DNA from: Sphingobacteriaceae bacterium
Lineage (GTDB): Bacteria; Bacteroidota; Bacteroidia; Sphingobacteriales; Sphingobacteriaceae
Assembly (NCBI GenBank): GCA_947463785.1
Contig: CANHRG010000001.1
Location: 186,001-250,000 of the forward strand
Direction: 5' to 3'
DNA length: 64,000 nucleotides
The first letter of the stretch is position 1. Each line of letters begins with the position of its first letter. Both the position numbers and the translations under genes were made by a program. The notes under the pieces are model-generated. The model had not been told where the DNA came from. It did no database searches and saw only the letters and a program-made list of their open reading frames with translations. This document shows positions 1 through 64,000 of the stretch, in pieces.

Positions 1-955
1 TATACTCGTCTTTTTTCTCTGTTTTTTCTTCAGATCGTGCCGATTGATTGTCTACAATGGCGTAAATAATATTCGGTTGTTGCGGATAAACAGCCAGGCC
101 AATTCGCCCAATTCCTTCGCCTTGTGGAAAGCCGCTATTACCACCGCTAATCATAGTCCAAGTTTCACCACCATCGGCACTTTTATAGATGCCAGAGCTG
201 GTGCCACCTTCTACGAAATTCCAGGCCCGTCGTTCGCGATGCCAAAGCGCAGTATAAATCACATTTGGGTTTTTAGGATCAATATCGATATCAATTGCAC
301 CGGTGTTTTCATCGCTACTTAAGGTTAGTTTCCAGCTTTTTCCACCATCGCTTGTTTTGTAAAAACCACGTTCTTTATTTGGGCTGTACAAATGACCTAG
401 TGCTGCCGCATAAACGGTATTCGGATCCCCAGGTTTAATCACAATTCTTCCAATATGGTGCGATTCGGGTAAACCCATATTCTCCCAGGTTTTTCCACCA
501 TCGGTGCTTTTATAAATACCGGTACCAGCGTATGAAGAACGGCTTGAATTGTTTTCGCCGCTACCCACCCAAATGGTTGTTTTTTTGCTTTGCGGAGTCC
601 ATCCTGACCAATCAACAGCGATGTCTCCAATGGTCATCGATTCTTGTTGTTCGAACATGGGTTCGAACGAGATTCCATTATTTACTGTATGCCAAAGTCC
701 ACCAGAAGCATAAGCCACATAAAATTCAGTGGCATCTTGTGGATTTACGTCAATATCTACCACGCGGCCGCTCATGATGGTTGGACCCACAGATCTGAAC
801 CGGAGCTGACTTACTAAACTGTTTTTTTCAAGATTTTGTCGCTGTTTAAAGCTTTCTAGACGCAAATTTGCCGGAGTGGCAGTTTTGGTTTTTTGTGCGA
901 TTAGGCTTGTCGTTACACTAGAAACGATCAAACACAGAAGAAGAAATTTTTTCAT
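1..955 (-). CDS. BNR/Asp-box beta-propeller exported protein (sortilin/glycosidase-like), C-terminus beyond window
   Basis: Partial gene: 318 N-terminal residues are readable from an ATG at 955 down to the window edge, with no stop. A signal peptide (MKKFLLLCLIVSS, ending near SLIAQ) predicts export. The mature part carries repeated Asp-box motifs (YKSTDGGKTW, YKTSDGGKSW, YKSADGGETW), the hallmark of BNR/VPS10-sortilin beta-propellers. Between them lie segments of the kind PGDPNTVYAAALG and DPKNPNVIYTALW that are typical of the large (about 1000 residue) Bacteroidota WD40/YVTN/BNR-like proteins. Such proteins are often called glycosyl hydrolases, but no catalytic residue is assignable here, so substrate and activity are unknown. 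The next gene upstream (aspartyl protease, same strand) ends 44 bases away; whether they are co-transcribed is unclear. Confidence 0.85.
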   Translation of the reverse strand, partial: MKKFLLLCLIVSSVTTSLIAQKTKTATPANLRLESFKQRQNLEKNSLVSQLRFRSVGPTIMSGRVVDIDVNPQDATEFYVAYASGGLWHTVNNGISFEPMFEQQESMTIGDIAVDWSGWTPQSKKTTIWVGSGENNSSRSSYAGTGIYKSTDGGKTWENMGLPESHHIGRIVIKPGDPNTVYAAALGHLYSPNKERGFYKTSDGGKSWKLTLSSDENTGAIDIDIDPKNPNVIYTALWHRERRAWNFVEGGTSSGIYKSADGGETWTMISGGNSGFPQGEGIGRIGLAVYPQQPNIIYAIVDNQSARSEEKTEKKDEY

Positions 956-999
956 TAATCCAATTTGGTTTAATGTAAATATAGTTTTTTGTACTACAA

Positions 1000-2292
1000 C
1001 TAGATTCTTCTTTTAAGCGTAAAAATTATTTTTTTGGATTCCCTGCTTCCTTTAGGAATAAACTCTAAAAATAAGTTTCGATCATCACCCGATTTAAAAT
1101 ACTCAGTGATTTCATTCAAACTCATTTGCTCAATGGGTTTTAGGTTAATGGCCAGCAACTCGTCTCCGGGTTTTATTCCCTCCCATTCGGCAGGAGAGTT
1201 GGGTGCAACGCGGCTAATTATACATCTTTTGAAATCTGGAGCTAGTGTGCTGAACTCTAAACCGCTCATATCGTATTCGAACCGCTCATTGTAATATATA
1301 GAGGGTTTAACATAAACCGCCCCGATGTTATAATCCCACACCATTTCGAAGCGTTTCAATACCGAATTACCCAAATTTCCGTTACGACCGGGCACCAAAA
1401 CCTTAATCAGCACATCGTTATAATTCGGAAAAGCGGCAATAACATTTTTTAAAATATATTTACCCAAACTGAGCTCCGGTGTTCGAGCCAAGTAGCCTGT
1501 AATTGGTCCAGCCAAACCCACTCCCAGGTTTTCAGCAATATGTACATCGGGTAGTTGAAAAGGAACTCCAGCTCGATCTTCCAGCGATAGCGGGTGACCC
1601 GCACCGGTATCCATCACTAATTTTGCCAGCACCTGTTCTCCAGAGCTTAGCCTGACCAAGGTTTCTATATAGGGCTTATTTTCTTCAATACTGATTGGTA
1701 TTTTGTAACCCTTTTTTAACAAATAACGACTACTTTCTGGATACACCACAATTGTATTGTTGTTATAACTTATTCTTACTATCTGATTTTTAAAAAACTC
1801 GTAACCCAATAAACCATGAATAGGAATACCCATGTATTCAGAAAGGTTAAAAGCGTCTTTTTTCAAAATGGCAGCCCGAATTCCCGTGGCTTTAGAAAAG
1901 CCCACTTCCATACTAATGGGTGGAGAAATGAATGCCTCTAATTCACCGCGTTCGCCCATTCCGGATATTTTGAAGCTACGCAGGTTATCTAGTTTTAAAC
2001 TGTCTGCCAGGGTATAATCTGTAATCAAAACCACGCCAACACCGGTATCTAGAATAAAATTATAGGGACCCTGCCCATTAATATTCAGTGGTATAACGAT
2101 TAGGTCTTTAACCAGTTTGAACGGAATTGTTGCTTTCTTTTTGTGTGCTTGAAGCAAAAATTCCTGGGCGCATGTTGGCCCAGGAATTGTGATAAAAAAT
2201 CCTACAAACAAAATCAGTGAACGTAAATAAGTATTTGGTTTAGGTAGACGCATACTTATCCTTAAAACGTGAATCACCGAGTAGTATTTCAT
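1000..2292 (-). CDS. Exported two-DTG aspartyl protease with C-terminal PDZ domain
   Basis: 430 residues. A signal segment at about 15-42 (MRLPK...GPTCAQ) predicts export to the periplasm or outer membrane. There are two aspartyl-protease active-site motifs in one chain: LDTGVG (D82) and MDTGAG (D228), each followed by a hydrophobic stretch as in retropepsin folds. One chain could therefore supply both catalytic aspartates, as in pepsin. Residues about 340-430 form a PDZ domain (SPAEWEGIKPGDELLAIN, the peptide-binding core). The start codon overlaps the stop of the upstream TonB receptor gene in an ATGA, so translation is probably coupled. The substrate is not evident. The coupling suggests a role with the receptor or its cargo, but that is inference. 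M14 is an alternative start giving a shorter signal peptide. Confidence 0.88.
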   Translation of the reverse strand: MKYYSVIHVLRISMRLPKPNTYLRSLILFVGFFITIPGPTCAQEFLLQAHKKKATIPFKLVKDLIVIPLNINGQGPYNFILDTGVGVVLITDYTLADSLKLDNLRSFKISGMGERGELEAFISPPISMEVGFSKATGIRAAILKKDAFNLSEYMGIPIHGLLGYEFFKNQIVRISYNNNTIVVYPESSRYLLKKGYKIPISIEENKPYIETLVRLSSGEQVLAKLVMDTGAGHPLSLEDRAGVPFQLPDVHIAENLGVGLAGPITGYLARTPELSLGKYILKNVIAAFPNYNDVLIKVLVPGRNGNLGNSVLKRFEMVWDYNIGAVYVKPSIYYNERFEYDMSGLEFSTLAPDFKRCIISRVAPNSPAEWEGIKPGDELLAINLKPIEQMSLNEITEYFKSGDDRNLFLEFIPKGSRESKKIIFTLKRRI

Positions 2293-4598
2293 TTTATCCG
2301 CAAGGGAACGAATAGTCCGAAACTTATATTTCTACCGGGATTAAAGAAACCTAAATTAGGATTCGACTCGTCCAACCTTCCAGGTTTGAAACGACTTAAG
2401 TGGTCGAAATAAGCTTTATCCAACAAGTTGCTTGCACTAATGTGTAAGCGTATTTCTTGTTTTTTCCAGTTAATACTTGTGCCAATAGAGGCATTAACTA
2501 AAGTATAGGACCCTGTAGGTGTTTCAAAGCTATCTGTCCGGTTTTGCTTCAGAAAATGGTCAATACCCAAAGCAATGTAGTTGTTCTTAAGCCCACGGAT
2601 GTTTGGTTCAAGACGCAATTCGTTACGCCAAACACCGGCCGGAATGAAAGGCAGAGGTGTGTTGGTAGTTCTATTTTGCCCGCGGGTATAGGCAAAACTA
2701 CTTTCCCAATGAATCAGTTCGATGGGGTGTAAGGTTACGCTAAACTCTGTCCCAGTAAGCAGCGCTTTATCTTGTACAAATCGGAATAGTGGAAAAATAT
2801 CGCCCTCTGCGTTTATTGTTTCATTGCCGTTCTGACGGTAGTAAATAAAGTTATTGATGGCATTGTAAAATACATTCCACTCGGTGCTTATTTTTTCGGT
2901 ATTAAACGCCAGGCTAAAATCAGAATAAAAACTACGTTCTGGTTTTAAATCTGCATTACCCACCTCGTATCTGAACGTACCTTCATGAACCCCGTTCGAG
3001 CCCAACTCTGCAATGTTTGGTGCCCGAAATGCTGATCCAGCATTTGCTTTTAGGCTGAAACGCTCATTAAATTCATGGGTAAGACCCACAGCTCCACTTA
3101 AATTGCTAAAACTATTTTTAAGGGAATTAAAAATAATTTCGCCGTTTTCTTCTAATGCTTCACCCGTCATTTTGCGGTAGTCGACACGGCTACCCAGGTT
3201 GAATGTGGTATTTGTCCAGTTTTTCTTGAAATAGGCAAATAAGCCCAATTCGTTCGATTGGTAATTCGGAATCAAAAACTCTTCACCTCTATTTTCGCTG
3301 TTTTGAAATGCACCCGAAAGTCCGATAACGGGCTCCCAGCCATTCCGCTCCTCTCCGAAATACTTGAAGTCATAGCTCCAGGTTTTCAAATCAAAAAAGA
3401 GTGCCGGATCGGCCGAACTTTCTTCGAACTCTTTTCGCAAATTGTTTTGAAAACTGATGTTGGTCCGCACTCTACCCTTGCCCAATAAAACATTGCTATT
3501 GAAGGCAACCTTTCTGTGACCCACATCTTGAAAGGGTAGTAGCAAGTTTCTGGAATTGATTTGTTGGCTACTGAGCACGTTCCCATCGGCATCTTCAAAT
3601 TCACCATTTGCGTTTTGTGAAAAATCGGGTAAACCAATCTCGCTAGTAAAATTCGACACATTTAAATGTGCATAACCCCATTTTTTAGTCAATCCAATCT
3701 GCCCACCCCAGCTCAACTCTTTAAATCCGGTATTGGGTATTCTAGTTTCCGGATTTTGATAAGCAATGGCACTTTTATTCGATACACGCATGCGCCAGGT
3801 CAACCCGTTGTTGTTTCCTTGAACCATGTATGAATTCGCCATCAGCTTATTCACCGTAGAATAATTGGTTAAAAGTTCACCCTTAATCTGTCCATCGCCT
3901 ACCGGGAGATCTTCGAGCAGGTTTACCACTCCCCCCAGGGCATCAGACCCATACAATAAACTGGCTGCCCCCTTCAATACCTCAACACGCGAAACCCCAA
4001 ACTGATCTACTTCAATACCATGCTCGTCACCCCATTGTTGACCCTCTTGTTTGGCACCATCGGCCAGGGTTACTACTCGGTTGTAGGATAGACCACGAAT
4101 AACGGGTTTGGAAATACCACCACCGGTTGTGATTTGTGAAACCCCGGGAATGCGTGAAATAGCATCAACAATATTCGTAGATTGTTTCACCAGAGCCTCT
4201 TTACTCATAATGGCCACCGAGGTGCTGTTTTTTCGATTATCGGTACTGGAGGCAGAACCGGTAATAACCACTTCCCGTGCCTCAATGGTGCTTGGACTTA
4301 GCTTTAAAACCAACTGATCAATATTTACTAAATCAATGGTTTGTGTAAGGGTTTGATAACCCAAATACTTCACTTCAATTAAAAACTTCCCCTTGTCCGG
4401 TGCGTTTTTAAATGTGAATTCACCGGTTGCACCAGTAGAGGTGGTCAATTTTAATTCTGGAATAGAAACCGTTGCACCGGCTAATGCGCTCAGGGTTTGA
4501 GCATCAACTACCTTTCCATTTATAGTAGTTGCCGCAGTTGCTGGAAGTGCAAAAGCGAAAAACAATATATGCAGAATATATACTATGTTCTTTTTCAT
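2289..4598 (-). CDS. TonB-dependent outer-membrane receptor with CarboxypepD_reg N-terminal domain
   Basis: 769 residues, normal for the family. Order: signal peptide 1-22 (ending LPATAA), a carboxypeptidase-regulatory-like domain about 24-110 (INGKVVDAQTLSALAGATV), a plug about 120-230 (SRVEVLKGAASLLYGSDALGG is the conserved plug end), then a 22-strand-type barrel with many aromatic-rich repeats ending in FGLFVPLRI. It takes up a ligand across the outer membrane using TonB energy. The plug contains an EGQQWGDEHGIEVDQ segment like that of metal (zinc/copper) receptors such as ZnuD. Together with the upstream Cys/His-rich protein this points to a metal ion or metal chelate, but the ligand is not proven. 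It is coupled to the downstream aspartyl protease by a 4-nt overlap. Confidence 0.93.
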   Translation of the reverse strand: MKKNIVYILHILFFAFALPATAATTINGKVVDAQTLSALAGATVSIPELKLTTSTGATGEFTFKNAPDKGKFLIEVKYLGYQTLTQTIDLVNIDQLVLKLSPSTIEAREVVITGSASSTDNRKNSTSVAIMSKEALVKQSTNIVDAISRIPGVSQITTGGGISKPVIRGLSYNRVVTLADGAKQEGQQWGDEHGIEVDQFGVSRVEVLKGAASLLYGSDALGGVVNLLEDLPVGDGQIKGELLTNYSTVNKLMANSYMVQGNNNGLTWRMRVSNKSAIAYQNPETRIPNTGFKELSWGGQIGLTKKWGYAHLNVSNFTSEIGLPDFSQNANGEFEDADGNVLSSQQINSRNLLLPFQDVGHRKVAFNSNVLLGKGRVRTNISFQNNLRKEFEESSADPALFFDLKTWSYDFKYFGEERNGWEPVIGLSGAFQNSENRGEEFLIPNYQSNELGLFAYFKKNWTNTTFNLGSRVDYRKMTGEALEENGEIIFNSLKNSFSNLSGAVGLTHEFNERFSLKANAGSAFRAPNIAELGSNGVHEGTFRYEVGNADLKPERSFYSDFSLAFNTEKISTEWNVFYNAINNFIYYRQNGNETINAEGDIFPLFRFVQDKALLTGTEFSVTLHPIELIHWESSFAYTRGQNRTTNTPLPFIPAGVWRNELRLEPNIRGLKNNYIALGIDHFLKQNRTDSFETPTGSYTLVNASIGTSINWKKQEIRLHISASNLLDKAYFDHLSRFKPGRLDESNPNLGFFNPGRNISFGLFVPLRIK

Positions 4599-4630
4599 AA
4601 TAATTTTTTAAGTATGTTTTTGATATAGGT

Positions 4631-4648
4631 ATTGCCGTTTAAGGCAAT
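4631..4648. repeat. 6-bp perfect inverted repeat in the spacer before the TonB receptor gene
   Basis: ATTGCC-6 nt-GGCAAT lies in the 59-base gap between the Cys/His-rich gene and the TonB receptor start. In the minus-strand transcript it would form a short stem about 33 nt before the receptor ATG. No T-run follows it, so it does not look like a normal terminator; a metal-regulator operator or a chance repeat are both possible. Confidence 0.3.
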
Positions 4649-4657
4649 AAAAATGAA

Positions 4658-5029
4658 TTAGGATAAAAAGGAATTTATCCGGTCGGGTGGACCCCTAAGA
4701 TCATAGTTTTTTATTGCTGACTGAAAAATCAGCAGGCTGCTAATAGCAGTTCTTTTTAGCGTTGGAAAAGAAATAGGGATAAAAGCAAGCCGAGGGCTAG
4801 CCACAAAAACTCCGTCAATGTGTACTGCACAAGCCCAGCAAAAAGAAGCTTGATTATTGATGTGACTTTTGTGCTGACAGGTTTCACCCCCTTTTATAGA
4901 ACAAGAGGCCTTGGCCGATACTCCGCTTAAGTGACTATGAAGCGCATCAACAGGCAGAATGGTTACTGAAAAACACAGCAACAGAAAAATAGAAATTCCC
5001 CCAAGGGTGTATTTTCTAATATTTTTCAT
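4658..5029 (-). CDS. Small Cys/His-rich exported protein (DUF2946-like), upstream of TonB receptor
   Basis: 123 residues from the ATG at 5029; a GTG three codons further up is possible but less likely. A hydrophobic N-terminal helix (about 8-26) predicts export or membrane anchoring. After it come clustered metal-binding-type residues: H31, H33, C43, C51, H53, H56, C64, C67 and H70. The C-terminal part ends with LRGPP, a signature shared with DUF2946-type proteins that sit next to copper/zinc TonB receptors. A second hydrophobic segment lies around 78-105. I infer a metal-binding or metal-sensing accessory of the downstream receptor (59 bases away, same strand). A box with one mismatch to TAnnTTTG (5036-5043, minus) lies 6 nt upstream of the ATG and supports that start. 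Function unproven. Confidence 0.72.
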   Translation of the reverse strand: MKNIRKYTLGGISIFLLLCFSVTILPVDALHSHLSGVSAKASCSIKGGETCQHKSHINNQASFCWACAVHIDGVFVASPRLAFIPISFPTLKRTAISSLLIFQSAIKNYDLRGPPDRINSFLS

Positions 5030-5098
5030 TTTTGACACAGGTAAAGTTAACTAAAACATCAAATTCCTTAAATTCGACCTGTAACAAATTAAATACCT

Positions 5099-6769
5099 AT
5101 GACATTAAAAGCGGTTGACTTGTCAAAGCGTAATACGCCCACTGGGACTCAATTAAACTGTAAGGGCTGGGTTCAGGAAGCAGCACTTCGTATGCTGTTA
5201 AATAATTTAGATCCCGAAGTTGCCGAGCGGCCAGAAGATCTGATTGTTTACGGGGGCAGAGGTAAAGCGGCCAGAAACCGCGAAGCGCTAGATTTAATTA
5301 TCAAAGCGCTAAAAGATTTAGAGGAAGACGAAACCCTGTTAATTCAATCGGGCAAGCCCGTTGGTATTTTACCCACCCATAAAGACGCACCACGAGTGTT
5401 GATCTCTAATTCGCAATTGGTACCCAAATGGGCTACGCAACAACATTTTGATGAGTTGGAAGACAGGGGCTTGATGATGTATGGCCAAATGACTGCCGGC
5501 TCTTGGATCTATATCGGATCACAGGGGATTGTGCAGGGTACCTACGAAACATTTGCCGAAATTGCCCGCCAGCATTTTGGCGGAAGTCTAAAAAACACCC
5601 TTTCGGTAACCGCAGGCTTAGGCGGCATGGGCGGAGCACAACCTTTAGCCATTACCATGAATGAGGGTGTTTGCCTTGCGGCAGAAGTGGAAGAGTGGCG
5701 CATTCAAAAAAGACTGGAAACCCGCTACATTGATGAGATTGCTTTCGATTTGGATGAAGCAATTGATAAAGCTATACAGTATAAAACAGAAGGCAAAGCC
5801 TTATCTATTGGTGTAGTGGCCAATGCCGTAGACTTATTAGAAAGATTAATTGAGCGTAATATTGTGCCCGATGTTTTAACCGATCAAACCTCGGCACACG
5901 ACCCACTTATTGGTTATTTTCCAGAAGGTCTATCTGTGGAAGCCGCCAAAGTGTTAAGAGAAACAAACCCAGAAGAATATACCAAGCGCTCGTATGCAAC
6001 CATGGCCAAACACATTGAGTTGATGCTCGAAATGCAAAAACGCGGAGCCATTACTTTCGACTATGGCAACAACCTGCGTGGTCGGGCCCTGGAGGCTGGT
6101 GTAACCCACGCCTTTGATTTTCCAGGTTTTGTGCCGGCTTATATCCGCCCACTATTTTGTGAGGGCAAAGGTCCATTCCGCTGGGCAGCATTAAGTGGAG
6201 ATCCAGAAGATATTGCAGTGACTGATCAAGTTATTTTGGATTTATTTCCAGAGAATGAGGCTTTACGCCGATGGATTACTATGGCGCAAGAACGCATTGC
6301 TTTTCAAGGATTACCGGCTCGTATTTGCTGGTTGGGGCAAGGCGAACGCGAAAAAGCTGGATTGGCTTTCAATAAACTAGTTGCCGAAGGAAAGGTAAAA
6401 GCCCCTATCGTGATTGGCCGCGACCATCTGGACACCGGCTCGGTGGCTTCGCCAAACCGAGAAACCGAAGCCATGAAAGACGGTTCGGATGCCGTAGCCG
6501 ACTGGCCAATTTTAAATGCCTTAATTAATACCGCTGGTGGAGCCAGCTGGGTATCCTTGCATCACGGTGGTGGTGTGGGCATCGGTTATTCTATACATGC
6601 CGGGATGGTAATTGTTGCCGATGGAACTGAAGATGCCGAACGTCGGATTAGAAGGGTCTTACATAACGATCCGGCTATGGGCGTAATTCGACATCTGGAT
6701 GCCGGTTATGATATTGCTCAAGATACTGCCAGAAAGCACAAGTTAGATTTAAGGGAACGTTTGAAATAA
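5099..6769 (+). CDS. hutU: Urocanate hydratase
   Basis: 556 residues, standard length. Catalyses the second step of histidine degradation, urocanate to 4-imidazolone-5-propionate, with NAD as a tightly bound electrophile, in the cytoplasm. The NAD-binding glycine-rich region reads [14 protein letters not shown], and the conserved active-site segment [19 protein letters not shown] contains the catalytic-region cysteine. The C-terminal [11 protein letters not shown] block is also typical. It is transcribed divergently from the metal-uptake unit, with about 70 bases between. hutI and hutG follow on the same strand only after four unrelated genes, so hutU may be expressed on its own or as part of a long read-through unit. 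Confidence 0.97.
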
Positions 6770-6886
6770 GAGCGGATTACTGCTTTTTTGTTGGATAAAA
6801 GTAAATTTTACTCAAGAAAAGCCATTGGAATTGCAACTTAATCTCTTTTTAAACTATTTAGCAATCTGATACTAATCGCTATTAAA

Positions 6887-7333
6887 ATGAAAACTGTTTA
6901 TACCCTACTCTTTCTTTTTGTTGCTCACTTAGGATTTGCTCAAAGCTCAACTAAGGCAGATGAAATTACCGGAATATGGCTAACCGGATCAACCAATGCT
7001 AAAGTCCAAATCTATAAAAGCGGAAACACCTACCAAGGGAAAATTGTGTGGTTGAAAGAACCCATTGACCCTAAAACGAACAAAGCCAAAACTGACACTA
7101 ATAATCCAAAGAATGAAGCTAAATCCCGACCGTTAATGGGTTTGGTCAATATTTGGGGCTTCGCATACGTTGGTGACAACACCTGGGAAAACGGCCATAT
7201 TTACGATCCTAAAAACGGCAAGCAATACAAGTGTATCATCACTCTAATCAACAAAAACACACTTAACGTAAGGGGTTATATAGGCATCTCACTCATTGGT
7301 AGAGACGATACCTGGACTAGAAGCCAACTATAA
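6887..7333 (+). CDS. DUF2147 exported protein
   Basis: 148 residues with a clear signal peptide (MKTVYTLLFLFVAHLGFAQ). The mature part matches the DUF2147 pattern: GIWLTGSTNAKVQIYKSG at the front, a KIVWLKEP segment, and GHIYDPKNGKQYKC followed by a GYIGISLIGRDDTWTR end. DUF2147 proteins are small periplasmic beta-rich proteins of unknown role, common in Bacteroidota and Proteobacteria. The gene sits 117 bases after hutU and 73 bases before a gene that has its own promoter, so it may be a single-gene unit. No functional link to histidine degradation is visible. Confidence 0.88.
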   Translation: MKTVYTLLFLFVAHLGFAQSSTKADEITGIWLTGSTNAKVQIYKSGNTYQGKIVWLKEPIDPKTNKAKTDTNNPKNEAKSRPLMGLVNIWGFAYVGDNTWENGHIYDPKNGKQYKCIITLINKNTLNVRGYIGISLIGRDDTWTRSQL

Positions 7334-7394
7334 TTCTGCTCTTAACATATAGCATCATTTATTTCAGTTTCGGCTAGCCAAACCATTTAAGACT

Positions 7395-7402
7395 TATCTT
7401 TG
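7395..7402 (+). promoter_or_regulatory. Bacteroidota -7 promoter box, 4 nt before the ATG
   Basis: TATCTTTG matches the TAnnTTTG -7 consensus exactly, and CAAC then separates it from the ATG at 7407. A start about 4 nt after the box would give a leaderless mRNA. No convincing -33 TTTG is seen. Confidence 0.5.
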
Positions 7403-7406
7403 CAAC

Positions 7407-7745
7407 ATGACCCCAGCCGAAATCAACAAGAAATTTACTGCCCTACAAGAACGTTTGGCTAAAGAGTTTGATACCGAAACTCCGGATATCAAGGTTATTT
7501 TGTTCTTAATCGGGGTGCAAGAGTTGGGTCAGGGACCGCAAAAATTTAGCAAGCGCCAAAAAGAAGAGCTGATGCACATTGCAACCTGTCGATTGTTCAG
7601 CGAAATGGGCTTTTATGAGTTGGAGGGCTTAGATCAAGATGGCTGGCCACACTGGAAATTGGTAAAAGCCATACCGGCCTACACACTTTTGGAGCAAGAA
7701 ATGATCATCAAATCCCTTATTGTGGGTTATTTTGAAGCGCTGTAA
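7407..7745 (+). CDS. Conserved small cytoplasmic protein of unknown function
   Basis: 112 residues, no signal peptide or membrane segment. I do not recognise a named domain, though the text looks like a Bacteroidota-restricted conserved hypothetical. Visible features are an amphipathic N-terminal helix (TPAEINKKFTALQERLAKEF), the motif GVQELGQGPQKFSKRQKEELMHIA, and a largely helical remainder with a GWPHWKLVKAIPAYTLLEQE segment. An exact TAnnTTTG box 4 nt upstream suggests its own leaderless transcript. The next gene (cyclophilin) begins 31 bases downstream, so it may share the transcript. No function is proposed. Confidence 0.8.
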   Translation: MTPAEINKKFTALQERLAKEFDTETPDIKVILFLIGVQELGQGPQKFSKRQKEELMHIATCRLFSEMGFYELEGLDQDGWPHWKLVKAIPAYTLLEQEMIIKSLIVGYFEAL

Positions 7746-7775
7746 TTCTGTATATTCGATTAAAATCTTTTAATC

Positions 7776-8477
7776 ATGAAAAAAATAGTCTTAATCGCTT
7801 TGCTGCTAAGCGGCTTACAAGTGTTAGCTGCCAAGCCCAAACACCAATTTGTACGCATAAAAACCGATAAGGGAGAATGCATCGTGATGCTTTACAACCA
7901 AACCCCAAAGCATCGTGATAATTTTGTAAAAATTACAAAAGACGGAAACTTAAGCGGAACGCTTTTCCATCGTGTTATCCAGGGTTTTATGATTCAAGGT
8001 GGAGATCCGGATTCAAAAACAGCCAAACCAGGACAAGCATTAGGAGATGGTGATTTAGGCTACACCGTTCCAGCTGAATTTCGCGACAGCTTATTTCATA
8101 AAAAAGGAGTGATTGCTGCTGCCAGAGATAATAATCCGGAGAAAGCATCGAGTGCTTGCCAATTTTATTTGGCACAGGGCAAAGTTTTTACCGACGAGCA
8201 ACTAAATACTTTAGAACAAACCCGATTAAAAGGTCGCAAAATTCCAGAATGGCAACGCGAAGTGTATAAAACCCTCGGAGGAATTCCGCATTTAGACCAA
8301 AACTACACCGTATTTGGTGAGGTGGTTAAAGGTGTTGAGATGATTGATGCGGTAGCTGCCGTAAAAACAGGTCCAGCAGACCGCCCTGTAGAGGATGTGC
8401 GCATGGAAGTGACTATGCTTAAAACTAAGGAAGCCCGAAAACTTGAAAAATCTTTAGCCTTGGCTAATAAACCATGA
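7776..8477 (+). CDS. Exported cyclophilin-type peptidyl-prolyl cis-trans isomerase
   Basis: 233 residues. A signal peptide (MKKIVLIALLLSGLQVLAA) sends it to the periplasm, where it would help fold envelope proteins. The cyclophilin core is plain: the active-site region FHRVIQGFMIQGGDPD carries the catalytic Arg, QFYLAQG forms the hydrophobic pocket, and HLDQNYTVFGEVVKGVEMID is the usual C-terminal block. An insertion of about 35 residues before HLDQ (TDEQLNTLEQTRLKGRKIPEWQ region) is common in Bacteroidota members. Its TGA stop overlaps the ATG of the exonuclease III gene by 4 nt, so the two are translationally coupled despite acting in different compartments. Confidence 0.94.
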   Translation: MKKIVLIALLLSGLQVLAAKPKHQFVRIKTDKGECIVMLYNQTPKHRDNFVKITKDGNLSGTLFHRVIQGFMIQGGDPDSKTAKPGQALGDGDLGYTVPAEFRDSLFHKKGVIAAARDNNPEKASSACQFYLAQGKVFTDEQLNTLEQTRLKGRKIPEWQREVYKTLGGIPHLDQNYTVFGEVVKGVEMIDAVAAVKTGPADRPVEDVRMEVTMLKTKEARKLEKSLALANKP

Positions 8478-9241
8478 AAATTATCACTTACAATGTAAAC
8501 GGAATTCGCTCGGCTTTGAGCAAAAATTGGTTGGCCTGGTTGCAAGCTACCCAGGCCGATGTAGTTTGTTTACAAGAAATTAAGGCTACACCCGATCAAA
8601 TTGCCGAACTGCACCTCTTGGAGCAGATGGGTTACGAGCATTATTGGTATCCGGCAGAAAAAAAAGGCTATAGCGGAACGGCTATTTTAACAAAAATTAG
8701 TCCCAAGCATGTAGAATATGGCTGCGGATTAGCCGATTACGATAATGAGGGTCGCATCATTCGTGCAGACTTTGAAGATGTTTCCGTAATGAGTACCTAT
8801 TTTCCTTCCGGATCCAGCGGTGATGAGCGGCAAGCCTTTAAATACCGATTTTTAGATGATTTTCAGGAATACATTCACCAACTCAAATGGGCTTATCCCA
8901 AATTGGTGATTTCCGGAGATTATAACATTTGCCACAAACCTATCGATATCCACAATCCGAAGTCTAACGCCAATTCATCCGGATTTTTACCCGAGGAGCG
9001 GGAATGGATGGAAAACTTTATTCAAGATGGTTTTGTAGATACCTTTAGGTGCTTCAACCCTGAGCCCCACCAATATACCTGGTGGAGCTACCGTGCCGGA
9101 GCCCGAGCTAAAAACTTAGGCTGGCGTATCGATTACAATTTGGCGAGTAAAGAACTGGAGCCACATTTGAAACGTTCAGCTATTTTGGCGGAGGCAAAGC
9201 ATTCCGATCATTGTCCGGTTTTACTCGAATTGGCACTCTAA
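8474..9241 (+). CDS. xth: Exodeoxyribonuclease III (AP endonuclease family)
   Basis: 255 residues, full length for the Xth/ExoA family. Repairs abasic sites and trims 3' ends of DNA in the cytoplasm with Mg2+. Endonuclease/exonuclease/phosphatase motifs are complete: ITYNVNGIRSA, VVCLQEIKA (metal-binding Glu), SGDYNICHKPIDIHNP, RIDYNLAS and the C-terminal KHSDHCPVLLEL with the catalytic Asp-His pair. It is coupled to the upstream cyclophilin by an ATGA overlap and is followed 5 bases later by hutI, so it probably lies in the same transcript as hutI and hutG. Confidence 0.96.
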   Translation: MKIITYNVNGIRSALSKNWLAWLQATQADVVCLQEIKATPDQIAELHLLEQMGYEHYWYPAEKKGYSGTAILTKISPKHVEYGCGLADYDNEGRIIRADFEDVSVMSTYFPSGSSGDERQAFKYRFLDDFQEYIHQLKWAYPKLVISGDYNICHKPIDIHNPKSNANSSGFLPEEREWMENFIQDGFVDTFRCFNPEPHQYTWWSYRAGARAKNLGWRIDYNLASKELEPHLKRSAILAEAKHSDHCPVLLELAL

Positions 9242-9246
9242 AAACC

Positions 9247-10500
9247 ATGAAATCCAGCTTGTTCATTAGTGACATCAAACAGTTAGTCGGACTTCATTCC
9301 GGCGATGTGACCGTACTTCGGGGTGCCGAGATGAGCAACCTGCCCAGTTTAAAAGACGCCTGGTTACTCATTGAAGACGGAAAAATAGTGTCTTTTGGTT
9401 CGATGGATAATCTACCAACACTTTCGGACACTACAGAACAAATTTCTGCAGCCCATGGTTTTGTGTTGCCAGCTTGGTGCGATTCGCACACCCACCTTGT
9501 TTTTGCGGCAAGTAGAGAAGAAGAGTTTGTGCTGAAAATCAAGGGTAAAAGTTACGAAGAGATTGCTGCTGCCGGTGGTGGGATTTTGAACTCTGCTCGA
9601 AAATTACAAACAACAAGGGAAGAAGACCTGTATCAGCTAGCTCAGCTTCGCCTGAAAAAGCTAATTTCTTTGGGTACTGGAGCTATTGAGATCAAAAGCG
9701 GTTACGGGCTTAATGTAGACGCCGAACTAAAAATGCTTCGCGTTATTAAACGACTAAAAGAATATTTTCCTATTCCAATAAAAGCCACCTTTTTGGGTGC
9801 ACATGCCTATCCAGAAGCGTTTAAAAACAATCGAGAGGGCTATTTGGATGAGATTATTACTAAAATGCTGCCGCAGATTGCCGCAGAAGGGCTTGCCGAT
9901 TATATGGATGTGTTTTGCGAACAGGGCTTCTTTTCTTTAGCAGATACCGAGCGACTGTTGCATGCGGCTGCCCAATACGGTTTAAAAGCAAAAATTCACG
10001 CCAACCAACTTTCTGCTAGCGGAGCTGTAGAATTAGCTGTAAAGCATAAGGCTGTTTCTGCCGATCATTTGGAGGTGATGAACGAATCGGCCTTTGCCGC
10101 CCTGAAAAGCGGGAATACCATGGCCACCCTATTGCCCAACTGTTCTTTGTTCCTAAATATTCCTTTCGCAAATGCGAGAGAACTGATCAACCAAAACATT
10201 CCGGTGGCATTGGCTTCTGATTTCAATCCAGGTTCATCCCCATCAGGAAATATGAATTTGGTGATGGCATTGGCGTGCATGCGTCAAAAATTATTACCCG
10301 AAGAAGCCATCAATGCAGCTACCTTAAATGGTGCTGCTGCCCTAGAGCTTTCGAATGCGTATGGTAGCATTAGTACCGGAAAAGTTGCCAACCTGATCAT
10401 CACTAAACCCATTCCATCTTTGGCTTATTTGCCGTATGCTTTTGGAGAAAATTTGATCGAACGCGTTATCATTCAGGGAAAAATCTACACCAATGACTAA
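9247..10500 (+). CDS. hutI: Imidazolonepropionase
   Basis: 417 residues from the ATG at 9247. An in-frame start at 9211 exists but would lie inside xth and add 12 residues foreign to the family. Catalyses ring opening of 4-imidazolone-5-propionate to N-formimidoyl-L-glutamate, step three of histidine degradation. Amidohydrolase metal and substrate motifs are present: DSHTHLVFAASREEEF, FLGAHAYP, KIHANQLS, SADHLE and ASDFNPGSSPSGNM. It starts 5 bases after xth and overlaps hutG by 8 bases, so hutI and hutG are clearly co-translated. Confidence 0.96.
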   Translation: MKSSLFISDIKQLVGLHSGDVTVLRGAEMSNLPSLKDAWLLIEDGKIVSFGSMDNLPTLSDTTEQISAAHGFVLPAWCDSHTHLVFAASREEEFVLKIKGKSYEEIAAAGGGILNSARKLQTTREEDLYQLAQLRLKKLISLGTGAIEIKSGYGLNVDAELKMLRVIKRLKEYFPIPIKATFLGAHAYPEAFKNNREGYLDEIITKMLPQIAAEGLADYMDVFCEQGFFSLADTERLLHAAAQYGLKAKIHANQLSASGAVELAVKHKAVSADHLEVMNESAFAALKSGNTMATLLPNCSLFLNIPFANARELINQNIPVALASDFNPGSSPSGNMNLVMALACMRQKLLPEEAINAATLNGAAALELSNAYGSISTGKVANLIITKPIPSLAYLPYAFGENLIERVIIQGKIYTND

Positions 10501-11467
10501 ACTGATAGCCTATACGCAAGCCGATTTACTTGAGCTGACCAACATTCGAGATGGAGAAGTCAAATTGGGTCAGCAATTGACCACCCTTGACCAAATCGAC
10601 CAATTATCGGCCCATCCGGCGTCATTTGTGTTATTGGGTTTACCCGAAGATGTGGGTATCCTTGCCAATTACGGAAAAAAAGGAGCTTCGCAAACCTGGA
10701 AGTCGGCTTTGAAAGCTTTTTGTAACGTTCAAAGTACCGATAGGTTGTCGGGAGAAAACATACTTGTTCTCGGCCATTTAGATTTTAGTGAGGAAATGGC
10801 TGCTGCCGAAAATGCAAATATTCAAGATTTGCGCAGGCTCGTCGAATCGATAGATAAGGCTGTTTACGAGCTACTCGGTCAAATTTTTGCTGCAGACAAG
10901 GTGCCCATTCTGGTTGGCGGAGGGCACAACAATGCTTATCCAATTTTAAAAGCACTTTCTAATTTTCATCAAAAAGGAGTAAATACTGTGAATCTGGATG
11001 CCCACGCCGATTTCAGGATACTGGAAGGCCGACACAGTGGGAATGGGTTTTCGTATGCTTTCGCACAGTCACATTTGGATAAATATGCCGTTTGCGGATT
11101 GCACGAAAGCTACAACTCTCAATACTTGGTTGAACAATTGAAAGCGCATCCCGATAGGATATTTTATACCTTTTTTGAAGATTTTTTAAGCCAAAAAACC
11201 ACATTTGAGAGCGCCTTTAAGCAGGCACTGGATTTTACAAAAGGGGTTTGTGGCTTGGAAATTGATTTGGATGCCATTGCCGGTGTTCCGGCCAGTGCGG
11301 CAACGCCAAGTGGATTTAGCCCCGAACAAATTCGAAGGGCTATTTATGAAACTCACTCCACAAAGATGGCGTATTTACACCTCTGTGAAGCCATTGCCGA
11401 AGAAAATTCTCCAACGGCTAAACTAATCGCCTATTTGATTAGTGATTTTGTGAAAGTGCAGGCTTAG
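10493..11467 (+). CDS. hutG: Formimidoylglutamase (arginase/ureohydrolase family)
   Basis: 324 residues. Hydrolyses N-formimidoyl-L-glutamate to glutamate and formamide, the last step of the four-enzyme Hut route. Mn-binding arginase-family motifs are visible: VGGGHNNAYP, NLDAHADFR and LEIDLDAIAGVPASAATPSG. The gene begins inside the end of hutI (8-base overlap). Its TAG stop shares a TTAG tetranucleotide with the stop of the convergent cyclo-ligase gene. No formimidoylglutamate deiminase or FTCD gene is in the window, consistent with the direct route to glutamate. Confidence 0.93.
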   Translation: MTKLIAYTQADLLELTNIRDGEVKLGQQLTTLDQIDQLSAHPASFVLLGLPEDVGILANYGKKGASQTWKSALKAFCNVQSTDRLSGENILVLGHLDFSEEMAAAENANIQDLRRLVESIDKAVYELLGQIFAADKVPILVGGGHNNAYPILKALSNFHQKGVNTVNLDAHADFRILEGRHSGNGFSYAFAQSHLDKYAVCGLHESYNSQYLVEQLKAHPDRIFYTFFEDFLSQKTTFESAFKQALDFTKGVCGLEIDLDAIAGVPASAATPSGFSPEQIRRAIYETHSTKMAYLHLCEAIAEENSPTAKLIAYLISDFVKVQA

Positions 11468-12033
11468 AAATACCAGATGCGATTTGGTGTGATACAAGCG
11501 TCAAGCGGAATATCGAAATCGGAGATATCATCAATCTGGGCAACAGGCTCAAAAAGCGATAAACCAATTTTTTGAATTTTAGGATTGCATTTAGCCAAGA
11601 AACGGTCGTAAAACCCCTTTCCGTATCCAACCCGATGACCGCGTTCATCAAAACCAAGAAGCGGAACCAATACCATATCCAACTCCGCAGCTCTAATTTT
11701 TGTCCCGTTTTGCGGCTCGGTGATTCCCCATTTATTCTCAGCCAATTGCGTTTGTTCGTTCCATATAAAATGGCTTAGGGTGTGCTCTTCAAAATTGCTT
11801 TTCGAAAGAACGACTTCAATTTGTGGATGATTTTCTTTGAGCCAAGCTGCAATTGCATAGGTATTGACTTCTTTCTTTGCTAAAATTGGCAGAAAAATAT
11901 GCAAATACTGAACCCCGCTCAGATTTAGTTCGCGGAAATGATTTAAAATTTCATGGTCCAATTCCTGAATTTGCTCGGTAGCTAAACCCTGGCGCTGACT
12001 AAGAAATAAGTTACGGATCTCGGCTTTTTTCAT
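11464..12033 (-). CDS. fau: 5-formyltetrahydrofolate cyclo-ligase
   Basis: 189 residues, typical length. Converts 5-formyl-THF to 5,10-methenyl-THF using ATP, salvaging folate in the cytoplasm. The family signature is clear: KAEIRNLFLSQRQGL at the start, then LVPLLGFDERGHRVGYGKGFYDRFL, which holds the nucleotide-binding basic and glycine residues. It follows efp on the minus strand behind a likely terminator hairpin, and its 3' end overlaps that of hutG by 4 bases. Confidence 0.94.
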   Translation of the reverse strand: MKKAEIRNLFLSQRQGLATEQIQELDHEILNHFRELNLSGVQYLHIFLPILAKKEVNTYAIAAWLKENHPQIEVVLSKSNFEEHTLSHFIWNEQTQLAENKWGITEPQNGTKIRAAELDMVLVPLLGFDERGHRVGYGKGFYDRFLAKCNPKIQKIGLSLFEPVAQIDDISDFDIPLDACITPNRIWYF

Positions 12034-12055
12034 GCTTATTTTCCTAAAAATAAAG

Positions 12056-12085
12056 AAACGGTCTCAGATTTCTCCAAGACCGTTT
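12056..12085 (-). terminator. Likely intrinsic terminator of efp
   Basis: Perfect 9-bp stem (AAACGGTCT / AGACCGTTT) with a 12-nt loop. On the minus strand it is followed by CTTTATTTTT. It lies 38 bases after the efp stop and 23 bases before the cyclo-ligase ATG, so it would separate the two. Confidence 0.65.
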
Positions 12086-12122
12086 ACATAATCAACCTAA
12101 ACCTAAAACTTAATCAAAAAAT

Positions 12123-12683
12123 CTATTTAACACGCTCGATATAATCGCCGGTACGGGTATCTACTTTTACTTTATCTCCCTGATTGATGAACAAAGGAAC
12201 ACGAATCTCCACTCCGGTTTCTACCGTTGCATTCTTCATTGCGTTGGTAGACGTATCACCTTTAACCGCAGGCTCTGTATACGTAATTTCCAATTCAACA
12301 CTGGCAGGCGCCTGAGCCATAATGGGTTCTTCGCTTTCAAACGCCACAATTACGTTCATGCCTTCTTTTATAAATCGAGCCGCATCTCCGAATAAAAATT
12401 TCGGAATGTTGTGCTGCTCAAACGTAGTGTTATCCATCACCACAAAGGTATCTCCTTCTGGATACAGGTATTGATAGTCGCTGGTTTCTACACGACAAAT
12501 TTCTACCTCTTCGTCTGTTCTAAAACGGTATTCAACCAGTTTTCCGGTTTTTACATTGCGCATACGGGCTTGATAAAAAGCACGTAAGTTTCCCGGTGTA
12601 CGGTGAATAAATTCTTCTACGGTTACCAATTCTCCGTTAAAACGCAGAATATTACCGTTTTTAATTTCTGATGCTTTTGCCAT
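12123..12683 (-). CDS. efp: Translation elongation factor P, Asn at the usual modification site
   Basis: 186 residues from the ATG at 12683 (MAKASEIKNGNILRF). The reading frame is open 22 codons further up but that part lacks the family pattern. EF-P rescues ribosomes stalled at polyproline stretches. Three domains fit: KOW-like 1-65, an OB domain with YLYPEGDTFVVMDN, and a C-terminal OB domain (GDTSTNAMKNATVETGVEIRVPLF). The loop that in E. coli carries the beta-lysylated K34 (PGKGQA) reads TPGNLRAF here, so N32 replaces the lysine and R34 lies two residues on. This variant must work unmodified or with a different modification. A TAnnTTTG box lies 43 nt upstream. Confidence 0.95.
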   Translation of the reverse strand: MAKASEIKNGNILRFNGELVTVEEFIHRTPGNLRAFYQARMRNVKTGKLVEYRFRTDEEVEICRVETSDYQYLYPEGDTFVVMDNTTFEQHNIPKFLFGDAARFIKEGMNVIVAFESEEPIMAQAPASVELEITYTEPAVKGDTSTNAMKNATVETGVEIRVPLFINQGDKVKVDTRTGDYIERVK

Positions 12684-12688
12684 ACTAA

Positions 12689-12721
12689 GCTTTTTGGGGA
12701 GCAAAATTGCTCGCTTTTTGG
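12689..12721 (-). repeat. Hairpin flanked by 9-nt direct repeats in the efp 5' leader
   Basis: In the minus-strand leader, GAGCAA-TT-TTGCTC (12699-12712) forms a 6-bp stem-loop. CCAAAAAGC occurs once on each side (12713-12721 and 12689-12697). It sits between the predicted promoter and the efp ATG and could affect translation; it may also be chance. Confidence 0.35.
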
Positions 12722-12726
12722 TGGCG

Positions 12727-12734
12727 CAAAGGTA
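12727..12734 (-). promoter_or_regulatory. Promoter -7 box for efp
   Basis: TACCTTTG on the minus strand matches TAnnTTTG exactly, 43 nt before the efp ATG, leaving a leader that contains a small hairpin. Confidence 0.45.
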
Positions 12735-12775
12735 GGCACTATTTAGCAAAAAGCCAATAGTTGTAGGCAGTAGGG

Positions 12776-13402
12776 TTACCGCGATCTTTTATAATCTGAG
12801 AGCTGGATACGGTGATTACAAAACTGATATTCATGTTCCTGGTTAGATCCAATAATCAAGAGTTTATTTTTGGTATAACTAGAGATTAATTCTTGATACC
12901 AGTCTTGCCCTTGTTGATCCAGATTTGCTGTGGGCTCGTCTAAAAGTAGGATGGGTGTATCTGAAAGTACCGCTAAAGCAAGTTTGGTTCGCTGTTTCAT
13001 GCCCGAAGAAAAGTTTCGGATTAGCTTGTTTTCGTTGGAATTGAAGCCTAAAATTTCAATTAGTTTAGCTGGGCTAATACCCGGCAACATGTTTTTGAAT
13101 TTGGCGTGAAAAGCAATCGTTTCACTCAATGTAAACTCTTCAATCAATTCTAAGTAAGGGGCCGATAGCGATAGTTGCTGATAAATAGCATCAATTTCTA
13201 AAGATTGACCATCTTTTTGGTACTGAACAGTACCGCTTGTGGCACTCAAATTACCGGCAATAATTTGTAGAAGTGTAGATTTTCCGCTGCCATTTGGGCC
13301 TAAAATGGCATAGCTTTGTCCGGTTTCGAAGGTGTAGTTTATCGATTCAAAAATCCAATCCTGATTGAAGCGTCGGCTAATATTGTCAAGAATGATTTTC
13401 AT
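12776..13402 (-). CDS. ABC transporter ATP-binding protein (stand-alone)
   Basis: 208 residues, a single nucleotide-binding domain. The Walker A motif is GPNGSGKST (K41), followed by the Q-loop region, the signature NFSSGMKQR, the Walker B ILLLDEPTANLD and a shortened H-loop end (IIGSNQEHEYQFC). There are no membrane segments, and no permease gene adjoins it. It starts 7 bases after lpxA on the same strand and so belongs to the lipid A transcript. Placement hints at envelope lipid or polysaccharide handling, but the transported substrate is unknown. Confidence 0.88.
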   Translation of the reverse strand: MKIILDNISRRFNQDWIFESINYTFETGQSYAILGPNGSGKSTLLQIIAGNLSATSGTVQYQKDGQSLEIDAIYQQLSLSAPYLELIEEFTLSETIAFHAKFKNMLPGISPAKLIEILGFNSNENKLIRNFSSGMKQRTKLALAVLSDTPILLLDEPTANLDQQGQDWYQELISSYTKNKLLIIGSNQEHEYQFCNHRIQLSDYKRSR

Positions 13403-13409
13403 AAACCGA

Positions 13410-14192
13410 TTATCCGTTGCCGAAGCCCTTCATGATACCGCGGTTAGAGTTTCGGATGAAATTCACGATTTCATCACGTTCTTCGGTTGGTTTAAATCCA
13501 GCTTCCACCATGTCTAGTGCTTTGGTTGTATTGCTGTTTTTTAGGAATAAAACCCGGTAAATATCCTGAATCTCATTGATCTTATCAGAACTGAAACCTC
13601 TCCGGCGCAAGCCTACAGAATTGATACCCACATAAGAAAGTGGCTCACGACCAGCTTTTGTGTACGGAGGAACATCTTTACGCACTAAGGATCCTCCCGA
13701 TATCATAACATGTGCCCCAATACATACAAACTGGTGTACGGCAGTCATACCGCCAATAATTGCATAATCTTCAACCGTAATGTGGCCGGCCAATTGAACA
13801 CCATTAGCCAGGATACAATTGTTCCCCACGATACAGTCGTGAGCAACGTGTGTATAAGCCATGAGTAATACATTGTTTCCAATGCGTGTTTCTTTTCGAT
13901 CAAGTGTACCTCTATTTACAGTTACACATTCGCGAATGGTGGTATTGTCGCCAATTACAGCCAGGGTTTCTTCACCTCCGAATTTTAAATCTTGAGGAAC
14001 AGCCGAAATAACTGCTCCCGGAAAAATCCGGCAATTTTTACCAATGCGGGCCCCGTTCATAATGGTTACATTGGATCCAATCCAGGTTCCTTCACCAATC
14101 ACCACATCTTTGTGAATGGTAACAAAGGGTTCGATTACAACATTGTCTGCAATTTTGGCTTGTGGATGGATATAGGCTAAAGGTTGAATCAT
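13410..14192 (-). CDS. lpxA: Acyl-ACP--UDP-N-acetylglucosamine O-acyltransferase
   Basis: 260 residues, standard. Adds the first 3-hydroxyacyl chain to UDP-GlcNAc in lipid A synthesis. It is a left-handed beta helix of hexapeptide repeats (IHPQAKIADNVVIEPFVTI and onward) with the catalytic-His region AYTHVAHDC and the C-terminal helical domain. It follows lpxC/fabZ by 4 bases. Confidence 0.97.
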   Translation of the reverse strand: MIQPLAYIHPQAKIADNVVIEPFVTIHKDVVIGEGTWIGSNVTIMNGARIGKNCRIFPGAVISAVPQDLKFGGEETLAVIGDNTTIRECVTVNRGTLDRKETRIGNNVLLMAYTHVAHDCIVGNNCILANGVQLAGHITVEDYAIIGGMTAVHQFVCIGAHVMISGGSLVRKDVPPYTKAGREPLSYVGINSVGLRRRGFSSDKINEIQDIYRVLFLKNSNTTKALDMVEAGFKPTEERDEIVNFIRNSNRGIMKGFGNG

Positions 14193-14196
14193 CGGT

Positions 14197-15591
14197 CTAA
14201 TGTATTTTGGCTATTTGGGCCATCAATTCGGCTTCTACTACTACTTTGTCTCCAACAGTTCCGGTACCCTTCATCTGAGCAATTCCTCTGCGGATAGGCG
14301 TGATTAAGTCGCAGCGAAAAATAACAGTATCTCCTGGTAATACTTTCTCCTTAAAGCGAGCATTCTCTATTTTTAGGAAATAAGTCAGGTAGTTTTCAGG
14401 ATCATCCACGGTGTTCAGTACCAGAATTCCACCGGTTTGGGCCATTGCTTCAATTTGAAGTACTCCAGGCATAACCGGTGCACCTGGAAAGTGCCCTTCA
14501 AAAAAGGGTTCGTTCATGGTTACATTTTTTACTCCCACCACATGGTTTTTAGATAGCTCGATGATTTTATCAATCAATAAAAACGGTGGTCGATGTGGTA
14601 AAATCTTCATGATTTGTACCGTGTCGTAAACCGGGGTATCGTTCAAATTGTATTTTGGTGTAGCTTTTTTGCTTCTTTCTTTCTTGATTTGAGCCTTAAT
14701 TTTTTTGGCGAAAGCCACATTGGCAGCATGACCGGGTCTGGCCGCCATGATATGTCCCTTAAGTGGGACTCCCACTAAGGCTAAATCGCCAATCATGTCA
14801 AGCAATTTATGACGAGCCGGTTCGTTTTGATGGCGAAGTTGGATGTTGTTCAAAATACCTTCTCGGGCTACATCAATATCTTCTTTGTTGAACAATTTCG
14901 CCAAGTGATTAAGTTCTTCTTTGCTCACCTCTTTATCAACCACCACGATGGCGTTATTTAAATCGCCACCTTTAATCAGGTTGTGCTCAAGCAACATTTC
15001 CAATTCGTGCAAGAAGCAGAAGGTTCGGCAGGAAGCAATTTCTTTTTTAAATTCTGAAAGCGTAGTGATTGCCGCATGCTGACTTCCTAGAATCGGAGAA
15101 TTGTAATCGATCATGCAGGTAAAGCGATAATCGTCTAATGGCATAGCCACCATTTCTACTTTACGATCAGGCTCTGAGTAATGAATATTGGCCGGGATGC
15201 TGTAATATTCTCTGTCTGCATCTTGATCAAGGCCTCCAACCTTTTCAATTGCTTCTAGAAATTCAATGGAACTGCCATCCATAATTGGAATTTCAGGACC
15301 ATCTAATTCCATCATCACATTATCAATTTCACAGCCTACCAATGCAGCCAAAACGTGTTCAACCGTACTTACACTCGCTCCGTTTTGGGTAATGGTGGTA
15401 CCCCTTGAGGTATCGGTTACGTTGTCAACATCTGCATCAATAACGGGACTACCCGGTAAATCAACACGCGAAAACTTATAACCATGGTTTTCCGGAGCTG
15501 GTTTAAAAGTAATATTTACCGATTCTCCGGTATGTAAGCCTACTCCTGATAGGGTAAAGGCTGATTTAATCGTTCTTTGTTTACTATTCAT
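14197..15591 (-). CDS. lpxC/fabZ: Bifunctional UDP-3-O-acyl-N-acetylglucosamine deacetylase / 3-hydroxyacyl-ACP dehydratase
   Basis: 464 residues, a natural fusion typical of Bacteroidota. Residues 1 to about 310 are LpxC: zinc ligands H79 (VEHVLAAL), H261 and D265 (HKLLDMIGD), plus H280. A Lys-rich linker (about 300-318) leads to FabZ with LPHRPPFLLIDKI and the active-site EGHFPGAPVMPG (H367) and E381. It couples the committed deacetylation of lipid A precursors to fatty-acid elongation, which share the 3-hydroxyacyl-ACP pool. It lies between lpxD and lpxA with short gaps. Confidence 0.98.
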   Translation of the reverse strand: MNSKQRTIKSAFTLSGVGLHTGESVNITFKPAPENHGYKFSRVDLPGSPVIDADVDNVTDTSRGTTITQNGASVSTVEHVLAALVGCEIDNVMMELDGPEIPIMDGSSIEFLEAIEKVGGLDQDADREYYSIPANIHYSEPDRKVEMVAMPLDDYRFTCMIDYNSPILGSQHAAITTLSEFKKEIASCRTFCFLHELEMLLEHNLIKGGDLNNAIVVVDKEVSKEELNHLAKLFNKEDIDVAREGILNNIQLRHQNEPARHKLLDMIGDLALVGVPLKGHIMAARPGHAANVAFAKKIKAQIKKERSKKATPKYNLNDTPVYDTVQIMKILPHRPPFLLIDKIIELSKNHVVGVKNVTMNEPFFEGHFPGAPVMPGVLQIEAMAQTGGILVLNTVDDPENYLTYFLKIENARFKEKVLPGDTVIFRCDLITPIRRGIAQMKGTGTVGDKVVVEAELMAQIAKIH

Positions 15592-15612
15592 TACAAGGCT
15601 ATACTGAGGAGA

Positions 15613-16665
15613 TTACGATTTATCGTCATCTCTTTTTTCAAACATTTTTACAAGTTTTTCCAATTCCTCCACCCGCTTTTCCAATTCGGGAAGTCGTTGA
15701 AAAACCACCTGCGAACGCTGATGGTTTGTAAACGTATTTACCGGCACCCCGCTCCATTTTTTACCTTCCTCGGTAATGCTTCTGTTTACTCCTGCTTTTG
15801 CGGCAACTTGTGTACCTTTTGCAATACTGATATGCCCAACCACACCAACCTGGCCTCCTAAAACAACATTTTCTCCCACTTTAGAACTACCCGATATTCC
15901 AGTTTGAGAAGCAATTACCGTATTTTCACCCACCTCCACATTGTGTGCAACCTGAATTAGATTATCTAGTTTCACACCTTTTTTAATAATCGTTGAACCC
16001 AGGGTCGCTCGGTCTATGGAAGTATTTGAGCCGATTTCTACATCGTCTTCAATAATTACATTTCCAATTTGACTTACCTTTTGGTAAGATCCATCTGCCT
16101 GTGGGGCGAACCCAAATCCATCACTTCCAATAACCGTACCGGAGTGAATAACCACCCGATTTCCGATTATACATTCAAAATACACTTTTACTCCGGCAAA
16201 TAGGGTGCAATCGGCACCAATTTGTGCATCATCACCCACATAACTTAGTGGATATATTTTGCTGTTATCTCCAATTTTAGCATTCGCACCAATGTATGCA
16301 AACGCACCAATGTATACATTATTACCTACTTGAGCGCTTGGATGAATAAAACAAGGTTCTTCTATTCCTTTTTTATCCAATTTGAGCGTATTGTATTTTT
16401 CCAATAGTACAGAAAAAGCACTGTAGGCATCTTTTACCCGGATGAGTGTTGCTTTAACCGGTTCGCTAAGCACCAAATCTTCATTCACAATAATGATGGA
16501 TGCATTAGAGCTGTACATGTGAGGCTCGTAACGAGGATTGGCCAAAAAAGATAAGGAACCAGATTGGGCTTCTTCAATTTTTGCCAATTGATTTACTGTC
16601 ACATTGGGGTTGCCCTCAACGGTGCCATTTAGTAGTTGCCCTATCTGTTGAGCAGTAAATTGCAT
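15613..16665 (-). CDS. lpxD: UDP-3-O-(3-hydroxyacyl)glucosamine N-acyltransferase
   Basis: 350 residues. Adds the N-linked acyl chain in lipid A synthesis after LpxC. The N-terminal uridine-binding domain (MQFTAQQIGQLLNGTVEGN) is followed by long hexapeptide repeats (FIHPSAQVGNNVYIGAFAYI), the catalytic-His segment VAHNVEVGEN and a coiled C-terminal helix (LPELEKRVEELEKLV). An exact TAnnTTTG box 22 nt upstream of the ATG makes it the likely first gene of the lpxD-lpxC/fabZ-lpxA-ABC transcript. Confidence 0.97.
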   Translation of the reverse strand: MQFTAQQIGQLLNGTVEGNPNVTVNQLAKIEEAQSGSLSFLANPRYEPHMYSSNASIIIVNEDLVLSEPVKATLIRVKDAYSAFSVLLEKYNTLKLDKKGIEEPCFIHPSAQVGNNVYIGAFAYIGANAKIGDNSKIYPLSYVGDDAQIGADCTLFAGVKVYFECIIGNRVVIHSGTVIGSDGFGFAPQADGSYQKVSQIGNVIIEDDVEIGSNTSIDRATLGSTIIKKGVKLDNLIQVAHNVEVGENTVIASQTGISGSSKVGENVVLGGQVGVVGHISIAKGTQVAAKAGVNRSITEEGKKWSGVPVNTFTNHQRSQVVFQRLPELEKRVEELEKLVKMFEKRDDDKS

Positions 16666-16687
16666 CTATTGAATTTGTATTAAATGG

Positions 16688-16695
16688 CAAATTTA
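16688..16695 (-). promoter_or_regulatory. Promoter -7 box for lpxD
   Basis: TAAATTTG on the minus strand matches TAnnTTTG, 22 nt before the lpxD ATG. Confidence 0.5.
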
Positions 16696-16736
16696 ACCTT
16701 ATTTAGGGGATAGCCTAACAAAAAATTAATTAAAGC

Positions 16737-17966
16737 TTAATCCTTCAGCTCTTTTAAGTAGCAAAAAATGTATTTTCTTACTGTTTTGGCTAAAGCTTCG
16801 AGGTTTGAATTATCCGATGCCTGAGCAATATCCAGCACGCTTCCATCCTTCATTAAGATCAAAATACTACCATCGCCAGAGCGGTATGCACTATTTTTGA
16901 TGCTATCGGTAAAAACAAAATAAGAAGCATCGTCTTCATCCATATCAAAACGGATCATCGCTTTTTTCACCATATCATCAATTACATGAAGCTCCGGAGC
17001 TTGATTACTAATTTCTACCTGATACAGGTTGCGTTCAATTAGGTGTGTACAAAGTGTAGACAGGATCACATCAGCATCGTTTGCCCAAACCTTAATGGAG
17101 GTAAAAATATCGTGATCATCCAATTTGGAGAACAGCTCCAAATGGATAGGATCTTCCATAAAATCCTCTTTCTTGATGATATTGTTTAAAAAATGGCCAA
17201 AATTAGGCGTTGTAAACAGCCCTTTTCCGTCGAGTGCCAATTCTTTGGCTCGTTCTAGTATTTTAATGAGCATTTGTTCGCCGGCAATTACTGTTTTGTG
17301 TAAATACACCTGCCAGTACATTAACCTGCGGGCAATTAAAAACTTTTCAATGGAATAGATTCCCTTTTCTTCCACCACCAATTGCCCATTCCAAACGTTC
17401 AGCATTTTAATGATTCGGTCTGAGCTAATTACTCCTTCAGATACCCCGGTAAAAAAACTATCCCGATTTAGGTAATCCATTCGGTCGATATCCAATTGCC
17501 CCGAAACAAGCTGTGAAAGGAAAGTTTTTGGATAACGATGGTTGAAAATTGCTAAAGCCATGTCTAAGCGCCCACCAAATTGCTTGTTAAGGCTATCCAT
17601 TAGTAAGGTAGAAATGTATTCGTGCGATACCCCTTCCACCAGGCTGTGTTCTAGTGCATGCGAAAATGGTCCATGGCCTATATCGTGTAACAGGATTGCA
17701 ATTTGGACTGCCTCTTCCTCTGCCGCTGTTATCTCAATTCCCTTGCCCTTGAGTGTTTCAATCGCCAAACCCATCAAATGCATGGCACCCAAAGCGTGGT
17801 GAAAACGAGTATGCAGTGCCCCTGGATACACCATGTGGGTCATCCCCAACTGCTTAATGTAGCGCAAACGCTGCACATAAGGATGTTGTACCAAATCGAA
17901 AATCAATTCGGTAGGGATGGTTATAAATCCATAAACGGGATCGTTGATTATTTTTTTCTTGTTCAA
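16737..17966 (-). CDS. HD-domain phosphohydrolase (dNTPase-like)
   Basis: 409 residues beginning at a TTG codon. No in-frame ATG lies between it and the upstream stop, and the MNKKKIINDPVYGFI beginning fits the family. HD motifs with metal-binding residues are clear: HTRFHHALG, LLHDIGHGPFSHALEH and the later QLDIDRMDYLNRDSFFTG block typical of dGTPase-like HD proteins. It likely hydrolyses nucleoside phosphates, but the true substrate is unknown. It lies upstream of lpxD (71-base gap), an arrangement often kept in Bacteroidota without a known functional reason. Confidence 0.9.
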   Translation of the reverse strand: MNKKKIINDPVYGFITIPTELIFDLVQHPYVQRLRYIKQLGMTHMVYPGALHTRFHHALGAMHLMGLAIETLKGKGIEITAAEEEAVQIAILLHDIGHGPFSHALEHSLVEGVSHEYISTLLMDSLNKQFGGRLDMALAIFNHRYPKTFLSQLVSGQLDIDRMDYLNRDSFFTGVSEGVISSDRIIKMLNVWNGQLVVEEKGIYSIEKFLIARRLMYWQVYLHKTVIAGEQMLIKILERAKELALDGKGLFTTPNFGHFLNNIIKKEDFMEDPIHLELFSKLDDHDIFTSIKVWANDADVILSTLCTHLIERNLYQVEISNQAPELHVIDDMVKKAMIRFDMDEDDASYFVFTDSIKNSAYRSGDGSILILMKDGSVLDIAQASDNSNLEALAKTVRKYIFCYLKELKD

Positions 17967-18063
17967 GAGGAGATTCTTTACCTTACAAAATTGCTAAATT
18001 AAATGATACAAAAAACAGCTAGGGCTGTTGTATCTTAGACTCCTACTAATTCTTTATCTCGAT

Positions 18064-19617
18064 ATGCAGGAAACACGTATTCTTTGGGCCGACGATGAAA
18101 TTGATTTGCTGCGGGCACATATCTTGTTTTTGAACGAAAAGGGCTATGAGGTAAAAACGGTAACCAATGGCAGCGATGCGCTGGAAATTTTCAAAAAAGA
18201 ACACTTTGACCTTGTTTTTTTAGATGAGAATATGCCCGGATTGACCGGCTTGGAAACCCTGGCGGCCATTAAAAACCTAAGTCCGGAAACGCCAACGGTT
18301 TTGATTACCAAAAACGAGGAAGAGCACTTGATGGAGGATGCCATTGGTTCAAAAATTGACGACTACCTGATTAAACCGGTAAACCCCAAACAAATTCTGC
18401 TTACGATTAAAAAGATTATCGACAACAAGCGATTGGTTAGCCAAAAGACCTCTATGGCGTATCAGCAGGATTTCCGCAATCTTGGTATGATATTGAACGA
18501 TCGGCTTAGTTTTTCGGAGTGGGCCGAGGTGTATAAAAAATTAATTTACTGGGAGCTTTCTTTAGAAAAGCTGGAGGATGCCGGCATGCATGAGATTCTG
18601 ACCAACCAAAAATCAGAAGCAAACATGCAGTTTGCCAAGTTTATTGAGAAACATTACCTCGATTGGATCAAAAACCCCGAATCGGGTCCGCTTACGTCTA
18701 ATGACTTGTTCCGAAAAAAGGTGTTTCCAGCACTGGAAGATAAGCGCCCAACCTTTTTCATCCTGATAGATAATTTAAGGTATGACCAATGGCGGGTATT
18801 AAACCCAATAATTACCGATTATTTCCGTCTAGAAGAAGAAGACTTTTACTACAGTATTTTACCCACCGCTACGCAATATGCTCGAAATGCCATTTTTTCG
18901 GGTTTAATGCCTTCTGAAATGGAAAAACGTTTCCCAGAAAAGTGGCAAAACGATGAAGACGAGGGAGGTAAAAACCTCTACGAGGCAGATTTTTTAGCCG
19001 ATCAAATCAAACGACTTTATCGAAAAGAGTGTAAGTTCAGTTATCACAAGATTCTCACCTTAGACCAGGGTCGAGATATTACAGATAGCCTAAACAATTT
19101 AATGAATAACGATCTAAACGTATTGGTTTACAATTTTGTGGACATGTTGTCGCATGCTCGAACCGATATGGCTATGATCAAAGAACTGGCAAGTGACGAG
19201 GCTGCTTACCGATCACTTACGCTTTCTTGGTTTGAACATTCTCCTTTGCTGGAAACTCTAAAGAAATTGGCCCGCAAAAAGGTTAAACTCATCATTACTA
19301 CCGATCATGGGACTATACGGGTTAAAAAGCCCAATAAAGTAATCGGAGACCGGAATACCAACACCAATTTGAGGTATAAACAAGGCAAAAATCTCAATTT
19401 TAATCCTAAAGAAGTTTTTCACATTAAAAACCCTGCGGATGGCATGCTACCCAGATTACACATGAGTTCGGGCTATATTTTTGCCAAAGAGGATGGGTAT
19501 TTCGTGTATCCTAACAATTACAATTTTTATGTGAATCATTTCTACGATACATTCCAACATGGGGGAATATCGCTGGAAGAAATGATCATTCCGATAGCTA
19601 CCTATTTACCCAAATAA
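18064..19617 (+). CDS. porX: PorX-type response regulator with PglZ domain (type IX secretion regulator)
   Basis: 517 residues from the ATG at 18064. The receiver domain is 1-120 with the acidic pair D10/D11, phosphoacceptor D54 (VFLDENMPG) and the conserved Lys in LIKPVNP. A helical linker leads to a PglZ domain of alkaline-phosphatase fold: FILIDNLRYDQW, TQYARNAIFSGLMP and ITTDHGTIR carry the metal ligands and nucleophile Thr. In Porphyromonas and Flavobacterium, PorX regulates type IX secretion and its PglZ part is a zinc-dependent phosphodiesterase. No kinase gene adjoins it; an orphan kinase at 44943-46181 is a candidate partner. Confidence 0.93.
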   Translation: MQETRILWADDEIDLLRAHILFLNEKGYEVKTVTNGSDALEIFKKEHFDLVFLDENMPGLTGLETLAAIKNLSPETPTVLITKNEEEHLMEDAIGSKIDDYLIKPVNPKQILLTIKKIIDNKRLVSQKTSMAYQQDFRNLGMILNDRLSFSEWAEVYKKLIYWELSLEKLEDAGMHEILTNQKSEANMQFAKFIEKHYLDWIKNPESGPLTSNDLFRKKVFPALEDKRPTFFILIDNLRYDQWRVLNPIITDYFRLEEEDFYYSILPTATQYARNAIFSGLMPSEMEKRFPEKWQNDEDEGGKNLYEADFLADQIKRLYRKECKFSYHKILTLDQGRDITDSLNNLMNNDLNVLVYNFVDMLSHARTDMAMIKELASDEAAYRSLTLSWFEHSPLLETLKKLARKKVKLIITTDHGTIRVKKPNKVIGDRNTNTNLRYKQGKNLNFNPKEVFHIKNPADGMLPRLHMSSGYIFAKEDGYFVYPNNYNFYVNHFYDTFQHGGISLEEMIIPIATYLPK

Positions 19618-19633
19618 ATTGCCGCTTCTACCG

Positions 19634-19641
19634 TAATTTTG
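19634..19641 (+). promoter_or_regulatory. Promoter -7 box 4 nt before tsaE
   Basis: TAATTTTG fits TAnnTTTG; TACC separates it from the tsaE ATG at 19646. This predicts a leaderless mRNA. Confidence 0.48.
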
Positions 19642-19645
19642 TACC

Positions 19646-20065
19646 ATGACTTTAAATCTGTTCGCAATTAGTGATTTACCCCAAGCGGCTCGCCAAATTC
19701 TGGATTTTGCCGGTGATGAGAAAGTTTTTTTGTTTTTTGGTGAGATGGGTGCCGGCAAAACCACGTCAATTAAGGCATTGTGTACTGAACTTGGCGTAAG
19801 CGATGCAGTAAGTAGCCCAACCTTTGCGCTGATTAATGAATACGAATATCCCGGAGGTTTAATCTATCATTTTGATTGCTACCGATTAAAAAATCCTGTC
19901 GAAGCGCTGGATTTCGGGATTGAAGAATACTTGAGTTCTGGGGCTTACTGTTTTATTGAGTGGCCCGAAAAAATAGAAGGTTTGTGGCCCGATTCGTATA
20001 TGGCCGTTTCTATCACCTCCTTAAATCAAGACGAGAGGCAGATCCATTTAGAACATGTAGGTTAA
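19646..20065 (+). CDS. tsaE: tRNA threonylcarbamoyladenosine biosynthesis ATPase TsaE
   Basis: 139 residues, standard. ATPase partner of TsaB-TsaD in making the t6A37 modification of ANN-decoding tRNAs. The Walker A motif is GEMGAGKTT, followed by the family motif VSSPTFALINEY, the DCYRL segment and CFIEWPEK. It is essential in most bacteria. It stands between porX and ald with its own predicted promoter. Confidence 0.95.
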   Translation: MTLNLFAISDLPQAARQILDFAGDEKVFLFFGEMGAGKTTSIKALCTELGVSDAVSSPTFALINEYEYPGGLIYHFDCYRLKNPVEALDFGIEEYLSSGAYCFIEWPEKIEGLWPDSYMAVSITSLNQDERQIHLEHVG

Positions 20066-20122
20066 ATCGCCCATATTCCAGATTTTTCTTAACTTCAAGA
20101 TTACCAAATCCATACAAAATTC

Positions 20123-21337
20123 ATGAAAGGAGCACTATCAGCTATTGCCCGTCAGGCCATGCTTCAACCACAAGAAGCCATGCTTCAGACTAAAAACAAG
20201 AAAAACAGCTTGTTTATAGGCATACCTAAAGAAACCTCGTTTCAAGAAAATCGGATTCCATTAACCCCTTTATCTGTTGCGGTATTGATTCACAACGATC
20301 ATGAAGTGGTTATTGAATCGGGAGCGGGAGCAGCTGCAAATTTTAGCGATAGGGATTACAGTGAACAAGGTGCTCGAATTGTTTACGACAAGAAAGAAGT
20401 TTATCAGGCCGATATCATCATTAAGATTGCTCCTCCAACTGCCGAGGAAATAGAATTGATGAAGCCGGGCCAGATTTTGTTATCAGCCCTGCAAATGTCG
20501 ACCCTTAAGGTGGAGTATCTGCAGGCTTTGATGGCTAAAAAAATTACCGCCCTTTCATTTGAATACTTGCGTGATGAAGGCGGTGTGCTGTCGGTTGTAC
20601 GGGCAATGAGCGAAATTGTGGGTGCTACCTCGGTGTTGATTGCCGCTGAATATTTAAGTAATGTTTTTGACGGGAAAGGACTCATGCTTGGCGGTATAAC
20701 TGGGGTTCCGCCAACTGAAATCGTGATTTTGGGTGCCGGTACTGTTGGTGAATATGCTGCCAGAACCGCATTGGCTTTGGGTGCTGAGGTCAAAGTATTC
20801 GACAGTTCTATTTACCGCTTACGTCGTTTGCAGAACAATGTAGGTTCTCGGGTTTTTACTTCGGTACTTCAACCGATAGTTTTGGAAAAAGCCATTTGCA
20901 CCTGCGATGTGGCTATCGGTGCCATTAGGGCAAGCCATGGAAGAAGTCCATGCCTGGTAACCGAAGAAACGGTGAGTAAAATGAAACCCAACTCCGTAAT
21001 TATTGACGTGAGTATTGACCAGGGAGGATGTTTTGAAACTTCGAAAGTGACCAACCATACCGAACCGGTGTTTCGCAAATACGACGTGATTCATTATTGC
21101 GTACCCAATATTGCATCGCGGGTTGCCCGAACGGCTACCTATGCTTTGACCAATATATTTACCCCAATTTTATTGGATATCGGCGAAATGGGAGGAATTA
21201 TGAATGTGGTTTGGGATAAACCCGGTGTTCGAAATTCGGTTTATTTGTACCAGGGTCAATTAACAAATCAGGATTTGGCAGAGAAATTTAAAATTCCGCA
21301 CAAGGATCTTGATTTGCTGATTGTTTCCAATCGCTAA
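20123..21337 (+). CDS. ald: Alanine dehydrogenase
   Basis: 404 residues. NAD-dependent oxidative deamination of L-alanine to pyruvate and ammonia, or the reverse. Family motifs: GIPKETSFQENRIPLTP at the substrate site, the NAD fold GAGTVGEYAARTALALGAEV, and the C-terminal NIASRVARTATYALTN. About 30 residues precede the usual start (MKGALSAIARQAMLQPQ), an extension also seen in Bacteroidota relatives. Its 3' end faces hutH with only 6 bases between, so two amino-acid catabolic genes converge. Confidence 0.95.
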   Translation: MKGALSAIARQAMLQPQEAMLQTKNKKNSLFIGIPKETSFQENRIPLTPLSVAVLIHNDHEVVIESGAGAAANFSDRDYSEQGARIVYDKKEVYQADIIIKIAPPTAEEIELMKPGQILLSALQMSTLKVEYLQALMAKKITALSFEYLRDEGGVLSVVRAMSEIVGATSVLIAAEYLSNVFDGKGLMLGGITGVPPTEIVILGAGTVGEYAARTALALGAEVKVFDSSIYRLRRLQNNVGSRVFTSVLQPIVLEKAICTCDVAIGAIRASHGRSPCLVTEETVSKMKPNSVIIDVSIDQGGCFETSKVTNHTEPVFRKYDVIHYCVPNIASRVARTATYALTNIFTPILLDIGEMGGIMNVVWDKPGVRNSVYLYQGQLTNQDLAEKFKIPHKDLDLLIVSNR

Positions 21338-21343
21338 ATCTCC

Positions 21344-22834
21344 TTAAGCAAGAGGATAAGTTCTTAAAAACTGAAGCGAGGCCTCAATATCAGGAGCTAA
21401 AAAGCGATCCTGAAGGTGTTCTGCAACCACTTCTCGGTAAGATTTCCATAATTTTTCTAGCGTAGCTGATGTTTTTAGCGGTCTTCTGAAATTTAACGCC
21501 TGTGCTGAATTCATCAATTCGATGGCCAGAATTCGCTCCAGATTGTTTACCACTTTCAAACATTTTACAGCGCCATTGGCTCCCATACTTACATGGTCCT
21601 CTTGCCCATTGCTAGACACAATAGAGTCTACCGAAGATGGAGTACAAAGCTGTTTGTTTTCACTTGCAATAGATGCTGCGGTATACTGCGGAATCATCAA
21701 ACCGGAATTTACACCAGGCTCTTGTACCAAAAATGGAGGAAGGCCTCGTTGTCCAGAAATAAGCTGAAAAATGCGTCTTTCGGAAATAGAACCCCACTCG
21801 GCCAGTGCAATACTTAAAAAATCTAGCGCCAAGGCCAAGGGTTGCCCGTGGAAGTTTCCTGCAGAGATGATTTCATCTGTATCGGGAAAAATATTCGGAT
21901 TATCGGTAACCGAATTCATCTCGGTTTCAAAAACCGAGCTCACGTAATTCAATGCATCTTTACTGGCCCCGTGAACTTGCGGCATACAGCGAAAAGAATA
22001 AGGATCTTGAACTTGTTTGTCTTTTTGCTGAATGAGCTCACTTCCCGATAGGAGATCCATTAATTTTTGGGCAGTATGTATTTGACCTCGATGAGGACGA
22101 ATGAGATGGCTATCTTGTTTGAAGGGATCAATACGGCAATTGAATGCATCGGCTGAAAGTGCGCCAATCGTATCTGCCCATGCAGCTAATTTTTGGGCTT
22201 TCATCAAAATAAACACGCCATAGGCCGCCATAAATTGCGTGCCGTTGATAAGTGCCAAACCCTCTTTACTTTGGAGTTTAAGTGGTTTTAAACCTAATTT
22301 TTCTAGGGCTTTTGTTGATTTTATCCGTTCCCCATTCAGCCATACCTCACCCTCACCAATTAAAGGTAGTGCCAGATGCGATAAGGGAGCCAAATCTCCA
22401 GAGGCACCCAACGAGCCCTGGGTATATACCACCGGTAAAATATCTTGATTGTAAAAGTCGATTAATCGGTTTACCGTTTCTAAGCTTACTCCCGAATTGC
22501 CATATGCCAAAGATTGGATCTTGAGCAGCAGCATCAGTTTCACAATTTCTTTTGGAACAAAATCTCCAGTTCCGCAGGCGTGAGAAAGCAATAAGTTATG
22601 TTGTAGATCAACTAATCTATCGTCAGAAACTTTTACGTTTTGGAGAAACCCAAAACCCGTATTGATACCGTAAACCGGGGCATCGCTTTTTCCCATTTTC
22701 TGATCCAGGAAATCACGGCAATGCTGTATGCTTTTTGCAGCAGTATCGCTAAGCGTTAAACTGGTTTTCTGCTCAATAATACGTTTGATTAAAGCAATGG
22801 AAAGCGTTTCTGAGCCAATGGCGAATATTTTCAT
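21344..22834 (-). CDS. hutH: Histidine ammonia-lyase
   Basis: 496 residues. First step of histidine degradation, histidine to urocanate and ammonia. The A144-S145-G146 triplet in GSLGASGDLAPLSH cyclises to the MIO prosthetic group; YGINTGFG (Tyr near 55) and the FHGQPLALALDF segment are the other active-site hallmarks. It is encoded about 10 kb from hutI/hutG on the opposite strand, unlike the compact hut operons of many bacteria. The YceI gene lies 52 bases upstream on the same strand. No clear promoter box was found for it. Confidence 0.97.
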   Translation of the reverse strand: MKIFAIGSETLSIALIKRIIEQKTSLTLSDTAAKSIQHCRDFLDQKMGKSDAPVYGINTGFGFLQNVKVSDDRLVDLQHNLLLSHACGTGDFVPKEIVKLMLLLKIQSLAYGNSGVSLETVNRLIDFYNQDILPVVYTQGSLGASGDLAPLSHLALPLIGEGEVWLNGERIKSTKALEKLGLKPLKLQSKEGLALINGTQFMAAYGVFILMKAQKLAAWADTIGALSADAFNCRIDPFKQDSHLIRPHRGQIHTAQKLMDLLSGSELIQQKDKQVQDPYSFRCMPQVHGASKDALNYVSSVFETEMNSVTDNPNIFPDTDEIISAGNFHGQPLALALDFLSIALAEWGSISERRIFQLISGQRGLPPFLVQEPGVNSGLMIPQYTAASIASENKQLCTPSSVDSIVSSNGQEDHVSMGANGAVKCLKVVNNLERILAIELMNSAQALNFRRPLKTSATLEKLWKSYREVVAEHLQDRFLAPDIEASLQFLRTYPLA

Positions 22835-22886
22835 TTTTGAAGATTAGCTTTCTCAAAAATGAATAAATCTCCAGGAATAATTCAAA

Positions 22887-23444
22887 TTATTTTTTGAAGG
22901 GTTGATAGCCAAACGAAGCTTTGACATCAATTACTTCGGCAATTTTCTTAAAAACCAGCTTGGGTATATCAATTTTGTGGTCTACCAGAGCTACTGTAAA
23001 ATTCGTATTTAGCTGCACTCCACCGTCTGGGGCTACTACTACTCTTCCTTTAAGTGTCCGTTTTTGGTCAACACCATGAATTGTTAGTACGCCAACTGCT
23101 GTAGCATCGTATGACCCTTCTTTCTTTAAATCAACATCTTCTGCAACTTTACCTTTAAACGTAGCATACGGATGTTTTTCGCTTTCCATATAGTTTTCGT
23201 TGAAATGCTGCTGCATTAACTTATTAGGAAATTCAAACTGATTGATAGGGACCCTGACCACCAATTCTTTGGTACTGGGGTTAAACATAGAAATAACCCG
23301 ACTATTTTTAGCGCTGATGTCTTCCAGAGGAGCATTTGAAAAAAAAGTAATCTCACCCTTGGTTGTAGAAAGCACTTGAGCACCAGCCGAAGTACTTACC
23401 AGCAAGAAACAAAATAAGCCGATCAAAAAGCTACTGTTTTTCAT
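22887..23444 (-). CDS. YceI-family exported protein
   Basis: 185 residues with a signal peptide ending in SAGA. It follows the YceI lipocalin-like pattern: TTKGEITFFSNAPLEDISAKN, then RVPINQFEFPNKLMQQHFNENYMESEKHP in parts, and a final VKASFGYQPF. YceI proteins bind polyisoprenoid-like lipids in a beta-barrel in the periplasm, and roles in stress have been reported. The ligand here is unknown. It sits alone after hisS, with a 153-base gap that holds only a 10-bp palindrome. Confidence 0.85.
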   Translation of the reverse strand: MKNSSFLIGLFCFLLVSTSAGAQVLSTTKGEITFFSNAPLEDISAKNSRVISMFNPSTKELVVRVPINQFEFPNKLMQQHFNENYMESEKHPYATFKGKVAEDVDLKKEGSYDATAVGVLTIHGVDQKRTLKGRVVVAPDGGVQLNTNFTVALVDHKIDIPKLVFKKIAEVIDVKASFGYQPFKK

Positions 23445-23597
23445 AGGATGTTGTCTTTTTGTTCATATTAAATATACGACAAATACAGTACGGTAGCGAA
23501 ATCTTATAGCTTTACAATAAACGCCAAAGATTTTTGTTTAGTACAAACCGGTTTTTGGAACAATAACGATAAAAGGCGCAATTGACCCTTTACACAA

Positions 23598-24974
23598 TTA
23601 AACTAAATGATTAACAATATTTGCCAAGGTGAGTTTTTGCTGTTCGCCAGTTTGCATGTTTTTCAGGCTCAATAAACCAGATTCCATTTCTTCGCTTCCG
23701 ATTAGGATAACGTAGGGGATACGTTTGGAATCGGCATAGCTTAGCTGTTTTTTGAGTTTTGCAGCTTGAGGGTATAATTCGGCGGCAATGCCGTTTTGGC
23801 GAAGTTGACTCAGTATAGGCAGGGCAAAAGCTTCAGCTTTTTCATCAAAATTACTGATCAGCACCCGGGTGGTTTCATTGGTAGTAGTAGGGAAAAGTCC
23901 CAATTCTTCCAATACATCATAAATACGATCTGCCCCGAAAGAAATCCCAACTCCGGTTAAATCTTTCAAGCCGAACATACCGGTTAAGTCGTCGTATCTA
24001 CCACCACCACCAATACTACCCATAGCAACCTCGTTGCTTTTCACCTCAAAAATGGCACCGGTGTAATAATTGAGGCCTCTGGCCAAGGTAATATCCAGTT
24101 CTAATTGGAGTTTAGAGTTTGGAGTTTTTAGTTGTTCGATGTAATTGAATAGGGTTTCGAGTTCAGCAATCCCTTTTAATCCCGTTTCTGATTTGATGAG
24201 AACGGATTTTAATTTCTCAATTTTTTCTGCATTGCTGCCATCCAGTTCGATAATCGGCTTCAATTTTTCAATATCGCTTTCGCCAAAGCCTTTTTCCAAT
24301 AATTCTTTTACCACACCGTCCATCCCAATTTTATCCAACTTATCTATAGCCACGGTCATGTCTATGATTAGCTCGGGTTTGCCAATAATTTCGGCTATGC
24401 CCGATAAGATTTTCCGGTTATTGATTTTGATGATAAAATCTTTAAGACCCAAATTTGAAAGGGCTTCTTGATAGATCAATACAAACTCTGCTTCATTCAA
24501 TAAACTATCAGAGCCCACCACATCGGCATCGCATTGGTAAAATTCACGGTAACGGCCTTTTTGTGGACGATCGGCCCGCCAAACCGGTTGAACCTGAAAG
24601 CGTTTAAATGGCAGTGCAATATCGTTTTGATGCATGACCACATACCGTGCAAAAGGCACGGTTAAGTCGTAGCGTAAAGCTTTTTCAGAAATTTCGCTCG
24701 TGATGGATTTGGAATTGGCCGCTTCTAATTTTTCTGGTGATACTTTGGCTAAGAAATCTCCAGAATTCAGGATTTTAAAAATCAGCTTATCGCCCTCATC
24801 GCCATATTTGCCGGTCAGGGTATCCAAATTTTCCATGCTAGGCGTTTGAATTTCCTGATAGCCATATTTTCGGAATACCGATTTTATGGTATCGAAAATA
24901 TAGTTGCGTTTCACCATTTCTTCTGGTGAAAAATCGCGGGTGCCTTTAGGAATTCCAGGTTTTTGAATAGCCAT
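23598..24974 (-). CDS. hisS: Histidyl-tRNA synthetase
   Basis: 458 residues, class II synthetase. Motif 1 region [12 protein letters not shown], motif 2 [22 protein letters not shown], the histidine-specific [15 protein letters not shown] and motif 3 [13 protein letters not shown] are all intact, with a C-terminal anticodon-binding domain ([17 protein letters not shown]). An exact TAnnTTTG box 4 nt before the ATG suggests a leaderless transcript separate from the fumC operon upstream. Confidence 0.98.
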
Positions 24975-24978
24975 GTTT

Positions 24979-24986
24979 CAAAGGTA
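24979..24986 (-). promoter_or_regulatory. Promoter -7 box 4 nt before hisS
   Basis: TACCTTTG (minus strand) fits TAnnTTTG; AAAC separates it from the hisS ATG at 24974. Confidence 0.5.
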
Positions 24987-25012
24987 GTAAAAATCGCTAT
25001 TGGCTCTACTTT

Positions 25013-25450
25013 CTAAAACCCTTCTTCTAGAATGATTCGCTGACAGGCCTGCTCAATCATTTGATAAACCGATTCAAACAGTTGATTATCCCAGTAAGGG
25101 TCAGGAACCACTTCATCTCCGAGCAACAAACTTACTTTGGCTTTTTGTTCGGCATTTTTTGCCATAGCAAGCACATTTTTTAAGTTTTCTTGGTCCATCA
25201 CAAAAATGCGATCGAAGGTATCGAAGTCCGTTGCCTGAAATTGTCGTGCCCGCTGTCCGGAAATATCTACCCCGTAAGCCTGAGCTACTTTAATGGATCG
25301 GCTATCCGGGGCATGGCCAATGTGCCAACTACCAGTTCCGGCAGAATCGACTTGCCAGTTTAAACCTTTGCTTTTGGCCAGGTGTTCCATAACACCATGC
25401 GCCAAAGGCGATCGGCAGATATTGCCGAGGCAAACCATCAAAATTTTCAT
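25013..25450 (-). CDS. Low-molecular-weight protein-tyrosine phosphatase
   Basis: 145 residues. The catalytic P-loop CLGNICRS (C7, R13) opens the protein, and the general-acid Asp is in VVPDPYWDN. It dephosphorylates tyrosine on proteins; in many bacteria its partners are capsule or exopolysaccharide tyrosine kinases, but none is nearby. It is the last gene of the fumC operon, 5 bases after the S1/P1 nuclease. Confidence 0.94.
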   Translation of the reverse strand: MKILMVCLGNICRSPLAHGVMEHLAKSKGLNWQVDSAGTGSWHIGHAPDSRSIKVAQAYGVDISGQRARQFQATDFDTFDRIFVMDQENLKNVLAMAKNAEQKAKVSLLLGDEVVPDPYWDNQLFESVYQMIEQACQRIILEEGF

Positions 25451-25455
25451 GGAAA

Positions 25456-26253
25456 TTAACTCGCAAAAATCTGATTTAATAAACCGGCCAAACGAATACC
25501 ACCTTTCAGCAATTGCTGATTTAGTAAATCTATATTATCGTAGTTGTAACGATAGCCCAACTTATCGCCGGGGCTTACTCCGGCATATAGTTTTTGAGCA
25601 ATTTGATACGATTCACTAATCCATTGAGTTAATGGATCATTTTGCAAGGCTGATTTTTGCTTGGCTGTACAAAAATTAATGGCTTGTGTGTATTCGGTAT
25701 AGCTCAACTGCTGACTTTCAATTAATTCTGAGTCCCAAATGCTGTGCAGGTTGCTCGATTTTCCAAACCAGCTTAGTTTCACATCGTTTCCACCCTTATC
25801 TTCCAGGTGGCCGGTGTGCATAGGCTGGTGTATATCGCCTACAATGTGCACTAGCAAGCGCATGTACATCACTTTTTTATCCTTCGCCAAGTTTTTGTTT
25901 TTGAGCTCTTTCACCATAAAATTGATTTTGGTATAGGCATCAACCGCGGTATCGGCTTTGAGTATAGTCATCAATTCCGATTGATTTAATCCTCCCGGGA
26001 AATTGATAAAGTGCCAGTTGTACAGGTAATCGTAGGCTTTATCCGATTTTACAAAATCGGCCCAATTGGCACACATGGCCAAACTTTCGTTACCCATAAT
26101 GGCTTTTATGGCTGTTTTTGCTTTGGGATTTAGGTGGCTTTCGGCAATTTGACCTACAATACGATGGCCCAGCTGACCCCATGCCATGCTTTGAATTGGC
26201 AGGTAAATGAATACGGCAAAAAAGCCTAATTTTTTTAGAGCGGTAATTTTCAT
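25456..26253 (-). CDS. S1/P1-type exported nuclease
   Basis: 265 residues with a signal peptide cleaved after SMA, leaving the N-terminal Trp (WGQLGHR) that serves as a zinc ligand in this family. Other zinc and catalytic residues are in CANWADFVKSD, HFINFP, LLVHIVGDIHQPMHTG and NLHSIWDSELIE. These trinuclear zinc enzymes cut single-stranded DNA and RNA and remove 3' phosphates, giving phosphate or nucleosides from outside nucleic acids. It sits between a lipoprotein gene and the phosphatase gene with 4- and 5-base gaps. Confidence 0.94.
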   Translation of the reverse strand: MKITALKKLGFFAVFIYLPIQSMAWGQLGHRIVGQIAESHLNPKAKTAIKAIMGNESLAMCANWADFVKSDKAYDYLYNWHFINFPGGLNQSELMTILKADTAVDAYTKINFMVKELKNKNLAKDKKVMYMRLLVHIVGDIHQPMHTGHLEDKGGNDVKLSWFGKSSNLHSIWDSELIESQQLSYTEYTQAINFCTAKQKSALQNDPLTQWISESYQIAQKLYAGVSPGDKLGYRYNYDNIDLLNQQLLKGGIRLAGLLNQIFAS

Positions 26254-26257
26254 GAGT

Positions 26258-26755
26258 TTAATTTAAGTCTTTTGGATCACACTTACCCGAATTTGTTTGA
26301 CGCAATTGAACAGGCAAGTGTCTGCTTAAGCTTTTTAAGCTGAGGGTATTGTTTTGTACTTTTTCTACAACCAAAGCATCCAGGTATTGTCCAATGCGGT
26401 AACAACCCGATATTTTTTGCTTCCAGTTGGCTTTAGTGAAGGTGCCAGTGAGGTAAATGGTATCGCTGCTTTGGCGATACGTGCCTTTAGCATATTCTGT
26501 CCATTCGCCCCCCTTAAAACAACTATCGGGATAAATATTGGTTTTAGCTTTGGTCTGCAATGTCAGGTAGAATGAATCGCAGGTAAATCGAAATTGGTGC
26601 CGTGTGTATTGCAAAAGCTCATCCTGGTAGGAAACCGGAATCTCTTCCCATTCGCCTTGAATGAAAGCACTCCCAGTATCCTGTACATCAGGATTAAATT
26701 TGCATGAACCTAAGGCCATGCCTAGCAGAAGTATGACTAACAGCGCTTTTCGCAT
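26258..26755 (-). CDS. Lipoprotein of unknown function
   Basis: 165 residues. A lipobox (LLLGMALGSC, Cys 17) predicts a lipid-anchored envelope protein. The mature part looks beta-rich (GEWEEIPVSYQDELLQYTRHQFRFTCDS in parts; GTYRQSSDTIYLTGTF), like a small calycin-type fold of the kind that reports deviations such as fumarate-hydratase-adjacent lipoproteins in Bacteroidota. I do not recognise a named family. It begins 1 base after the fumC stop and ends 4 bases before the nuclease gene, so it is firmly within that operon. Confidence 0.82.
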   Translation of the reverse strand: MRKALLVILLLGMALGSCKFNPDVQDTGSAFIQGEWEEIPVSYQDELLQYTRHQFRFTCDSFYLTLQTKAKTNIYPDSCFKGGEWTEYAKGTYRQSSDTIYLTGTFTKANWKQKISGCYRIGQYLDALVVEKVQNNTLSLKSLSRHLPVQLRQTNSGKCDPKDLN

Positions 26756-26756
26756 C

Positions 26757-28154
26757 TTATTTTAATCCACCAATCATATCTTCGGGGCGTACCCATTGAT
26801 CGAACTGCTCATTGGTCAACAAGCCCAATTCCAAAGCTGCCTCACGCAACGATTTATTTTCTTTGTGTGCTTTTTTGGCAATTTTAGCAGCGTTTTCATA
26901 ACCGATATGCGGGTTCAGTGCGGTAACCAACATGAGCGAATTTTCCACGTGTTTTTTTATACCCTCGTAATTTGGTTCGATACCGATAGCGCAATGATCG
27001 TTAAACGAAACGCAAGCATCACCAATTAAACGTGCCGACTGCAAGAAGTTGGCCGCCATTACCGGTTTAAATACGTTCAGTTCGTAATGTCCGTTTGAAC
27101 CTCCTATCGTAATTGCTACATCGTTACCCATTACCTGGGCGGCAACCATGGTTAAGGCTTCGTTTTGTGTAGGATTCACTTTACCCGGCATAATAGACGA
27201 TCCCGGTTCGTTTTCAGGAATAAAAATTTCTCCAATTCCAGAACGTGGTCCCGAAGCCAGCATGCGGATATCGTTTCCAATTTTCATTAGTGAAACCGCC
27301 AATTGTTTCAAGGCGCCATGCGTTTCTACAATGGCATCGTGAGCGGCCAATGCTTCAAATTTATTTTCGGCTGTACGGAAAGGCAGTTTGGTAAATTTGG
27401 CAATGTAATCTGCCACTTTCACATCGTAACCTTTGGGAGTGTTGATTCCGGTGCCAACCGCAGTTCCACCCAAAGCCAATTCTGCCAGGTGGTCTAAGGT
27501 GTTTCTCAATGCTTTTAAACCGTGATCTAATTGCGATACGTAACCTGAAAACTCCTGACCTAAGGTTAATGGTGTAGCATCCATTAAGTGGGTGCGGCCA
27601 ATTTTAACCACCTCTTTATAAGCCTCAGACTTAGCTTTAAGTGTATCTCTTAATTTCTCGACTCCCGGAATCGTAATTTCCACAACTGCTTTGTAAGCCG
27701 CAATGTGCATGGCAGTTGGGTAAGTATCGTTAGATGATTGAGATTTATTTACATCGTCGTTTGGGTGGATGAAGGTTTTGCCTTCGCCCAATTTATTTCC
27801 CTGTAGCACATGAGCACGGTTGGCTACCACTTCGTTCACATTCATATTGGATTGCGTACCCGAACCGGTTTGCCAAATAACCAATGGGAATTGATCAGCC
27901 AATTTTCCTTCCAGAATTTCATCACATACCTTCGCAATCAAATCTCTTTTCTCGGCCGGCAAAACGCCACAATCGGCATTGGTATAAGCTGCCGCTTTTT
28001 TCAAATATGCGAAAGCCTCAATAATTTCTTTCGGCATCGAAGCTTCAGGACCTATTTTGAAATTATTACGTGATCGCTCGGTTTGGGCACCCCAATATTT
28101 ATCTGCAGGAACCTGCACTTCACCCATGGTATCGTGTTCAATTCTGTAGCTCAT
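26757..28154 (-). CDS. fumC: Fumarate hydratase, class II
   Basis: 465 residues, standard. Interconverts fumarate and malate in the TCA cycle without an iron-sulfur cluster. The signature [15 protein letters not shown] is present, along with [13 protein letters not shown] and [10 protein letters not shown]. It is the first gene of a four-gene minus-strand operon that continues with a lipoprotein, a nuclease and a phosphatase. The promoter box lies 21 nt upstream. Confidence 0.98.
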
Positions 28155-28175
28155 AATTCAAATAATTGTTGGTCA

Positions 28176-28183
28176 CAAAGTTA
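28176..28183 (-). promoter_or_regulatory. Promoter -7 box for fumC operon
   Basis: TAACTTTG (minus strand) fits TAnnTTTG, 21 nt before the fumC ATG. Confidence 0.5.
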
Positions 28184-28299
28184 GATTTTTATTCTAAATG
28201 GGGATTTAATTCGGGTGTCAAATTGTTTAAAAATTACCTTGTTTTTTGCGGCCAATAATTTCTATTTTCCGCCCTGATTTAAACTTTGATTTAGTGTTC

Positions 28300-29502
28300 A
28301 TGCGATTCAAATTATTCTCCTTTTTTTCTTTTGTGGTTGTTTTGGGTTTTTTGGCTGCTTGTAGTTCGGGTAGTGGACGTAGTGCAGAAGATGCTGTAAA
28401 CGACAGTTTGCTATTGGTTTATCATCCAAGTAAGGAGAGTGAACGGATAGATGATTTTATTGAACGCTTACACCGCACCCGCCAATTCAATGGCAATGTA
28501 CTCGTCGCCCGAAAGGGTAAAATTATTTACGAAAGAGCCATAGGCTGGGCCGATTATTTGCATCGCGATAGCTTAAAAATTAATTCCGTATTTCAATTGG
28601 CATCGGTAACCAAGCCCTTTACCGCTACCGCGATCATGATGTTGGTGGAAGAGGGTAAACTCAGTTTAGATCAGGACGTTAAAGAATTCTTCCCCAATTT
28701 TCCATACGATGGCATTACGGTTCGTTTACTCTTGACCCACCGTTCGGGCATGATGAATTACGTGTATTTCACCGATGATATCTGGAAAGAAAAAATGAAG
28801 CCCATGAGCAATACCGATGTAATGCGATTGATTGCCGAACACAAGCCTAACCCTTATGCCAAGCCTGATAAAGTGTTCCATTATAACAATTCGAATTACA
28901 TGGTACTTGCAGCCATTATAGAAAAAGTGACCAGTAAAAGTTATGCTGACTTTATGGATGAGCGTATTTTTAAGCCAATAGGATTGAAAAACACCCATGT
29001 GTACTCTACTACGGTGTATCCAAAAATTCCTGCCGACGTAATTGGTCACGATCGGGTTTGGCGACGTTCGGTAGTGCAAAATTTCTTAGATGGCCCTACC
29101 GGCGACAAAGGTATTTACAGCACCATACACGATTTATTCTTATTTGACCAGGCCTTGCGGAAAGGAAAATTGATCAGTCAAGAAAGCCAGGATTCTGCCT
29201 ATGCCGCCCACAATCCAATCAAATCAGGCCACTTTAGTTATGGCTATGGCTGGAGGCTTTTTCAGGGCGATAATCAGCAGGTAGTTTACCATACGGGTTG
29301 GTGGCACGGTTTCAGACACATTTATGTTCGTGATTTGAAAAATGACCTAACCGTAATTTTCTTAGGTAATTTAACCAACGGTAGCTTACTGGCTTTAGAT
29401 GATTTATACCTGATGTTGGGCATGCCGGTTATTCGCCGAAATGCGTATTCGAGAGATGGAGCTTACCTGGGAGATGGCAGTTCTGGAGAGACCGACGATT
29501 AA
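28300..29502 (+). CDS. Lipid-anchored beta-lactamase-family serine hydrolase
   Basis: 400 residues from the ATG at 28300, chosen because it gives a clean lipoprotein signal (FLAAC, Cys 21). An upstream in-frame start at 28246 would bury it. The penicillin-binding fold motifs are SVTK (S102, K105), YNN within FHYNNSNYMVL and HTGWW in place of KTG. This is the class C beta-lactamase/esterase/D-aminopeptidase group; the activity cannot be told from sequence. Its stop codon overlaps that of the CsbD-like gene by 4 bases. Confidence 0.9.
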   Translation: MRFKLFSFFSFVVVLGFLAACSSGSGRSAEDAVNDSLLLVYHPSKESERIDDFIERLHRTRQFNGNVLVARKGKIIYERAIGWADYLHRDSLKINSVFQLASVTKPFTATAIMMLVEEGKLSLDQDVKEFFPNFPYDGITVRLLLTHRSGMMNYVYFTDDIWKEKMKPMSNTDVMRLIAEHKPNPYAKPDKVFHYNNSNYMVLAAIIEKVTSKSYADFMDERIFKPIGLKNTHVYSTTVYPKIPADVIGHDRVWRRSVVQNFLDGPTGDKGIYSTIHDLFLFDQALRKGKLISQESQDSAYAAHNPIKSGHFSYGYGWRLFQGDNQQVVYHTGWWHGFRHIYVRDLKNDLTVIFLGNLTNGSLLALDDLYLMLGMPVIRRNAYSRDGAYLGDGSSGETDD

Positions 29503-29714
29503 AGGCGATTGTTATCAATATTTACCAGGCCTTTGGTCAAGGTAAATACCACATATTCGCGTTTACGGTTTAATCGAACCATTAAGCGTTGTATCAATGC
29601 TTCTTCTTGTCCGGATTGAAAGTTCAGATCTTCATCAGACAAATGATTGTATTTGCGCTTCAGTTTGATCTTTAAGCGATCCCAGTCTTGGTTACTAATG
29701 CTTAGTTCTGCCAT
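29499..29714 (-). CDS. CsbD-like small stress-type protein
   Basis: 71 residues from the ATG at 29714. An open frame begins 10 codons earlier but that part overlaps the promoter box and reads as cysteine-rich noise. The sequence (SNQDWDRLKIKLKRKYNHLSDEDL, then GQEEALIQRLMVRL) follows the CsbD pattern of a short charged helical protein with W..LK.K......L.D.DL. CsbD proteins accumulate under general stress; their molecular role is unknown. It is convergent with the serine hydrolase and shares its stop-codon bases. Confidence 0.68.
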   Translation of the reverse strand: MAELSISNQDWDRLKIKLKRKYNHLSDEDLNFQSGQEEALIQRLMVRLNRKREYVVFTLTKGLVNIDNNRL

Positions 29715-29721
29715 AATGCTG

Positions 29722-29729
29722 CAAAAATA
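29722..29729 (-). promoter_or_regulatory. Promoter -7 box 7 nt before the CsbD-like gene
   Basis: TATTTTTG (minus strand) fits TAnnTTTG and lies 7 nt before the ATG at 29714, supporting that start. Confidence 0.4.
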
Positions 29730-29784
29730 ACAGAAAGCCGGCAATATAAAAGTCCCGATGTATCATGAAAGGGTAAGAAATGCT

Positions 29785-30966
29785 CTAGGTCGGGAAACAG
29801 AGTTTACCCAAGCTAACGGCCGGTAATCCGGCAAAGGCAATTGGCTCGCCAAAAAGGGTTTCGTTGGCTAAAACGGCAAACAGGATTGCTTCTTTGGCAT
29901 CGGCCGAAATACCCAGAACTTCTAGCGGTTGACATTTTATTTCAGGTAAGGCCTCTTGAAGTTTTTTCATTAAGAAGGTGTTGTGCAATCCACCTCCGCT
30001 AACGTACAATGAAGTATTTGGCAAGTTAAAATGCTCTTTAATCGGCTCAGCAATGCCATTTACTGTAAATTGGGTTAAGGTGGCTAGTATATCTTCGGGA
30101 GCTAAATTCAACTCTAAATCTTGCAAAACGCTTTTAGCCCAATTCCAGCTAAACATTTCTGGTCCGGTGCTTTTGGGGAGTGGTTTGGAAAGAAACGGGT
30201 GTTTTGAAAGCGCATCTAAATATTCCTGATTCACCTTTCCGCTCTCAGCTAGTGCGCCACCAGCATCGTACTCTTGCTGAAAATATTCCATAACCGCCGC
30301 ATCAATCAGCGTGTTTGCGGGGCCTACATCGCTGGAAACAACCTGATACGCTTTATTATTTTGGGGCAGGAAAGTAAAATTGGCAATTCCACCCAGGTTT
30401 AGTAAAATTCTATTCTCAACATTAGAGCTCAATAAAATATAATCGCCATAAATGGCCAAAGGAGCACCTTCACCACCAATGGCCGTATGTTTTTGCCTGA
30501 AATCACTCAGGGTTAAAATGCCGGTTTTATAAGCCAGGTGATCCCCATCGCCAATTTGTAAGGTGGAATTCGGATAAGCTACTTGCTGATGAAAATGTTG
30601 GGGCGCATGGTAAACCGTTTGCCCGTGGCTGGCAATTACATCTACTTCATCGGGGGTCACCCCCCAATCTTTCAGTGTTTCTACTACCAGGTCGGCGTGG
30701 TAATTCCCAATATAAGCGTTTAACAAGGTCAGTTTTTCCAAACTCACCTGCTTTTGGGCAAAAACCGATCTTAATTCTGCTTTAAAAATTTCCGGATAGA
30801 AAATGGTTTTAAAAAACTCTAGCTGCAGCTCAGTTTGTAATCCGGAACCGCTGATTTTGCAAAGCGCTAAGTCTAAGCCATCGAGAGAGGTCCCCGACAT
30901 CAAACCCAATATTCTTCGTTCCGATTTATTCGTTACTTTTTGTAACAGTTGCAGCTGGTGGTTCAT
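29785..30966 (-). CDS. anmK: Anhydro-N-acetylmuramic acid kinase
   Basis: 393 residues. Phosphorylates and opens 1,6-anhydro-MurNAc to MurNAc-6-phosphate during cell-wall recycling. Hallmarks are LGLMSGTSLDGLDLALCK, VIASHGQTVYHAP, IGEGAPLA-type ATP-site residues (IGGEGAPLAIYGD), LNLGGIANFT and SDVGPANTLIDA. It is divergent from the M16 peptidase gene with about 97 bases between. No other recycling gene is in the window. Confidence 0.96.
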   Translation of the reverse strand: MNHQLQLLQKVTNKSERRILGLMSGTSLDGLDLALCKISGSGLQTELQLEFFKTIFYPEIFKAELRSVFAQKQVSLEKLTLLNAYIGNYHADLVVETLKDWGVTPDEVDVIASHGQTVYHAPQHFHQQVAYPNSTLQIGDGDHLAYKTGILTLSDFRQKHTAIGGEGAPLAIYGDYILLSSNVENRILLNLGGIANFTFLPQNNKAYQVVSSDVGPANTLIDAAVMEYFQQEYDAGGALAESGKVNQEYLDALSKHPFLSKPLPKSTGPEMFSWNWAKSVLQDLELNLAPEDILATLTQFTVNGIAEPIKEHFNLPNTSLYVSGGGLHNTFLMKKLQEALPEIKCQPLEVLGISADAKEAILFAVLANETLFGEPIAFAGLPAVSLGKLCFPT

Positions 30967-31063
30967 CTAATCTAAGGTAAACAGAAAAAGCATTTCTGTA
31001 TTCACGCAACATTGGAAATCTTTTAATTCTTATCGATATTTAAACACAATTAAAAACCCCTGT

Positions 31064-33898
31064 ATGAGAAACCAATTTAAACTTTCTATTTATGTTTTGG
31101 CTATTGTGATTGCCGTTTCGGGTGGTGCTTCAGCTCAAAACAAAAGTAAATCTAAAGCAAGTAGCGTTTCGGCAAAGGCTATTCCCCTTGACCCGAATGT
31201 GAAAACAGGTAAACTGGCCAATGGCTTTACCTATTTTATCCGTAAAAACACCGAACCCAAAAACCGGGCAACACTATACTTAGCCAACAAGGTAGGTTCT
31301 ATTTTGGAAAACGACGATCAGCAGGGCTTGGCTCACTTTATGGAGCACATGAGTTTTAATGGAACAAAATCGTATCCAAAAAACGACCTGGTTAACTATT
31401 TACAAAAAGCCGGTGTTCGTTTTGGTGCCGATTTAAATGCCTATACCAGTTTTGACGAAACCGTATACCAATTACCTATACCAACCGATGATCTGGAGGT
31501 ATTTAAAAACGGTATGCAGATTATGAGAGACTGGGCTCAGGATGCCACCTTGGATATAGCCGAAATTGAAAAAGAAAGAGGCGTTGTTATTGAAGAAAAA
31601 CGTTTGGGTAAAGGTGCCGCACAGCGTATGCAACAGCAATACCTGCCGATGCTTTTCAATAATTCACGGTATTCAAACCGCCTGCCTATTGGTACAGAGG
31701 AAGTACTGAAAAATTTCAAACCAGAAACCATTAAGGCATTTTATGCCGATTGGTACCGTCCGGATTTACAGGCATTAATTGTAGTAGGAGATATTGATGT
31801 TGCTCAGGTAGAACAAATAATCAAGACAAAGTTCTCCGATTTAAAAAAACCGGCAAAACCTCGTCAACGTACTCAGTATCAAATTCCATTAACAGGTAAA
31901 AACCAATTCATGGCTGTTACCGATAAGGAATTCCCGGTAACGGTAGTACAATTGATTGTAAAGCATCCGGAAATGGTGATTCGTACCGATGCAGATTACC
32001 GTAAAAGTGTGATCCGTTCGTTGTTTAACCGCATGATCCAGGCTCGTTTTAGCGAATTAACCAAACAAGGCAATCCACCTTTCTTACAAGCCGGAGGAAA
32101 TATCAGTGGTTTCTTAGCTGGTTTAGATGCCTTCAATGCTTTTTTAGTTGCTAAACCGGGTGAGTTGGAAAAAGGATTTAAAGCAACCTTAACCGAAACC
32201 GAACGCATCAAGAGATTTGGTTTCACGCAAACCGAACTTGACCGGGCTAAACAAGCTTACCAAACGCAGATGGAATCTGCCCTGAAAGAAAAAGACAAAA
32301 CTTCTTCAGATGCTTTTGTAAATGAATACCTGCAGTACTTTCTAAAAGGCGAAGCCAGCCCGGGTATTGACTATGAATTCAATCTGGCAAAAACACAATT
32401 ACCAAGTATCAGCCTGGATGAGGTAAATGCTGTGGTAAAACAATACGTTACCGACAGCAATCGCGACATTATTGTGATGGGTCCTGAAAAGGATAAGGAT
32501 AAATTGCCAACCGAAGCTCTGGTGAATTCTTGGGTAGAAAGTGTGACCAAATCAGCTATTCAGGCTTATGTGGATCAAGTATCGGATAAGCCCTTATTGG
32601 CTGAGAAACCTAAAGCCGGAACCATTATTGCCGAACAAAAATTAGCCGATCTTGGCGTAACCGAACTCACTTTTAGTAACGGCGTAAAGGCTATTTTAAA
32701 ACCAACTGATTTCAAAAACGACGAAATCAATTTTTCAGCTTACAGTCCGGGTGGAACCTCGCTGTATGCTGACGCTGATTTTCAATCGGCCAGCAATGCA
32801 GCCAACATTGTACGCAGCAGCGGTTTGGGAGATTTTGATGCCATAACCTTGCCTAAAATGCTGAACGGTAAAAAGGTAAGTGTAGGCCCATATATTGCCG
32901 AGCGTAGTGAAGGAATATCAGGTTTTACCTCGCCAAAAGATTTAGAAACTGCCTTACAATTGAATTACCTCTATTTTACGAAGCCGCGTAAGGATGCAGA
33001 AATTTTCAAAGGCTTAATCACGCAGCAAAAGGGAGGTTTGAGCAATCGGGAGAATGATCCCAATAGCGTATACAGCGATACCGTAAATGCTGTATTGGGT
33101 AATTACAATGTTCGTCGTACCGGACCTAGTCTTCAAAAAGTAGAGCAAATTAATTTGGACAGAGCTTTTGAGATTTACAAAGAACGCTTTGCCGATGCCA
33201 GCGACTTTACTTTTGTTTTTGTAGGAAGCTTTGATGTAGAAAAGATGAAGCCTTTATTGGCTCAATACTTGGGTGGATTGCCAAGCTCTAACAGAAAAGA
33301 AGAAGCAAAAGATTTAGGCATTAAAATCCCAACAGGTAAAATTGCCAAAACTGTTTTTAAAGGTACCGAGCAAAAATCGACGGTAAGACTGGTAATAAGT
33401 GGAGATTTTATTTACAACTCTGAAAATGTAAATAAACTGGAAGCGCTTTCAGAAATTCTTCAAATTAAGTTAACCGAACGTTTAAGAGAGGATGAAGGTG
33501 GTGTATATAGCCCGGGTGCATTTGTGAGCTACGGCAAATATCCTACTGCCAGATATAGCTTCACCATTACCTTTGGATGTGGTCCGGAGAATGTAGAGAA
33601 ACTCATTGCGGCTTCTTTGGATGAGATTGCTAAATTGAGAAAAAATGGCCCTCAGGCGGTTGATTTAGAGAAATTCCTAGCCGAAGAACGCCGATCAACC
33701 GAAGTTCAACTGAAGGAGAACGGTTTTTGGTTAGGTTACCTGGTTAACCAGTACCAAAACCAAGAAGACCCTAAAATGCTATTAACGTATTTAGAATCTC
33801 TGAAAAAACTCAATACCGAGAATTTGAAGCAAGCTGCCAACCAATACCTTATCGAGTCAAATTTCATTCGTTTGGTATTGGAACCGGAGAAAAAATAA
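31064..33898 (+). CDS. Exported M16 (insulinase-like) zinc metallopeptidase
   Basis: 944 residues, a two-lobed M16 protease of the Bacteroidota length class, with a signal peptide ending GGASA. The N-terminal lobe carries the inverted zinc motif HFMEH (H91, E94, H95) and the downstream Glu in EIEKERGVVIEE. The C-terminal lobe (from about 530) repeats the fold without a zinc motif, as usual, and includes the conserved R/Y region LTERLREDEGGVYSPG. It degrades peptides in the periplasm. A strong terminator follows the stop. Confidence 0.95.
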   Translation: MRNQFKLSIYVLAIVIAVSGGASAQNKSKSKASSVSAKAIPLDPNVKTGKLANGFTYFIRKNTEPKNRATLYLANKVGSILENDDQQGLAHFMEHMSFNGTKSYPKNDLVNYLQKAGVRFGADLNAYTSFDETVYQLPIPTDDLEVFKNGMQIMRDWAQDATLDIAEIEKERGVVIEEKRLGKGAAQRMQQQYLPMLFNNSRYSNRLPIGTEEVLKNFKPETIKAFYADWYRPDLQALIVVGDIDVAQVEQIIKTKFSDLKKPAKPRQRTQYQIPLTGKNQFMAVTDKEFPVTVVQLIVKHPEMVIRTDADYRKSVIRSLFNRMIQARFSELTKQGNPPFLQAGGNISGFLAGLDAFNAFLVAKPGELEKGFKATLTETERIKRFGFTQTELDRAKQAYQTQMESALKEKDKTSSDAFVNEYLQYFLKGEASPGIDYEFNLAKTQLPSISLDEVNAVVKQYVTDSNRDIIVMGPEKDKDKLPTEALVNSWVESVTKSAIQAYVDQVSDKPLLAEKPKAGTIIAEQKLADLGVTELTFSNGVKAILKPTDFKNDEINFSAYSPGGTSLYADADFQSASNAANIVRSSGLGDFDAITLPKMLNGKKVSVGPYIAERSEGISGFTSPKDLETALQLNYLYFTKPRKDAEIFKGLITQQKGGLSNRENDPNSVYSDTVNAVLGNYNVRRTGPSLQKVEQINLDRAFEIYKERFADASDFTFVFVGSFDVEKMKPLLAQYLGGLPSSNRKEEAKDLGIKIPTGKIAKTVFKGTEQKSTVRLVISGDFIYNSENVNKLEALSEILQIKLTERLREDEGGVYSPGAFVSYGKYPTARYSFTITFGCGPENVEKLIAASLDEIAKLRKNGPQAVDLEKFLAEERRSTEVQLKENGFWLGYLVNQYQNQEDPKMLLTYLESLKKLNTENLKQAANQYLIESNFIRLVLEPEKK

Positions 33899-33918
33899 AA
33901 CCTGCTTTTGTAATCAGA

Positions 33919-33947
33919 AAGCCCCGATCGTAAATCGGGGCTTTTTT
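33919..33947 (+). terminator. Intrinsic terminator after the M16 peptidase gene
   Basis: Perfect 10-bp stem AAGCCCCGAT / ATCGGGGCTT with a 5-nt loop, followed by TTTT. It lies 20 bases after the stop codon. Confidence 0.92.
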
Positions 33948-33998
33948 GTGCAATAATTTTTCTAAAAAACGGTTATTGCATGTATAAGCTAGTCAAAA

Positions 33999-34685
33999 AT
34001 GAAGACTGTTTTACTCAGCCTAAGCCTGGTTGTACTGGGTTTAGCCAATCTACACGCACAAAAGATGTTTAGTTATCAAGATGTAAAAGGGAAGCCTTTG
34101 AGCCAGGCTCAGGTTGATCAGCTTGAAAAGCAATTTCAAGGATTTCTGGGCATGGAAATCATCAAAGAGGGGAATCCACTTGTGGTTCAGGTGAGCACAC
34201 CGAGCCCGCAAGAATGGAAATACATTCAAAATCTTCGGCACCAAGAACTGGAAGCCTTGAAAAAGAAATGGCTGGGCAAGCCCCTGCCCACGTTTGCTCT
34301 TCAAAGCCTAGATAATAAAGTTCTCGTGAATAAAAATTTGATTGGCCGAAAGACGCTTTTCTTTTTCTGGAGTAAATCCGATTACGTTAGCCTGAATCAA
34401 TTCGCATCTCTAACTAAATTGCTTAGTAGTTTTAAAGGAAAACCGGTACAATTTTGGGCTATTACCTTTGAAGATAAGGTGTTGATCAAAGACTTTTTGA
34501 AATTACATCCATTTGCTTTTGTGCACGCCCCTGGCGATTTTTCTTTTGTGATGGAGAAAATGGGGATCGTACAAACCCCAGTTTTTTTACTAACCGATTC
34601 GAAAGGAATTGTTCGTTACCTGGACATCTCCAACGATAAAAATATAGGTCAGCGTTTAGCTACAGAAATTGCTAAGATCAAGTAA
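33999..34685 (+). CDS. Exported thioredoxin-fold (TlpA/AhpC-like) protein lacking the CxxC pair
   Basis: 228 residues with a signal peptide ending LANLHA. The N-terminal half (34-90) is a helical segment of unknown kind. From about 90 the sequence follows the TlpA/peroxiredoxin fold: LGKPLPTFALQSLDNKVL, RKTLFFFWSKSDYV, the cis-Pro position QTPVFLLTDSKGIVRY. The catalytic WCxxC is replaced by FWSKSDYV, so there is no cysteine for redox work. It may be a structural or chaperone-like relative. An SDR gene follows 21 bases later on the same strand. Confidence 0.78.
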   Translation: MKTVLLSLSLVVLGLANLHAQKMFSYQDVKGKPLSQAQVDQLEKQFQGFLGMEIIKEGNPLVVQVSTPSPQEWKYIQNLRHQELEALKKKWLGKPLPTFALQSLDNKVLVNKNLIGRKTLFFFWSKSDYVSLNQFASLTKLLSSFKGKPVQFWAITFEDKVLIKDFLKLHPFAFVHAPGDFSFVMEKMGIVQTPVFLLTDSKGIVRYLDISNDKNIGQRLATEIAKIK

Positions 34686-34706
34686 ATTAGCGATTCAATA
34701 ATTCAA

Positions 34707-35459
34707 ATGAACAAGACCTATTTAATTAGTGGTGCCGGAAGTGGCATTGGTATGGCCATGGCAAAAAAGTTAGCCGCTCAGGGAGATAGCTGCATTTTGT
34801 TGGGCAGAAATTTGGAAAAACTGCAACAGGTTTTGGCAGTTTTGCCAACCAACAGACATCAAATCTTAGATGTAGATATCCGATCAATAGAAAAACTCCA
34901 GGAAGCTGCCGAGCTTCTTAAAAAAGAAGAAATACACGGCATTATTGCCAATGCCGGCGTGGGTGGCGAAAATTACTGGGGAGAATCGGATCGCTGGGAG
35001 GAAATTTTAAGTACCAATTTAACGGGCACCTATAATTTGATAAACACCTTTTTGCCAAACCTGCGTCTGGCTAAAAGTGAGTACAAACACATCATGATCA
35101 CTTCTTCTGTATTAGCCCGATTGGGGGTTGCCAATTACAGTGCGTATTGTGCCAGCAAGGCTGGCTTATTGGGTTTAATGCGCTCATGGGCGGTTCAATT
35201 TGCTCCCGAAAATATTTTGGTGAATGCCATTTGTCCGGGATGGGTAAACACAAGCATGGCGCAAGAGGGTTTACAAGGCATTGCCGATGGTTTGGGCATG
35301 AGCAAGTCTCAGTTTTACGACATTGCCATGCAAAGTGTTCCGCTGCGTAAAATGAGTGAGCCAGAAGAAATTGCCAATTTGGTAGTTTATTTGGTTGAGC
35401 AAGAGTCTATTACCGGTCAAGCTATTGATATCAACTGCGGTTCGGTAATGAATAGTTAA
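34707..35459 (+). CDS. Short-chain dehydrogenase/reductase
   Basis: 250 residues, classical SDR. Cofactor motif GAGSGIGMAMAKKL near the N-terminus, IIANAGVGG, the catalytic Ser in ITSSVLAR, YSAYCASKAG (Tyr and Lys) and the CPGWVNTSMA loop. Residue R at the end of beta-2 (LLGRN) hints at NADPH use. The substrate is unknown. Its stop shares a TTAA with the stop of the convergent glycoside hydrolase. Confidence 0.93.
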   Translation: MNKTYLISGAGSGIGMAMAKKLAAQGDSCILLGRNLEKLQQVLAVLPTNRHQILDVDIRSIEKLQEAAELLKKEEIHGIIANAGVGGENYWGESDRWEEILSTNLTGTYNLINTFLPNLRLAKSEYKHIMITSSVLARLGVANYSAYCASKAGLLGLMRSWAVQFAPENILVNAICPGWVNTSMAQEGLQGIADGLGMSKSQFYDIAMQSVPLRKMSEPEEIANLVVYLVEQESITGQAIDINCGSVMNS

Positions 35460-36982
35460 TTGGCTTTTATACCTACGTAATTGGACGGGACACTTTCATT
35501 CTTCACCCGATCCAGCGCAGTAATCAAATAGGTATATCGGGTTCCAGATGTGACCGTCTGATCTTTAAACTCCGTTAGGCTGGCATCAAAGCTAATTTTC
35601 AGTATATTTTTTGGGTTTGAGATATCTATCTTTTCTCCCTCTTTAAAGCGGTAAATCACGTAACCCGAAGCGGTTTCACCATCCTTGGCTTCAGGTGGGC
35701 TAACCCATCTCAATTGCACCGACTTGTATAGCATCTGCACTTCTACTAAAAGCGGGTGGTTGGGTGGAACGTCATCTAGCCAGCTCATGGCCGGAGGTAA
35801 AGCATGGGTGTTGTAAAAATCATTTTTTAGCGAATCGTTTAATCCCGCTAGGTTATCTCGTAAAGATTTTGAACTGAAATAAACACTACCCTGAACATGT
35901 GGATTGCGACGTGAATACCGGATTTGAGTTGGTATTTGATTCCGATTTTGCCAGCCACTTTTGGTCTCGATGGCCCGATAAGCGCCAACTCCTACGTAAA
36001 CATGTTTACCAAAGGCATTTTTTGCCCACCAGTCAACCAGTTTGTCGTAAGCTGCTGCCGGGTAATACATCGGGAAATAAATTTGTGGATTGATGTAATC
36101 TACCCAGCCCGATTTCACCCATTTTCGGGCATCTCCATACAATTTACTATAGCCCTCCAGGCCGGTAGTTGCCGATCCCTCAGGATCTTGCGACTGATTT
36201 TTCCAGATACCAAACGGACTGATGCCAAATTTTACATAGGGTTTTGCCCGATGAATACTGTCTGAAACTGTATGAATTAAGGTATCTACATTTTGCCTGC
36301 GCCAATCATCTACCGAAAGTAGTCCGGCACCATATTTCTGATATGCGTCATTGTCGGCAATTACTTGTCCGGGAGTGGGATATGGGTAGAAGTAATCATC
36401 GAAATGAACTCCATCGATATCGTAATTACGCACCACATCCATAATTACCGAAATAATGTATTCCCGCACTTCCGGAAGGCCCGGATTGAAGAGTTTTTTA
36501 CCCCCATAGGTGAAAAACCACTCTGGTTTTTGTTTGGTAATGTGTTTGGCGCTGGTATTTCTGTCAATCAGGTCAAAGGTGGCACGATAAGGGTTGAACC
36601 AGGCGTGCAATTCCATTCCTCTTTTATGTGCTTCGCTGATGGCAAACTCCAAGGGGTCGTATAGAGGATCGGGAGCTTTACCCTGACTTCCGGTTAAGAA
36701 TCTGCTCCATGGCTCTCTGCCTTTACTATAAAATGCATCTGCTGCTGGTCTAATTTGAAATAAAACGGCATTCAAACCGCTTTGCTGGTGATGATCAAGA
36801 ATACGCAGCAGTTCGTTTTTTTGTTCTTCGGTGCTTAATCCGGGTTTAGATGGCCAATCGATATTGGATACGGTTGCAACCCAAGCTCCACGAAACTCCC
36901 GTTTAGGATTATTTTGAGCTTGAGCAACAAGAGAAGCACAACAAACGAATAACAAAAATAGCTGTAAGTATTTCCGAATCAT
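35456..36982 (-). CDS. GHL10-type glycoside hydrolase (DUF187) with C-terminal fibronectin III domain
   Basis: 508 residues from the ATG at 36982. This start gives a normal signal peptide (MIRKYLQLFLLFVCCASLVAQAQ); an ATG at 36991 adds three residues and a TTG at 37000 six. The catalytic region matches the GHL10 pattern: REFRGAWVATVSNIDWPSKPG, MELHAWFNPYR, the IDGVHFDDYFYPYP active-site strand and SGWVDYINPQIYFP. Residues about 415-508 read as a fibronectin III module (SLTEFKDQTVTSGTRYTYLI). Related enzymes cut peptidoglycan glycan strands lacking stem peptides; that role here is inferred only from family. Confidence 0.93.
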   Translation of the reverse strand: MIRKYLQLFLLFVCCASLVAQAQNNPKREFRGAWVATVSNIDWPSKPGLSTEEQKNELLRILDHHQQSGLNAVLFQIRPAADAFYSKGREPWSRFLTGSQGKAPDPLYDPLEFAISEAHKRGMELHAWFNPYRATFDLIDRNTSAKHITKQKPEWFFTYGGKKLFNPGLPEVREYIISVIMDVVRNYDIDGVHFDDYFYPYPTPGQVIADNDAYQKYGAGLLSVDDWRRQNVDTLIHTVSDSIHRAKPYVKFGISPFGIWKNQSQDPEGSATTGLEGYSKLYGDARKWVKSGWVDYINPQIYFPMYYPAAAYDKLVDWWAKNAFGKHVYVGVGAYRAIETKSGWQNRNQIPTQIRYSRRNPHVQGSVYFSSKSLRDNLAGLNDSLKNDFYNTHALPPAMSWLDDVPPNHPLLVEVQMLYKSVQLRWVSPPEAKDGETASGYVIYRFKEGEKIDISNPKNILKISFDASLTEFKDQTVTSGTRYTYLITALDRVKNESVPSNYVGIKAN

Positions 36983-36997
36983 GAAAGACATTTCTGC

Positions 36998-37005
36998 CAA
37001 AGATA
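36998..37005 (-). promoter_or_regulatory. Promoter -7 box for the GHL10 hydrolase
   Basis: TATCTTTG (minus strand) fits TAnnTTTG. It is 6 nt before the ATG at 36991 and 15 nt before the ATG at 36982. It overlaps the TTG at 37000, so that start would not be transcribed. Confidence 0.45.
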
Positions 37006-37035
37006 AGGGAAATGCTAAAGCTCCAAATCTGATTT

Positions 37036-37068
37036 TTTGAACAGTCCAACTAACAAAGACTGTTCAAA
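37036..37068. repeat. 11-bp perfect inverted repeat in the divergent promoter region
   Basis: TTTGAACAGTC, 11-nt spacer, GACTGTTCAAA. It lies in the 161-base region between the GHL10 gene (minus) and the DUF1844 gene (plus), upstream of both promoter boxes. It is either an operator for a dimeric regulator or a stem-loop. No T-run follows directly, so it is not a convincing terminator. Confidence 0.6.
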
Positions 37069-37089
37069 TCACCGGTTAAAACATTATTT

Positions 37090-37097
37090 TATATTTG
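37090..37097 (+). promoter_or_regulatory. Promoter -7 box for the DUF1844 operon
   Basis: TATATTTG fits TAnnTTTG, 46 nt before the ATG at 37144. A GGGAG stretch lies about 10 nt before that ATG. Confidence 0.45.
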
Positions 37098-37143
37098 CAG
37101 AAATAATCACCAACAAACTACGTTAATAAGGGAGCAATACAAC

Positions 37144-37401
37144 ATGGACAAGAATGATCAGCTTTTTGGCTCATTGATTTACTTATTTCACACTACTGGA
37201 ATGCAGGGCTTAGGTAAATTGATGAACCCTGTAAGTCAGAAAATCGAGAAAAATTTGGATCAGGCAAAAGAAAGTATTGATATGCTCGAAATGCTGAAAC
37301 AAAAAACTCAGGGAAATTTGAGTCCGGAATTAACTCGCTTAATAGAACAATTTTTAACAGATTTGCGCTTGAATTATGTAGATGAAAGCAAAAATCAGTA
37401 G
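37144..37401 (+). CDS. DUF1844 family protein
   Basis: 85 residues. It matches DUF1844 throughout: an N-terminal helix FGSLIYLFHTTGMQGLGKL, a central SIDMLEMLKQKTQGNLSPELTRL, and an end FLTDLRLNYV. DUF1844 proteins are small, helical and of unknown function, widespread in bacteria. The first gene of a two-gene unit, followed 23 bases later by a membrane-anchored coiled-coil protein. An inverted repeat lies upstream of its promoter. Confidence 0.85.
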   Translation: MDKNDQLFGSLIYLFHTTGMQGLGKLMNPVSQKIEKNLDQAKESIDMLEMLKQKTQGNLSPELTRLIEQFLTDLRLNYVDESKNQ

Positions 37402-37424
37402 ACTATTTATTTTCAATTAAACTT

Positions 37425-38330
37425 ATGGATATTCAAAACGCCTCAAAAAAAGACAACAACAAGATTTATTTCTTACTCATAGTCGTTCTAGCGCTTTTTG
37501 CTACAAACGGCATTCTCTTTTTCCGCAATAAAAAGGCTCAAGAGCAAGTGCTTAAGTTGAGTGATGAGAAAACACTCATGCAAACCGAGATTGATAAAAT
37601 TGAGGCGGCATTAGATAAATCGAATAACGATTATGCTCTGCTGAGTGAAGACATGCAGCAGCAACAAGAACAGGCACGAGTTAAGATTGCGGAGTTGAGA
37701 GAAGCTTTGCGTAAAGGCGAACTGACTAAACAAGAATTGGGATCGGCACAGAAAGAAGTTGAAGAGCTTAAGCAATTGGTTAACCAATACTTTGCTCAGA
37801 TTGAAGAACTTAAAAAACAAAATGCCGATTTAACCAATCAACGTGATAGTTTGAAAACCACGGTTGGTTCGGTAACAGAGCGTGCTCAATCTTTAGAAAA
37901 ACAAAATCAGGAGCTGGATAAGAAAGTAAGAGCAGCAGCAGCTTTGAAAGCCATTGCACTTAAGGCCATTGCTCTGAAAGTTAAAAGTAGCGGAAAAGAA
38001 TCAAGCGTAAGTAAATCAAGTACCGCTAAAAAACTCAGCATTGTGTTCAAATTGGTTGAAAACGAGTTTGCCGAAAAGGGCATGCACAATGTGTATATTC
38101 GGGTGGTTGATCCGGAAAACAATACCATCAACGGAACAAACGGAAACATCACGTTAGCTAATGGTGAAGAAGTCAATACCTCTTACAACACAGCCATTGA
38201 GTATGCCAACGATTCTAGGTTATACACCATTTCATGGACCAACCCAAATCCTTTTAAGAAGGGAATCTACTCTGTTTTGCTGTATGCAGATGGATTTTTA
38301 ATGGGTAGCACCAAGGTAGAATTGAAATAG
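37425..38330 (+). CDS. Membrane-anchored coiled-coil protein with C-terminal beta domain
   Basis: 301 residues. One membrane helix (about 14-32, IYFLLIVVLALFATNGILFF) anchors it. Residues 35-165 are a long coiled coil rich in E, K and Q (LREALRKGELTKQELGSAQKEV and after). A short tandem repeat LKAIA-LKAIA-LKVK (around 174-187) links it to a C-terminal domain (200-301) that appears beta-rich, with VFKLVENEFAEKGMHNVYIRV in pieces. Similar proteins occur in Bacteroidota, unnamed. I infer an envelope-spanning structural protein; no enzymatic motif is seen. Confidence 0.82.
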   Translation: MDIQNASKKDNNKIYFLLIVVLALFATNGILFFRNKKAQEQVLKLSDEKTLMQTEIDKIEAALDKSNNDYALLSEDMQQQQEQARVKIAELREALRKGELTKQELGSAQKEVEELKQLVNQYFAQIEELKKQNADLTNQRDSLKTTVGSVTERAQSLEKQNQELDKKVRAAAALKAIALKAIALKVKSSGKESSVSKSSTAKKLSIVFKLVENEFAEKGMHNVYIRVVDPENNTINGTNGNITLANGEEVNTSYNTAIEYANDSRLYTISWTNPNPFKKGIYSVLLYADGFLMGSTKVELK

Positions 38331-38336
38331 CACTGT

Positions 38337-38543
38337 TTAGTGTTCAGGTTGAGAAGCTTCAGTTAATAGCTGATTTAGTTTCTCAACCTGTTCAATAAGC
38401 GATGGGTATATTTTAGCGAACTTCTGACCGAATTCCGGCTCATCATTCTCCCACGATTTCTGTAAAATTTGCAATCCCAACCTAATCGGGGTTAAGTCGT
38501 TTTTGAGCTGATGTATTAGCGTAATCAAATTTTCTCTTTCCAT
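38337..38543 (-). CDS. 68-residue protein resembling a free-standing histidine-kinase DHp domain
   Basis: 68 residues, single ATG start. The N-terminal helix contains H11 in HQLKNDLTPIRLGL, which closely resembles the NtrY-type kinase H-box (HELKNPLTPI). A second helix IEQVEKLNQLLTEAS would pair with it, as in DHp hairpins. There is no ATPase domain, sensor or membrane segment. It is convergent with the coiled-coil gene (6-base gap) and separated by about 100 bases from fabD. It could be a phosphotransfer, phosphatase or decoy domain, or simply look alike; function unknown. I judge it a real gene from its length, clean start and sensible composition. Confidence 0.62.
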   Translation of the reverse strand: MERENLITLIHQLKNDLTPIRLGLQILQKSWENDEPEFGQKFAKIYPSLIEQVEKLNQLLTEASQPEH

Positions 38544-38645
38544 TATCTTTAAAAAACAAACAGCTAGGCTGAACTGTGTGCAGATAACGGTTATTTTTGG
38601 AGAAAAGATATTCTACCCACAAAAAATTACTAAATAACTGGTTTT

Positions 38646-39527
38646 TTAGATGCTGGCGCTTGCGGTATCTACTTCACGATCTACTTTTTTAACCAAACCT
38701 TGAAGCACGTTTCCTGGTCCAACCTCAGTGAAAGAGGTAGCACCGTCTGCCAGCATGTGCTGCACAGTTTGTGTCCAGCGTACAGCACCGGTAAGTTGAG
38801 CAATTAAGTTTTGTTTAATAGCCGATGGATCTGTATACGGCTTAGCATCGATATTTTGATAAATAGGACAAACTGGGGATTTGATATCCGTATTCTCAAT
38901 GGCAGTTTGCAATTCTGCACGTGCAGATTCCATTAAAGGAGAGTGAAAAGCACCACCAACATTGAGTTTTAAAGCTCTTCTTGCGCCTGCTTCGGTAAGT
39001 TTTTCACAAGCTTGGTCAATACCGGCAATACTTCCTGAAATAACGAGTTGTCCGGGACAATTGTAATTTGCGGGCACTACCACCTCGTCTACCTGAGCAC
39101 AAATAGTCTCCACAACCCGATCTTCAAGTCCTAAAATTGCCGCCATGGTTGAGGGTTGTTCTTCACAGGCTTTTTGCATGGCATTTGCTCGAGCAGCCAC
39201 CAATCGCAAACCATCTTCAAAGGATAGCGCCCCCGCTGCAACTAGGGCTGAAAACTCACCCAAACTATGTCCGGCAACCATTTCTGGTGTAAAACTTCCG
39301 CCTAAAACCTTTGCCAAAATTACCGAGTGCAGGAAAATTGCTGGCTGGGTAACCTTAGTTTCCTTCAAATCCTCATCCGTTCCGTTAAACATGACATCGG
39401 TAATACGAAAACCCAGAATTTCATTGGCTTTTTCAAAAAGCTCTTTTGCTATTTCCGATTGCTCGTAGAGTTCTTTACCCATGCCCACAAACTGAGCGCC
39501 CTGTCCTGGAAAAACGTATGCTTTCAT
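38646..39527 (-). CDS. fabD: Malonyl-CoA:ACP transacylase
   Basis: 293 residues. Loads malonyl groups on ACP for fatty-acid synthesis. Motifs: FPGQGAQFVGMGKELYE, the nucleophile in GHSLGE (S88), the malonyl-carboxylate Arg in LVAARANAMQKA and the catalytic His in GGAFHSPLM. The gene follows folE by 12 bases on the same strand, so the two are probably co-transcribed. Confidence 0.97.
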   Translation of the reverse strand: MKAYVFPGQGAQFVGMGKELYEQSEIAKELFEKANEILGFRITDVMFNGTDEDLKETKVTQPAIFLHSVILAKVLGGSFTPEMVAGHSLGEFSALVAAGALSFEDGLRLVAARANAMQKACEEQPSTMAAILGLEDRVVETICAQVDEVVVPANYNCPGQLVISGSIAGIDQACEKLTEAGARRALKLNVGGAFHSPLMESARAELQTAIENTDIKSPVCPIYQNIDAKPYTDPSAIKQNLIAQLTGAVRWTQTVQHMLADGATSFTEVGPGNVLQGLVKKVDREVDTASASI

Positions 39528-39539
39528 ATTAACTCGTTC

Positions 39540-40181
39540 TTAGTCTAAGCTTGAAGTTATCAATTTTAAAAATTCTGTACGGGTTCTATCATTTACAAAT
39601 TCGCCCGTAAAAGCAGATGTAGTTGTTACCGAGTTTTGTTTTTGTACCCCACGCATGGCCATACACAAGTGTTTACACTCAATCACTACGGCCACTCCTG
39701 CCGGGTTTAACGTATTTTGAATACAATCCCTAATTTCGTTTGTTAAACGTTCCTGTACTTGTAATCGGCGGGCGAAGGCATCAACCACTCTCGGAATTTT
39801 ACTTAAGCCTACAATGTGTCCGTTGGGGATGTAGGCAATGTGTGCTTTTCCGAAAAAAGGCAGCATGTGGTGCTCACACATCGAGAAAACCTCAATATCT
39901 TTTACCACCACCATTTGGCTGTACTCTTCTTCAAACATGGCACTTTTCAAAATCTCACTCGGTTTCACATCGTAACCATGGGTTAAGAATTGCAGTGCTT
40001 TGGCCACACGCTCGGGTGTTTTTAATAAACCATCGCGGGATGGATTTTCACCCAACTCAGCCAATATTTCCGAGTAGTGTCCGGAAATACGATCGATTGT
40101 TTTTTGATTGTAACGATCAACTTTCATATAGCCGATAGTTTCGTCTTCTTCATCTAAATGAAGGTGCTGAATGGGTTCCAT
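39540..40181 (-). CDS. folE: GTP cyclohydrolase I
   Basis: 213 residues. Converts GTP to 7,8-dihydroneopterin triphosphate, the entry to folate and pterins. Zinc and catalytic motifs are complete: [35 protein letters not shown], and [14 protein letters not shown] gene with the Cx5HGH motif of PTPS enzymes lies 22 bases upstream, so substrate and next enzyme are encoded together. Confidence 0.97.
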
Positions 40182-40203
40182 CTGTTATGGGTTTAGGGTA
40201 CTA

Positions 40204-40614
40204 TTATCCGAAATATTCGACGTAATTATTTTCTGTTTCAAACAGCTTAATGGCATGCAATTCGGCACCATGTTTGGCAATTGGGGCTTTTAGTTGGTCC
40301 CAAATTGCGATAGCCAATATTTCAGTAGAGGCTAATTTTCCCTTCATGAAGTCCACATCCATATTGATGTTTTTATGGTCTAATTTGTTGACTACTTCTT
40401 CTAGAATAATTTTTTTTAATTCTTTCAGATCAATCACAAAGCCGGTTTCCGGATCAATTTCACCTTTAATAGTTACGTATAAATCGTAATTATGCCCATG
40501 CCAATTCGGATTGGCACACTTGCCGAAAGTTTCAGTATTTTTCTCTTGTGTCCAATCTTCACGATACAATTTGTGAGCAGCATTAAACCGTTCTTTTCGG
40601 GTGATATAAATCAT
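40204..40614 (-). CDS. 6-pyruvoyl-tetrahydropterin synthase / 6-carboxytetrahydropterin synthase family enzyme
   Basis: 136 residues, T-fold family. Zinc ligands H14 (FNAAHKL), H39 and H41; the catalytic Cys is C33 in CANPNWHGHNY. The spacing Cx5HGH is that of the eukaryote-type PTPS (PTPS-II), which makes 6-pyruvoyl tetrahydropterin on the way to biopterin. QueD proper has Cx3HGH. It acts on the product of GTP cyclohydrolase I, encoded next to it. Automatic pipelines would call it queD; I leave the symbol blank because the motif argues for pterin rather than queuosine synthesis. Confidence 0.88.
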   Translation of the reverse strand: MIYITRKERFNAAHKLYREDWTQEKNTETFGKCANPNWHGHNYDLYVTIKGEIDPETGFVIDLKELKKIILEEVVNKLDHKNINMDVDFMKGKLASTEILAIAIWDQLKAPIAKHGAELHAIKLFETENNYVEYFG

Positions 40615-40634
40615 TATAACATCAAATTAGCCTA

Positions 40635-40642
40635 CAAATATA
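40635..40642 (-). promoter_or_regulatory. Promoter -7 box for PTPS-folE-fabD
   Basis: TATATTTG (minus strand) fits TAnnTTTG, 20 nt before the PTPS-family ATG. Confidence 0.45.
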
Positions 40643-40682
40643 AGTTAAACTTGCTGAAGCCTTGCAAAAGAACACTTATGCT

Positions 40683-40690
40683 TAACTTTG
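40683..40690 (+). promoter_or_regulatory. Promoter -7 box 4 nt before mqnB
   Basis: TAACTTTG fits TAnnTTTG; GCTA separates it from the ATG at 40695. A TTG lies 18 nt upstream of the box as a possible -33 element. Confidence 0.55.
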
Positions 40691-40694
40691 GCTA

Positions 40695-41345
40695 ATGGAA
40701 ATTCTGCTGATTGCTGCCACTGCTCGGGAAATAGAACCCAGCCTAAACCACTTCGCGGTTAAGGAAGGGGATACTGCCTTTAATTTTGGTAATCACCGCA
40801 TTCAATGCCTAATTACAGGCCTTGGCATGGTTGCTACGGCCTTTGAGTTGGGAAAGCACTTGGTCACAAATTCCTACGATTTGGTGATCAATCTCGGTAT
40901 AGCAGGTAGTTTTGACCGCAATTTGGCTATTGGCCAAGTTTTACATATTACTGACGATAGCTTTGCCGATTTAGGCGCAGAAGATGGAGATCAGTTTCTA
41001 AGCATTGATGACCTCGGTTTTGGTCAATCGGTATACAAACCGCTTGATTTTGGGTTTAAACTACCCATACTAAACGAGCTGAATCAAGTAAGTTCCATTA
41101 CCGTAAATCGGGTACACGGCTCAGACGGCAGCATTGCTAAAACTCTTACCAGACTTAGCCCGAAGTTGGAAAGTATGGAGGGAGCCGCTGTTTTTTATGC
41201 CTGCAACCAAGTTCAAATCCCTGCCTTACAAATCCGTTCGGTATCTAATTATGTTGAACGTCGAAATCGCGAAAATTGGAACATCGATTTGGCCATCAAA
41301 AATCTTAATGACTATTTTCTTCGACTCTTAAACGATTTGCCATGA
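40695..41345 (+). CDS. mqnB: Futalosine hydrolase
   Basis: 216 residues, nucleoside phosphorylase-like fold. Splits futalosine to dehypoxanthinyl futalosine and hypoxanthine in the alternative menaquinone pathway. Motifs: LLIAATAREIEPSL with the substrate Glu, LITGLGMVATAFELGK, INLGIAGSF, and ESMEGAAVFYAC near the C-terminus. Its TGA overlaps the ATG of mqnD by 4 bases, so the two are translated together. Confidence 0.93.
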   Translation: MEILLIAATAREIEPSLNHFAVKEGDTAFNFGNHRIQCLITGLGMVATAFELGKHLVTNSYDLVINLGIAGSFDRNLAIGQVLHITDDSFADLGAEDGDQFLSIDDLGFGQSVYKPLDFGFKLPILNELNQVSSITVNRVHGSDGSIAKTLTRLSPKLESMEGAAVFYACNQVQIPALQIRSVSNYVERRNRENWNIDLAIKNLNDYFLRLLNDLP

Positions 41346-42181
41346 AACTGAGTCTCGGATTTTCACCCTGCCCCAACGATACGTTCATCTTCGACGCCCT
41401 TATTCATCATAAAATTGATACCGAGGGCTTGGAGTTTGAAGTGTTTATGGATGATGTGGAAAGCCTTAACCAGAAAGCGTTTAAGTCTGAATTGGATATT
41501 ACTAAACTGAGTTTTCACGCCTTTGCCCATGTCATTTCGAACTATGTTTTGCTCGATTCGGGTGCGGCATTGGGGTTTGGCGTTGGTCCATTGTTGATTT
41601 CGAAATCTGCTTATAGCATTGACCACATTCGGCAGCATGCAGATCTCAAGGTGGGCATACCTGGCAGGTATACTACCGCCAATTTCTTACTCGGTATTGC
41701 ATTCCCATCCTTGCAGCATAAACAAGAACTTGTATTCTCTGCCATTGAACAGGAGCTTTTGCAAGATCAAATTGATTTGGGCTTAATTATTCACGAAAAC
41801 AGATTTACTTACCAGGATAAGGGTTTGCTGAAGATTGTTGATTTGGGCGAATATTGGGAAAAGTTGACCGGTATGCCCATCCCGCTCGGCGGCATTTTAA
41901 TGAAAAGAAACCATTCACACGAATTGCAGCAAAAAGTGAATCGGCTTATTCGGAATAGTGTTAAATATGCTTTTAAAAATCGGGAATCCGGACTCGATTT
42001 TATCCGATCTCATGCCCAGGAAATGAGTGAGGAGGTGATGTATCAGCACATCAATTTATACGTGAATGATTTCTCTTTAGATTTAGGTGAACAAGGGCGT
42101 AGTGCTGTTCAAGTTCTGTTTGATCATGCCGTAAAACAAGGCATTATTCCAGTTCCAGAAAACGCTATTTTTCTGAGCTGA
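41342..42181 (+). CDS. mqnD: 1,4-dihydroxy-6-naphthoate synthase
   Basis: 279 residues, periplasmic-binding-like fold used as an enzyme. Converts cyclic dehypoxanthinyl futalosine to 1,4-dihydroxy-6-naphthoate in menaquinone synthesis. The family start LGFSPCPNDTFIFDALIHHKI is plain, with DITKLSFHAF, GFGVGPLLISK and the catalytic-His region LIIHENRFTYQDKGL. Pairing with mqnB shows that this organism makes menaquinone by the futalosine route; mqnA and mqnC are not in the window. Its stop abuts that of the convergent permease gene. Confidence 0.96.
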   Translation: MKLSLGFSPCPNDTFIFDALIHHKIDTEGLEFEVFMDDVESLNQKAFKSELDITKLSFHAFAHVISNYVLLDSGAALGFGVGPLLISKSAYSIDHIRQHADLKVGIPGRYTTANFLLGIAFPSLQHKQELVFSAIEQELLQDQIDLGLIIHENRFTYQDKGLLKIVDLGEYWEKLTGMPIPLGGILMKRNHSHELQQKVNRLIRNSVKYAFKNRESGLDFIRSHAQEMSEEVMYQHINLYVNDFSLDLGEQGRSAVQVLFDHAVKQGIIPVPENAIFLS

Positions 42182-43411
42182 TTATAACTCTTCTTTTAAC
42201 CGATTTAGGTTTTTTACGCTGAGGCTTGAAGAAATTGCCGATGCGATAGCCGAGATACTGATTACCGTAAGCACCACCCAAATGAAGTCGGTCCATTTTA
42301 AACTAACGGGGTAAGCACTAATCAATAAGCTAGACCCTTCATCCATTTTGATCCAGCCGGTTTTTTGCTGAAACACACAAAATACGGCTCCTAAAAGTAA
42401 TCCTGCTAGGCAACCGATTAAAGCGATAAGCATGCCCTCGGTGAAGAATATTTGTCTGATTAGCCCCTTACTAGCCCCCATGCTGCTCAGTATGGCGATA
42501 TCTTTCTTTTTATCGATTACCAGCATGCTCAACGAGCCAATAATATTGAAAATGGCAATAATGAGCACAAAGGTGAGAATGAGGAAGATGGCCCATTTCT
42601 CCGAATTCAGGATTTTGTAAAGCAACTCGTTCTGCTGAATCCGGTTTTTTACCAGAAAATCAGTCCCTAGTTTTTGTTTTAGGTCTTCTTGAAAATCAGC
42701 AGCATTTGATTCGGGTTTAAGCCGAATTTCGATTGCCGAAACCAATTCATGTTCACCCAGTAAGTTGCGGGCAAAAGTAATCGGGACCAAAATTTGATTA
42801 TCAACCTCTTCCTGGGGCTGAAAAACACCTCCCGGAAAAATCGTGTTCATCGCAAACTCATCCGCAGGATTCAGACTATTGGTTTCACCCTTTGCGGGAG
42901 AATAAATTTCTATTGGTTGGAAATGATCACCAATATTGACGGCTAAATACGCTTGCACTGACGAACCAATAATGGCTCTGGGTTCACCGTTTTGTACCAA
43001 TTTAAATTCGCCCTCAATCAGTGCGCTGTCTATTGTGCTATTGGACAGAAATTCGTCTGAAACACCTTTTATACTAGCGATATACTGACTTTTCCCATAA
43101 CGGAGCAGCACTTTTTCTTGAACCACTTCGGTATAATTGAGCACCCTTGGATCTTGTTTAATCTCAGTAAATGTCGCCTCGTTCGGATTGAAAAACTTTC
43201 CTTTTGCAGGCTCAATCCTCACATCCGGGTTAATTTTATTGTACATTGACAAAATTGTGTCCTCAAAACCATTAAACACCGATAAAATGATGATGAGAGC
43301 CGCACTCCCAACCAAAATACCCACCATAGAAATCCCCGAAATAACGTGAATGGCATTCAGTGATTTTTTACTGAACAAGTACCTTTTGGCGATATAGAAA
43401 GCAGTGTTCAC
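42182..43411 (-). CDS. LolC/E-type ABC transporter permease (FtsX/MacB fold)
   Basis: 409 residues starting at GTG (43411); the start MNTAFYIAKRYLFSKKSLNA fits the family. Four membrane helices: one at about 24-48 (GISMVGILVGSAALIIILSV) and three in the C-terminal 140 residues, around a large periplasmic domain. This is the LolC/LolE lipoprotein-releasing or MacB-like permease class. The ATPase LolD is not next to it. It follows the MBL hydrolase gene by 9 bases and ends directly against the stop of mqnD. Confidence 0.9.
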   Translation of the reverse strand: MNTAFYIAKRYLFSKKSLNAIHVISGISMVGILVGSAALIIILSVFNGFEDTILSMYNKINPDVRIEPAKGKFFNPNEATFTEIKQDPRVLNYTEVVQEKVLLRYGKSQYIASIKGVSDEFLSNSTIDSALIEGEFKLVQNGEPRAIIGSSVQAYLAVNIGDHFQPIEIYSPAKGETNSLNPADEFAMNTIFPGGVFQPQEEVDNQILVPITFARNLLGEHELVSAIEIRLKPESNAADFQEDLKQKLGTDFLVKNRIQQNELLYKILNSEKWAIFLILTFVLIIAIFNIIGSLSMLVIDKKKDIAILSSMGASKGLIRQIFFTEGMLIALIGCLAGLLLGAVFCVFQQKTGWIKMDEGSSLLISAYPVSLKWTDFIWVVLTVISISAIASAISSSLSVKNLNRLKEEL

Positions 43412-43420
43412 AGAATTTGG

Positions 43421-44059
43421 CTAAACTAAAAATGGGTTATGCTCTTGTTCAAAACTAATTCGTGTTTTGGGTCCGTGTCCGGGATAAACCATACAATCTC
43501 CCGGAAGGTTAAATAAATTAAAACGGATGCTATCCAGCAATTGCTGGTGGTTACCACCGGGCAAGTCGGTGCGGCCAATGCTTTGGTAAAACAGCACATC
43601 ACCACCAATCAAAATATTAGCCAATTTGCTGTAAAAGCACAAGTGTCCGGGCGAATGCCCCGGAGCAAACAGCAAGTCTAGCTCCGTTTCTCCAAATTGA
43701 ATTGTTCCACTTTCTTTAAGGTAATTTTCTGGCAGAGGCGAAACTTCGTAGCGAATACCCATTTGTGGGGCGTAGGCCGGAATTGCATGTAGCACTTCAA
43801 GCTCGGCTTGGTGGAATTCGGGCAATAAACCATAGAGGCTATGAACAAATTTATTACCTAGCACGTGGTCGATGTGGCAATGGGTATTCAGTAATTTAAC
43901 TGGTTTCAGGCTATTTTCGGCAATGAAAGATGCCACGGCATTTTGCTCATCGCTGGTGTACATGCCCGGGTCGATGATTACACACTCCTTGGTATCGTCG
44001 AATAAGATATAGGTATTTTCCTGGTAAGGATTGCAAACGAAAGATTTTAATTGCATCAT
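43421..44059 (-). CDS. Metallo-beta-lactamase-fold hydrolase (glyoxalase II-like)
   Basis: 212 residues. Zinc ligands: THCHIDHVLGN (the HxHxDH motif), APGHSPGHLCF, GGDVLFYQSIGRTDLPGG and the final YPGHGPKT. This arrangement is that of the YcbL/glyoxalase II-like subgroup that hydrolyses thioesters such as S-lactoylglutathione or related thiol adducts. The true substrate is unknown. An exact promoter box lies 4 nt before the ATG, and the LolC/E gene follows 9 bases after the stop. Confidence 0.93.
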   Translation of the reverse strand: MMQLKSFVCNPYQENTYILFDDTKECVIIDPGMYTSDEQNAVASFIAENSLKPVKLLNTHCHIDHVLGNKFVHSLYGLLPEFHQAELEVLHAIPAYAPQMGIRYEVSPLPENYLKESGTIQFGETELDLLFAPGHSPGHLCFYSKLANILIGGDVLFYQSIGRTDLPGGNHQQLLDSIRFNLFNLPGDCMVYPGHGPKTRISFEQEHNPFLV

Positions 44060-44063
44060 TAAA

Positions 44064-44071
44064 CAAAGTTA
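44064..44071 (-). promoter_or_regulatory. Promoter -7 box 4 nt before the MBL hydrolase gene
   Basis: TAACTTTG (minus strand) fits TAnnTTTG; TTTA separates it from the ATG at 44059. Confidence 0.52.
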
Positions 44072-44097
44072 ATGATCCCATTCAGAAAACGCCTGCT

Positions 44098-44105
44098 TAT
44101 CTTTG
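44098..44105 (+). promoter_or_regulatory. Promoter -7 box 9 nt before the DCC-family gene
   Basis: TATCTTTG fits TAnnTTTG; the ATG at 44115 is 9 nt downstream. It faces the divergent box at 44064-44071 with only 26 bases between. Confidence 0.5.
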
Positions 44106-44114
44106 TATCGTAAA

Positions 44115-44459
44115 ATGAAACAGACCCTGGTTTTTTACGATGGTTCATGCCGAATGTGCGTTGGCGTGAGCGGCTGGCTTAGCCGTATAGACAATAAGAA
44201 ACAGTTTCGTTTGGAACCGTATCAAAATCTAGAAGTGCTGGCTCAGTATCCACAACTCAAACCCTCCGATTGTGAACGCGAAATACACATCATCACTACT
44301 GAAGGGAAAGTGCTCAAAGGTGCCGATGCTGTAATTGAAATTTGGCGAAAAAGTGAGCACCGGTCTTCCTTTTTAGCTCAAATTTTCCGTTTAGCACCTT
44401 TTATCTGGTTGGCCAGACCAATCTATCGTTTGGTTGCGATTATCCGAAATCGAATTTAG
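44115..44459 (+). CDS. DCC-family thiol-disulfide oxidoreductase-like protein (DUF393)
   Basis: 114 residues from the ATG at 44115; the open frame begins at a TTG four codons earlier that overlaps the promoter box. The defining motif is near the start, VFYDGSCRMCVG, with a CxxC pair. Residues after it read as a short thioredoxin-like fold (KQFRLEPYQNLEVL, GKVLKGADAVIEIW). The C-terminus ends in a hydrophobic helix with aromatic residues, as in other members. DCC proteins are assumed to be redox proteins, without proof. Its stop shares a TTAG with the stop of the DinB gene. Confidence 0.85.
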   Translation: MKQTLVFYDGSCRMCVGVSGWLSRIDNKKQFRLEPYQNLEVLAQYPQLKPSDCEREIHIITTEGKVLKGADAVIEIWRKSEHRSSFLAQIFRLAPFIWLARPIYRLVAIIRNRI

Positions 44460-44962
44460 AGATACCGCTCTTTTAACACTTCTTGGTGGTGTTTCAAGTG
44501 ACCTACAATAATATATACCAAGGCTCTTACCGAAACCTCATTGTTATTGGCAAGGCCTCTTCGTACCAATTCCTCCTCGTTAAAAGATTCGAAAAGGAAC
44601 AGATTAGCCTTTCTGACAAGGGCAAATTCTTCTGCTAAACTTTCCAAACTACGTTCAGAATAATGGGAGTATTTCACGTATTCATTCTCGTCAAATCCAG
44701 GCAGATTTTGACTGTCGTTTCGTGCGAATCGGAGTGCACGATAAGCCATTATGCGTTCGGTATCTATAATATGCCCCAATAATTCTCTGATGGTCCATTT
44801 ACCTGAGGCATAGGCGTAATTTTCTTTCGCTTTCGGAATACTCCGGATGAATGCCGGAAATTGCTCACCCTGCTGTTCCAATTCGTTCAAAACATCATCT
44901 TCTACCTTGGAAATATAGGGTCCGAAATACGAATTGAATTCTTCAGCTGTTGGTTGGTACAT
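44456..44962 (-). CDS. DinB-family metal-binding protein
   Basis: 168 residues, four-helix DinB/YfiT-like bundle. The three probable metal-ligand histidines are in ELLGHIIDTER and the C-terminal GHLKHHQEVLKERY. The group includes thiol S-transferases (for example bacillithiol- or mycothiol-dependent), so conjugating or detoxifying small molecules is likely; the substrate is unknown. Its ATG lies 20 bases inside the end of the upstream histidine kinase gene, in another frame. That makes it the third gene of the FAD-enzyme / kinase / DinB operon. A second, YfiT-type member is at 50553. Confidence 0.87.
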   Translation of the reverse strand: MYQPTAEEFNSYFGPYISKVEDDVLNELEQQGEQFPAFIRSIPKAKENYAYASGKWTIRELLGHIIDTERIMAYRALRFARNDSQNLPGFDENEYVKYSHYSERSLESLAEEFALVRKANLFLFESFNEEELVRRGLANNNEVSVRALVYIIVGHLKHHQEVLKERYL

Positions 44963-46181
44963 AGCTTAAATTGCTTTTTAAAATGATTCGAAAGGTTGCG
45001 CCCTTACCCACTTCGGATTCTTTGACAAAAACCTGTCCTTTATGGTAATTTTGAATAATTCTACGGGTTAGCGAAAGCCCCAAACCCCAACCTCGTTTTC
45101 GAGTGGTATATCCGGGTTGAAAAACCCGTTCGAATCGACTTCGTGGTATTCCCTTTCCCGAATCGGTAACATCGATGAATACCTGCTCTTTTACGAGGTT
45201 TTCAGTGATGTTAACTTCAATTTCGCCGCTTTCTTCAATGGAGTTCACCGCATTTTTCAATAAATTTTCTAGCACCCAATCAAACAATGGCACATTGAGC
45301 AGCGCTTCAACGCGTTTATCTCCGCTTACCTTAAATCTGATTTTATCGCTGCTTCTGAACTCGAAATAATCTACAAAATCACGAACGACTTTGTAAACCA
45401 CATGACTTTCCAGTACAGGTTTTGATCCAATTTTAGAAAAACGTTCTGCAACAATTTCCAGACGTTTCATGTCGTTCTCCATCTCAAGGAATAACTGATC
45501 ATCTTTGCCCTTGAACCGAGATTTTAGTAGTTCAACCCAAGCCATCATGGATGAGATAGGGGTACCTAATTGATGGGCTGTTTCTTTAGCTAATCCAACC
45601 CAAACCTGGTTTTGCTCTGATTTTCTTGCGGTGTTAAATACAAAATAGGCAAAGAGCAGAAAAATTGCAATCAGCGAAAGCTGTATGTAGGGGAACATTC
45701 GGAGCCTGCTCAACAGTACCGAATCTTTATAATATACCAATTGCTCGTTCTGTTGATCAAAGGAAGAAACCTGAATGCGTATCGGATCATGTTGATCTTT
45801 CATTTCTTGAAGCTGCAATTCGAAATAGGCAGGATCATACATTTTTTTATTTTTCACGCTATTTTCTGCTTCCAGTTTAATATTGGTTTTGGTACTGTCT
45901 AGCCCTTTCCAAAAAATAATTTTCCCTTTGGCATCCGTAACAATAGCCGGCACTTCCAAACTATCACGAACGGAATAAATAAACGTGACAAATTCATCGT
46001 TTACATCGGCAATTTCCAGAATCTTTTTATTACTCATGGCCCAAACCTCGGCCCGTGTACGTTCGGCAATGGAAATGTTTTTAACGAGGTAATTGGTATA
46101 CCATAATGATGCCCCTGCAATCAGAATGGCGAAAGCCAGCAGTAAAAATTTAGATAGACGTTTTTGGGCGTAAACTTTCAT
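44943..46181 (-). CDS. Orphan sensor histidine kinase, possible PorY
   Basis: 412 residues. Two membrane helices (about 11-32 and 163-183) enclose a periplasmic domain of about 130 residues. The H-box is LAKETAHQLGTPISS with H203, and the ATPase domain has an N-box (VLENLLKNAVNSI), DSGKGIPRSRFE and GWGLGLSLTRRII. The AHQLGTPISS H-box and the overall size are those of the kinases annotated as PorY in Bacteroidota. No response regulator adjoins it. porX at 18064 is an orphan regulator in the same window, so I suggest, without proof, that they form the PorX/PorY pair. The gene follows the FAD enzyme by 8 bases. Confidence 0.88.
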   Translation of the reverse strand: MKVYAQKRLSKFLLLAFAILIAGASLWYTNYLVKNISIAERTRAEVWAMSNKKILEIADVNDEFVTFIYSVRDSLEVPAIVTDAKGKIIFWKGLDSTKTNIKLEAENSVKNKKMYDPAYFELQLQEMKDQHDPIRIQVSSFDQQNEQLVYYKDSVLLSRLRMFPYIQLSLIAIFLLFAYFVFNTARKSEQNQVWVGLAKETAHQLGTPISSMMAWVELLKSRFKGKDDQLFLEMENDMKRLEIVAERFSKIGSKPVLESHVVYKVVRDFVDYFEFRSSDKIRFKVSGDKRVEALLNVPLFDWVLENLLKNAVNSIEESGEIEVNITENLVKEQVFIDVTDSGKGIPRSRFERVFQPGYTTRKRGWGLGLSLTRRIIQNYHKGQVFVKESEVGKGATFRIILKSNLSYVPTNS

Positions 46182-46189
46182 TATTCAAC

Positions 46190-47419
46190 TTAATTCAACA
46201 GCTTTCCCTCCAGGTCTATGCGCACACTAAATGGCTTCAGATAGGTATCCATCAGTACGGCTAGTTCGTAGCGGCTAATCGGGCGCTTGGCATCGTAGTC
46301 GTTCTTAAAACCGAATTCTGTTTTCCAGTCTTTTTCGATGACTTTTCTTAGTTCTTCGCCACGTGTGGCGGTATACATCAGCAAATTAATCGTCTCCTCA
46401 ATACTTAATTTGGCTGAGCTATGATCGGCAAACCAAATCTGACTCCGGCTATAAAAAGCTTTCATCAGGCTTTTCAACTCTTCTGTTGATACGTTATTTT
46501 CGGACATCCAGAAGGCCGAATTGTTTTTTTCGGCTATTCCTCGATTCAACAGACCGCTTGCTGCAAGATGTTGGATTTTAATAAAATTGGTATCGCTGGG
46601 GAGTACATCGTTTAGCGGTATTAAAGACGATTTGTAATTCAACAGCTCACCTTGAATCATTCTTACGTTCAGATTTTTGGTATCTGTTTTAAAAAAGGCA
46701 CAGTAGGCAGCGCTTGCACCGGCAGCCTGTCCGGCATGCAGTAATGAACGGATAGACTTTACATCGGGCACAAGAATCACATTATCCACCTTTTCAGCAA
46801 TTAAGGAGCGGATGGGAAGCACCTGGCCAGAATCCAAAGCAGCAACACTGGTCCGGGTTATGGCTTCATTCCAGCCGGCTTTAACTATACCGGATGCAGG
46901 TGCAGTTCCTCCGGATAGGTTTAACAAACTGCGATTTGCACTGGCATCTACCAATACCCGTACGCTTAGTTTTTCACCATTACTCAAGCGAACTTGCCAC
47001 CCATTTCCTGACTTTTTCAGCTCCCGAATAGCGGTATTGGGTAAGATTTCTAAGTTTTTTACTGTATCGCAGATGGCTTTTAATACGGTAGATAATGTGT
47101 CGGCAGCTAAACGAATATTGTCTTTAGTCGCAAAATCTACACCCTGTTTTTCACCGTATTTTTTTACTAATTCGGCCCAAATACCAGTTCTTGTTAGCGC
47201 AGGGTTGGTGTAATTTGTGTTATGGGATGGAAGGCTTAGTCCCCAATTGCTTGCGTCGCTAATAAGCAACGTTTTTACCCCCGATCTGGCCGACTGTAAA
47301 CCAGTAGCAATGGCGCCGGGGCCATTACCCCAAACCAGCACTTCGGGTTTTTGCTTTTGCCCCAAGGCGCTATGCCCCAATAAGAGGAGCAGTACCATAC
47401 AATTGCAGAGTATTCGCAT
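46190..47419 (-). CDS. Exported FAD-dependent oxidoreductase-like protein
   Basis: 409 residues from the ATG at 47419; the codon at 47422 is TTG. A signal peptide (MRILCNCMVLLLLLGHSALG) predicts export. The dinucleotide-binding start is VLVWGNGPGAIATGLQSARSGVKTLLIS, and a second cofactor-contact segment is LVDASANRSLL. It belongs to the FAD_oxidored group often found in Bacteroidota secretomes, some annotated as xanthan-lyase-like. The substrate is unknown. It heads an operon with the orphan histidine kinase and the DinB protein. Confidence 0.8.
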   Translation of the reverse strand: MRILCNCMVLLLLLGHSALGQKQKPEVLVWGNGPGAIATGLQSARSGVKTLLISDASNWGLSLPSHNTNYTNPALTRTGIWAELVKKYGEKQGVDFATKDNIRLAADTLSTVLKAICDTVKNLEILPNTAIRELKKSGNGWQVRLSNGEKLSVRVLVDASANRSLLNLSGGTAPASGIVKAGWNEAITRTSVAALDSGQVLPIRSLIAEKVDNVILVPDVKSIRSLLHAGQAAGASAAYCAFFKTDTKNLNVRMIQGELLNYKSSLIPLNDVLPSDTNFIKIQHLAASGLLNRGIAEKNNSAFWMSENNVSTEELKSLMKAFYSRSQIWFADHSSAKLSIEETINLLMYTATRGEELRKVIEKDWKTEFGFKNDYDAKRPISRYELAVLMDTYLKPFSVRIDLEGKLLN

Positions 47420-47487
47420 CAATTCAAATGTTGTTCGTGAATTTAAGCTTTCTTTCGCTAAATTTATACTTCACCTAAACACACCCC

Positions 47488-49158
47488 ATGAATCTGAAAC
47501 TTAAAAAACAAGTCGGAATCGGGTTAATTGCGCTATTTAGCTTTTTGCTTGGAAGCCTTTGGGCTGGCAAAGCCGATGAAAATGCCATTACCATTTCGGT
47601 CATTCATCAGGCATCCAAAATACTAGGCATGAGTTTTACGGATGGAGAAGCCGATTCGATGATTTTGGAGTTAGACGATCAGCGTAAAAGCATCGCAGAT
47701 TTACAAAAACTGAATCTGGAAAATGCTGTATCTCCGTCTTTAAAGTTTGACCCCATCCCGATAGGGTATCAGTTTCCGGATCAGACTAACGGTTTCAAGC
47801 TGGCTTCGGTTTCACAGGTTAATCTTCCGGCCAACAAAGACGACTTAGCTTTTTATTCCATCAGGCAATTGGCCGAGTTGATTCGTACTCGAAAAATAAG
47901 CTCTCAGGAACTCACACAGTTTTACATCGACAGGCTTAAAAAGTATAATCCTAAACTTCTAAACGTAGTAACATTTACAGAGGATTTGGCCATGAAGCAA
48001 GCCAAGCAGGCAGATGCAGAAATTAAGGCTGGCAAGTATCGCGGTGTGCTACACGGCATTCCGTATGGCGTAAAAGATTTATTGAGTGTGAAAGGCTACA
48101 AAACCACCTGGGGATCGGTTCCTTACCAAAATCAGGTGATTGATAGCGATGCAACGGTCGTTAAACGTTTGGAAGCTGCAGGAGCTGTATTGCTTGCAAA
48201 ATTAAGTCTTGGAGAGTTGGCCATGGGCGACGTTTGGTTTGGTGGAACCACTAAAAATCCTTGGAACATTACTCGGGGCTCTAGCGGTTCATCTGCAGGT
48301 TCTGCTTCTGCGGTTTCTGCCGGATGCTTGCCTTTTGCCATAGGTTCAGAAACACTAGGTTCTATCGTGTCGCCATCTACCGAATGTGGAACTACCGGCC
48401 TTCGCCCAACTTTTGGCCGTATTTCTAAAACTGGGGCAATGGCTTTAAGCTGGAGTATGGACAAACTGGGTCCAATTACCCGTTCTGTGGAGGATTGCGC
48501 CATTGTTTTTCAGGCAATTCAGGGAATTGATGAAAAAGATCGGAGTACCATTGCGGCTCCTTTCAATTACGATGGCAGAAAAACCATGAAAGGCTTAAAA
48601 ATTGGTTATTTAGCTAAAGACTTTAAGAGAAGGTATGCCAACAGAGCCAATGATTCCCTAACCCTGGTTAAGCTTAAAGACTTGGGCGCTGAATTGGTGC
48701 CGATTGAATTACCCGATTTGCCCTATAACGCCATCACTATTGTGCTAAGTGCCGAGTGTGGGGCTGCATTTCAGGAATTGGTGATTAGCGGTAAAGACGA
48801 TTTGATGGTTCGCCAGGGTAAAAATGCCTGGCCAAACACCTTCCGGGCAGCACAGTTTATTCCGGCTGCTGCTTATATCAATGCAAATCGGGCTCGTAGT
48901 ATTCTGATTGAGCAATTGAATCAAAAACTAAAAGGTATAGACCTGTATATCTCTCCGGCATTTGGCCCCAACCTAACGGCTACCAATTTGAGCGGCCATC
49001 CGGCTTTGGTTTTACCAAATGGATTTAATTCGCGTGGATTGCCAACGAGTATTACCTTTATGGGTCAGTTATTTGGTGAAGGGAAATTGTTGCAAGCGGC
49101 TCAAGCTTACCAGCAGGCTACTGATTTTCACCTAAAGAGGCCAAGTATGGCATTTTAA
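47488..49158 (+). CDS. Exported amidase (amidase signature family)
   Basis: 556 residues. A signal-like hydrophobic segment (VGIGLIALFSFLLGSLWAG) precedes a region of 80 residues before the catalytic domain. The Ser-cisSer-Lys triad is intact: the Lys in GVKDLLSVKG, the cis-Ser and nucleophile Ser in GSSGSSAGSASAVSAG and GSETLGSIVSPS. Such enzymes hydrolyse amides, peptide amides or amino-acid amides. The substrate is unknown. Two genes follow closely: an aldehyde dehydrogenase (2-base gap) and a YfiT-like protein (6-base gap). Confidence 0.92.
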   Translation: MNLKLKKQVGIGLIALFSFLLGSLWAGKADENAITISVIHQASKILGMSFTDGEADSMILELDDQRKSIADLQKLNLENAVSPSLKFDPIPIGYQFPDQTNGFKLASVSQVNLPANKDDLAFYSIRQLAELIRTRKISSQELTQFYIDRLKKYNPKLLNVVTFTEDLAMKQAKQADAEIKAGKYRGVLHGIPYGVKDLLSVKGYKTTWGSVPYQNQVIDSDATVVKRLEAAGAVLLAKLSLGELAMGDVWFGGTTKNPWNITRGSSGSSAGSASAVSAGCLPFAIGSETLGSIVSPSTECGTTGLRPTFGRISKTGAMALSWSMDKLGPITRSVEDCAIVFQAIQGIDEKDRSTIAAPFNYDGRKTMKGLKIGYLAKDFKRRYANRANDSLTLVKLKDLGAELVPIELPDLPYNAITIVLSAECGAAFQELVISGKDDLMVRQGKNAWPNTFRAAQFIPAAAYINANRARSILIEQLNQKLKGIDLYISPAFGPNLTATNLSGHPALVLPNGFNSRGLPTSITFMGQLFGEGKLLQAAQAYQQATDFHLKRPSMAF

Positions 49159-49160
49159 TC

Positions 49161-50546
49161 ATGGAACACATCAACGAAGTATTTGCTGCACAACGCAAGC
49201 GTAGTATTCAGCAGCGTTTAAGCTCGGCAGCCGAGCGAAAAGGTAAATTAGAAAAGCTGAAACGAATCATTCAAACCAATGAAGAGCTGATTTTTAAGGC
49301 ATTGGCCGAAGATTTACGCAAGCCAGTTTTTGAGGCAGCACTCACAGAGGTTTACTTTGTGTATGGTGAGATTGATTTTGCGATCAAAAATCTGTCATCC
49401 TGGATGAAACCGAAACGGGTATCGCCAACTTTGGCCAGTGCCCTGACCAGAAATCGAATTTATTACGAACCTAAAGGCGTATCGTTAATTATTTCGCCTT
49501 GGAATTATCCTTTTCAATTACTGATTTCTCCTTTGGTATCTGCCATTGCAGCTGGCAACTGTGCGGTTTTAAAACCTTCAGAATTAAGTCCGGCTACGAG
49601 TAAAGTATTGAGTCGATTGATTAACGAAAACTTTGATCCGGCGGAAATCATTTGTTTGGAAGGGGATGTGACTATTTCACAAGCACTGTTAAAACTACCT
49701 TTTGATCATATTTTTTACACCGGAAGTACCCAGGTTGGCAAAATTGTAATGGAAGCTGCTGCCAAGCACTTGGCCTCGGTAACGCTAGAGCTTGGCGGTA
49801 AATCGCCTGCATTGATTACCGAATCGGCTAATTTGGAACGGACTGCAGAAAAAATTGTGTGGGGTAAATTTCTGAATGCCGGACAAACCTGCATTGCACC
49901 CGATTATGTTTTATTGCCCGAACACCAAGTAAATCAGTTTGTGGATTTGCTTCAGCACTACACTCAAAAATTATATCAACAGGGTGGAAAGTTGAATAAA
50001 TCCGTTTATGGAAAAATCATTAACGAACGGCATTTTAATCGCCTTAAAAATTTAACCGAAAACGCGGTTGCACAGGGAGCCAAAATCGGGTTTGGTGGCG
50101 ATTTCGAATCGTCTGATCTGACCATTAGTCCAACTGTATTAACCAATGTATCTCTAGAATCGGGATTGATGCAGGAGGAGATCTTCGGTCCGATTTTACC
50201 GGTAATTAGCTATACAAATCTGGAAGATGCGATCGCTCTAATCAATGAGCGTGACAAACCATTGGCGCTTTATATTTTTGGCAATGAAAATATAGCTGAG
50301 GAAATTATTAGTCGGACTTCAGCCGGTGGAACCGCCGTCAATGAGGTGCTGATGCACATCAGCAATCCTAATTTGCCATTCGGAGGTATTGGTCCGAGCG
50401 GTACCGGTAGTTGCCACGGTTTCTATGGCTTTAAGGCGTTCTCCCATGAACGCTCTGTGCTTTTCCAAAGCAAAATCGATATGAGCAGCTTGGTTTACCC
50501 ACCATTCAAAACGGGTCTGTTGAAATGGCTTAAGAAACTTTTTTAG
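49161..50546 (+). CDS. NAD(P)-dependent aldehyde dehydrogenase, class 3-like
   Basis: 461 residues, shorter than class 1/2 enzymes and like the class 3 (AldH/YwdH) group. Motifs: GVSLIISPWNYPFQLL, FTGSTQVGKIVMEAA, the general-base ELGGKSPAL and the catalytic Cys in NAGQTCIAPDYVL. The C-terminus FKTGLLKWLKKLF is hydrophobic and basic, consistent with membrane association. It probably oxidises medium- or long-chain aldehydes. The physiological substrate is unknown. Its neighbours in the operon (amidase, YfiT) give no decisive clue. Confidence 0.94.
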   Translation: MEHINEVFAAQRKRSIQQRLSSAAERKGKLEKLKRIIQTNEELIFKALAEDLRKPVFEAALTEVYFVYGEIDFAIKNLSSWMKPKRVSPTLASALTRNRIYYEPKGVSLIISPWNYPFQLLISPLVSAIAAGNCAVLKPSELSPATSKVLSRLINENFDPAEIICLEGDVTISQALLKLPFDHIFYTGSTQVGKIVMEAAAKHLASVTLELGGKSPALITESANLERTAEKIVWGKFLNAGQTCIAPDYVLLPEHQVNQFVDLLQHYTQKLYQQGGKLNKSVYGKIINERHFNRLKNLTENAVAQGAKIGFGGDFESSDLTISPTVLTNVSLESGLMQEEIFGPILPVISYTNLEDAIALINERDKPLALYIFGNENIAEEIISRTSAGGTAVNEVLMHISNPNLPFGGIGPSGTGSCHGFYGFKAFSHERSVLFQSKIDMSSLVYPPFKTGLLKWLKKLF

Positions 50547-50552
50547 ACCAAC

Positions 50553-51092
50553 ATGAACGACCACGACTTAGAAAAATTAAAATATCCCATTGGTAGATTC
50601 CAGCCTTTAGATAGTGTTGATGAAAAGCAAATCGAACAATGGATTTCTGCACTTGCTGATTTTCCTGGTCGCTTGGCCAATTTGGTTGCTAATTTAAATG
50701 ATCAACAATTGAATTTGGTCTATCGTCCGGGAGGGTGGTCAATCCGACAAGTTATTCATCACCTGGCAGATAGTCACATCAATGCCTATGTTCGTGTAAA
50801 GCTAGCTATTACTGAAAATAATCCCCACATCCGACCCTATGATGAAGCTAGTTGGGCCGAATGTGAGGAAGCCAGGTTAGGGGATATTGCGGTTTCTCTG
50901 GCATTGTTAGCTAACCTCCATCAGCGGTGGGCCTTGTTTCTCTCAACGTTAAAGTTTTCTGATTTTGAGCGAATCTACTTTCACCCGGAACACCAAAAAA
51001 CCTTTAATCTGAAATACTTATTGGGCCTCTATGTGTGGCATGGAGAACACCATTTGGCACACATTTCCGGAACGCTAGAGAGGCATCATTGA
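50553..51092 (+). CDS. YfiT/BstA-type metal-dependent transferase (DinB fold)
   Basis: 179 residues. It matches the YfiT pattern: KYPIGRFQP at the start, VYRPGGWSIRQVIHHLADSH, NNPHIRPYDEASWAE and a C-terminal WHGEHHLAHI. Three histidines (from the HHLADSH and HGEHH segments) should bind a divalent metal. YfiT relatives in Bacillus conjugate bacillithiol to electrophiles. A similar detoxifying role is likely, the thiol partner unknown. It ends the amidase operon, and its TGA abuts the stop of the next minus-strand gene. Confidence 0.88.
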   Translation: MNDHDLEKLKYPIGRFQPLDSVDEKQIEQWISALADFPGRLANLVANLNDQQLNLVYRPGGWSIRQVIHHLADSHINAYVRVKLAITENNPHIRPYDEASWAECEEARLGDIAVSLALLANLHQRWALFLSTLKFSDFERIYFHPEHQKTFNLKYLLGLYVWHGEHHLAHISGTLERHH

Positions 51093-51896
51093 TCAAAGTA
51101 CATTGAATAAATTGTACTCTAAACGAACCAAATACATGTTTCTCCCGTTCCGAGACATGTTACTCCACAATTGCAAACGTTGTGCAATGTCAATTCTCAT
51201 CTTGCTGTTGATGATGAATTGAACTGCCGGAACTACCTCCATCAAATGTTGATTTGTGCCAATATTTGATCTGCCCAACAATTCCAGATAAACATTAATG
51301 TTCGTTTGTTTGTAATCTCTGTAAACTTTTGGGTAGGTGAGTAAGCCGCCAGAAAAGGAATAACCAATGCTTTCCTTAGCAAAATTGTTTGGGAATAGAT
51401 TACCGCCCCGGTTATCCAAAGCCCTGTTGTAATTTACCGAACCTGATAGCGCCAGTTTGTGTAGCAACTGCGTAAAAACCACTCCGGCTTGCCACCCGGT
51501 ATTGTTTCCCTCCAGGTTTATTTCTTGAAAAAGGACTGGATTATTGCTGGATGCATATTTGGCATAAAGCGCTCCACGGAAATGCCTGTTGGTACTATCA
51601 ATACTTAAAAAGCGGTATTTAGCATAGGCACTCCAGCCCTCTGCCTTATAGCGGCTTTGGAAAAAATCAGAGAGGTAAGCCGTAGCATGAACCATCAGGT
51701 TTTTATGCAGCCCTAACATTAATTCAGGAATTAACCTGCTTTGGTAATTGTTTTCGAAAGCACCTTCTTGTGTCATTCTCAGACCAATTCCATCTTTGGG
51801 CATGTTGCTTGCTGGCTCGGTAGAAACGTACAATTCCTGTGCAGAACTTGCAAAGCTGAAGGCTAGTGAAGCCAGTAGTACAACTAACTTTTTCAT
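51093..51896 (-). CDS. Outer-membrane beta-barrel-like protein, last gene of a metal module
   Basis: 267 residues with a signal peptide ending ASSA. The mature chain alternates hydrophobic and polar residues with many aromatic strand ends (GWSAYAKYRFL, HFRGALYAKYA, MYLVRLEYNLFNVL), ending in an outer-membrane-type strand. This suggests a 10-12 strand barrel. I do not recognise a named family. It follows the HMA protein gene by 4 bases. I infer an outer-membrane component of the metal module; transport is not shown. Confidence 0.75.
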   Translation of the reverse strand: MKKLVVLLASLAFSFASSAQELYVSTEPASNMPKDGIGLRMTQEGAFENNYQSRLIPELMLGLHKNLMVHATAYLSDFFQSRYKAEGWSAYAKYRFLSIDSTNRHFRGALYAKYASSNNPVLFQEINLEGNNTGWQAGVVFTQLLHKLALSGSVNYNRALDNRGGNLFPNNFAKESIGYSFSGGLLTYPKVYRDYKQTNINVYLELLGRSNIGTNQHLMEVVPAVQFIINSKMRIDIAQRLQLWSNMSRNGRNMYLVRLEYNLFNVL

Positions 51897-51900
51897 TGGT

Positions 51901-52425
51901 CTATAAGGTAACGTGATAGGTTCGGGTTGTGCCCATTACACCGGTTCGGTAACAATCGAATTTGGTTTCGGCCGACCATTTCTTAAAATCTCCGGCAGGG
52001 ATAAAATCTTTATCCAATACGGTTAAGCGGACAGGACCATTCAAGGTTTTATCACCGACGTTCATAAAATGGTATTGACTGTTTCCGTAGGTATAATGGA
52101 AATTATCGCTAACCTTCAATTGGTCGAAATTAAACACTACAACCAATTTACTGACAGAAAATCCTGCATCTTTTACCTTTTTCTTGATTTGATCCAGATT
52201 AACGTTTTTCCCCTTTTTAAAGGAAATCTCGTACACGTTTTTGTTTAAATCGGGTTCTACGGTAGCTACAAAGTCGATGGTTTTCATCGCTTTTTCCGTA
52301 GCCAATTGGCACATGGAGCAGGTTAAACCACTTACCTGAACTTCAGCCTTAATAAATTGTGCGCTACTAACTTGAGCAAACAGAATTAAAGTGACAGCTG
52401 TCACTACAAATTTTAAAGTTTTCAT
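51901..52425 (-). CDS. Exported heavy-metal-associated (HMA) domain protein
   Basis: 174 residues. Signal peptide ending VSSA, then an HMA (CopZ/MerP-like) domain about 25-90 with the metal-binding pair C36 and C39 in SGLTCSMC. The remaining 85 residues (to 174) are an uncharacterised beta-rich domain with a few aromatic residues. HMA domains bind Cu(I), Zn or Hg. The location in the periplasm and the neighbours suggest a carrier that passes metal to or from the barrel protein. It is second in the module after the HYC_CC_PP protein (77-base gap). Confidence 0.88.
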   Translation of the reverse strand: MKTLKFVVTAVTLILFAQVSSAQFIKAEVQVSGLTCSMCQLATEKAMKTIDFVATVEPDLNKNVYEISFKKGKNVNLDQIKKKVKDAGFSVSKLVVVFNFDQLKVSDNFHYTYGNSQYHFMNVGDKTLNGPVRLTVLDKDFIPAGDFKKWSAETKFDCYRTGVMGTTRTYHVTL

Positions 52426-52502
52426 ATTTTTTGATGTTAATGAATAAGACTACACCAGGCTTTCGCCTACTAGATTTACTTCTGGTTTGTAAATTCAGTA
52501 CA

Positions 52503-52889
52503 TCAAATTCTGAAAACGCAGTTTTTTATACGGAGATCTGTGCCTAATGGCGGAGGGTTTGTAGCTAGAAAGGAATTAAATTCTTTGGTAGTTAGCAAGT
52601 GATTTTCAGCACGGAACCTGACGGTTTCGAATAGTTGAAAAGACTTAACAGCGGGAATTTTACTTACACTTACCGAAGCGTAATTGTCCTTAATTTTAAT
52701 GCTGAGCTGTTGATTTTTACAGCAGTTATCTTCAGCGCCTTTGCTTGTTGAACAGCAAGACTTTATTTTTTCGGCATTAACCTGAATTAGAGCCAGCTTT
52801 TTGCCGCAAAAATGCAAGTTCACATTCATACCACTTGCACTTGTTAAATACAAGCCTAGTACTAGGAATATGAACATGCGCTTTATCAT
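52503..52889 (-). CDS. HYC_CC_PP family small exported protein
   Basis: 128 residues with a signal peptide ending SASG. It carries the three marks of the family: HFC (H26-C28) soon after the signal, two CC pairs (45-46 and 56-57) and NPPP (113-115). This is the layout of the HYC_CC_PP proteins, a Bacteroidota group usually next to metal-transport or TonB genes. Role unknown; the cysteines suggest metal or thiol chemistry. It is first in the module, and an exact TAnnTTTG box sits 4 nt before its ATG. Confidence 0.82.
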   Translation of the reverse strand: MIKRMFIFLVLGLYLTSASGMNVNLHFCGKKLALIQVNAEKIKSCCSTSKGAEDNCCKNQQLSIKIKDNYASVSVSKIPAVKSFQLFETVRFRAENHLLTTKEFNSFLATNPPPLGTDLRIKNCVFRI

Positions 52890-52893
52890 AGTG

Positions 52894-52901
52894 CAAATAT
52901 A
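52894..52901 (-). promoter_or_regulatory. Promoter -7 box 4 nt before the HYC_CC_PP gene
   Basis: TATATTTG (minus strand) fits TAnnTTTG; CACT separates it from the ATG at 52889. A TTG lies 22 nt upstream of the box, within the preceding terminator region. Confidence 0.5.
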
Positions 52902-52910
52902 ACAAGAAAT

Positions 52911-52944
52911 AAAAACACCCTGCCAAGCCTATGATTGCAGGGTG
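52911..52944 (-). terminator. Likely intrinsic terminator of the OmpA lipoprotein gene
   Basis: 8-bp stem CACCCTGC / GCAGGGTG with a 13-nt loop, followed on the minus strand by TTTTTATTTC. It begins 12 bases after the ompA-type stop and so separates it from the metal module. Confidence 0.72.
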
Positions 52945-52955
52945 CTTTAGAGTAT

Positions 52956-53639
52956 TTAACCGGCGTTTCTTTTTGCTTCTTCTTTCAGTTGTTCATTTGC
53001 AACAATCACAATTTCGACTCTTCTGTTTTTTGAACGGCCATCTTCGGTCGAGTTATCTGCAATTGGCTCGTTCTCTCCTTTGCCCTGGGTGTTGAGTCGG
53101 CTGCCAGCAACACCTTGATTCATCGCAAAAGTCTTAACAGCCTCAGCACGTCGTTCTGAAAGTTTTGCGTTATAATCATCACTTCCCGTATTATCGGTAT
53201 GACCAATAATTAACACATTGGTTTCAGGATTATCTTTTAGTGATTTAGCCAGATTTTGGATATTACTCATTGCAGCTGCTTTTAAATCTGATTTGTTGAC
53301 ATCGAATAAAATGCCCGAATCAAATTTTACGATAATGCCTTCGCCTTCTCGAATAACCTCTGCACCTGGAATGGTTTGTTTCAACTGTTCTGCTTGGCGG
53401 TCCATTTTACGTCCAATAAAAGCACCTGCCGTTCCGCCAATTGCACCGCCAACAATTGCACCAACGGCTGTATTGCCTGCTTTTTTACCAATCAATGCAC
53501 CAATGGTACCTCCGGCTACTGCACCCACAGCCGCTCCTTTTTGTGTTTTAGTAAGTTTAGAACAATTTTGAAATGAGGTGCAAACGATTACCGCCACTAA
53601 AACTGTACTGATTAATTTCTGCGTTCTTTTAAGTTTCAT
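52956..53639 (-). CDS. Glycine-zipper OmpA-family lipoprotein
   Basis: 227 residues. A hydrophobic start leads to a probable lipid-anchored Cys (SFQNC, C26), an imperfect but plausible lipobox for this phylum. Residues about 35-80 are a double glycine zipper (GAAVGAVAGGTIGALIG and GAIVGGAIGGTAGAFIG), which may insert in a membrane. Residues 105-215 are the OmpA peptidoglycan-binding domain with HTDNTGSDDYNAKLSERRAEAV holding the key Asp and Arg. It ties the outer membrane to the cell wall. A terminator hairpin follows the stop. Confidence 0.93.
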   Translation of the reverse strand: MKLKRTQKLISTVLVAVIVCTSFQNCSKLTKTQKGAAVGAVAGGTIGALIGKKAGNTAVGAIVGGAIGGTAGAFIGRKMDRQAEQLKQTIPGAEVIREGEGIIVKFDSGILFDVNKSDLKAAAMSNIQNLAKSLKDNPETNVLIIGHTDNTGSDDYNAKLSERRAEAVKTFAMNQGVAGSRLNTQGKGENEPIADNSTEDGRSKNRRVEIVIVANEQLKEEAKRNAG

Positions 53640-53720
53640 AAGGATAAAATTTAATGCTTTCTTTATGTCAAATTATATGCCAAAGCCCTAAATCAGGAAG
53701 CTTTTACCGATATTAAACGC

Positions 53721-54536
53721 ATGAATACTGCAAATAGTGTAAGTATCTTAGGCTGTGGCTGGCTTGGTTTCCCGCTAGCCAAGCACTTGCTGAGTTGTGG
53801 TTTTGAAGTTAAAGGCTCTACTACCAGTGAGCATAAGATTAGTCAGTTTCAGGAAGCAGACATTGTGCCATTCTTATTAATGGTTACCGAGCAAAGCCAA
53901 CTGGATACCGAATTATCTTGTTTTTTACAAGCTGCTACCTGGATTATTGCCTTGCCACCCGGAAGAACGCCCGACAAGCAATTGGCTTATCGAAATTTAT
54001 TTTCCGTGTTAGCACAGGCCATACCGGCTTCTAATGTACAGCACATCATTATGATTAGCTCAACTTCGGTTTATGGAGACCATAATCAAGTCGTAGATGA
54101 GCAAACGCTTCCCCAACCAACAGAAGAATCGGGAAAACTCTTGTTGGAAATGGAAACCAAGCTTGCTGCTTGGTCAATACCGTACTCCATTCTACGGCCG
54201 GGTGGCTTAATTGGTCCAAACAGGCATCCCGGCAGGTTCTTTGCCGGCAAAAAGGCTATACCGGATGGATTGGCTCCAGTAAACCTCGTTCATTTGGATG
54301 ATGTAATCCGAGTGATTCAACTGGTAATCGAACAAAAGTCCGAGGGTATTATAAATGTGGTTGCTCCTACACATCCCACTCGGGAAGAGTTCTATACCCT
54401 TTCTAGTGATCATCTTGCGGTAGAAAGACCCCAATTTTTGTCAGAAAAGCATTCTTGGAAAGAGGTGGAAGCCAATTGTCTAAAAGTAATGGGTTATTCC
54501 TTTATCCACCCCGATCTCATGCAATTGTACTGCTAA
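53721..54536 (+). CDS. NAD(P)-dependent epimerase/dehydrogenase-like (YeeZ-type)
   Basis: 271 residues, extended SDR-like fold. The cofactor motif is ILGCGWLGFPLAKHLL, with WIIALPPG and the active-site region ISSTSVYGDH (Ser, Tyr). It resembles the YeeZ group of atypical SDRs, whose substrate is unknown. The C-terminal part (RPQFLSEKHSWKEVEANCLKVMGYSF in pieces) is ordinary for the family. It stands alone, divergent from the OmpA gene. Confidence 0.88.
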   Translation: MNTANSVSILGCGWLGFPLAKHLLSCGFEVKGSTTSEHKISQFQEADIVPFLLMVTEQSQLDTELSCFLQAATWIIALPPGRTPDKQLAYRNLFSVLAQAIPASNVQHIIMISSTSVYGDHNQVVDEQTLPQPTEESGKLLLEMETKLAAWSIPYSILRPGGLIGPNRHPGRFFAGKKAIPDGLAPVNLVHLDDVIRVIQLVIEQKSEGIINVVAPTHPTREEFYTLSSDHLAVERPQFLSEKHSWKEVEANCLKVMGYSFIHPDLMQLYC

Positions 54537-54628
54537 TTTATCCTCTTAGTCAAATCTCACCACACCTTATACTTATTAGTTTAAATTAAATAAATTTAAA
54601 TACAGATTAATATAGTCGCTTAATTAAT

Positions 54629-54636
54629 TATTTTTG
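54629..54636 (+). promoter_or_regulatory. Promoter -7 box for the LytS-LytS-LytTR operon
   Basis: TATTTTTG fits TAnnTTTG, 23 nt before the GTG start at 54660. It lies in an AT-rich region with TTAATTAAT / ATTAATTAA repeats on both sides (54620-54657). Confidence 0.45.
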
Positions 54637-54659
54637 TATCGCAAACGATTAATTAATAG

Positions 54660-55748
54660 GTGATTGTTCCACAGCGCTATTTGGAGAGAAAATGGTCTTA
54701 TGTAAACCTGTATGGTTTACTCTTGGGCTTTATTATTGGTCATTGTATCATCCTGTTTACTACGCTTTTTACTGCCGATCCCATTAGTTTGAGCAAAAGT
54801 GCGGTTGTATTGGTTTTCAGTGTGCTCATATCTGTAGCTATCGCAAATGCATTTTTACTGATGGCAAAATGCTTAAATAAGCATTGTACTAACAGCAAAT
54901 GGCTGATTTTATTTTTTTATGCTATTTGTATGTTGGGTATGTTGGTTGGAACACTACTCAGTTTTGGAGTATTACGTGTTTTAATGGATGTTCAGTTTAG
55001 TTTCAAAGAGCAGTTTAATTTGCTTGGAATTAATCTCTTAATATCGATTGTGGTCAGTTCGAGCGTTTTGTTATACGAATGGCAAAGATCTTGGCATCAA
55101 TCCAGAAAAATGAAACAGGAAATAGAGCTGATTAAGCTTAATCGTTTGAAAAAACAAGCTGAACTGATGACCTTACATGAGAAAATCAATCCCCACTTCT
55201 TGTACAATTCGCTCAATGCAATTGCTGGTTTAATCTGTGAAGATGCATCTAAAGCTGAAACCATGACTTTAAAATTGGCACAACTGTATCGCTACAGCGT
55301 AAGCGGGTTGCCTGAGAATTTTTCAACCATTCGTGAGGAGCTGATTATTTTGAAAAATTATTTAGAGATAGAACAAGTTAGGTTTGGAGATGCCGTGCGG
55401 TTTGAAATGCATTGTGATAAGGATGTGCAGGATTTGAGTATCCCTCGTTTTCTATTACAGCCCATATTGGAAAATGCAGTTAAACATGGTCGTTCAAACA
55501 CGTTGAGGGAGGCCCGGGTGAGGCTACATATCGGCTTAACTAGTGGTGCAATTTCAATTGCTGTTTACGATAATGGGCAGGCATTTCCGGAAGAGATCAA
55601 ACTAGGTTATGGATACAAAAGCACCTATGAAAAACTCAAGCTCTTATATGGGCATAATTACGAGCTCAAATTTGTGAACAGCCCCCAAAAACACGTGTCT
55701 ATTGTACTACCCCTTTTATCCACTTCAGAATTAACCACAGTTTGCTAA
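54660..55748 (+). CDS. LytS/YpdA-type sensor histidine kinase 1 with degenerate G1 box
   Basis: 362 residues starting at GTG; an in-frame TAG lies directly before it, and the start aligns with the paralogue that follows (MIVPQRYLERKWSYV against MIIPKKFISSHWLYI). Four membrane helices (about 17-37, 46-69, 82-103, 121-141), a coiled linker, then His_kinase (PF06580) with H179 in NPHFLYNSLNAI and an N-box LLQPILENAVKHG. The G1 box reads DNGQAFPEE (304-312): the second Gly of DNGxG is Ala. It could be a weak or non-ATP-binding partner of the next kinase. Confidence 0.92.
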   Translation: MIVPQRYLERKWSYVNLYGLLLGFIIGHCIILFTTLFTADPISLSKSAVVLVFSVLISVAIANAFLLMAKCLNKHCTNSKWLILFFYAICMLGMLVGTLLSFGVLRVLMDVQFSFKEQFNLLGINLLISIVVSSSVLLYEWQRSWHQSRKMKQEIELIKLNRLKKQAELMTLHEKINPHFLYNSLNAIAGLICEDASKAETMTLKLAQLYRYSVSGLPENFSTIREELIILKNYLEIEQVRFGDAVRFEMHCDKDVQDLSIPRFLLQPILENAVKHGRSNTLREARVRLHIGLTSGAISIAVYDNGQAFPEEIKLGYGYKSTYEKLKLLYGHNYELKFVNSPQKHVSIVLPLLSTSELTTVC

Positions 55749-55756
55749 CCGAAATT

Positions 55757-56863
55757 ATGATTATCCCAAAAAAATTCATTTCTTCTCATTGGTTATATAT
55801 CCTTATTAATTGCATTCTTATTGGTCTAGTATCAGGTGTTGTACTTTCAAGTTTGCACCTTGTAGTGTATGGCTTGTCCTGGAAATCCATTTCAGGGATT
55901 TTGATTTTTTGTTTGTTTCATGCTTTTGCAATGGCTTATTCCATAGCTTTTTATACCGAAATACTTAATCGACAAATTCGGTTAAAATGGATTAAGGTTC
56001 CAACACTTTTTCTACTGGGCATTGTAGGAACGGCATTAGCTACCGAGCTAGCCTATTTCGTAAATGCGGCCATCTATCGTATTCCTAATCAATTTTTTGA
56101 CCACGGTACACAAACTCTCATTAATTTCAGCATCAGTATCATTATTAGCGCTCTAGTGTTGCTTTATGAATCGCAAAACATAACTTACCGTAATCATTTT
56201 CAGAAGCAAGAAATAGAAATTTTACGCTTAAAACAGTTGAAAATAAAAGAAGAGTTGGAGGCGCTCCAATCACGAATCAATCCCCACTTTTTGTACAATT
56301 CATTAAATACCATTGCAGCCTTGGTATACGATAGGCCACACCAAGCGGAGGATTTAACCCTGAAACTTTCGCGATTGTTTAGGTACAGTATCAATTATGC
56401 TCAGCAAAACTTTGTATCGGTGAAGGAAGAGATCGATATGATATGTGTTTATTTGGAGATTGAAAAAATCCGCTTGGGCGATCGACTCCAGTTCAGCATT
56501 AGTGTTCCCCCTGAATTGAACTCCCAAACCATTCCTCGTTTTCTGCTTCAGCCGCTCGTTGAAAATGCATTTAAACACGGATTGACCAATCAGCCTGAAA
56601 CCGGTGAGATTAAAATTGTGCTAAGTAGAAAAGATAATTTTTTAGTAATTGATATTTACGATAATGGGCAAGGTTTTCCTCAGCAGGTGAATAGTGGACA
56701 GGGCTTTCACAATACTTACGAGAAATTAGAGTTATTATTTTCTAAACAAAACTATGAATTTAAACTACTTAGTCAGCCTCAGAAACACGTGCATTTGGCC
56801 TTGCCACTAAACAATCAGATGATTGACTTGGGTGTAGATCAGGTTTGGCAAAGATTTTGTTAA
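55757..56863 (+). CDS. LytS/YpdA-type sensor histidine kinase 2
   Basis: 368 residues from the ATG at 55757; the open frame begins at a TTG that overlaps the end of kinase 1. Paralogue of the preceding gene with the same layout: four membrane helices (about 15-37, 46-68, 83-104, 122-137), a coiled linker, H177 in NPHFLYNSLNTI, N-box LLQPLVENAFKHG and an intact G1 box DNGQGFPQQ. It should phosphorylate the LytTR regulator encoded 48 bases downstream. The tandem pair arose by duplication. The signal is unknown. Confidence 0.94.
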   Translation: MIIPKKFISSHWLYILINCILIGLVSGVVLSSLHLVVYGLSWKSISGILIFCLFHAFAMAYSIAFYTEILNRQIRLKWIKVPTLFLLGIVGTALATELAYFVNAAIYRIPNQFFDHGTQTLINFSISIIISALVLLYESQNITYRNHFQKQEIEILRLKQLKIKEELEALQSRINPHFLYNSLNTIAALVYDRPHQAEDLTLKLSRLFRYSINYAQQNFVSVKEEIDMICVYLEIEKIRLGDRLQFSISVPPELNSQTIPRFLLQPLVENAFKHGLTNQPETGEIKIVLSRKDNFLVIDIYDNGQGFPQQVNSGQGFHNTYEKLELLFSKQNYEFKLLSQPQKHVHLALPLNNQMIDLGVDQVWQRFC

Positions 56864-56911
56864 ACAACACAATGGAGTTTGTGTTTTTAAACTCTGAAAA
56901 CTTTACACAAC

Positions 56912-57664
56912 ATGAACCTATTAAAAACAATTATTGTGGATGACGAACTCATTGGTACGCAACGCTTGAAACGGCTGCTTGAACCTTACCAACTATTCGA
57001 TATTGTTGCCGAAGCTAGTAACGGTAAGGAAGGTTTTGACCTAATCGAAGAAATGCATCCCGATGTTATTTTTTTGGACATTGAAATGCCAATCATGAAC
57101 GGCTTTGAAATGTTAAAATCTTTGAGATACAAACCCAAAGTAGTTTTTACTACGGCTTTTGATCAGTATGCCATTCAAGCTTTTGAAGAAAATTCTATCG
57201 ACTATTTACTCAAGCCCATTGAAAAAGAACGCTTAGACCTTACCGTCAAAAAACTGCAAAGCTCAGCTCCATTCGCTCCAGATATGCTAGCCATACAGGA
57301 GTTGATTGATGCCATGCGTCCGAAAAAAGAATTGAAAACACTCACTGTGCGGCTGGGAGATAAAATCATGCTGATAAAATTGGACGACATCTCTTACATT
57401 GAAGCGGAAGATAAATACGTTTTCTTGCATGTTGCAGAAGGAGCAAGCCATCTTACCGATTTTACCATGGCCTATTTAGAAGAAAAATTGCCCGAACAGT
57501 TTGTGCGTATTCACCGTAGTTTCATCATTAACAGCGATCACATCAAGGAGATTCGAAAGAGTTTTAACGGCTCTTTGGTTTTCATGCTAAACGACAAAGA
57601 CCTTAGCAGATTAAATTCCAGTCGGTCTTATAGTGCCAACTTGCGAGAACGCTTTGGCATTTAG
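56912..57664 (+). CDS. LytTR-family response regulator
   Basis: 250 residues. Receiver domain 1-120 with the acidic pocket D10-D11, phosphoacceptor D56 (VIFLDIEMPIMNG) and K in LLKPIEKE. The DNA-binding LytTR domain covers 145-250 (VRLGDKIMLIKLDDISYIEAEDKY, then FVRIHRSFIINSDHIKEI). It is the regulator for the two LytS kinases upstream. Target genes are not evident. Its stop shares a TTAG with the stop of rarA. Confidence 0.96.
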   Translation: MNLLKTIIVDDELIGTQRLKRLLEPYQLFDIVAEASNGKEGFDLIEEMHPDVIFLDIEMPIMNGFEMLKSLRYKPKVVFTTAFDQYAIQAFEENSIDYLLKPIEKERLDLTVKKLQSSAPFAPDMLAIQELIDAMRPKKELKTLTVRLGDKIMLIKLDDISYIEAEDKYVFLHVAEGASHLTDFTMAYLEEKLPEQFVRIHRSFIINSDHIKEIRKSFNGSLVFMLNDKDLSRLNSSRSYSANLRERFGI

Positions 57665-58941
57665 TAGCCGTACTTATCTTTCCAAAGCTGTTTCAGATAC
57701 TCACGGAGTTTTTGCTCTGCCGAGTTCTTGCCAGGGGTATATAATACCGTCTTTTCTAAGGATTTGGGAAAATATTCCTGATCTGCGAAATTCCCCTCGA
57801 ATGCATGTGCATATTGGTAATTCTTCCCATAATCCAAATCTTTCATCAAGCGAGTGGGTGCATTTCTTAGGTGCAATGGCACTGGCAAATCCCCGCTTTG
57901 TTTGACTACTTCTTGAGCCCTGTTAATGGCTTCATAGCTAGCATTGCTCTTGGGTGAGGACGCCAAATAAATAACCGTTTGAGATAAGATAATCCTAGAC
58001 TCGGGCCAGCCGATCATATTTACCGATTCAAAGCAGGTTTTAGCCAACAGCAATGCATTGGGGTTTGCATTTCCGATATCTTCAGCAGCTAAAACTAACA
58101 GTCTGCGGGCAATGAATGAAGGATCCTCACCGCCTTCTATCATGCGTGCCAGCCAATATACTGCCGCATTGGGGTCGCTTCCGCGGATGGATTTGATAAA
58201 AGCCGAAACGATGTCGTAGTGTTGCTCCCCGGCTTTATCGTACATGGCCATGTTTTGCTGCACCAAACCCAACACCAGTTCATTGCTAATTGTTATCAAC
58301 TCTCCTCCCACGGTTTGAACCACCAATTCCAAAACATTCAATAGCTTGCGGGCATCTCCGCCCGAAAGCCGTAAAAGCGCTTCGCGTTCGTTGATGGTAA
58401 TTTTTTTCTTGCTGAGGTATTCATCTTTAGCTATAGCCTGATCCATCAGCTCCGTTAATTCATCGGCAGTTAAATGTTTGAGTACATACACCTGGCATCG
58501 CGAAAGCAAAGCCGAAATCACTTCAAATGATGGATTTTCGGTAGTGGCACCAATTAGGGTTATTAATCCGCTTTCTACCGCACCTAGTAGCGAGTCTTGC
58601 TGCGATTTTGAAAACCGGTGAATCTCATCGATAAACAAAATAGGTTGGTTTGCATTTTTTTCTTCAATCCTTTCGGCCTCATCAATAATAGCTCGAATAT
58701 CTTTTACTCCCGAGTTGATGGCACTTAAATTAAAAAACGGGCGTTCTAATTGTTGTGAAATGATATAAGCAAGTGTGGTTTTACCTACACCCGGAGGCCC
58801 CCACAGCAAAATGGATGGAATACTTCCTCCCTCAATTGCCTGACGCAAAATGGCTCCCGGACCAACCAAATGTTGTTGGCCGATATAGTTGGTTAAAGAG
58901 CTCGGGCGCATGCGCTCGGCTAAAGGTGGAAGGCTAGCCAT
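57661..58941 (-). CDS. rarA: Replication-associated recombination protein A
   Basis: 426 residues, AAA+ clamp-loader-like ATPase that acts at stalled replication forks. Walker A GPPGVGKTT, Walker B ILFIDEIHRF, sensor 1 region IGATTENPSF, the arginine-finger LLSRCQVY and a C-terminal tetramerisation domain (GGEDPSFIARRLLVLAAEDIG in part; HLRNAPTRLMKDLDYGKNY in part). Single gene convergent with the LytTR regulator. Confidence 0.96.
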   Translation of the reverse strand: MASLPPLAERMRPSSLTNYIGQQHLVGPGAILRQAIEGGSIPSILLWGPPGVGKTTLAYIISQQLERPFFNLSAINSGVKDIRAIIDEAERIEEKNANQPILFIDEIHRFSKSQQDSLLGAVESGLITLIGATTENPSFEVISALLSRCQVYVLKHLTADELTELMDQAIAKDEYLSKKKITINEREALLRLSGGDARKLLNVLELVVQTVGGELITISNELVLGLVQQNMAMYDKAGEQHYDIVSAFIKSIRGSDPNAAVYWLARMIEGGEDPSFIARRLLVLAAEDIGNANPNALLLAKTCFESVNMIGWPESRIILSQTVIYLASSPKSNASYEAINRAQEVVKQSGDLPVPLHLRNAPTRLMKDLDYGKNYQYAHAFEGNFADQEYFPKSLEKTVLYTPGKNSAEQKLREYLKQLWKDKYGY

Positions 58942-59032
58942 AAGGAGTATAAAATCAAGAGGTAAAATACATGCTTAAAATTAAAACAAAAACATTGCCC
59001 ATGCGGCTTATCTGTTTAAATTTACGTTTCTT

Positions 59033-60019
59033 ATGAACCTATTCCAGCCAAACTTGCTCCCCAACTTTCGTATTCTTGCTTTTCTGCTTTGGCTGCCTTC
59101 GGTGGTATTGGCTCAACCGCAAAAAAATCAGGTTAAAGCCAACAATGGAGAAGTTAAATCTTACTTTCTGTTAAAACTAAACTTAGATACCGATCCGGTT
59201 GATTTGCAGAATTATTTAACAAATCACCGTTTTAAAAAACAGTTCGAAATCTTTTCTACAGCGTATTCTGGCCGAATTTCCAAATTGAGCAGTACGCAGT
59301 CGCAACTGGTTAAATGGGCAATCACCGCCGCCTTGGAGGGCAATCTAGATCAAAGTTTACGGTCTTTCAAACAGCTGGCTACTAGCTCTACAATCCGTCA
59401 GGATGTGTTTTTGAGCATTGAAATCTACCGGCTTATGGCTACTATAACCGAGTTAAAAGGAGATTTCGAGCAGTCGTCCAACTTGGCTCAAACGGCCTTA
59501 AATATCGCAATTAATGCTAATTTGGTCAATCAAACAGCTGAACTATACTTCCAGCTTGCCCGCACAAAATCTTTACAGCAAAACTATCAGGAAGCCGAAG
59601 AAATGCTGATTCAAAAAGCATTACCACTTTGCAGTAGATTAAAAAACGGCGAAGCCCTGGCTAATTGCTACCGCGAAATGGCCGATATGTATAGCCGAAG
59701 AGAATTGTTTTCGCAGGCCAAGTGGTTTTACCTGCAATCGCTCTCAACGGCTCGAAAAGCCAAGTACTCACCCGGAATAATTGGCGCATTGCTAGAATTG
59801 GGGCAATTTAAATACGAAACAGGGGAACCCGAACCCGCTACCAAAGATTGGTTGGAAGCCGAAAATACAGCTATCATGAGTCACGATTTGCCTGCTTTGC
59901 TCAAACTTAAATTCAATCTTGCTTTGGCTTATCAGTCAGCAAAAAATCCTGTAGCCGCAGAAAAGTATGCCATGGAATACGAACAGCTGAAAGATATTTT
60001 ACTGAACCCAACACTTTAG
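59033..60019 (+). CDS. Exported TPR-repeat protein
   Basis: 328 residues with a signal peptide ending VVLAQ. Helical repeats from about 85: TAALEGNLDQSLRSFKQLA, YRLMATITELKGDFEQSSNLAQTAL, YFQLARTKSLQQNYQEAEEML, YREMADMYSRRELFSQAKWF and LLELGQFKYETGEPEPATKDW are each TPR-like. No enzymatic domain. TPR proteins of this kind hold complexes together; the partner is unknown. The tail end (LALAYQSAKNPVAAEKYAMEYE) is a last repeat. It lies before the C-terminal processing protease, 155 bases away. Confidence 0.85.
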   Translation: MNLFQPNLLPNFRILAFLLWLPSVVLAQPQKNQVKANNGEVKSYFLLKLNLDTDPVDLQNYLTNHRFKKQFEIFSTAYSGRISKLSSTQSQLVKWAITAALEGNLDQSLRSFKQLATSSTIRQDVFLSIEIYRLMATITELKGDFEQSSNLAQTALNIAINANLVNQTAELYFQLARTKSLQQNYQEAEEMLIQKALPLCSRLKNGEALANCYREMADMYSRRELFSQAKWFYLQSLSTARKAKYSPGIIGALLELGQFKYETGEPEPATKDWLEAENTAIMSHDLPALLKLKFNLALAYQSAKNPVAAEKYAMEYEQLKDILLNPTL

Positions 60020-60173
60020 CAAGCCCTGCTAAAACGTATTCAACTAATTTTTTACTAATTGAAATTAAATTTTCTCCCAGGAGTAACAAAAAACCAAGCT
60101 TTTTGTCTGTATCTTGAGAACTTGAATGAAAACGCTTTGGTTTTTAACTATGGAGTTTAAATTATTTAAAGAA

Positions 60174-62291
60174 ATGCTTAGAAGATTATTTTTAGGGGTA
60201 TTTGTGATGGCCACCCTGGCCTGTACCGCTGATCCCAGAGTACGTGTGGAAGTAGCCGGTTCGTTGAATTTGAAACCGGATGCACAACAGGAAATTGTGA
60301 CTAGAGAATTGATTGATCTGATTGAGAATTATCACTTTAAAAAAGTAGCAGTTAGTGATTCTATTTCAGCTATCATTTACGATAATTACATCAAAAGCCT
60401 GGATGCCGGAAGAAACTATTTCTTAAAAAGCGACATTGAAGACTTTAACCAATACCGTTTATCGTTTGATGACGATTTGAAAGCCGGTGATTTGAGCGTT
60501 CCCTTTTACATTTTTAACGTTTACATCAAAAGATACAATGAGCGCATCAAATTTGCGTTATCGCAAATCAACAAGCCATTTGATTTTACGGTAGACGAGC
60601 AATATATCTACGATCGGGAGAAATTGCCTTGGTTTAGCTCGGAAGAAGAGGCCAATCAACTTTGGACCAAGCGGGTAAAATACGATTTGCTAAACCTGAA
60701 ATTAGCCGGAGGCGATGCAGCCAAAAACCTGCAAACCTTGCAACAGCGTTATGAAAATTTGGTTACCCAATCTAACAAAAGCAATAATCAGGATGTGTAT
60801 CAATTACTCATGAATGCCTTTACCGAGAGTATTGATCCTCATACCAATTATTTTGTGCCCAACCGGGCTCAAGAATTCAATGAGGAAATGGCCCGAACCT
60901 ACGATGGCATTGGCGCCCGCCTGCAATTGGAAAACGAGATGGTAAAAATCAGCGAAATTATTCCAGGTGGCCCCGCCTTTAAAGCAAAAACTCTGAATGT
61001 GAACGATAAAATTATCGCGGTAGCCCAAGGTAAAGACGGAGAATTTGTGGATGTAATTGGTTGGAGATTAGACAATACCGTTTCAAAAATTAAGGGCCCC
61101 AAAGGAACATTTGTACGTTTAAAAGTGATTCAAGCCGGACAGGAATTGAGTGCTAAGCCGGTGATCATCGAATTGATGCGTGATAAAATTGTTTTGGAAG
61201 ATCAATCGGCTAAAAAAACCATTAAAACGGTTAAATCGGGTGCTAAAACCTACAAGATTGGCATCATCGAAATACCTGCCTTTTATGCAGATTTTAATGC
61301 GTACCGTGCCGGAGATCCAAATTACAAATCTACTACCCGCGATGTTAAACTTTTGTTAGACACTTTAAAAGCCCAGCAAGTGGATGGAGTTATTATTGAC
61401 TTGCGTTCAAATGGAGGAGGCTCATTAATGGAAGCCATTGAATTAACCGGTTTGTTCATCAAAACTGGACCGGTAGTTCAGGTTAGAGATCGAGATGGGG
61501 TAGAAGTGAACGAAGACGACAATCCCGGAATTGCCTACTCTGGTCCATTGGGAGTAATGGTGGATCGTTTCAGCGCTTCGGCATCTGAAATTTTTGCCGG
61601 TGCCATTCAGGATTATGGCCGTGGAATTATTATGGGAACCCAAACCTATGGTAAAGGAACTGTGCAGCAACCCATTGATGTTTCGAGGCTGATCAGCCCA
61701 ACTGATCGCTTAATGCTGCTTACCAAACAACAAGAAGAGGATGCTAAAAATTCGACAGTTTCACGTCAGTCTGCTCCACAGTATGGGCAAATCAACATGA
61801 CGATGGCAAAATTTTACCGGGTAAACGGAAGCAGTACGCAACATAAAGGTGTTATGCCCGATATTCAATTCCCGATGATTTTCCCTGCAGATAAATACGG
61901 AGAAAGCTCTGAACCGTCTGCTTTACCTTGGGATGTAATTAAACCCTCTAAATACGTTCCTCTTGCCAACCTGAGTGAAGTTAAAACCAAACTCCTCAAG
62001 CTACACGAGCAACGCATGAAAAATTCGGATGATTATAACTACTTGTTGGACGATATCAAGGAGTTTCGTAAACGTGAAGATGAAAATTCGGTAAGTATTA
62101 GCGAAGCCAAGCTTAAAGCCGAGCGAGAAAGTCAGGAAACTAAAAACCTGGATCGTGAAAATAAAAGACGAGCTTCAAGAGGTTTGCCGGCCTTAAAGAA
62201 AGGCGAAGCCAAGCCGAAAGATGATTATGATTTTATTGAGGATGAGAGCCTCAAAATCATGGCCGATTTTATTCCTTACGTAAAAGCTTAA
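60174..62291 (+). CDS. prc: C-terminal processing peptidase (Prc/Tsp, S41), lipid-anchored
   Basis: 705 residues if the ATG at 60174 is used, which gives a lipoprotein signal (VMATLACTADP). The open frame extends to an ATG at 60126 with a one-mismatch promoter box (TATCTTGA) just before it, so the start is uncertain. Order: N-terminal Tsp domain, PDZ at about 230-320 (GIGARLQLENEMVKISEIIPGGPA), S41 core with DLRSNGGGSLMEAIEL, the nucleophile Ser in FSASASEIFAGAI and Lys in TYGKGTVQQ, and a C-terminal DUF3340-type helical tail. It degrades tagged or misfolded periplasmic proteins. A bidirectional terminator follows. Confidence 0.94.
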   Translation: MLRRLFLGVFVMATLACTADPRVRVEVAGSLNLKPDAQQEIVTRELIDLIENYHFKKVAVSDSISAIIYDNYIKSLDAGRNYFLKSDIEDFNQYRLSFDDDLKAGDLSVPFYIFNVYIKRYNERIKFALSQINKPFDFTVDEQYIYDREKLPWFSSEEEANQLWTKRVKYDLLNLKLAGGDAAKNLQTLQQRYENLVTQSNKSNNQDVYQLLMNAFTESIDPHTNYFVPNRAQEFNEEMARTYDGIGARLQLENEMVKISEIIPGGPAFKAKTLNVNDKIIAVAQGKDGEFVDVIGWRLDNTVSKIKGPKGTFVRLKVIQAGQELSAKPVIIELMRDKIVLEDQSAKKTIKTVKSGAKTYKIGIIEIPAFYADFNAYRAGDPNYKSTTRDVKLLLDTLKAQQVDGVIIDLRSNGGGSLMEAIELTGLFIKTGPVVQVRDRDGVEVNEDDNPGIAYSGPLGVMVDRFSASASEIFAGAIQDYGRGIIMGTQTYGKGTVQQPIDVSRLISPTDRLMLLTKQQEEDAKNSTVSRQSAPQYGQINMTMAKFYRVNGSSTQHKGVMPDIQFPMIFPADKYGESSEPSALPWDVIKPSKYVPLANLSEVKTKLLKLHEQRMKNSDDYNYLLDDIKEFRKREDENSVSISEAKLKAERESQETKNLDRENKRRASRGLPALKKGEAKPKDDYDFIEDESLKIMADFIPYVKA

Positions 62292-62296
62292 ACGAA

Positions 62297-62324
62297 AAAG
62301 CCCTCAAGATTGAGGGCTTTTTTT
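62297..62324. terminator. Bidirectional intrinsic terminator between prc and the ABC exporter
   Basis: Perfect 10-bp stem AAAGCCCTCA / TGAGGGCTTT with a 4-nt loop. A T-run follows on the plus strand and an A-run precedes it, so it can stop both converging transcripts. Of the ten convergent gene pairs, only this one has such a hairpin. Confidence 0.9.
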
Positions 62325-64000
62325 AGGTTTCTGCAGTAAATTTTTCTCCAATCTGTTGTCGCCACATGGCGTAATAAAGTCCTTTTTCCAACAAGAGTTC
62401 GTCGTGTTTGCCCGCCTCTACAATCCGACCTTTTTCTAAAACAAAGATCCTATCGGCATGCATAATGGTAGACAAACGGTGGGCAATGAGAATGGTGATG
62501 TGATTTTTGAATACCGATACATCTCGAATGGTTTCGGTAATTTCCTCTTCGGTTAACGAATCTAAAGAAGAGGTAGCCTCGTCAAAAACCAACAGGTCGG
62601 GCTGCCTGAGCAAAGCTCTTGCAATGGATAGTCGTTGCTTTTCACCACCGGAAACTTTTACGCCACCCTCACCAATAACGGTGTCTAACCCTTTGTCGGC
62701 CCGAGCTAATAAAGATTGACAAGCTGCTTTTTGTAGCACCTCCATACATTCAGCATCGCTGGCGGTTGGGCGTACAAACAATAAATTTTCGCGAATTGTT
62801 CCCGAAAAAAGTTGGGTATCCTGCGTCACAAACCCAATTTTTTCTCGGAGTTCATCCAAGTCGATTTGTTCACTCGTTAAATCGTTATAAAGTACTTTTC
62901 CTGATAAAGGCTGATACAATCCGACTAAAAGTTTAACCAATGTGGTTTTACCCGATCCCGATGGACCTACGAAGGCAATGGTTTCTCCTTGTTGAGTTTT
63001 AAACGAAATTCCATTTAGGGCATTGCGGTTAGCGCTCAAGTGTTTGAAAGCCACATCTTGAAATTCTAAGGATTGAATTTGTCCTAAATTTTTCGGCTTT
63101 AGTGGCTTTTGTTCTTTAGGCATACTCAAAATTTTATGGAAATTACCCAAAGAAACTTCGGCTTCCCGCCAGGCAATAATCACGTTACCCAATTCCTGCA
63201 AAGGGTTAAATAAGAAGAAGGAATAGAACAAGAAGGTGAAGTATTTTCCTGCTGAAATCTCCTGATCAAAAATCAGAACCATCAATACTACCACCATGGC
63301 ACTACGTACAAAATTTACTGTGGTGCCTTGCAAAAAGGCCATACTCCTTACGTATTTTACTTTTTTTAATTCCAGGCCTAAAATTTTGTATGTGGTATTG
63401 TTCAGGCGCTCAATTTCTTGTTTGGCTAAGCCCAAACTTTTCACCAGTTCGATATTGCGCAAGGATTCGGTAGTTGAACCAGCCAGCCCCGTAGTTTCTT
63501 TCACAATATTTTTCTGTACCGTTTTGATTTTTCTACTCAGCAACCAACTCGTTATGGCGATAATAGGTACGGCAGCAAAGTAAACCAAGGTTACTTTATA
63601 GCTTACATTGAGTGAATAAACCACTACAAATATCATCCCCACCAAACTGGTAAACAAAATACTGATGAAGGTGATGATAAATTTTTCGGTATCTGTACGT
63701 ACTTTTTGTAAAACGCCCAGCGTTTCGCCGCTGCGCTGGTCCTCAAAGGTTTGGTAAGGCATTTCTAAGGAATGTTTCAGACCATCCGCGTACAGTTGAG
63801 CTCCTAATTTTTGTACAATGATGTTGGTATAATAGTCTTGCAGGTTTTTAGCAATACGTGACACCATAGCTGCACCCACAGCCAATCCAATCAGACCCAA
63901 AATACCCTGTATATAGCTTACACGATCCAGGCTGCCCCGCTTCTCCAAAAAGTTATCGACGATTTTACCCGTGATGTGTGGATCGAGCAGTGAAAAAATC
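62323..64000 (-). CDS. ABC exporter (fused membrane and ATPase domains), N-terminus beyond window
   Basis: At least 559 residues; the reading frame stays open to the window edge, so the true start lies outside. The visible part begins in the membrane domain just after the first helix (FSLLDPHITGKIVDNFLEKRG), with about four more helices, then an ATPase domain: Walker A GPSGSGKTT, signature SGGEKQRLSIARAL, Walker B LLVFDEATSSLD and H-loop ILIAHRLSTI. This is the MsbA/LmrA-like half-exporter class; the substrate (lipid, drug or peptide) is unknown. Its 3' end shares a terminator with prc. Confidence 0.93.
   Translation of the reverse strand, partial: IFSLLDPHITGKIVDNFLEKRGSLDRVSYIQGILGLIGLAVGAAMVSRIAKNLQDYYTNIIVQKLGAQLYADGLKHSLEMPYQTFEDQRSGETLGVLQKVRTDTEKFIITFISILFTSLVGMIFVVVYSLNVSYKVTLVYFAAVPIIAITSWLLSRKIKTVQKNIVKETTGLAGSTTESLRNIELVKSLGLAKQEIERLNNTTYKILGLELKKVKYVRSMAFLQGTTVNFVRSAMVVVLMVLIFDQEISAGKYFTFLFYSFFLFNPLQELGNVIIAWREAEVSLGNFHKILSMPKEQKPLKPKNLGQIQSLEFQDVAFKHLSANRNALNGISFKTQQGETIAFVGPSGSGKTTLVKLLVGLYQPLSGKVLYNDLTSEQIDLDELREKIGFVTQDTQLFSGTIRENLLFVRPTASDAECMEVLQKAACQSLLARADKGLDTVIGEGGVKVSGGEKQRLSIARALLRQPDLLVFDEATSSLDSLTEEEITETIRDVSVFKNHITILIAHRLSTIMHADRIFVLEKGRIVEAGKHDELLLEKGLYYAMWRQQIGEKFTAET

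Follow-up and report, generated by a model that had tools for sequence, protein, structure and literature searches.

Can the DHp hairpin of a histidine kinase persist as a gene of its own once the sensor and the ATPase are gone? This question is raised by a 68-residue protein, which we call P68, encoded at positions 38337-38543 of a 64,000-nucleotide stretch (the window) of G000, the small genome of a freshwater member of the Sphingobacteriaceae (its relatives are numbered G001 and onward). The initial annotation, made from the sequence of the window, took this protein for little more than a DHp hairpin with His11 lying in HQLKNDLTPIRLGL. Both points are borne out, the first by a Pfam HisKA match, by synteny and by the two helices of an AlphaFold2 model. 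The strand, which that annotation did not give, is the minus strand. The features of the locus are as follows.

37425-38330, plus strand: cc301, a gene for a 301-residue coiled-coil membrane protein, convergent with P68 and one of two synteny anchors (reading frame, synteny)
38337-38398, either strand: inverted repeat or RNA hairpin with arms at 38337-38358 and 38377-38398, a possible 3' end of cc301 (folding)
38337-38543, minus strand: P68 reading frame, DHp-only remnant of an NtrY-like kinase (reading-frame call, HisKA match, synteny, AlphaFold2)
38352-38432, minus strand: predicted helix alpha2, residues 38-64 (AlphaFold2, coordinates by arithmetic)
38448-38537, minus strand: predicted helix alpha1, residues 3-32 (AlphaFold2, coordinates by arithmetic)
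38472-38513, minus strand: H-box HQLKNDLTPIRLGL, residues 11-24 (sequence, alignment to 23 kinases)
38499-38501, minus strand: codon of Asn15 (H+4), the phosphatase position in CrdS (alignment; PMC3510030)
38511-38513, minus strand: codon of His11, the phospho-acceptor position (alignment to 23 kinases)
38646-39527, minus strand: upstream neighbour of P68 and the other synteny anchor (reading frame, synteny), which we take to be fabD from its sequence family

P68 is a DHp hairpin with no ATPase or sensor beside it

The P68 frame runs from ATG to stop over exactly 38337-38543 on the minus strand, giving 68 codons, or 91 codons when measured from stop to stop. The gene order on this strand is folE, fabD and P68, with fabD ending 102 bp upstream of P68, and the convergent cc301 gene ends 6 bp beyond the end of P68. 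The absence of an ATPase and a sensor, also claimed initially, holds for the protein, whose frame stops after the hairpin, and for its surroundings, where the flanking genes are fabD and cc301 and neither domain is encoded; none of the HATPase_c matches of the genome falls at this locus. A promoter scan combined with a Bacteroidetes promoter motif gave no promoter-like site upstream of P68, and a terminator scan and an Rfam search returned nothing at the locus. Codon-position GC in P68 is similar to that of the neighbouring genes, with 69 codons being too few for this comparison to decide. Beside cc301 there is also a gene for an 85-residue DUF1844 protein (37144-37401 of the window, plus strand), and this arrangement is conserved in the genus and in some relatives.

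HisKA (PF00512) was the sole Pfam match to P68 at E<=10 (E 9.1e-5, 22.9 bits), with no HPt profile match at that threshold. The score lies below the gathering score of 26.9, which is exceeded by the intact orthologues (four of these kinases score 30.6-39.7 bits). Structure prediction, which the initial annotation had proposed as a check, gave a two-helix hairpin compatible with a DHp; specifically, the AlphaFold2 model, built with 24 aligned sequences, has helices at residues 3-32 and 38-64, a mean pLDDT of 91.0 and a pTM of 0.69. HK853 (2c2a) superimposes on this model with a TM score of 0.77 and an rmsd of 1.7 over 63 columns at 24% identity, with a non-significant E value of 1.2, and Foldseek returned nothing at E<=0.001. 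With VIA-align, designed and unrelated helical hairpins (best score 8.6) outranked the HK853 chain 6rh0_B (7.6). Generic helical hairpins thus score as high as DHp domains and the fold alone is no proof of a DHp; the DHp identity of P68 is proved by sequence and synteny.

P68 is the remnant of an NtrY-like kinase encoded after fabD

When 60 genomes were searched with P68, any match at E<=1 being counted as presence of the kinase, 53 genomes had a match, its own included. The best match in another genome had an E value of 9.2e-17, and the weak ones, from putative orthologues, included those in G050 (1.35e-3), G052 (2.5e-4) and G057 (9.8e-5). The best match lies within an open frame of at least 300 aa in 52 of these 53 genomes, leaving G000 as the only one with a DHp-only frame. 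A related-loci search of the genome contigs found no free-standing P68 relatives elsewhere, and no second DHp-only frame was seen among the 60 genomes and the genus genomes or among the best matches listed in the family search. Three of the six searchable genomes of the genus are without any P68 match.

Synteny was followed in 20 hand-picked stretches from relatives. In 12 of them (G004, G005, G007, G010, G013, G016, G017, G018, G021, G022, G026 and G028) the gene that immediately follows fabD on the same strand is the one with the DHp match, and fabD falls outside the stretch in four (G014, G020, G027 and G036). The congeners G001, G002 and G003 have no DHp here, their cc301 and fabD matches being 40-76 bp apart, and in G012 fabD is on a short contig with neither DHp nor cc301. 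The shared order is cc301, DHp, fabD and folE. An NtrY-like kinase of ~1240 aa follows fabD in most of the Sphingobacteriaceae examined; for example, the full-length kinase of G010 (1237 aa) has a long membrane-bound part followed by C-terminal HisKA and HATPase_c domains. P68 is like these kinases in place and strand, and its DHp is homologous to theirs (37-49% identical in the alignment); it differs from them in lacking the transmembrane sensor, the HAMP region and the HATPase_c domain and in having Gln for Glu at H+1 and Asp for Pro at H+5. This homology, together with the position between cc301 and fabD, shows that P68 is what remains of the fabD-linked kinase, that is, the DHp remnant of a membrane-bound NtrY-like histidine kinase of ~1240 aa. 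The resemblance to an NtrY-type H-box that was seen initially therefore stands as far as the relatives are NtrY-like kinases, but these are full kinases and not free DHp proteins.

The frame at this locus also comes in other sizes. Measured between stops it is 485 aa in G026, where weak Cache and HAMP matches are kept, 322 aa in G013 and 306 aa in G004 and G005, the latter three having an apparent transmembrane start, a DHp and an ATPase; these four genomes are 1.6-2.2 Mb in size. Frames of 484-488 aa hold the best match in three of the 60 genomes, and frames of ~1200 aa do so in most. Shorter frames also occur in relatives with larger genomes, being 479 aa in G364, 632 aa in G361 and 659 aa in G382 among the matches listed, and the 60-genome search adds G052 (807 aa), G059 (857 aa) and G040 (484 aa). 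These frames may reflect truncations, frameshifts or contig ends, and truncation may thus extend beyond small genomes.

A tree built from ten neighbouring genes of 16 genomes joins G004 and G005 to G000 with a bootstrap value of 99 and places G001-G003 as the sister clade, so that a single genus has the kinase at 306 aa, at 68 aa or not at all. The single-TM kinases of G004 and G005 share their locus and genus with P68, are intermediate in size and have DHp domains that are 47% and 44% identical to it, whereas their one apparent transmembrane segment, ATPase domain and intact HEIKNPLTP box set them apart. Their G1 box reads NNCSGIP in G004 (L051 7765-8685) and DNGCGIP in G005, and the former sequence suggests that ATP binding by the G004 kinase may already be impaired. 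Special selection on the DHp of these 306-aa kinases was also considered and was rejected by control pairs. Specifically, G004 and G005 differ at 4 of 72 residues in the DHp and at 35 of 150 in the CA part, and their CA/DHp divergence ratio is 4.1 (34 of 149 aligned CA residues) as compared to 1.6-10.1 in 16 other pairs, mostly of intact kinases.

An NtrX-like sigma-54 regulator is the probable partner of the parent kinase

G000 has 14 receiver domains. In the window, at about 18079-18408 on the plus strand, is the receiver of a 536-aa regulator that we take to be PorX-like. At C2:158884-160320 (L120) of the genome lies a sigma-54 regulator without an adjacent kinase; its best NCBIfam model is NtrX, and we call it NtrX-like because its score of 428 bits is below the NtrX cut-off of 600. 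Orthologues of this regulator were called at E<=1e-130, a cut-off chosen once the gap between 7.8e-133 and 2.6e-94 had been seen. They are present in 51 of the 60 genomes and missing from G001, G002, G003, G011, G012, G027, G028, G035 and G054. The survey was extended with all 20 family genomes that lack a P68 match, G043 and 12 hand-picked kinase-bearing controls, each searched with the regulator and with the full-length kinase. Over the 86 genomes, 62 have both genes (G000 being counted through P68), three have only the kinase (G027, G028 and G054), four have only the regulator (G043, G102, G150 and G232) and 17 have neither (Fisher p 1.4e-11, a value that ignores shared ancestry and treats non-independent genomes as separate). 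The regulator is thus missing from 17 of the 21 kinase-less genomes as compared to 3 of the 65 others. Joint absence spans five genera (g1, g7, g8, g18 and g21), some of the genomes being incomplete (60-87%). At E<=1e-25 the full-length kinase query gave a single match among the 21 kinase-less genomes, of 407 aa in G232 (E 4.1e-27), and we take this for a paralogue.

The kinase and regulator genes are unlinked, being on different contigs in G000, G004 and G005, so that their pairing rests on the co-inheritance profile and on the NtrY/NtrX resemblance. On these grounds the NtrX-like regulator is the probable partner of the parent kinase. The PorY-like or LytTR partners that had been suggested initially are not indicated, and it is the NtrX-like regulator to which co-inheritance points. 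On the G000 lineage the regulator is intact and has an omega of 0.022 (0.023 in the receiver) versus 0.067 in the background, indicating that it is fully constrained there. We also observed that one position in helix 1 of its receiver is Ile in G000 (L120) and Thr in six relatives; judged by eye, this is a position that was changed in the rewired HK853-RR468 pair, and it may have co-changed with P68.

The H-box has lost its Glu and kept its Asn

The 23 aligned kinases carry HEIKNPLTP at residues 11-19 (P68 numbering) and share 20 invariant positions. P68 keeps 13 of these (H11, K14, N15, L17, T18, P19, L22, Q25, L27, F38, Q52, E62 and S64) and has altered seven (A10I, E12Q, I13L, P16D, F45I, I59L and F63A); it also keeps 6 of 10 nearly invariant positions and has the commonest residue at 7 of 27 variable ones. 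The conserved His that the initial annotation proposed to look for in orthologues is thus invariant in all 23 kinases. The acidic residue at H+1 is missing from P68, where Gln12 stands in place of the Glu found in 23 of 23 kinases, and the Asn or Thr expected at H+4 is present as Asn15.

CrdS of Myxococcus xanthus shares the HEIKNPL box and, according to PMC3510030, its Glu to Gln change at H+1 abolished kinase activity and left full phosphatase activity, Ile to Leu at H+2 was tolerated, the Asn at H+4 was needed for phosphatase activity only, and Pro to Ala at H+5 cost much of the phosphatase activity, with more than half of the substrate still phosphorylated at five minutes. In the same paper, NtrB and EnvZ are said to need no more than their DHp to act as phosphatases both in vitro and in vivo, at a weaker level than with the CA domain, and PMC5727384 describes an HK853 DHp construct assayed as a phosphatase. 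By analogy, the signature of P68 should be kinase-dead and phosphatase-permissive plus one change, P16D, that should hurt; Asp16 in place of Pro argues against an efficient phosphatase. Among the roles offered initially (relay, phosphatase and mixed dimer), that of a phosphatase fits best, with Asn15 kept and Gln12 present, and is weakened by Asp16; a relay or a mixed dimer would be possible but no partner kinase is pointed to. The window also encodes a 413-aa histidine kinase (44943-46184, minus strand) with the H-box AHQLGTP, in which Gln occupies H+1, and with an ATPase domain. A Gln at H+1 is therefore no certain sign of a dead kinase.

Over its whole branch P68 is relaxed and far from neutral

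Selection was analysed with branch times taken from neighbouring genes; these times are rough, synonymous sites being almost saturated. In the seven-taxon set (910 codons) the DHp has an omega of 0.016 in the background and 0.226 on the P68 branch, and both neutrality (2dlnL 58.6) and equality (2dlnL 94.2) are rejected. The nine-taxon set (901 codons) gives 0.020 and 0.278, and neutrality is again rejected (2dlnL 46.7). The omega of P68 is thus ~14 times that of the DHp elsewhere, and six neighbouring genes have branch-to-background omega ratios of 0.7-1.3. Averaged over the whole branch, P68 is relaxed yet far from neutral. A model in which strict constraint gives way to neutral evolution over the last ~22% of the branch fits the data equally well, however (lnL about -901.3 versus -900.8), so that constraint before truncation may account for the residues that P68 has preserved.

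A working remnant or a late decay

Our preferred reading, to which we give a little less than an even chance, is that P68 is a working remnant, a kinase-less DHp that would act on the NtrX-like regulator as a phosphatase or docking partner. P68 would still be made as a small soluble hairpin, which would dimerise into a four-helix bundle, and this bundle would bind the receiver of the retained sigma-54 regulator at C2:158884-160320. Having no ATPase and Gln for the catalytic Glu, P68 would be unable to act as a kinase. Through His11 and Asn15 it might dephosphorylate the regulator or, failing that, keep its receiver occupied, and so could serve, blind to any sensor input, as an off-switch or buffer for a regulator that is phosphorylated by small phosphodonors or other kinases. 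This working remnant is favoured by synteny, by the intermediate sizes, by the 13 of 20 invariant residues that are kept, by the loss of Glu with Asn retained, by the isolated-DHp phosphatase precedents, by kinase/regulator co-inheritance, by the constraint on the regulator and by the rejection of neutrality for P68. Asp16 and the absence of a promoter-like site in the upstream scan argue against it. As no other DHp-only frame was found, there is also no second free-standing copy to show conservation, and the four kinase-less genomes that keep the regulator, in which no remnant was found, indicate that retention of the regulator does not require P68. A bolder version, that this natural 68-residue DHp is devoted to a sigma-54 regulator as its sensor-blind phosphatase or insulator, standing near the end-point of a dismantling through ~1240, 485, 322, 306, 68 and 0 residues in which kinase chemistry is lost first and docking last, we regard as rather unlikely.

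A close rival of the working remnant is late decay, in which the sensor was lost and then the ATPase, and the leftover is functionless, merely undeleted and stop-free so far. This could well be the case, although we lean against it. The ~14-fold higher omega, the equal fit of the switch to neutrality and the seven altered kinase-invariant positions count for late decay and against a working remnant, and the gene has been wholly lost in three congeners, leaving the 40-76 bp between the fabD and cc301 matches. The open frame can be read both ways. If the neutral span is estimated from the invariant positions alone (~0.19 substitutions per site), the probability of meeting no stop is 0.21-0.32, whereas under the maximum-likelihood estimate of that span (0.46 substitutions per site) 59 codons would stay stop-free with a probability of 0.02-0.06, with frameshifts uncounted. 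Late decay is further opposed by the ATG, by the lack of any indel relative to the relatives over residues 6-64 and by an H-box in which H, K, N, L, T and P are all kept.

The DNA might also be retained for an RNA hairpin that ends cc301 transcription, with the P68 protein being incidental. The segment 38337-38398 does fold stably, at -34.3 kcal/mol on the plus strand (z -7.2) and -22.2 kcal/mol on the minus strand (z -4.4). The plus-strand hairpin, whose stability was reached by 0 of 200 shuffles, is the second most stable of 6392 subwindows (81 nt) in the 64 kb. Among the three congeners without the kinase, G002 and G003 carry ordinary hairpins at the same junction and G001 does not; G004 and G005 are without the hairpin of G000. 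However, the inverted repeat covers only the last 20 codons of P68 and leaves the H-box outside, so that it does not explain the preservation of the H-box, and the omega of P68 is equal before the hairpin (0.232) and within it (0.211). The plus-strand hairpin is also not followed by a T run, and the terminator scan was negative. We therefore consider retention for the sake of this hairpin improbable, and the hairpin itself may be the 3' end of cc301.

A phosphate relay or mixed dimer, in which P68 pairs with or is phosphorylated by another kinase and passes the phosphate on, is in our estimate very improbable. It could draw on the retained His11 and on the HisKA kinases encoded elsewhere in G000, at least five of which have an ATPase domain, and the kinase at 44943-46184, with both Gln at H+1 and an ATPase, indicates that Gln alone is no bar to phosphorylation. 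Against this, Gln at H+1 abolished autophosphorylation of CrdS (PMC3510030), the NtrY-type HEIKNPLTP box is found in none of the other translated kinases, and no kinase gene adjoins P68. Finally, an unrelated small helical protein or chance reading frame resembling HisKA, which the Pfam score under the gathering cut-off and the match of simple hairpins to DHp domains in fold comparison might suggest, is refuted by the position between cc301 and fabD and by the E value of 9.2e-17 to a kinase DHp, and has virtually no chance of being correct.

The common view of two-component systems is that kinase and regulator are acquired and discarded together. The P68 lineage seems to keep the regulator and, of the kinase, only the regulator-facing hairpin, and its sister clade has lost both genes. 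Should P68 be made and active, it would show how a bifunctional sensor can become an off-switch in the course of genome reduction. Otherwise, the size series still records the erosion of a large kinase, the sensor going first, then the ATPase and then the DHp.

Comparison with other DHp proteins

A literature search, which is weak evidence given that subscription papers lay mostly outside it, found no natural DHp-only protein. A second DHp protein without an ATPase is encoded in the same genome, outside the window, at C3:55585-56973 (L116 and L132), where TPR repeats, an apparent transmembrane segment and a HisKA match are followed by a stop. Across this protein and its relatives (L133-L142), 11 of the 12 loci examined have a frame that stops 65-80 residues past the start of the motif, H+1 is Glu in four, Gln in five and Asp in two, and H+4 is Ala, Gly or Ser. 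These sequences point to a conserved DHp-without-ATPase family. Its members resemble P68 in having a DHp and no ATPase and in occurring in the same genome, and differ from it in being long, in their TPR repeats, in their conservation in several genera and in having neither Asn nor Thr at H+4.

Spo0B is a DHp-like hairpin that is able to serve a regulator without being a kinase, and it retains a degenerate ATPase-like domain. The likeness of Spo0B-type phosphotransferases to P68 is in the hairpin, whereas P68, at 68 residues, is without such a domain; Spo0B was not listed in the structure-sequence search with P68. In the DHp-only constructs of EnvZ, NtrB and HK853, a DHp alone is reported in PMC3510030 and PMC5727384 as a phosphatase, as we propose for P68. 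These constructs are laboratory-made, whereas P68 would be a natural gene with Gln at H+1 and Asp at H+5, and if it is made and active it would be the natural counterpart of the laboratory DHp-alone phosphatase.
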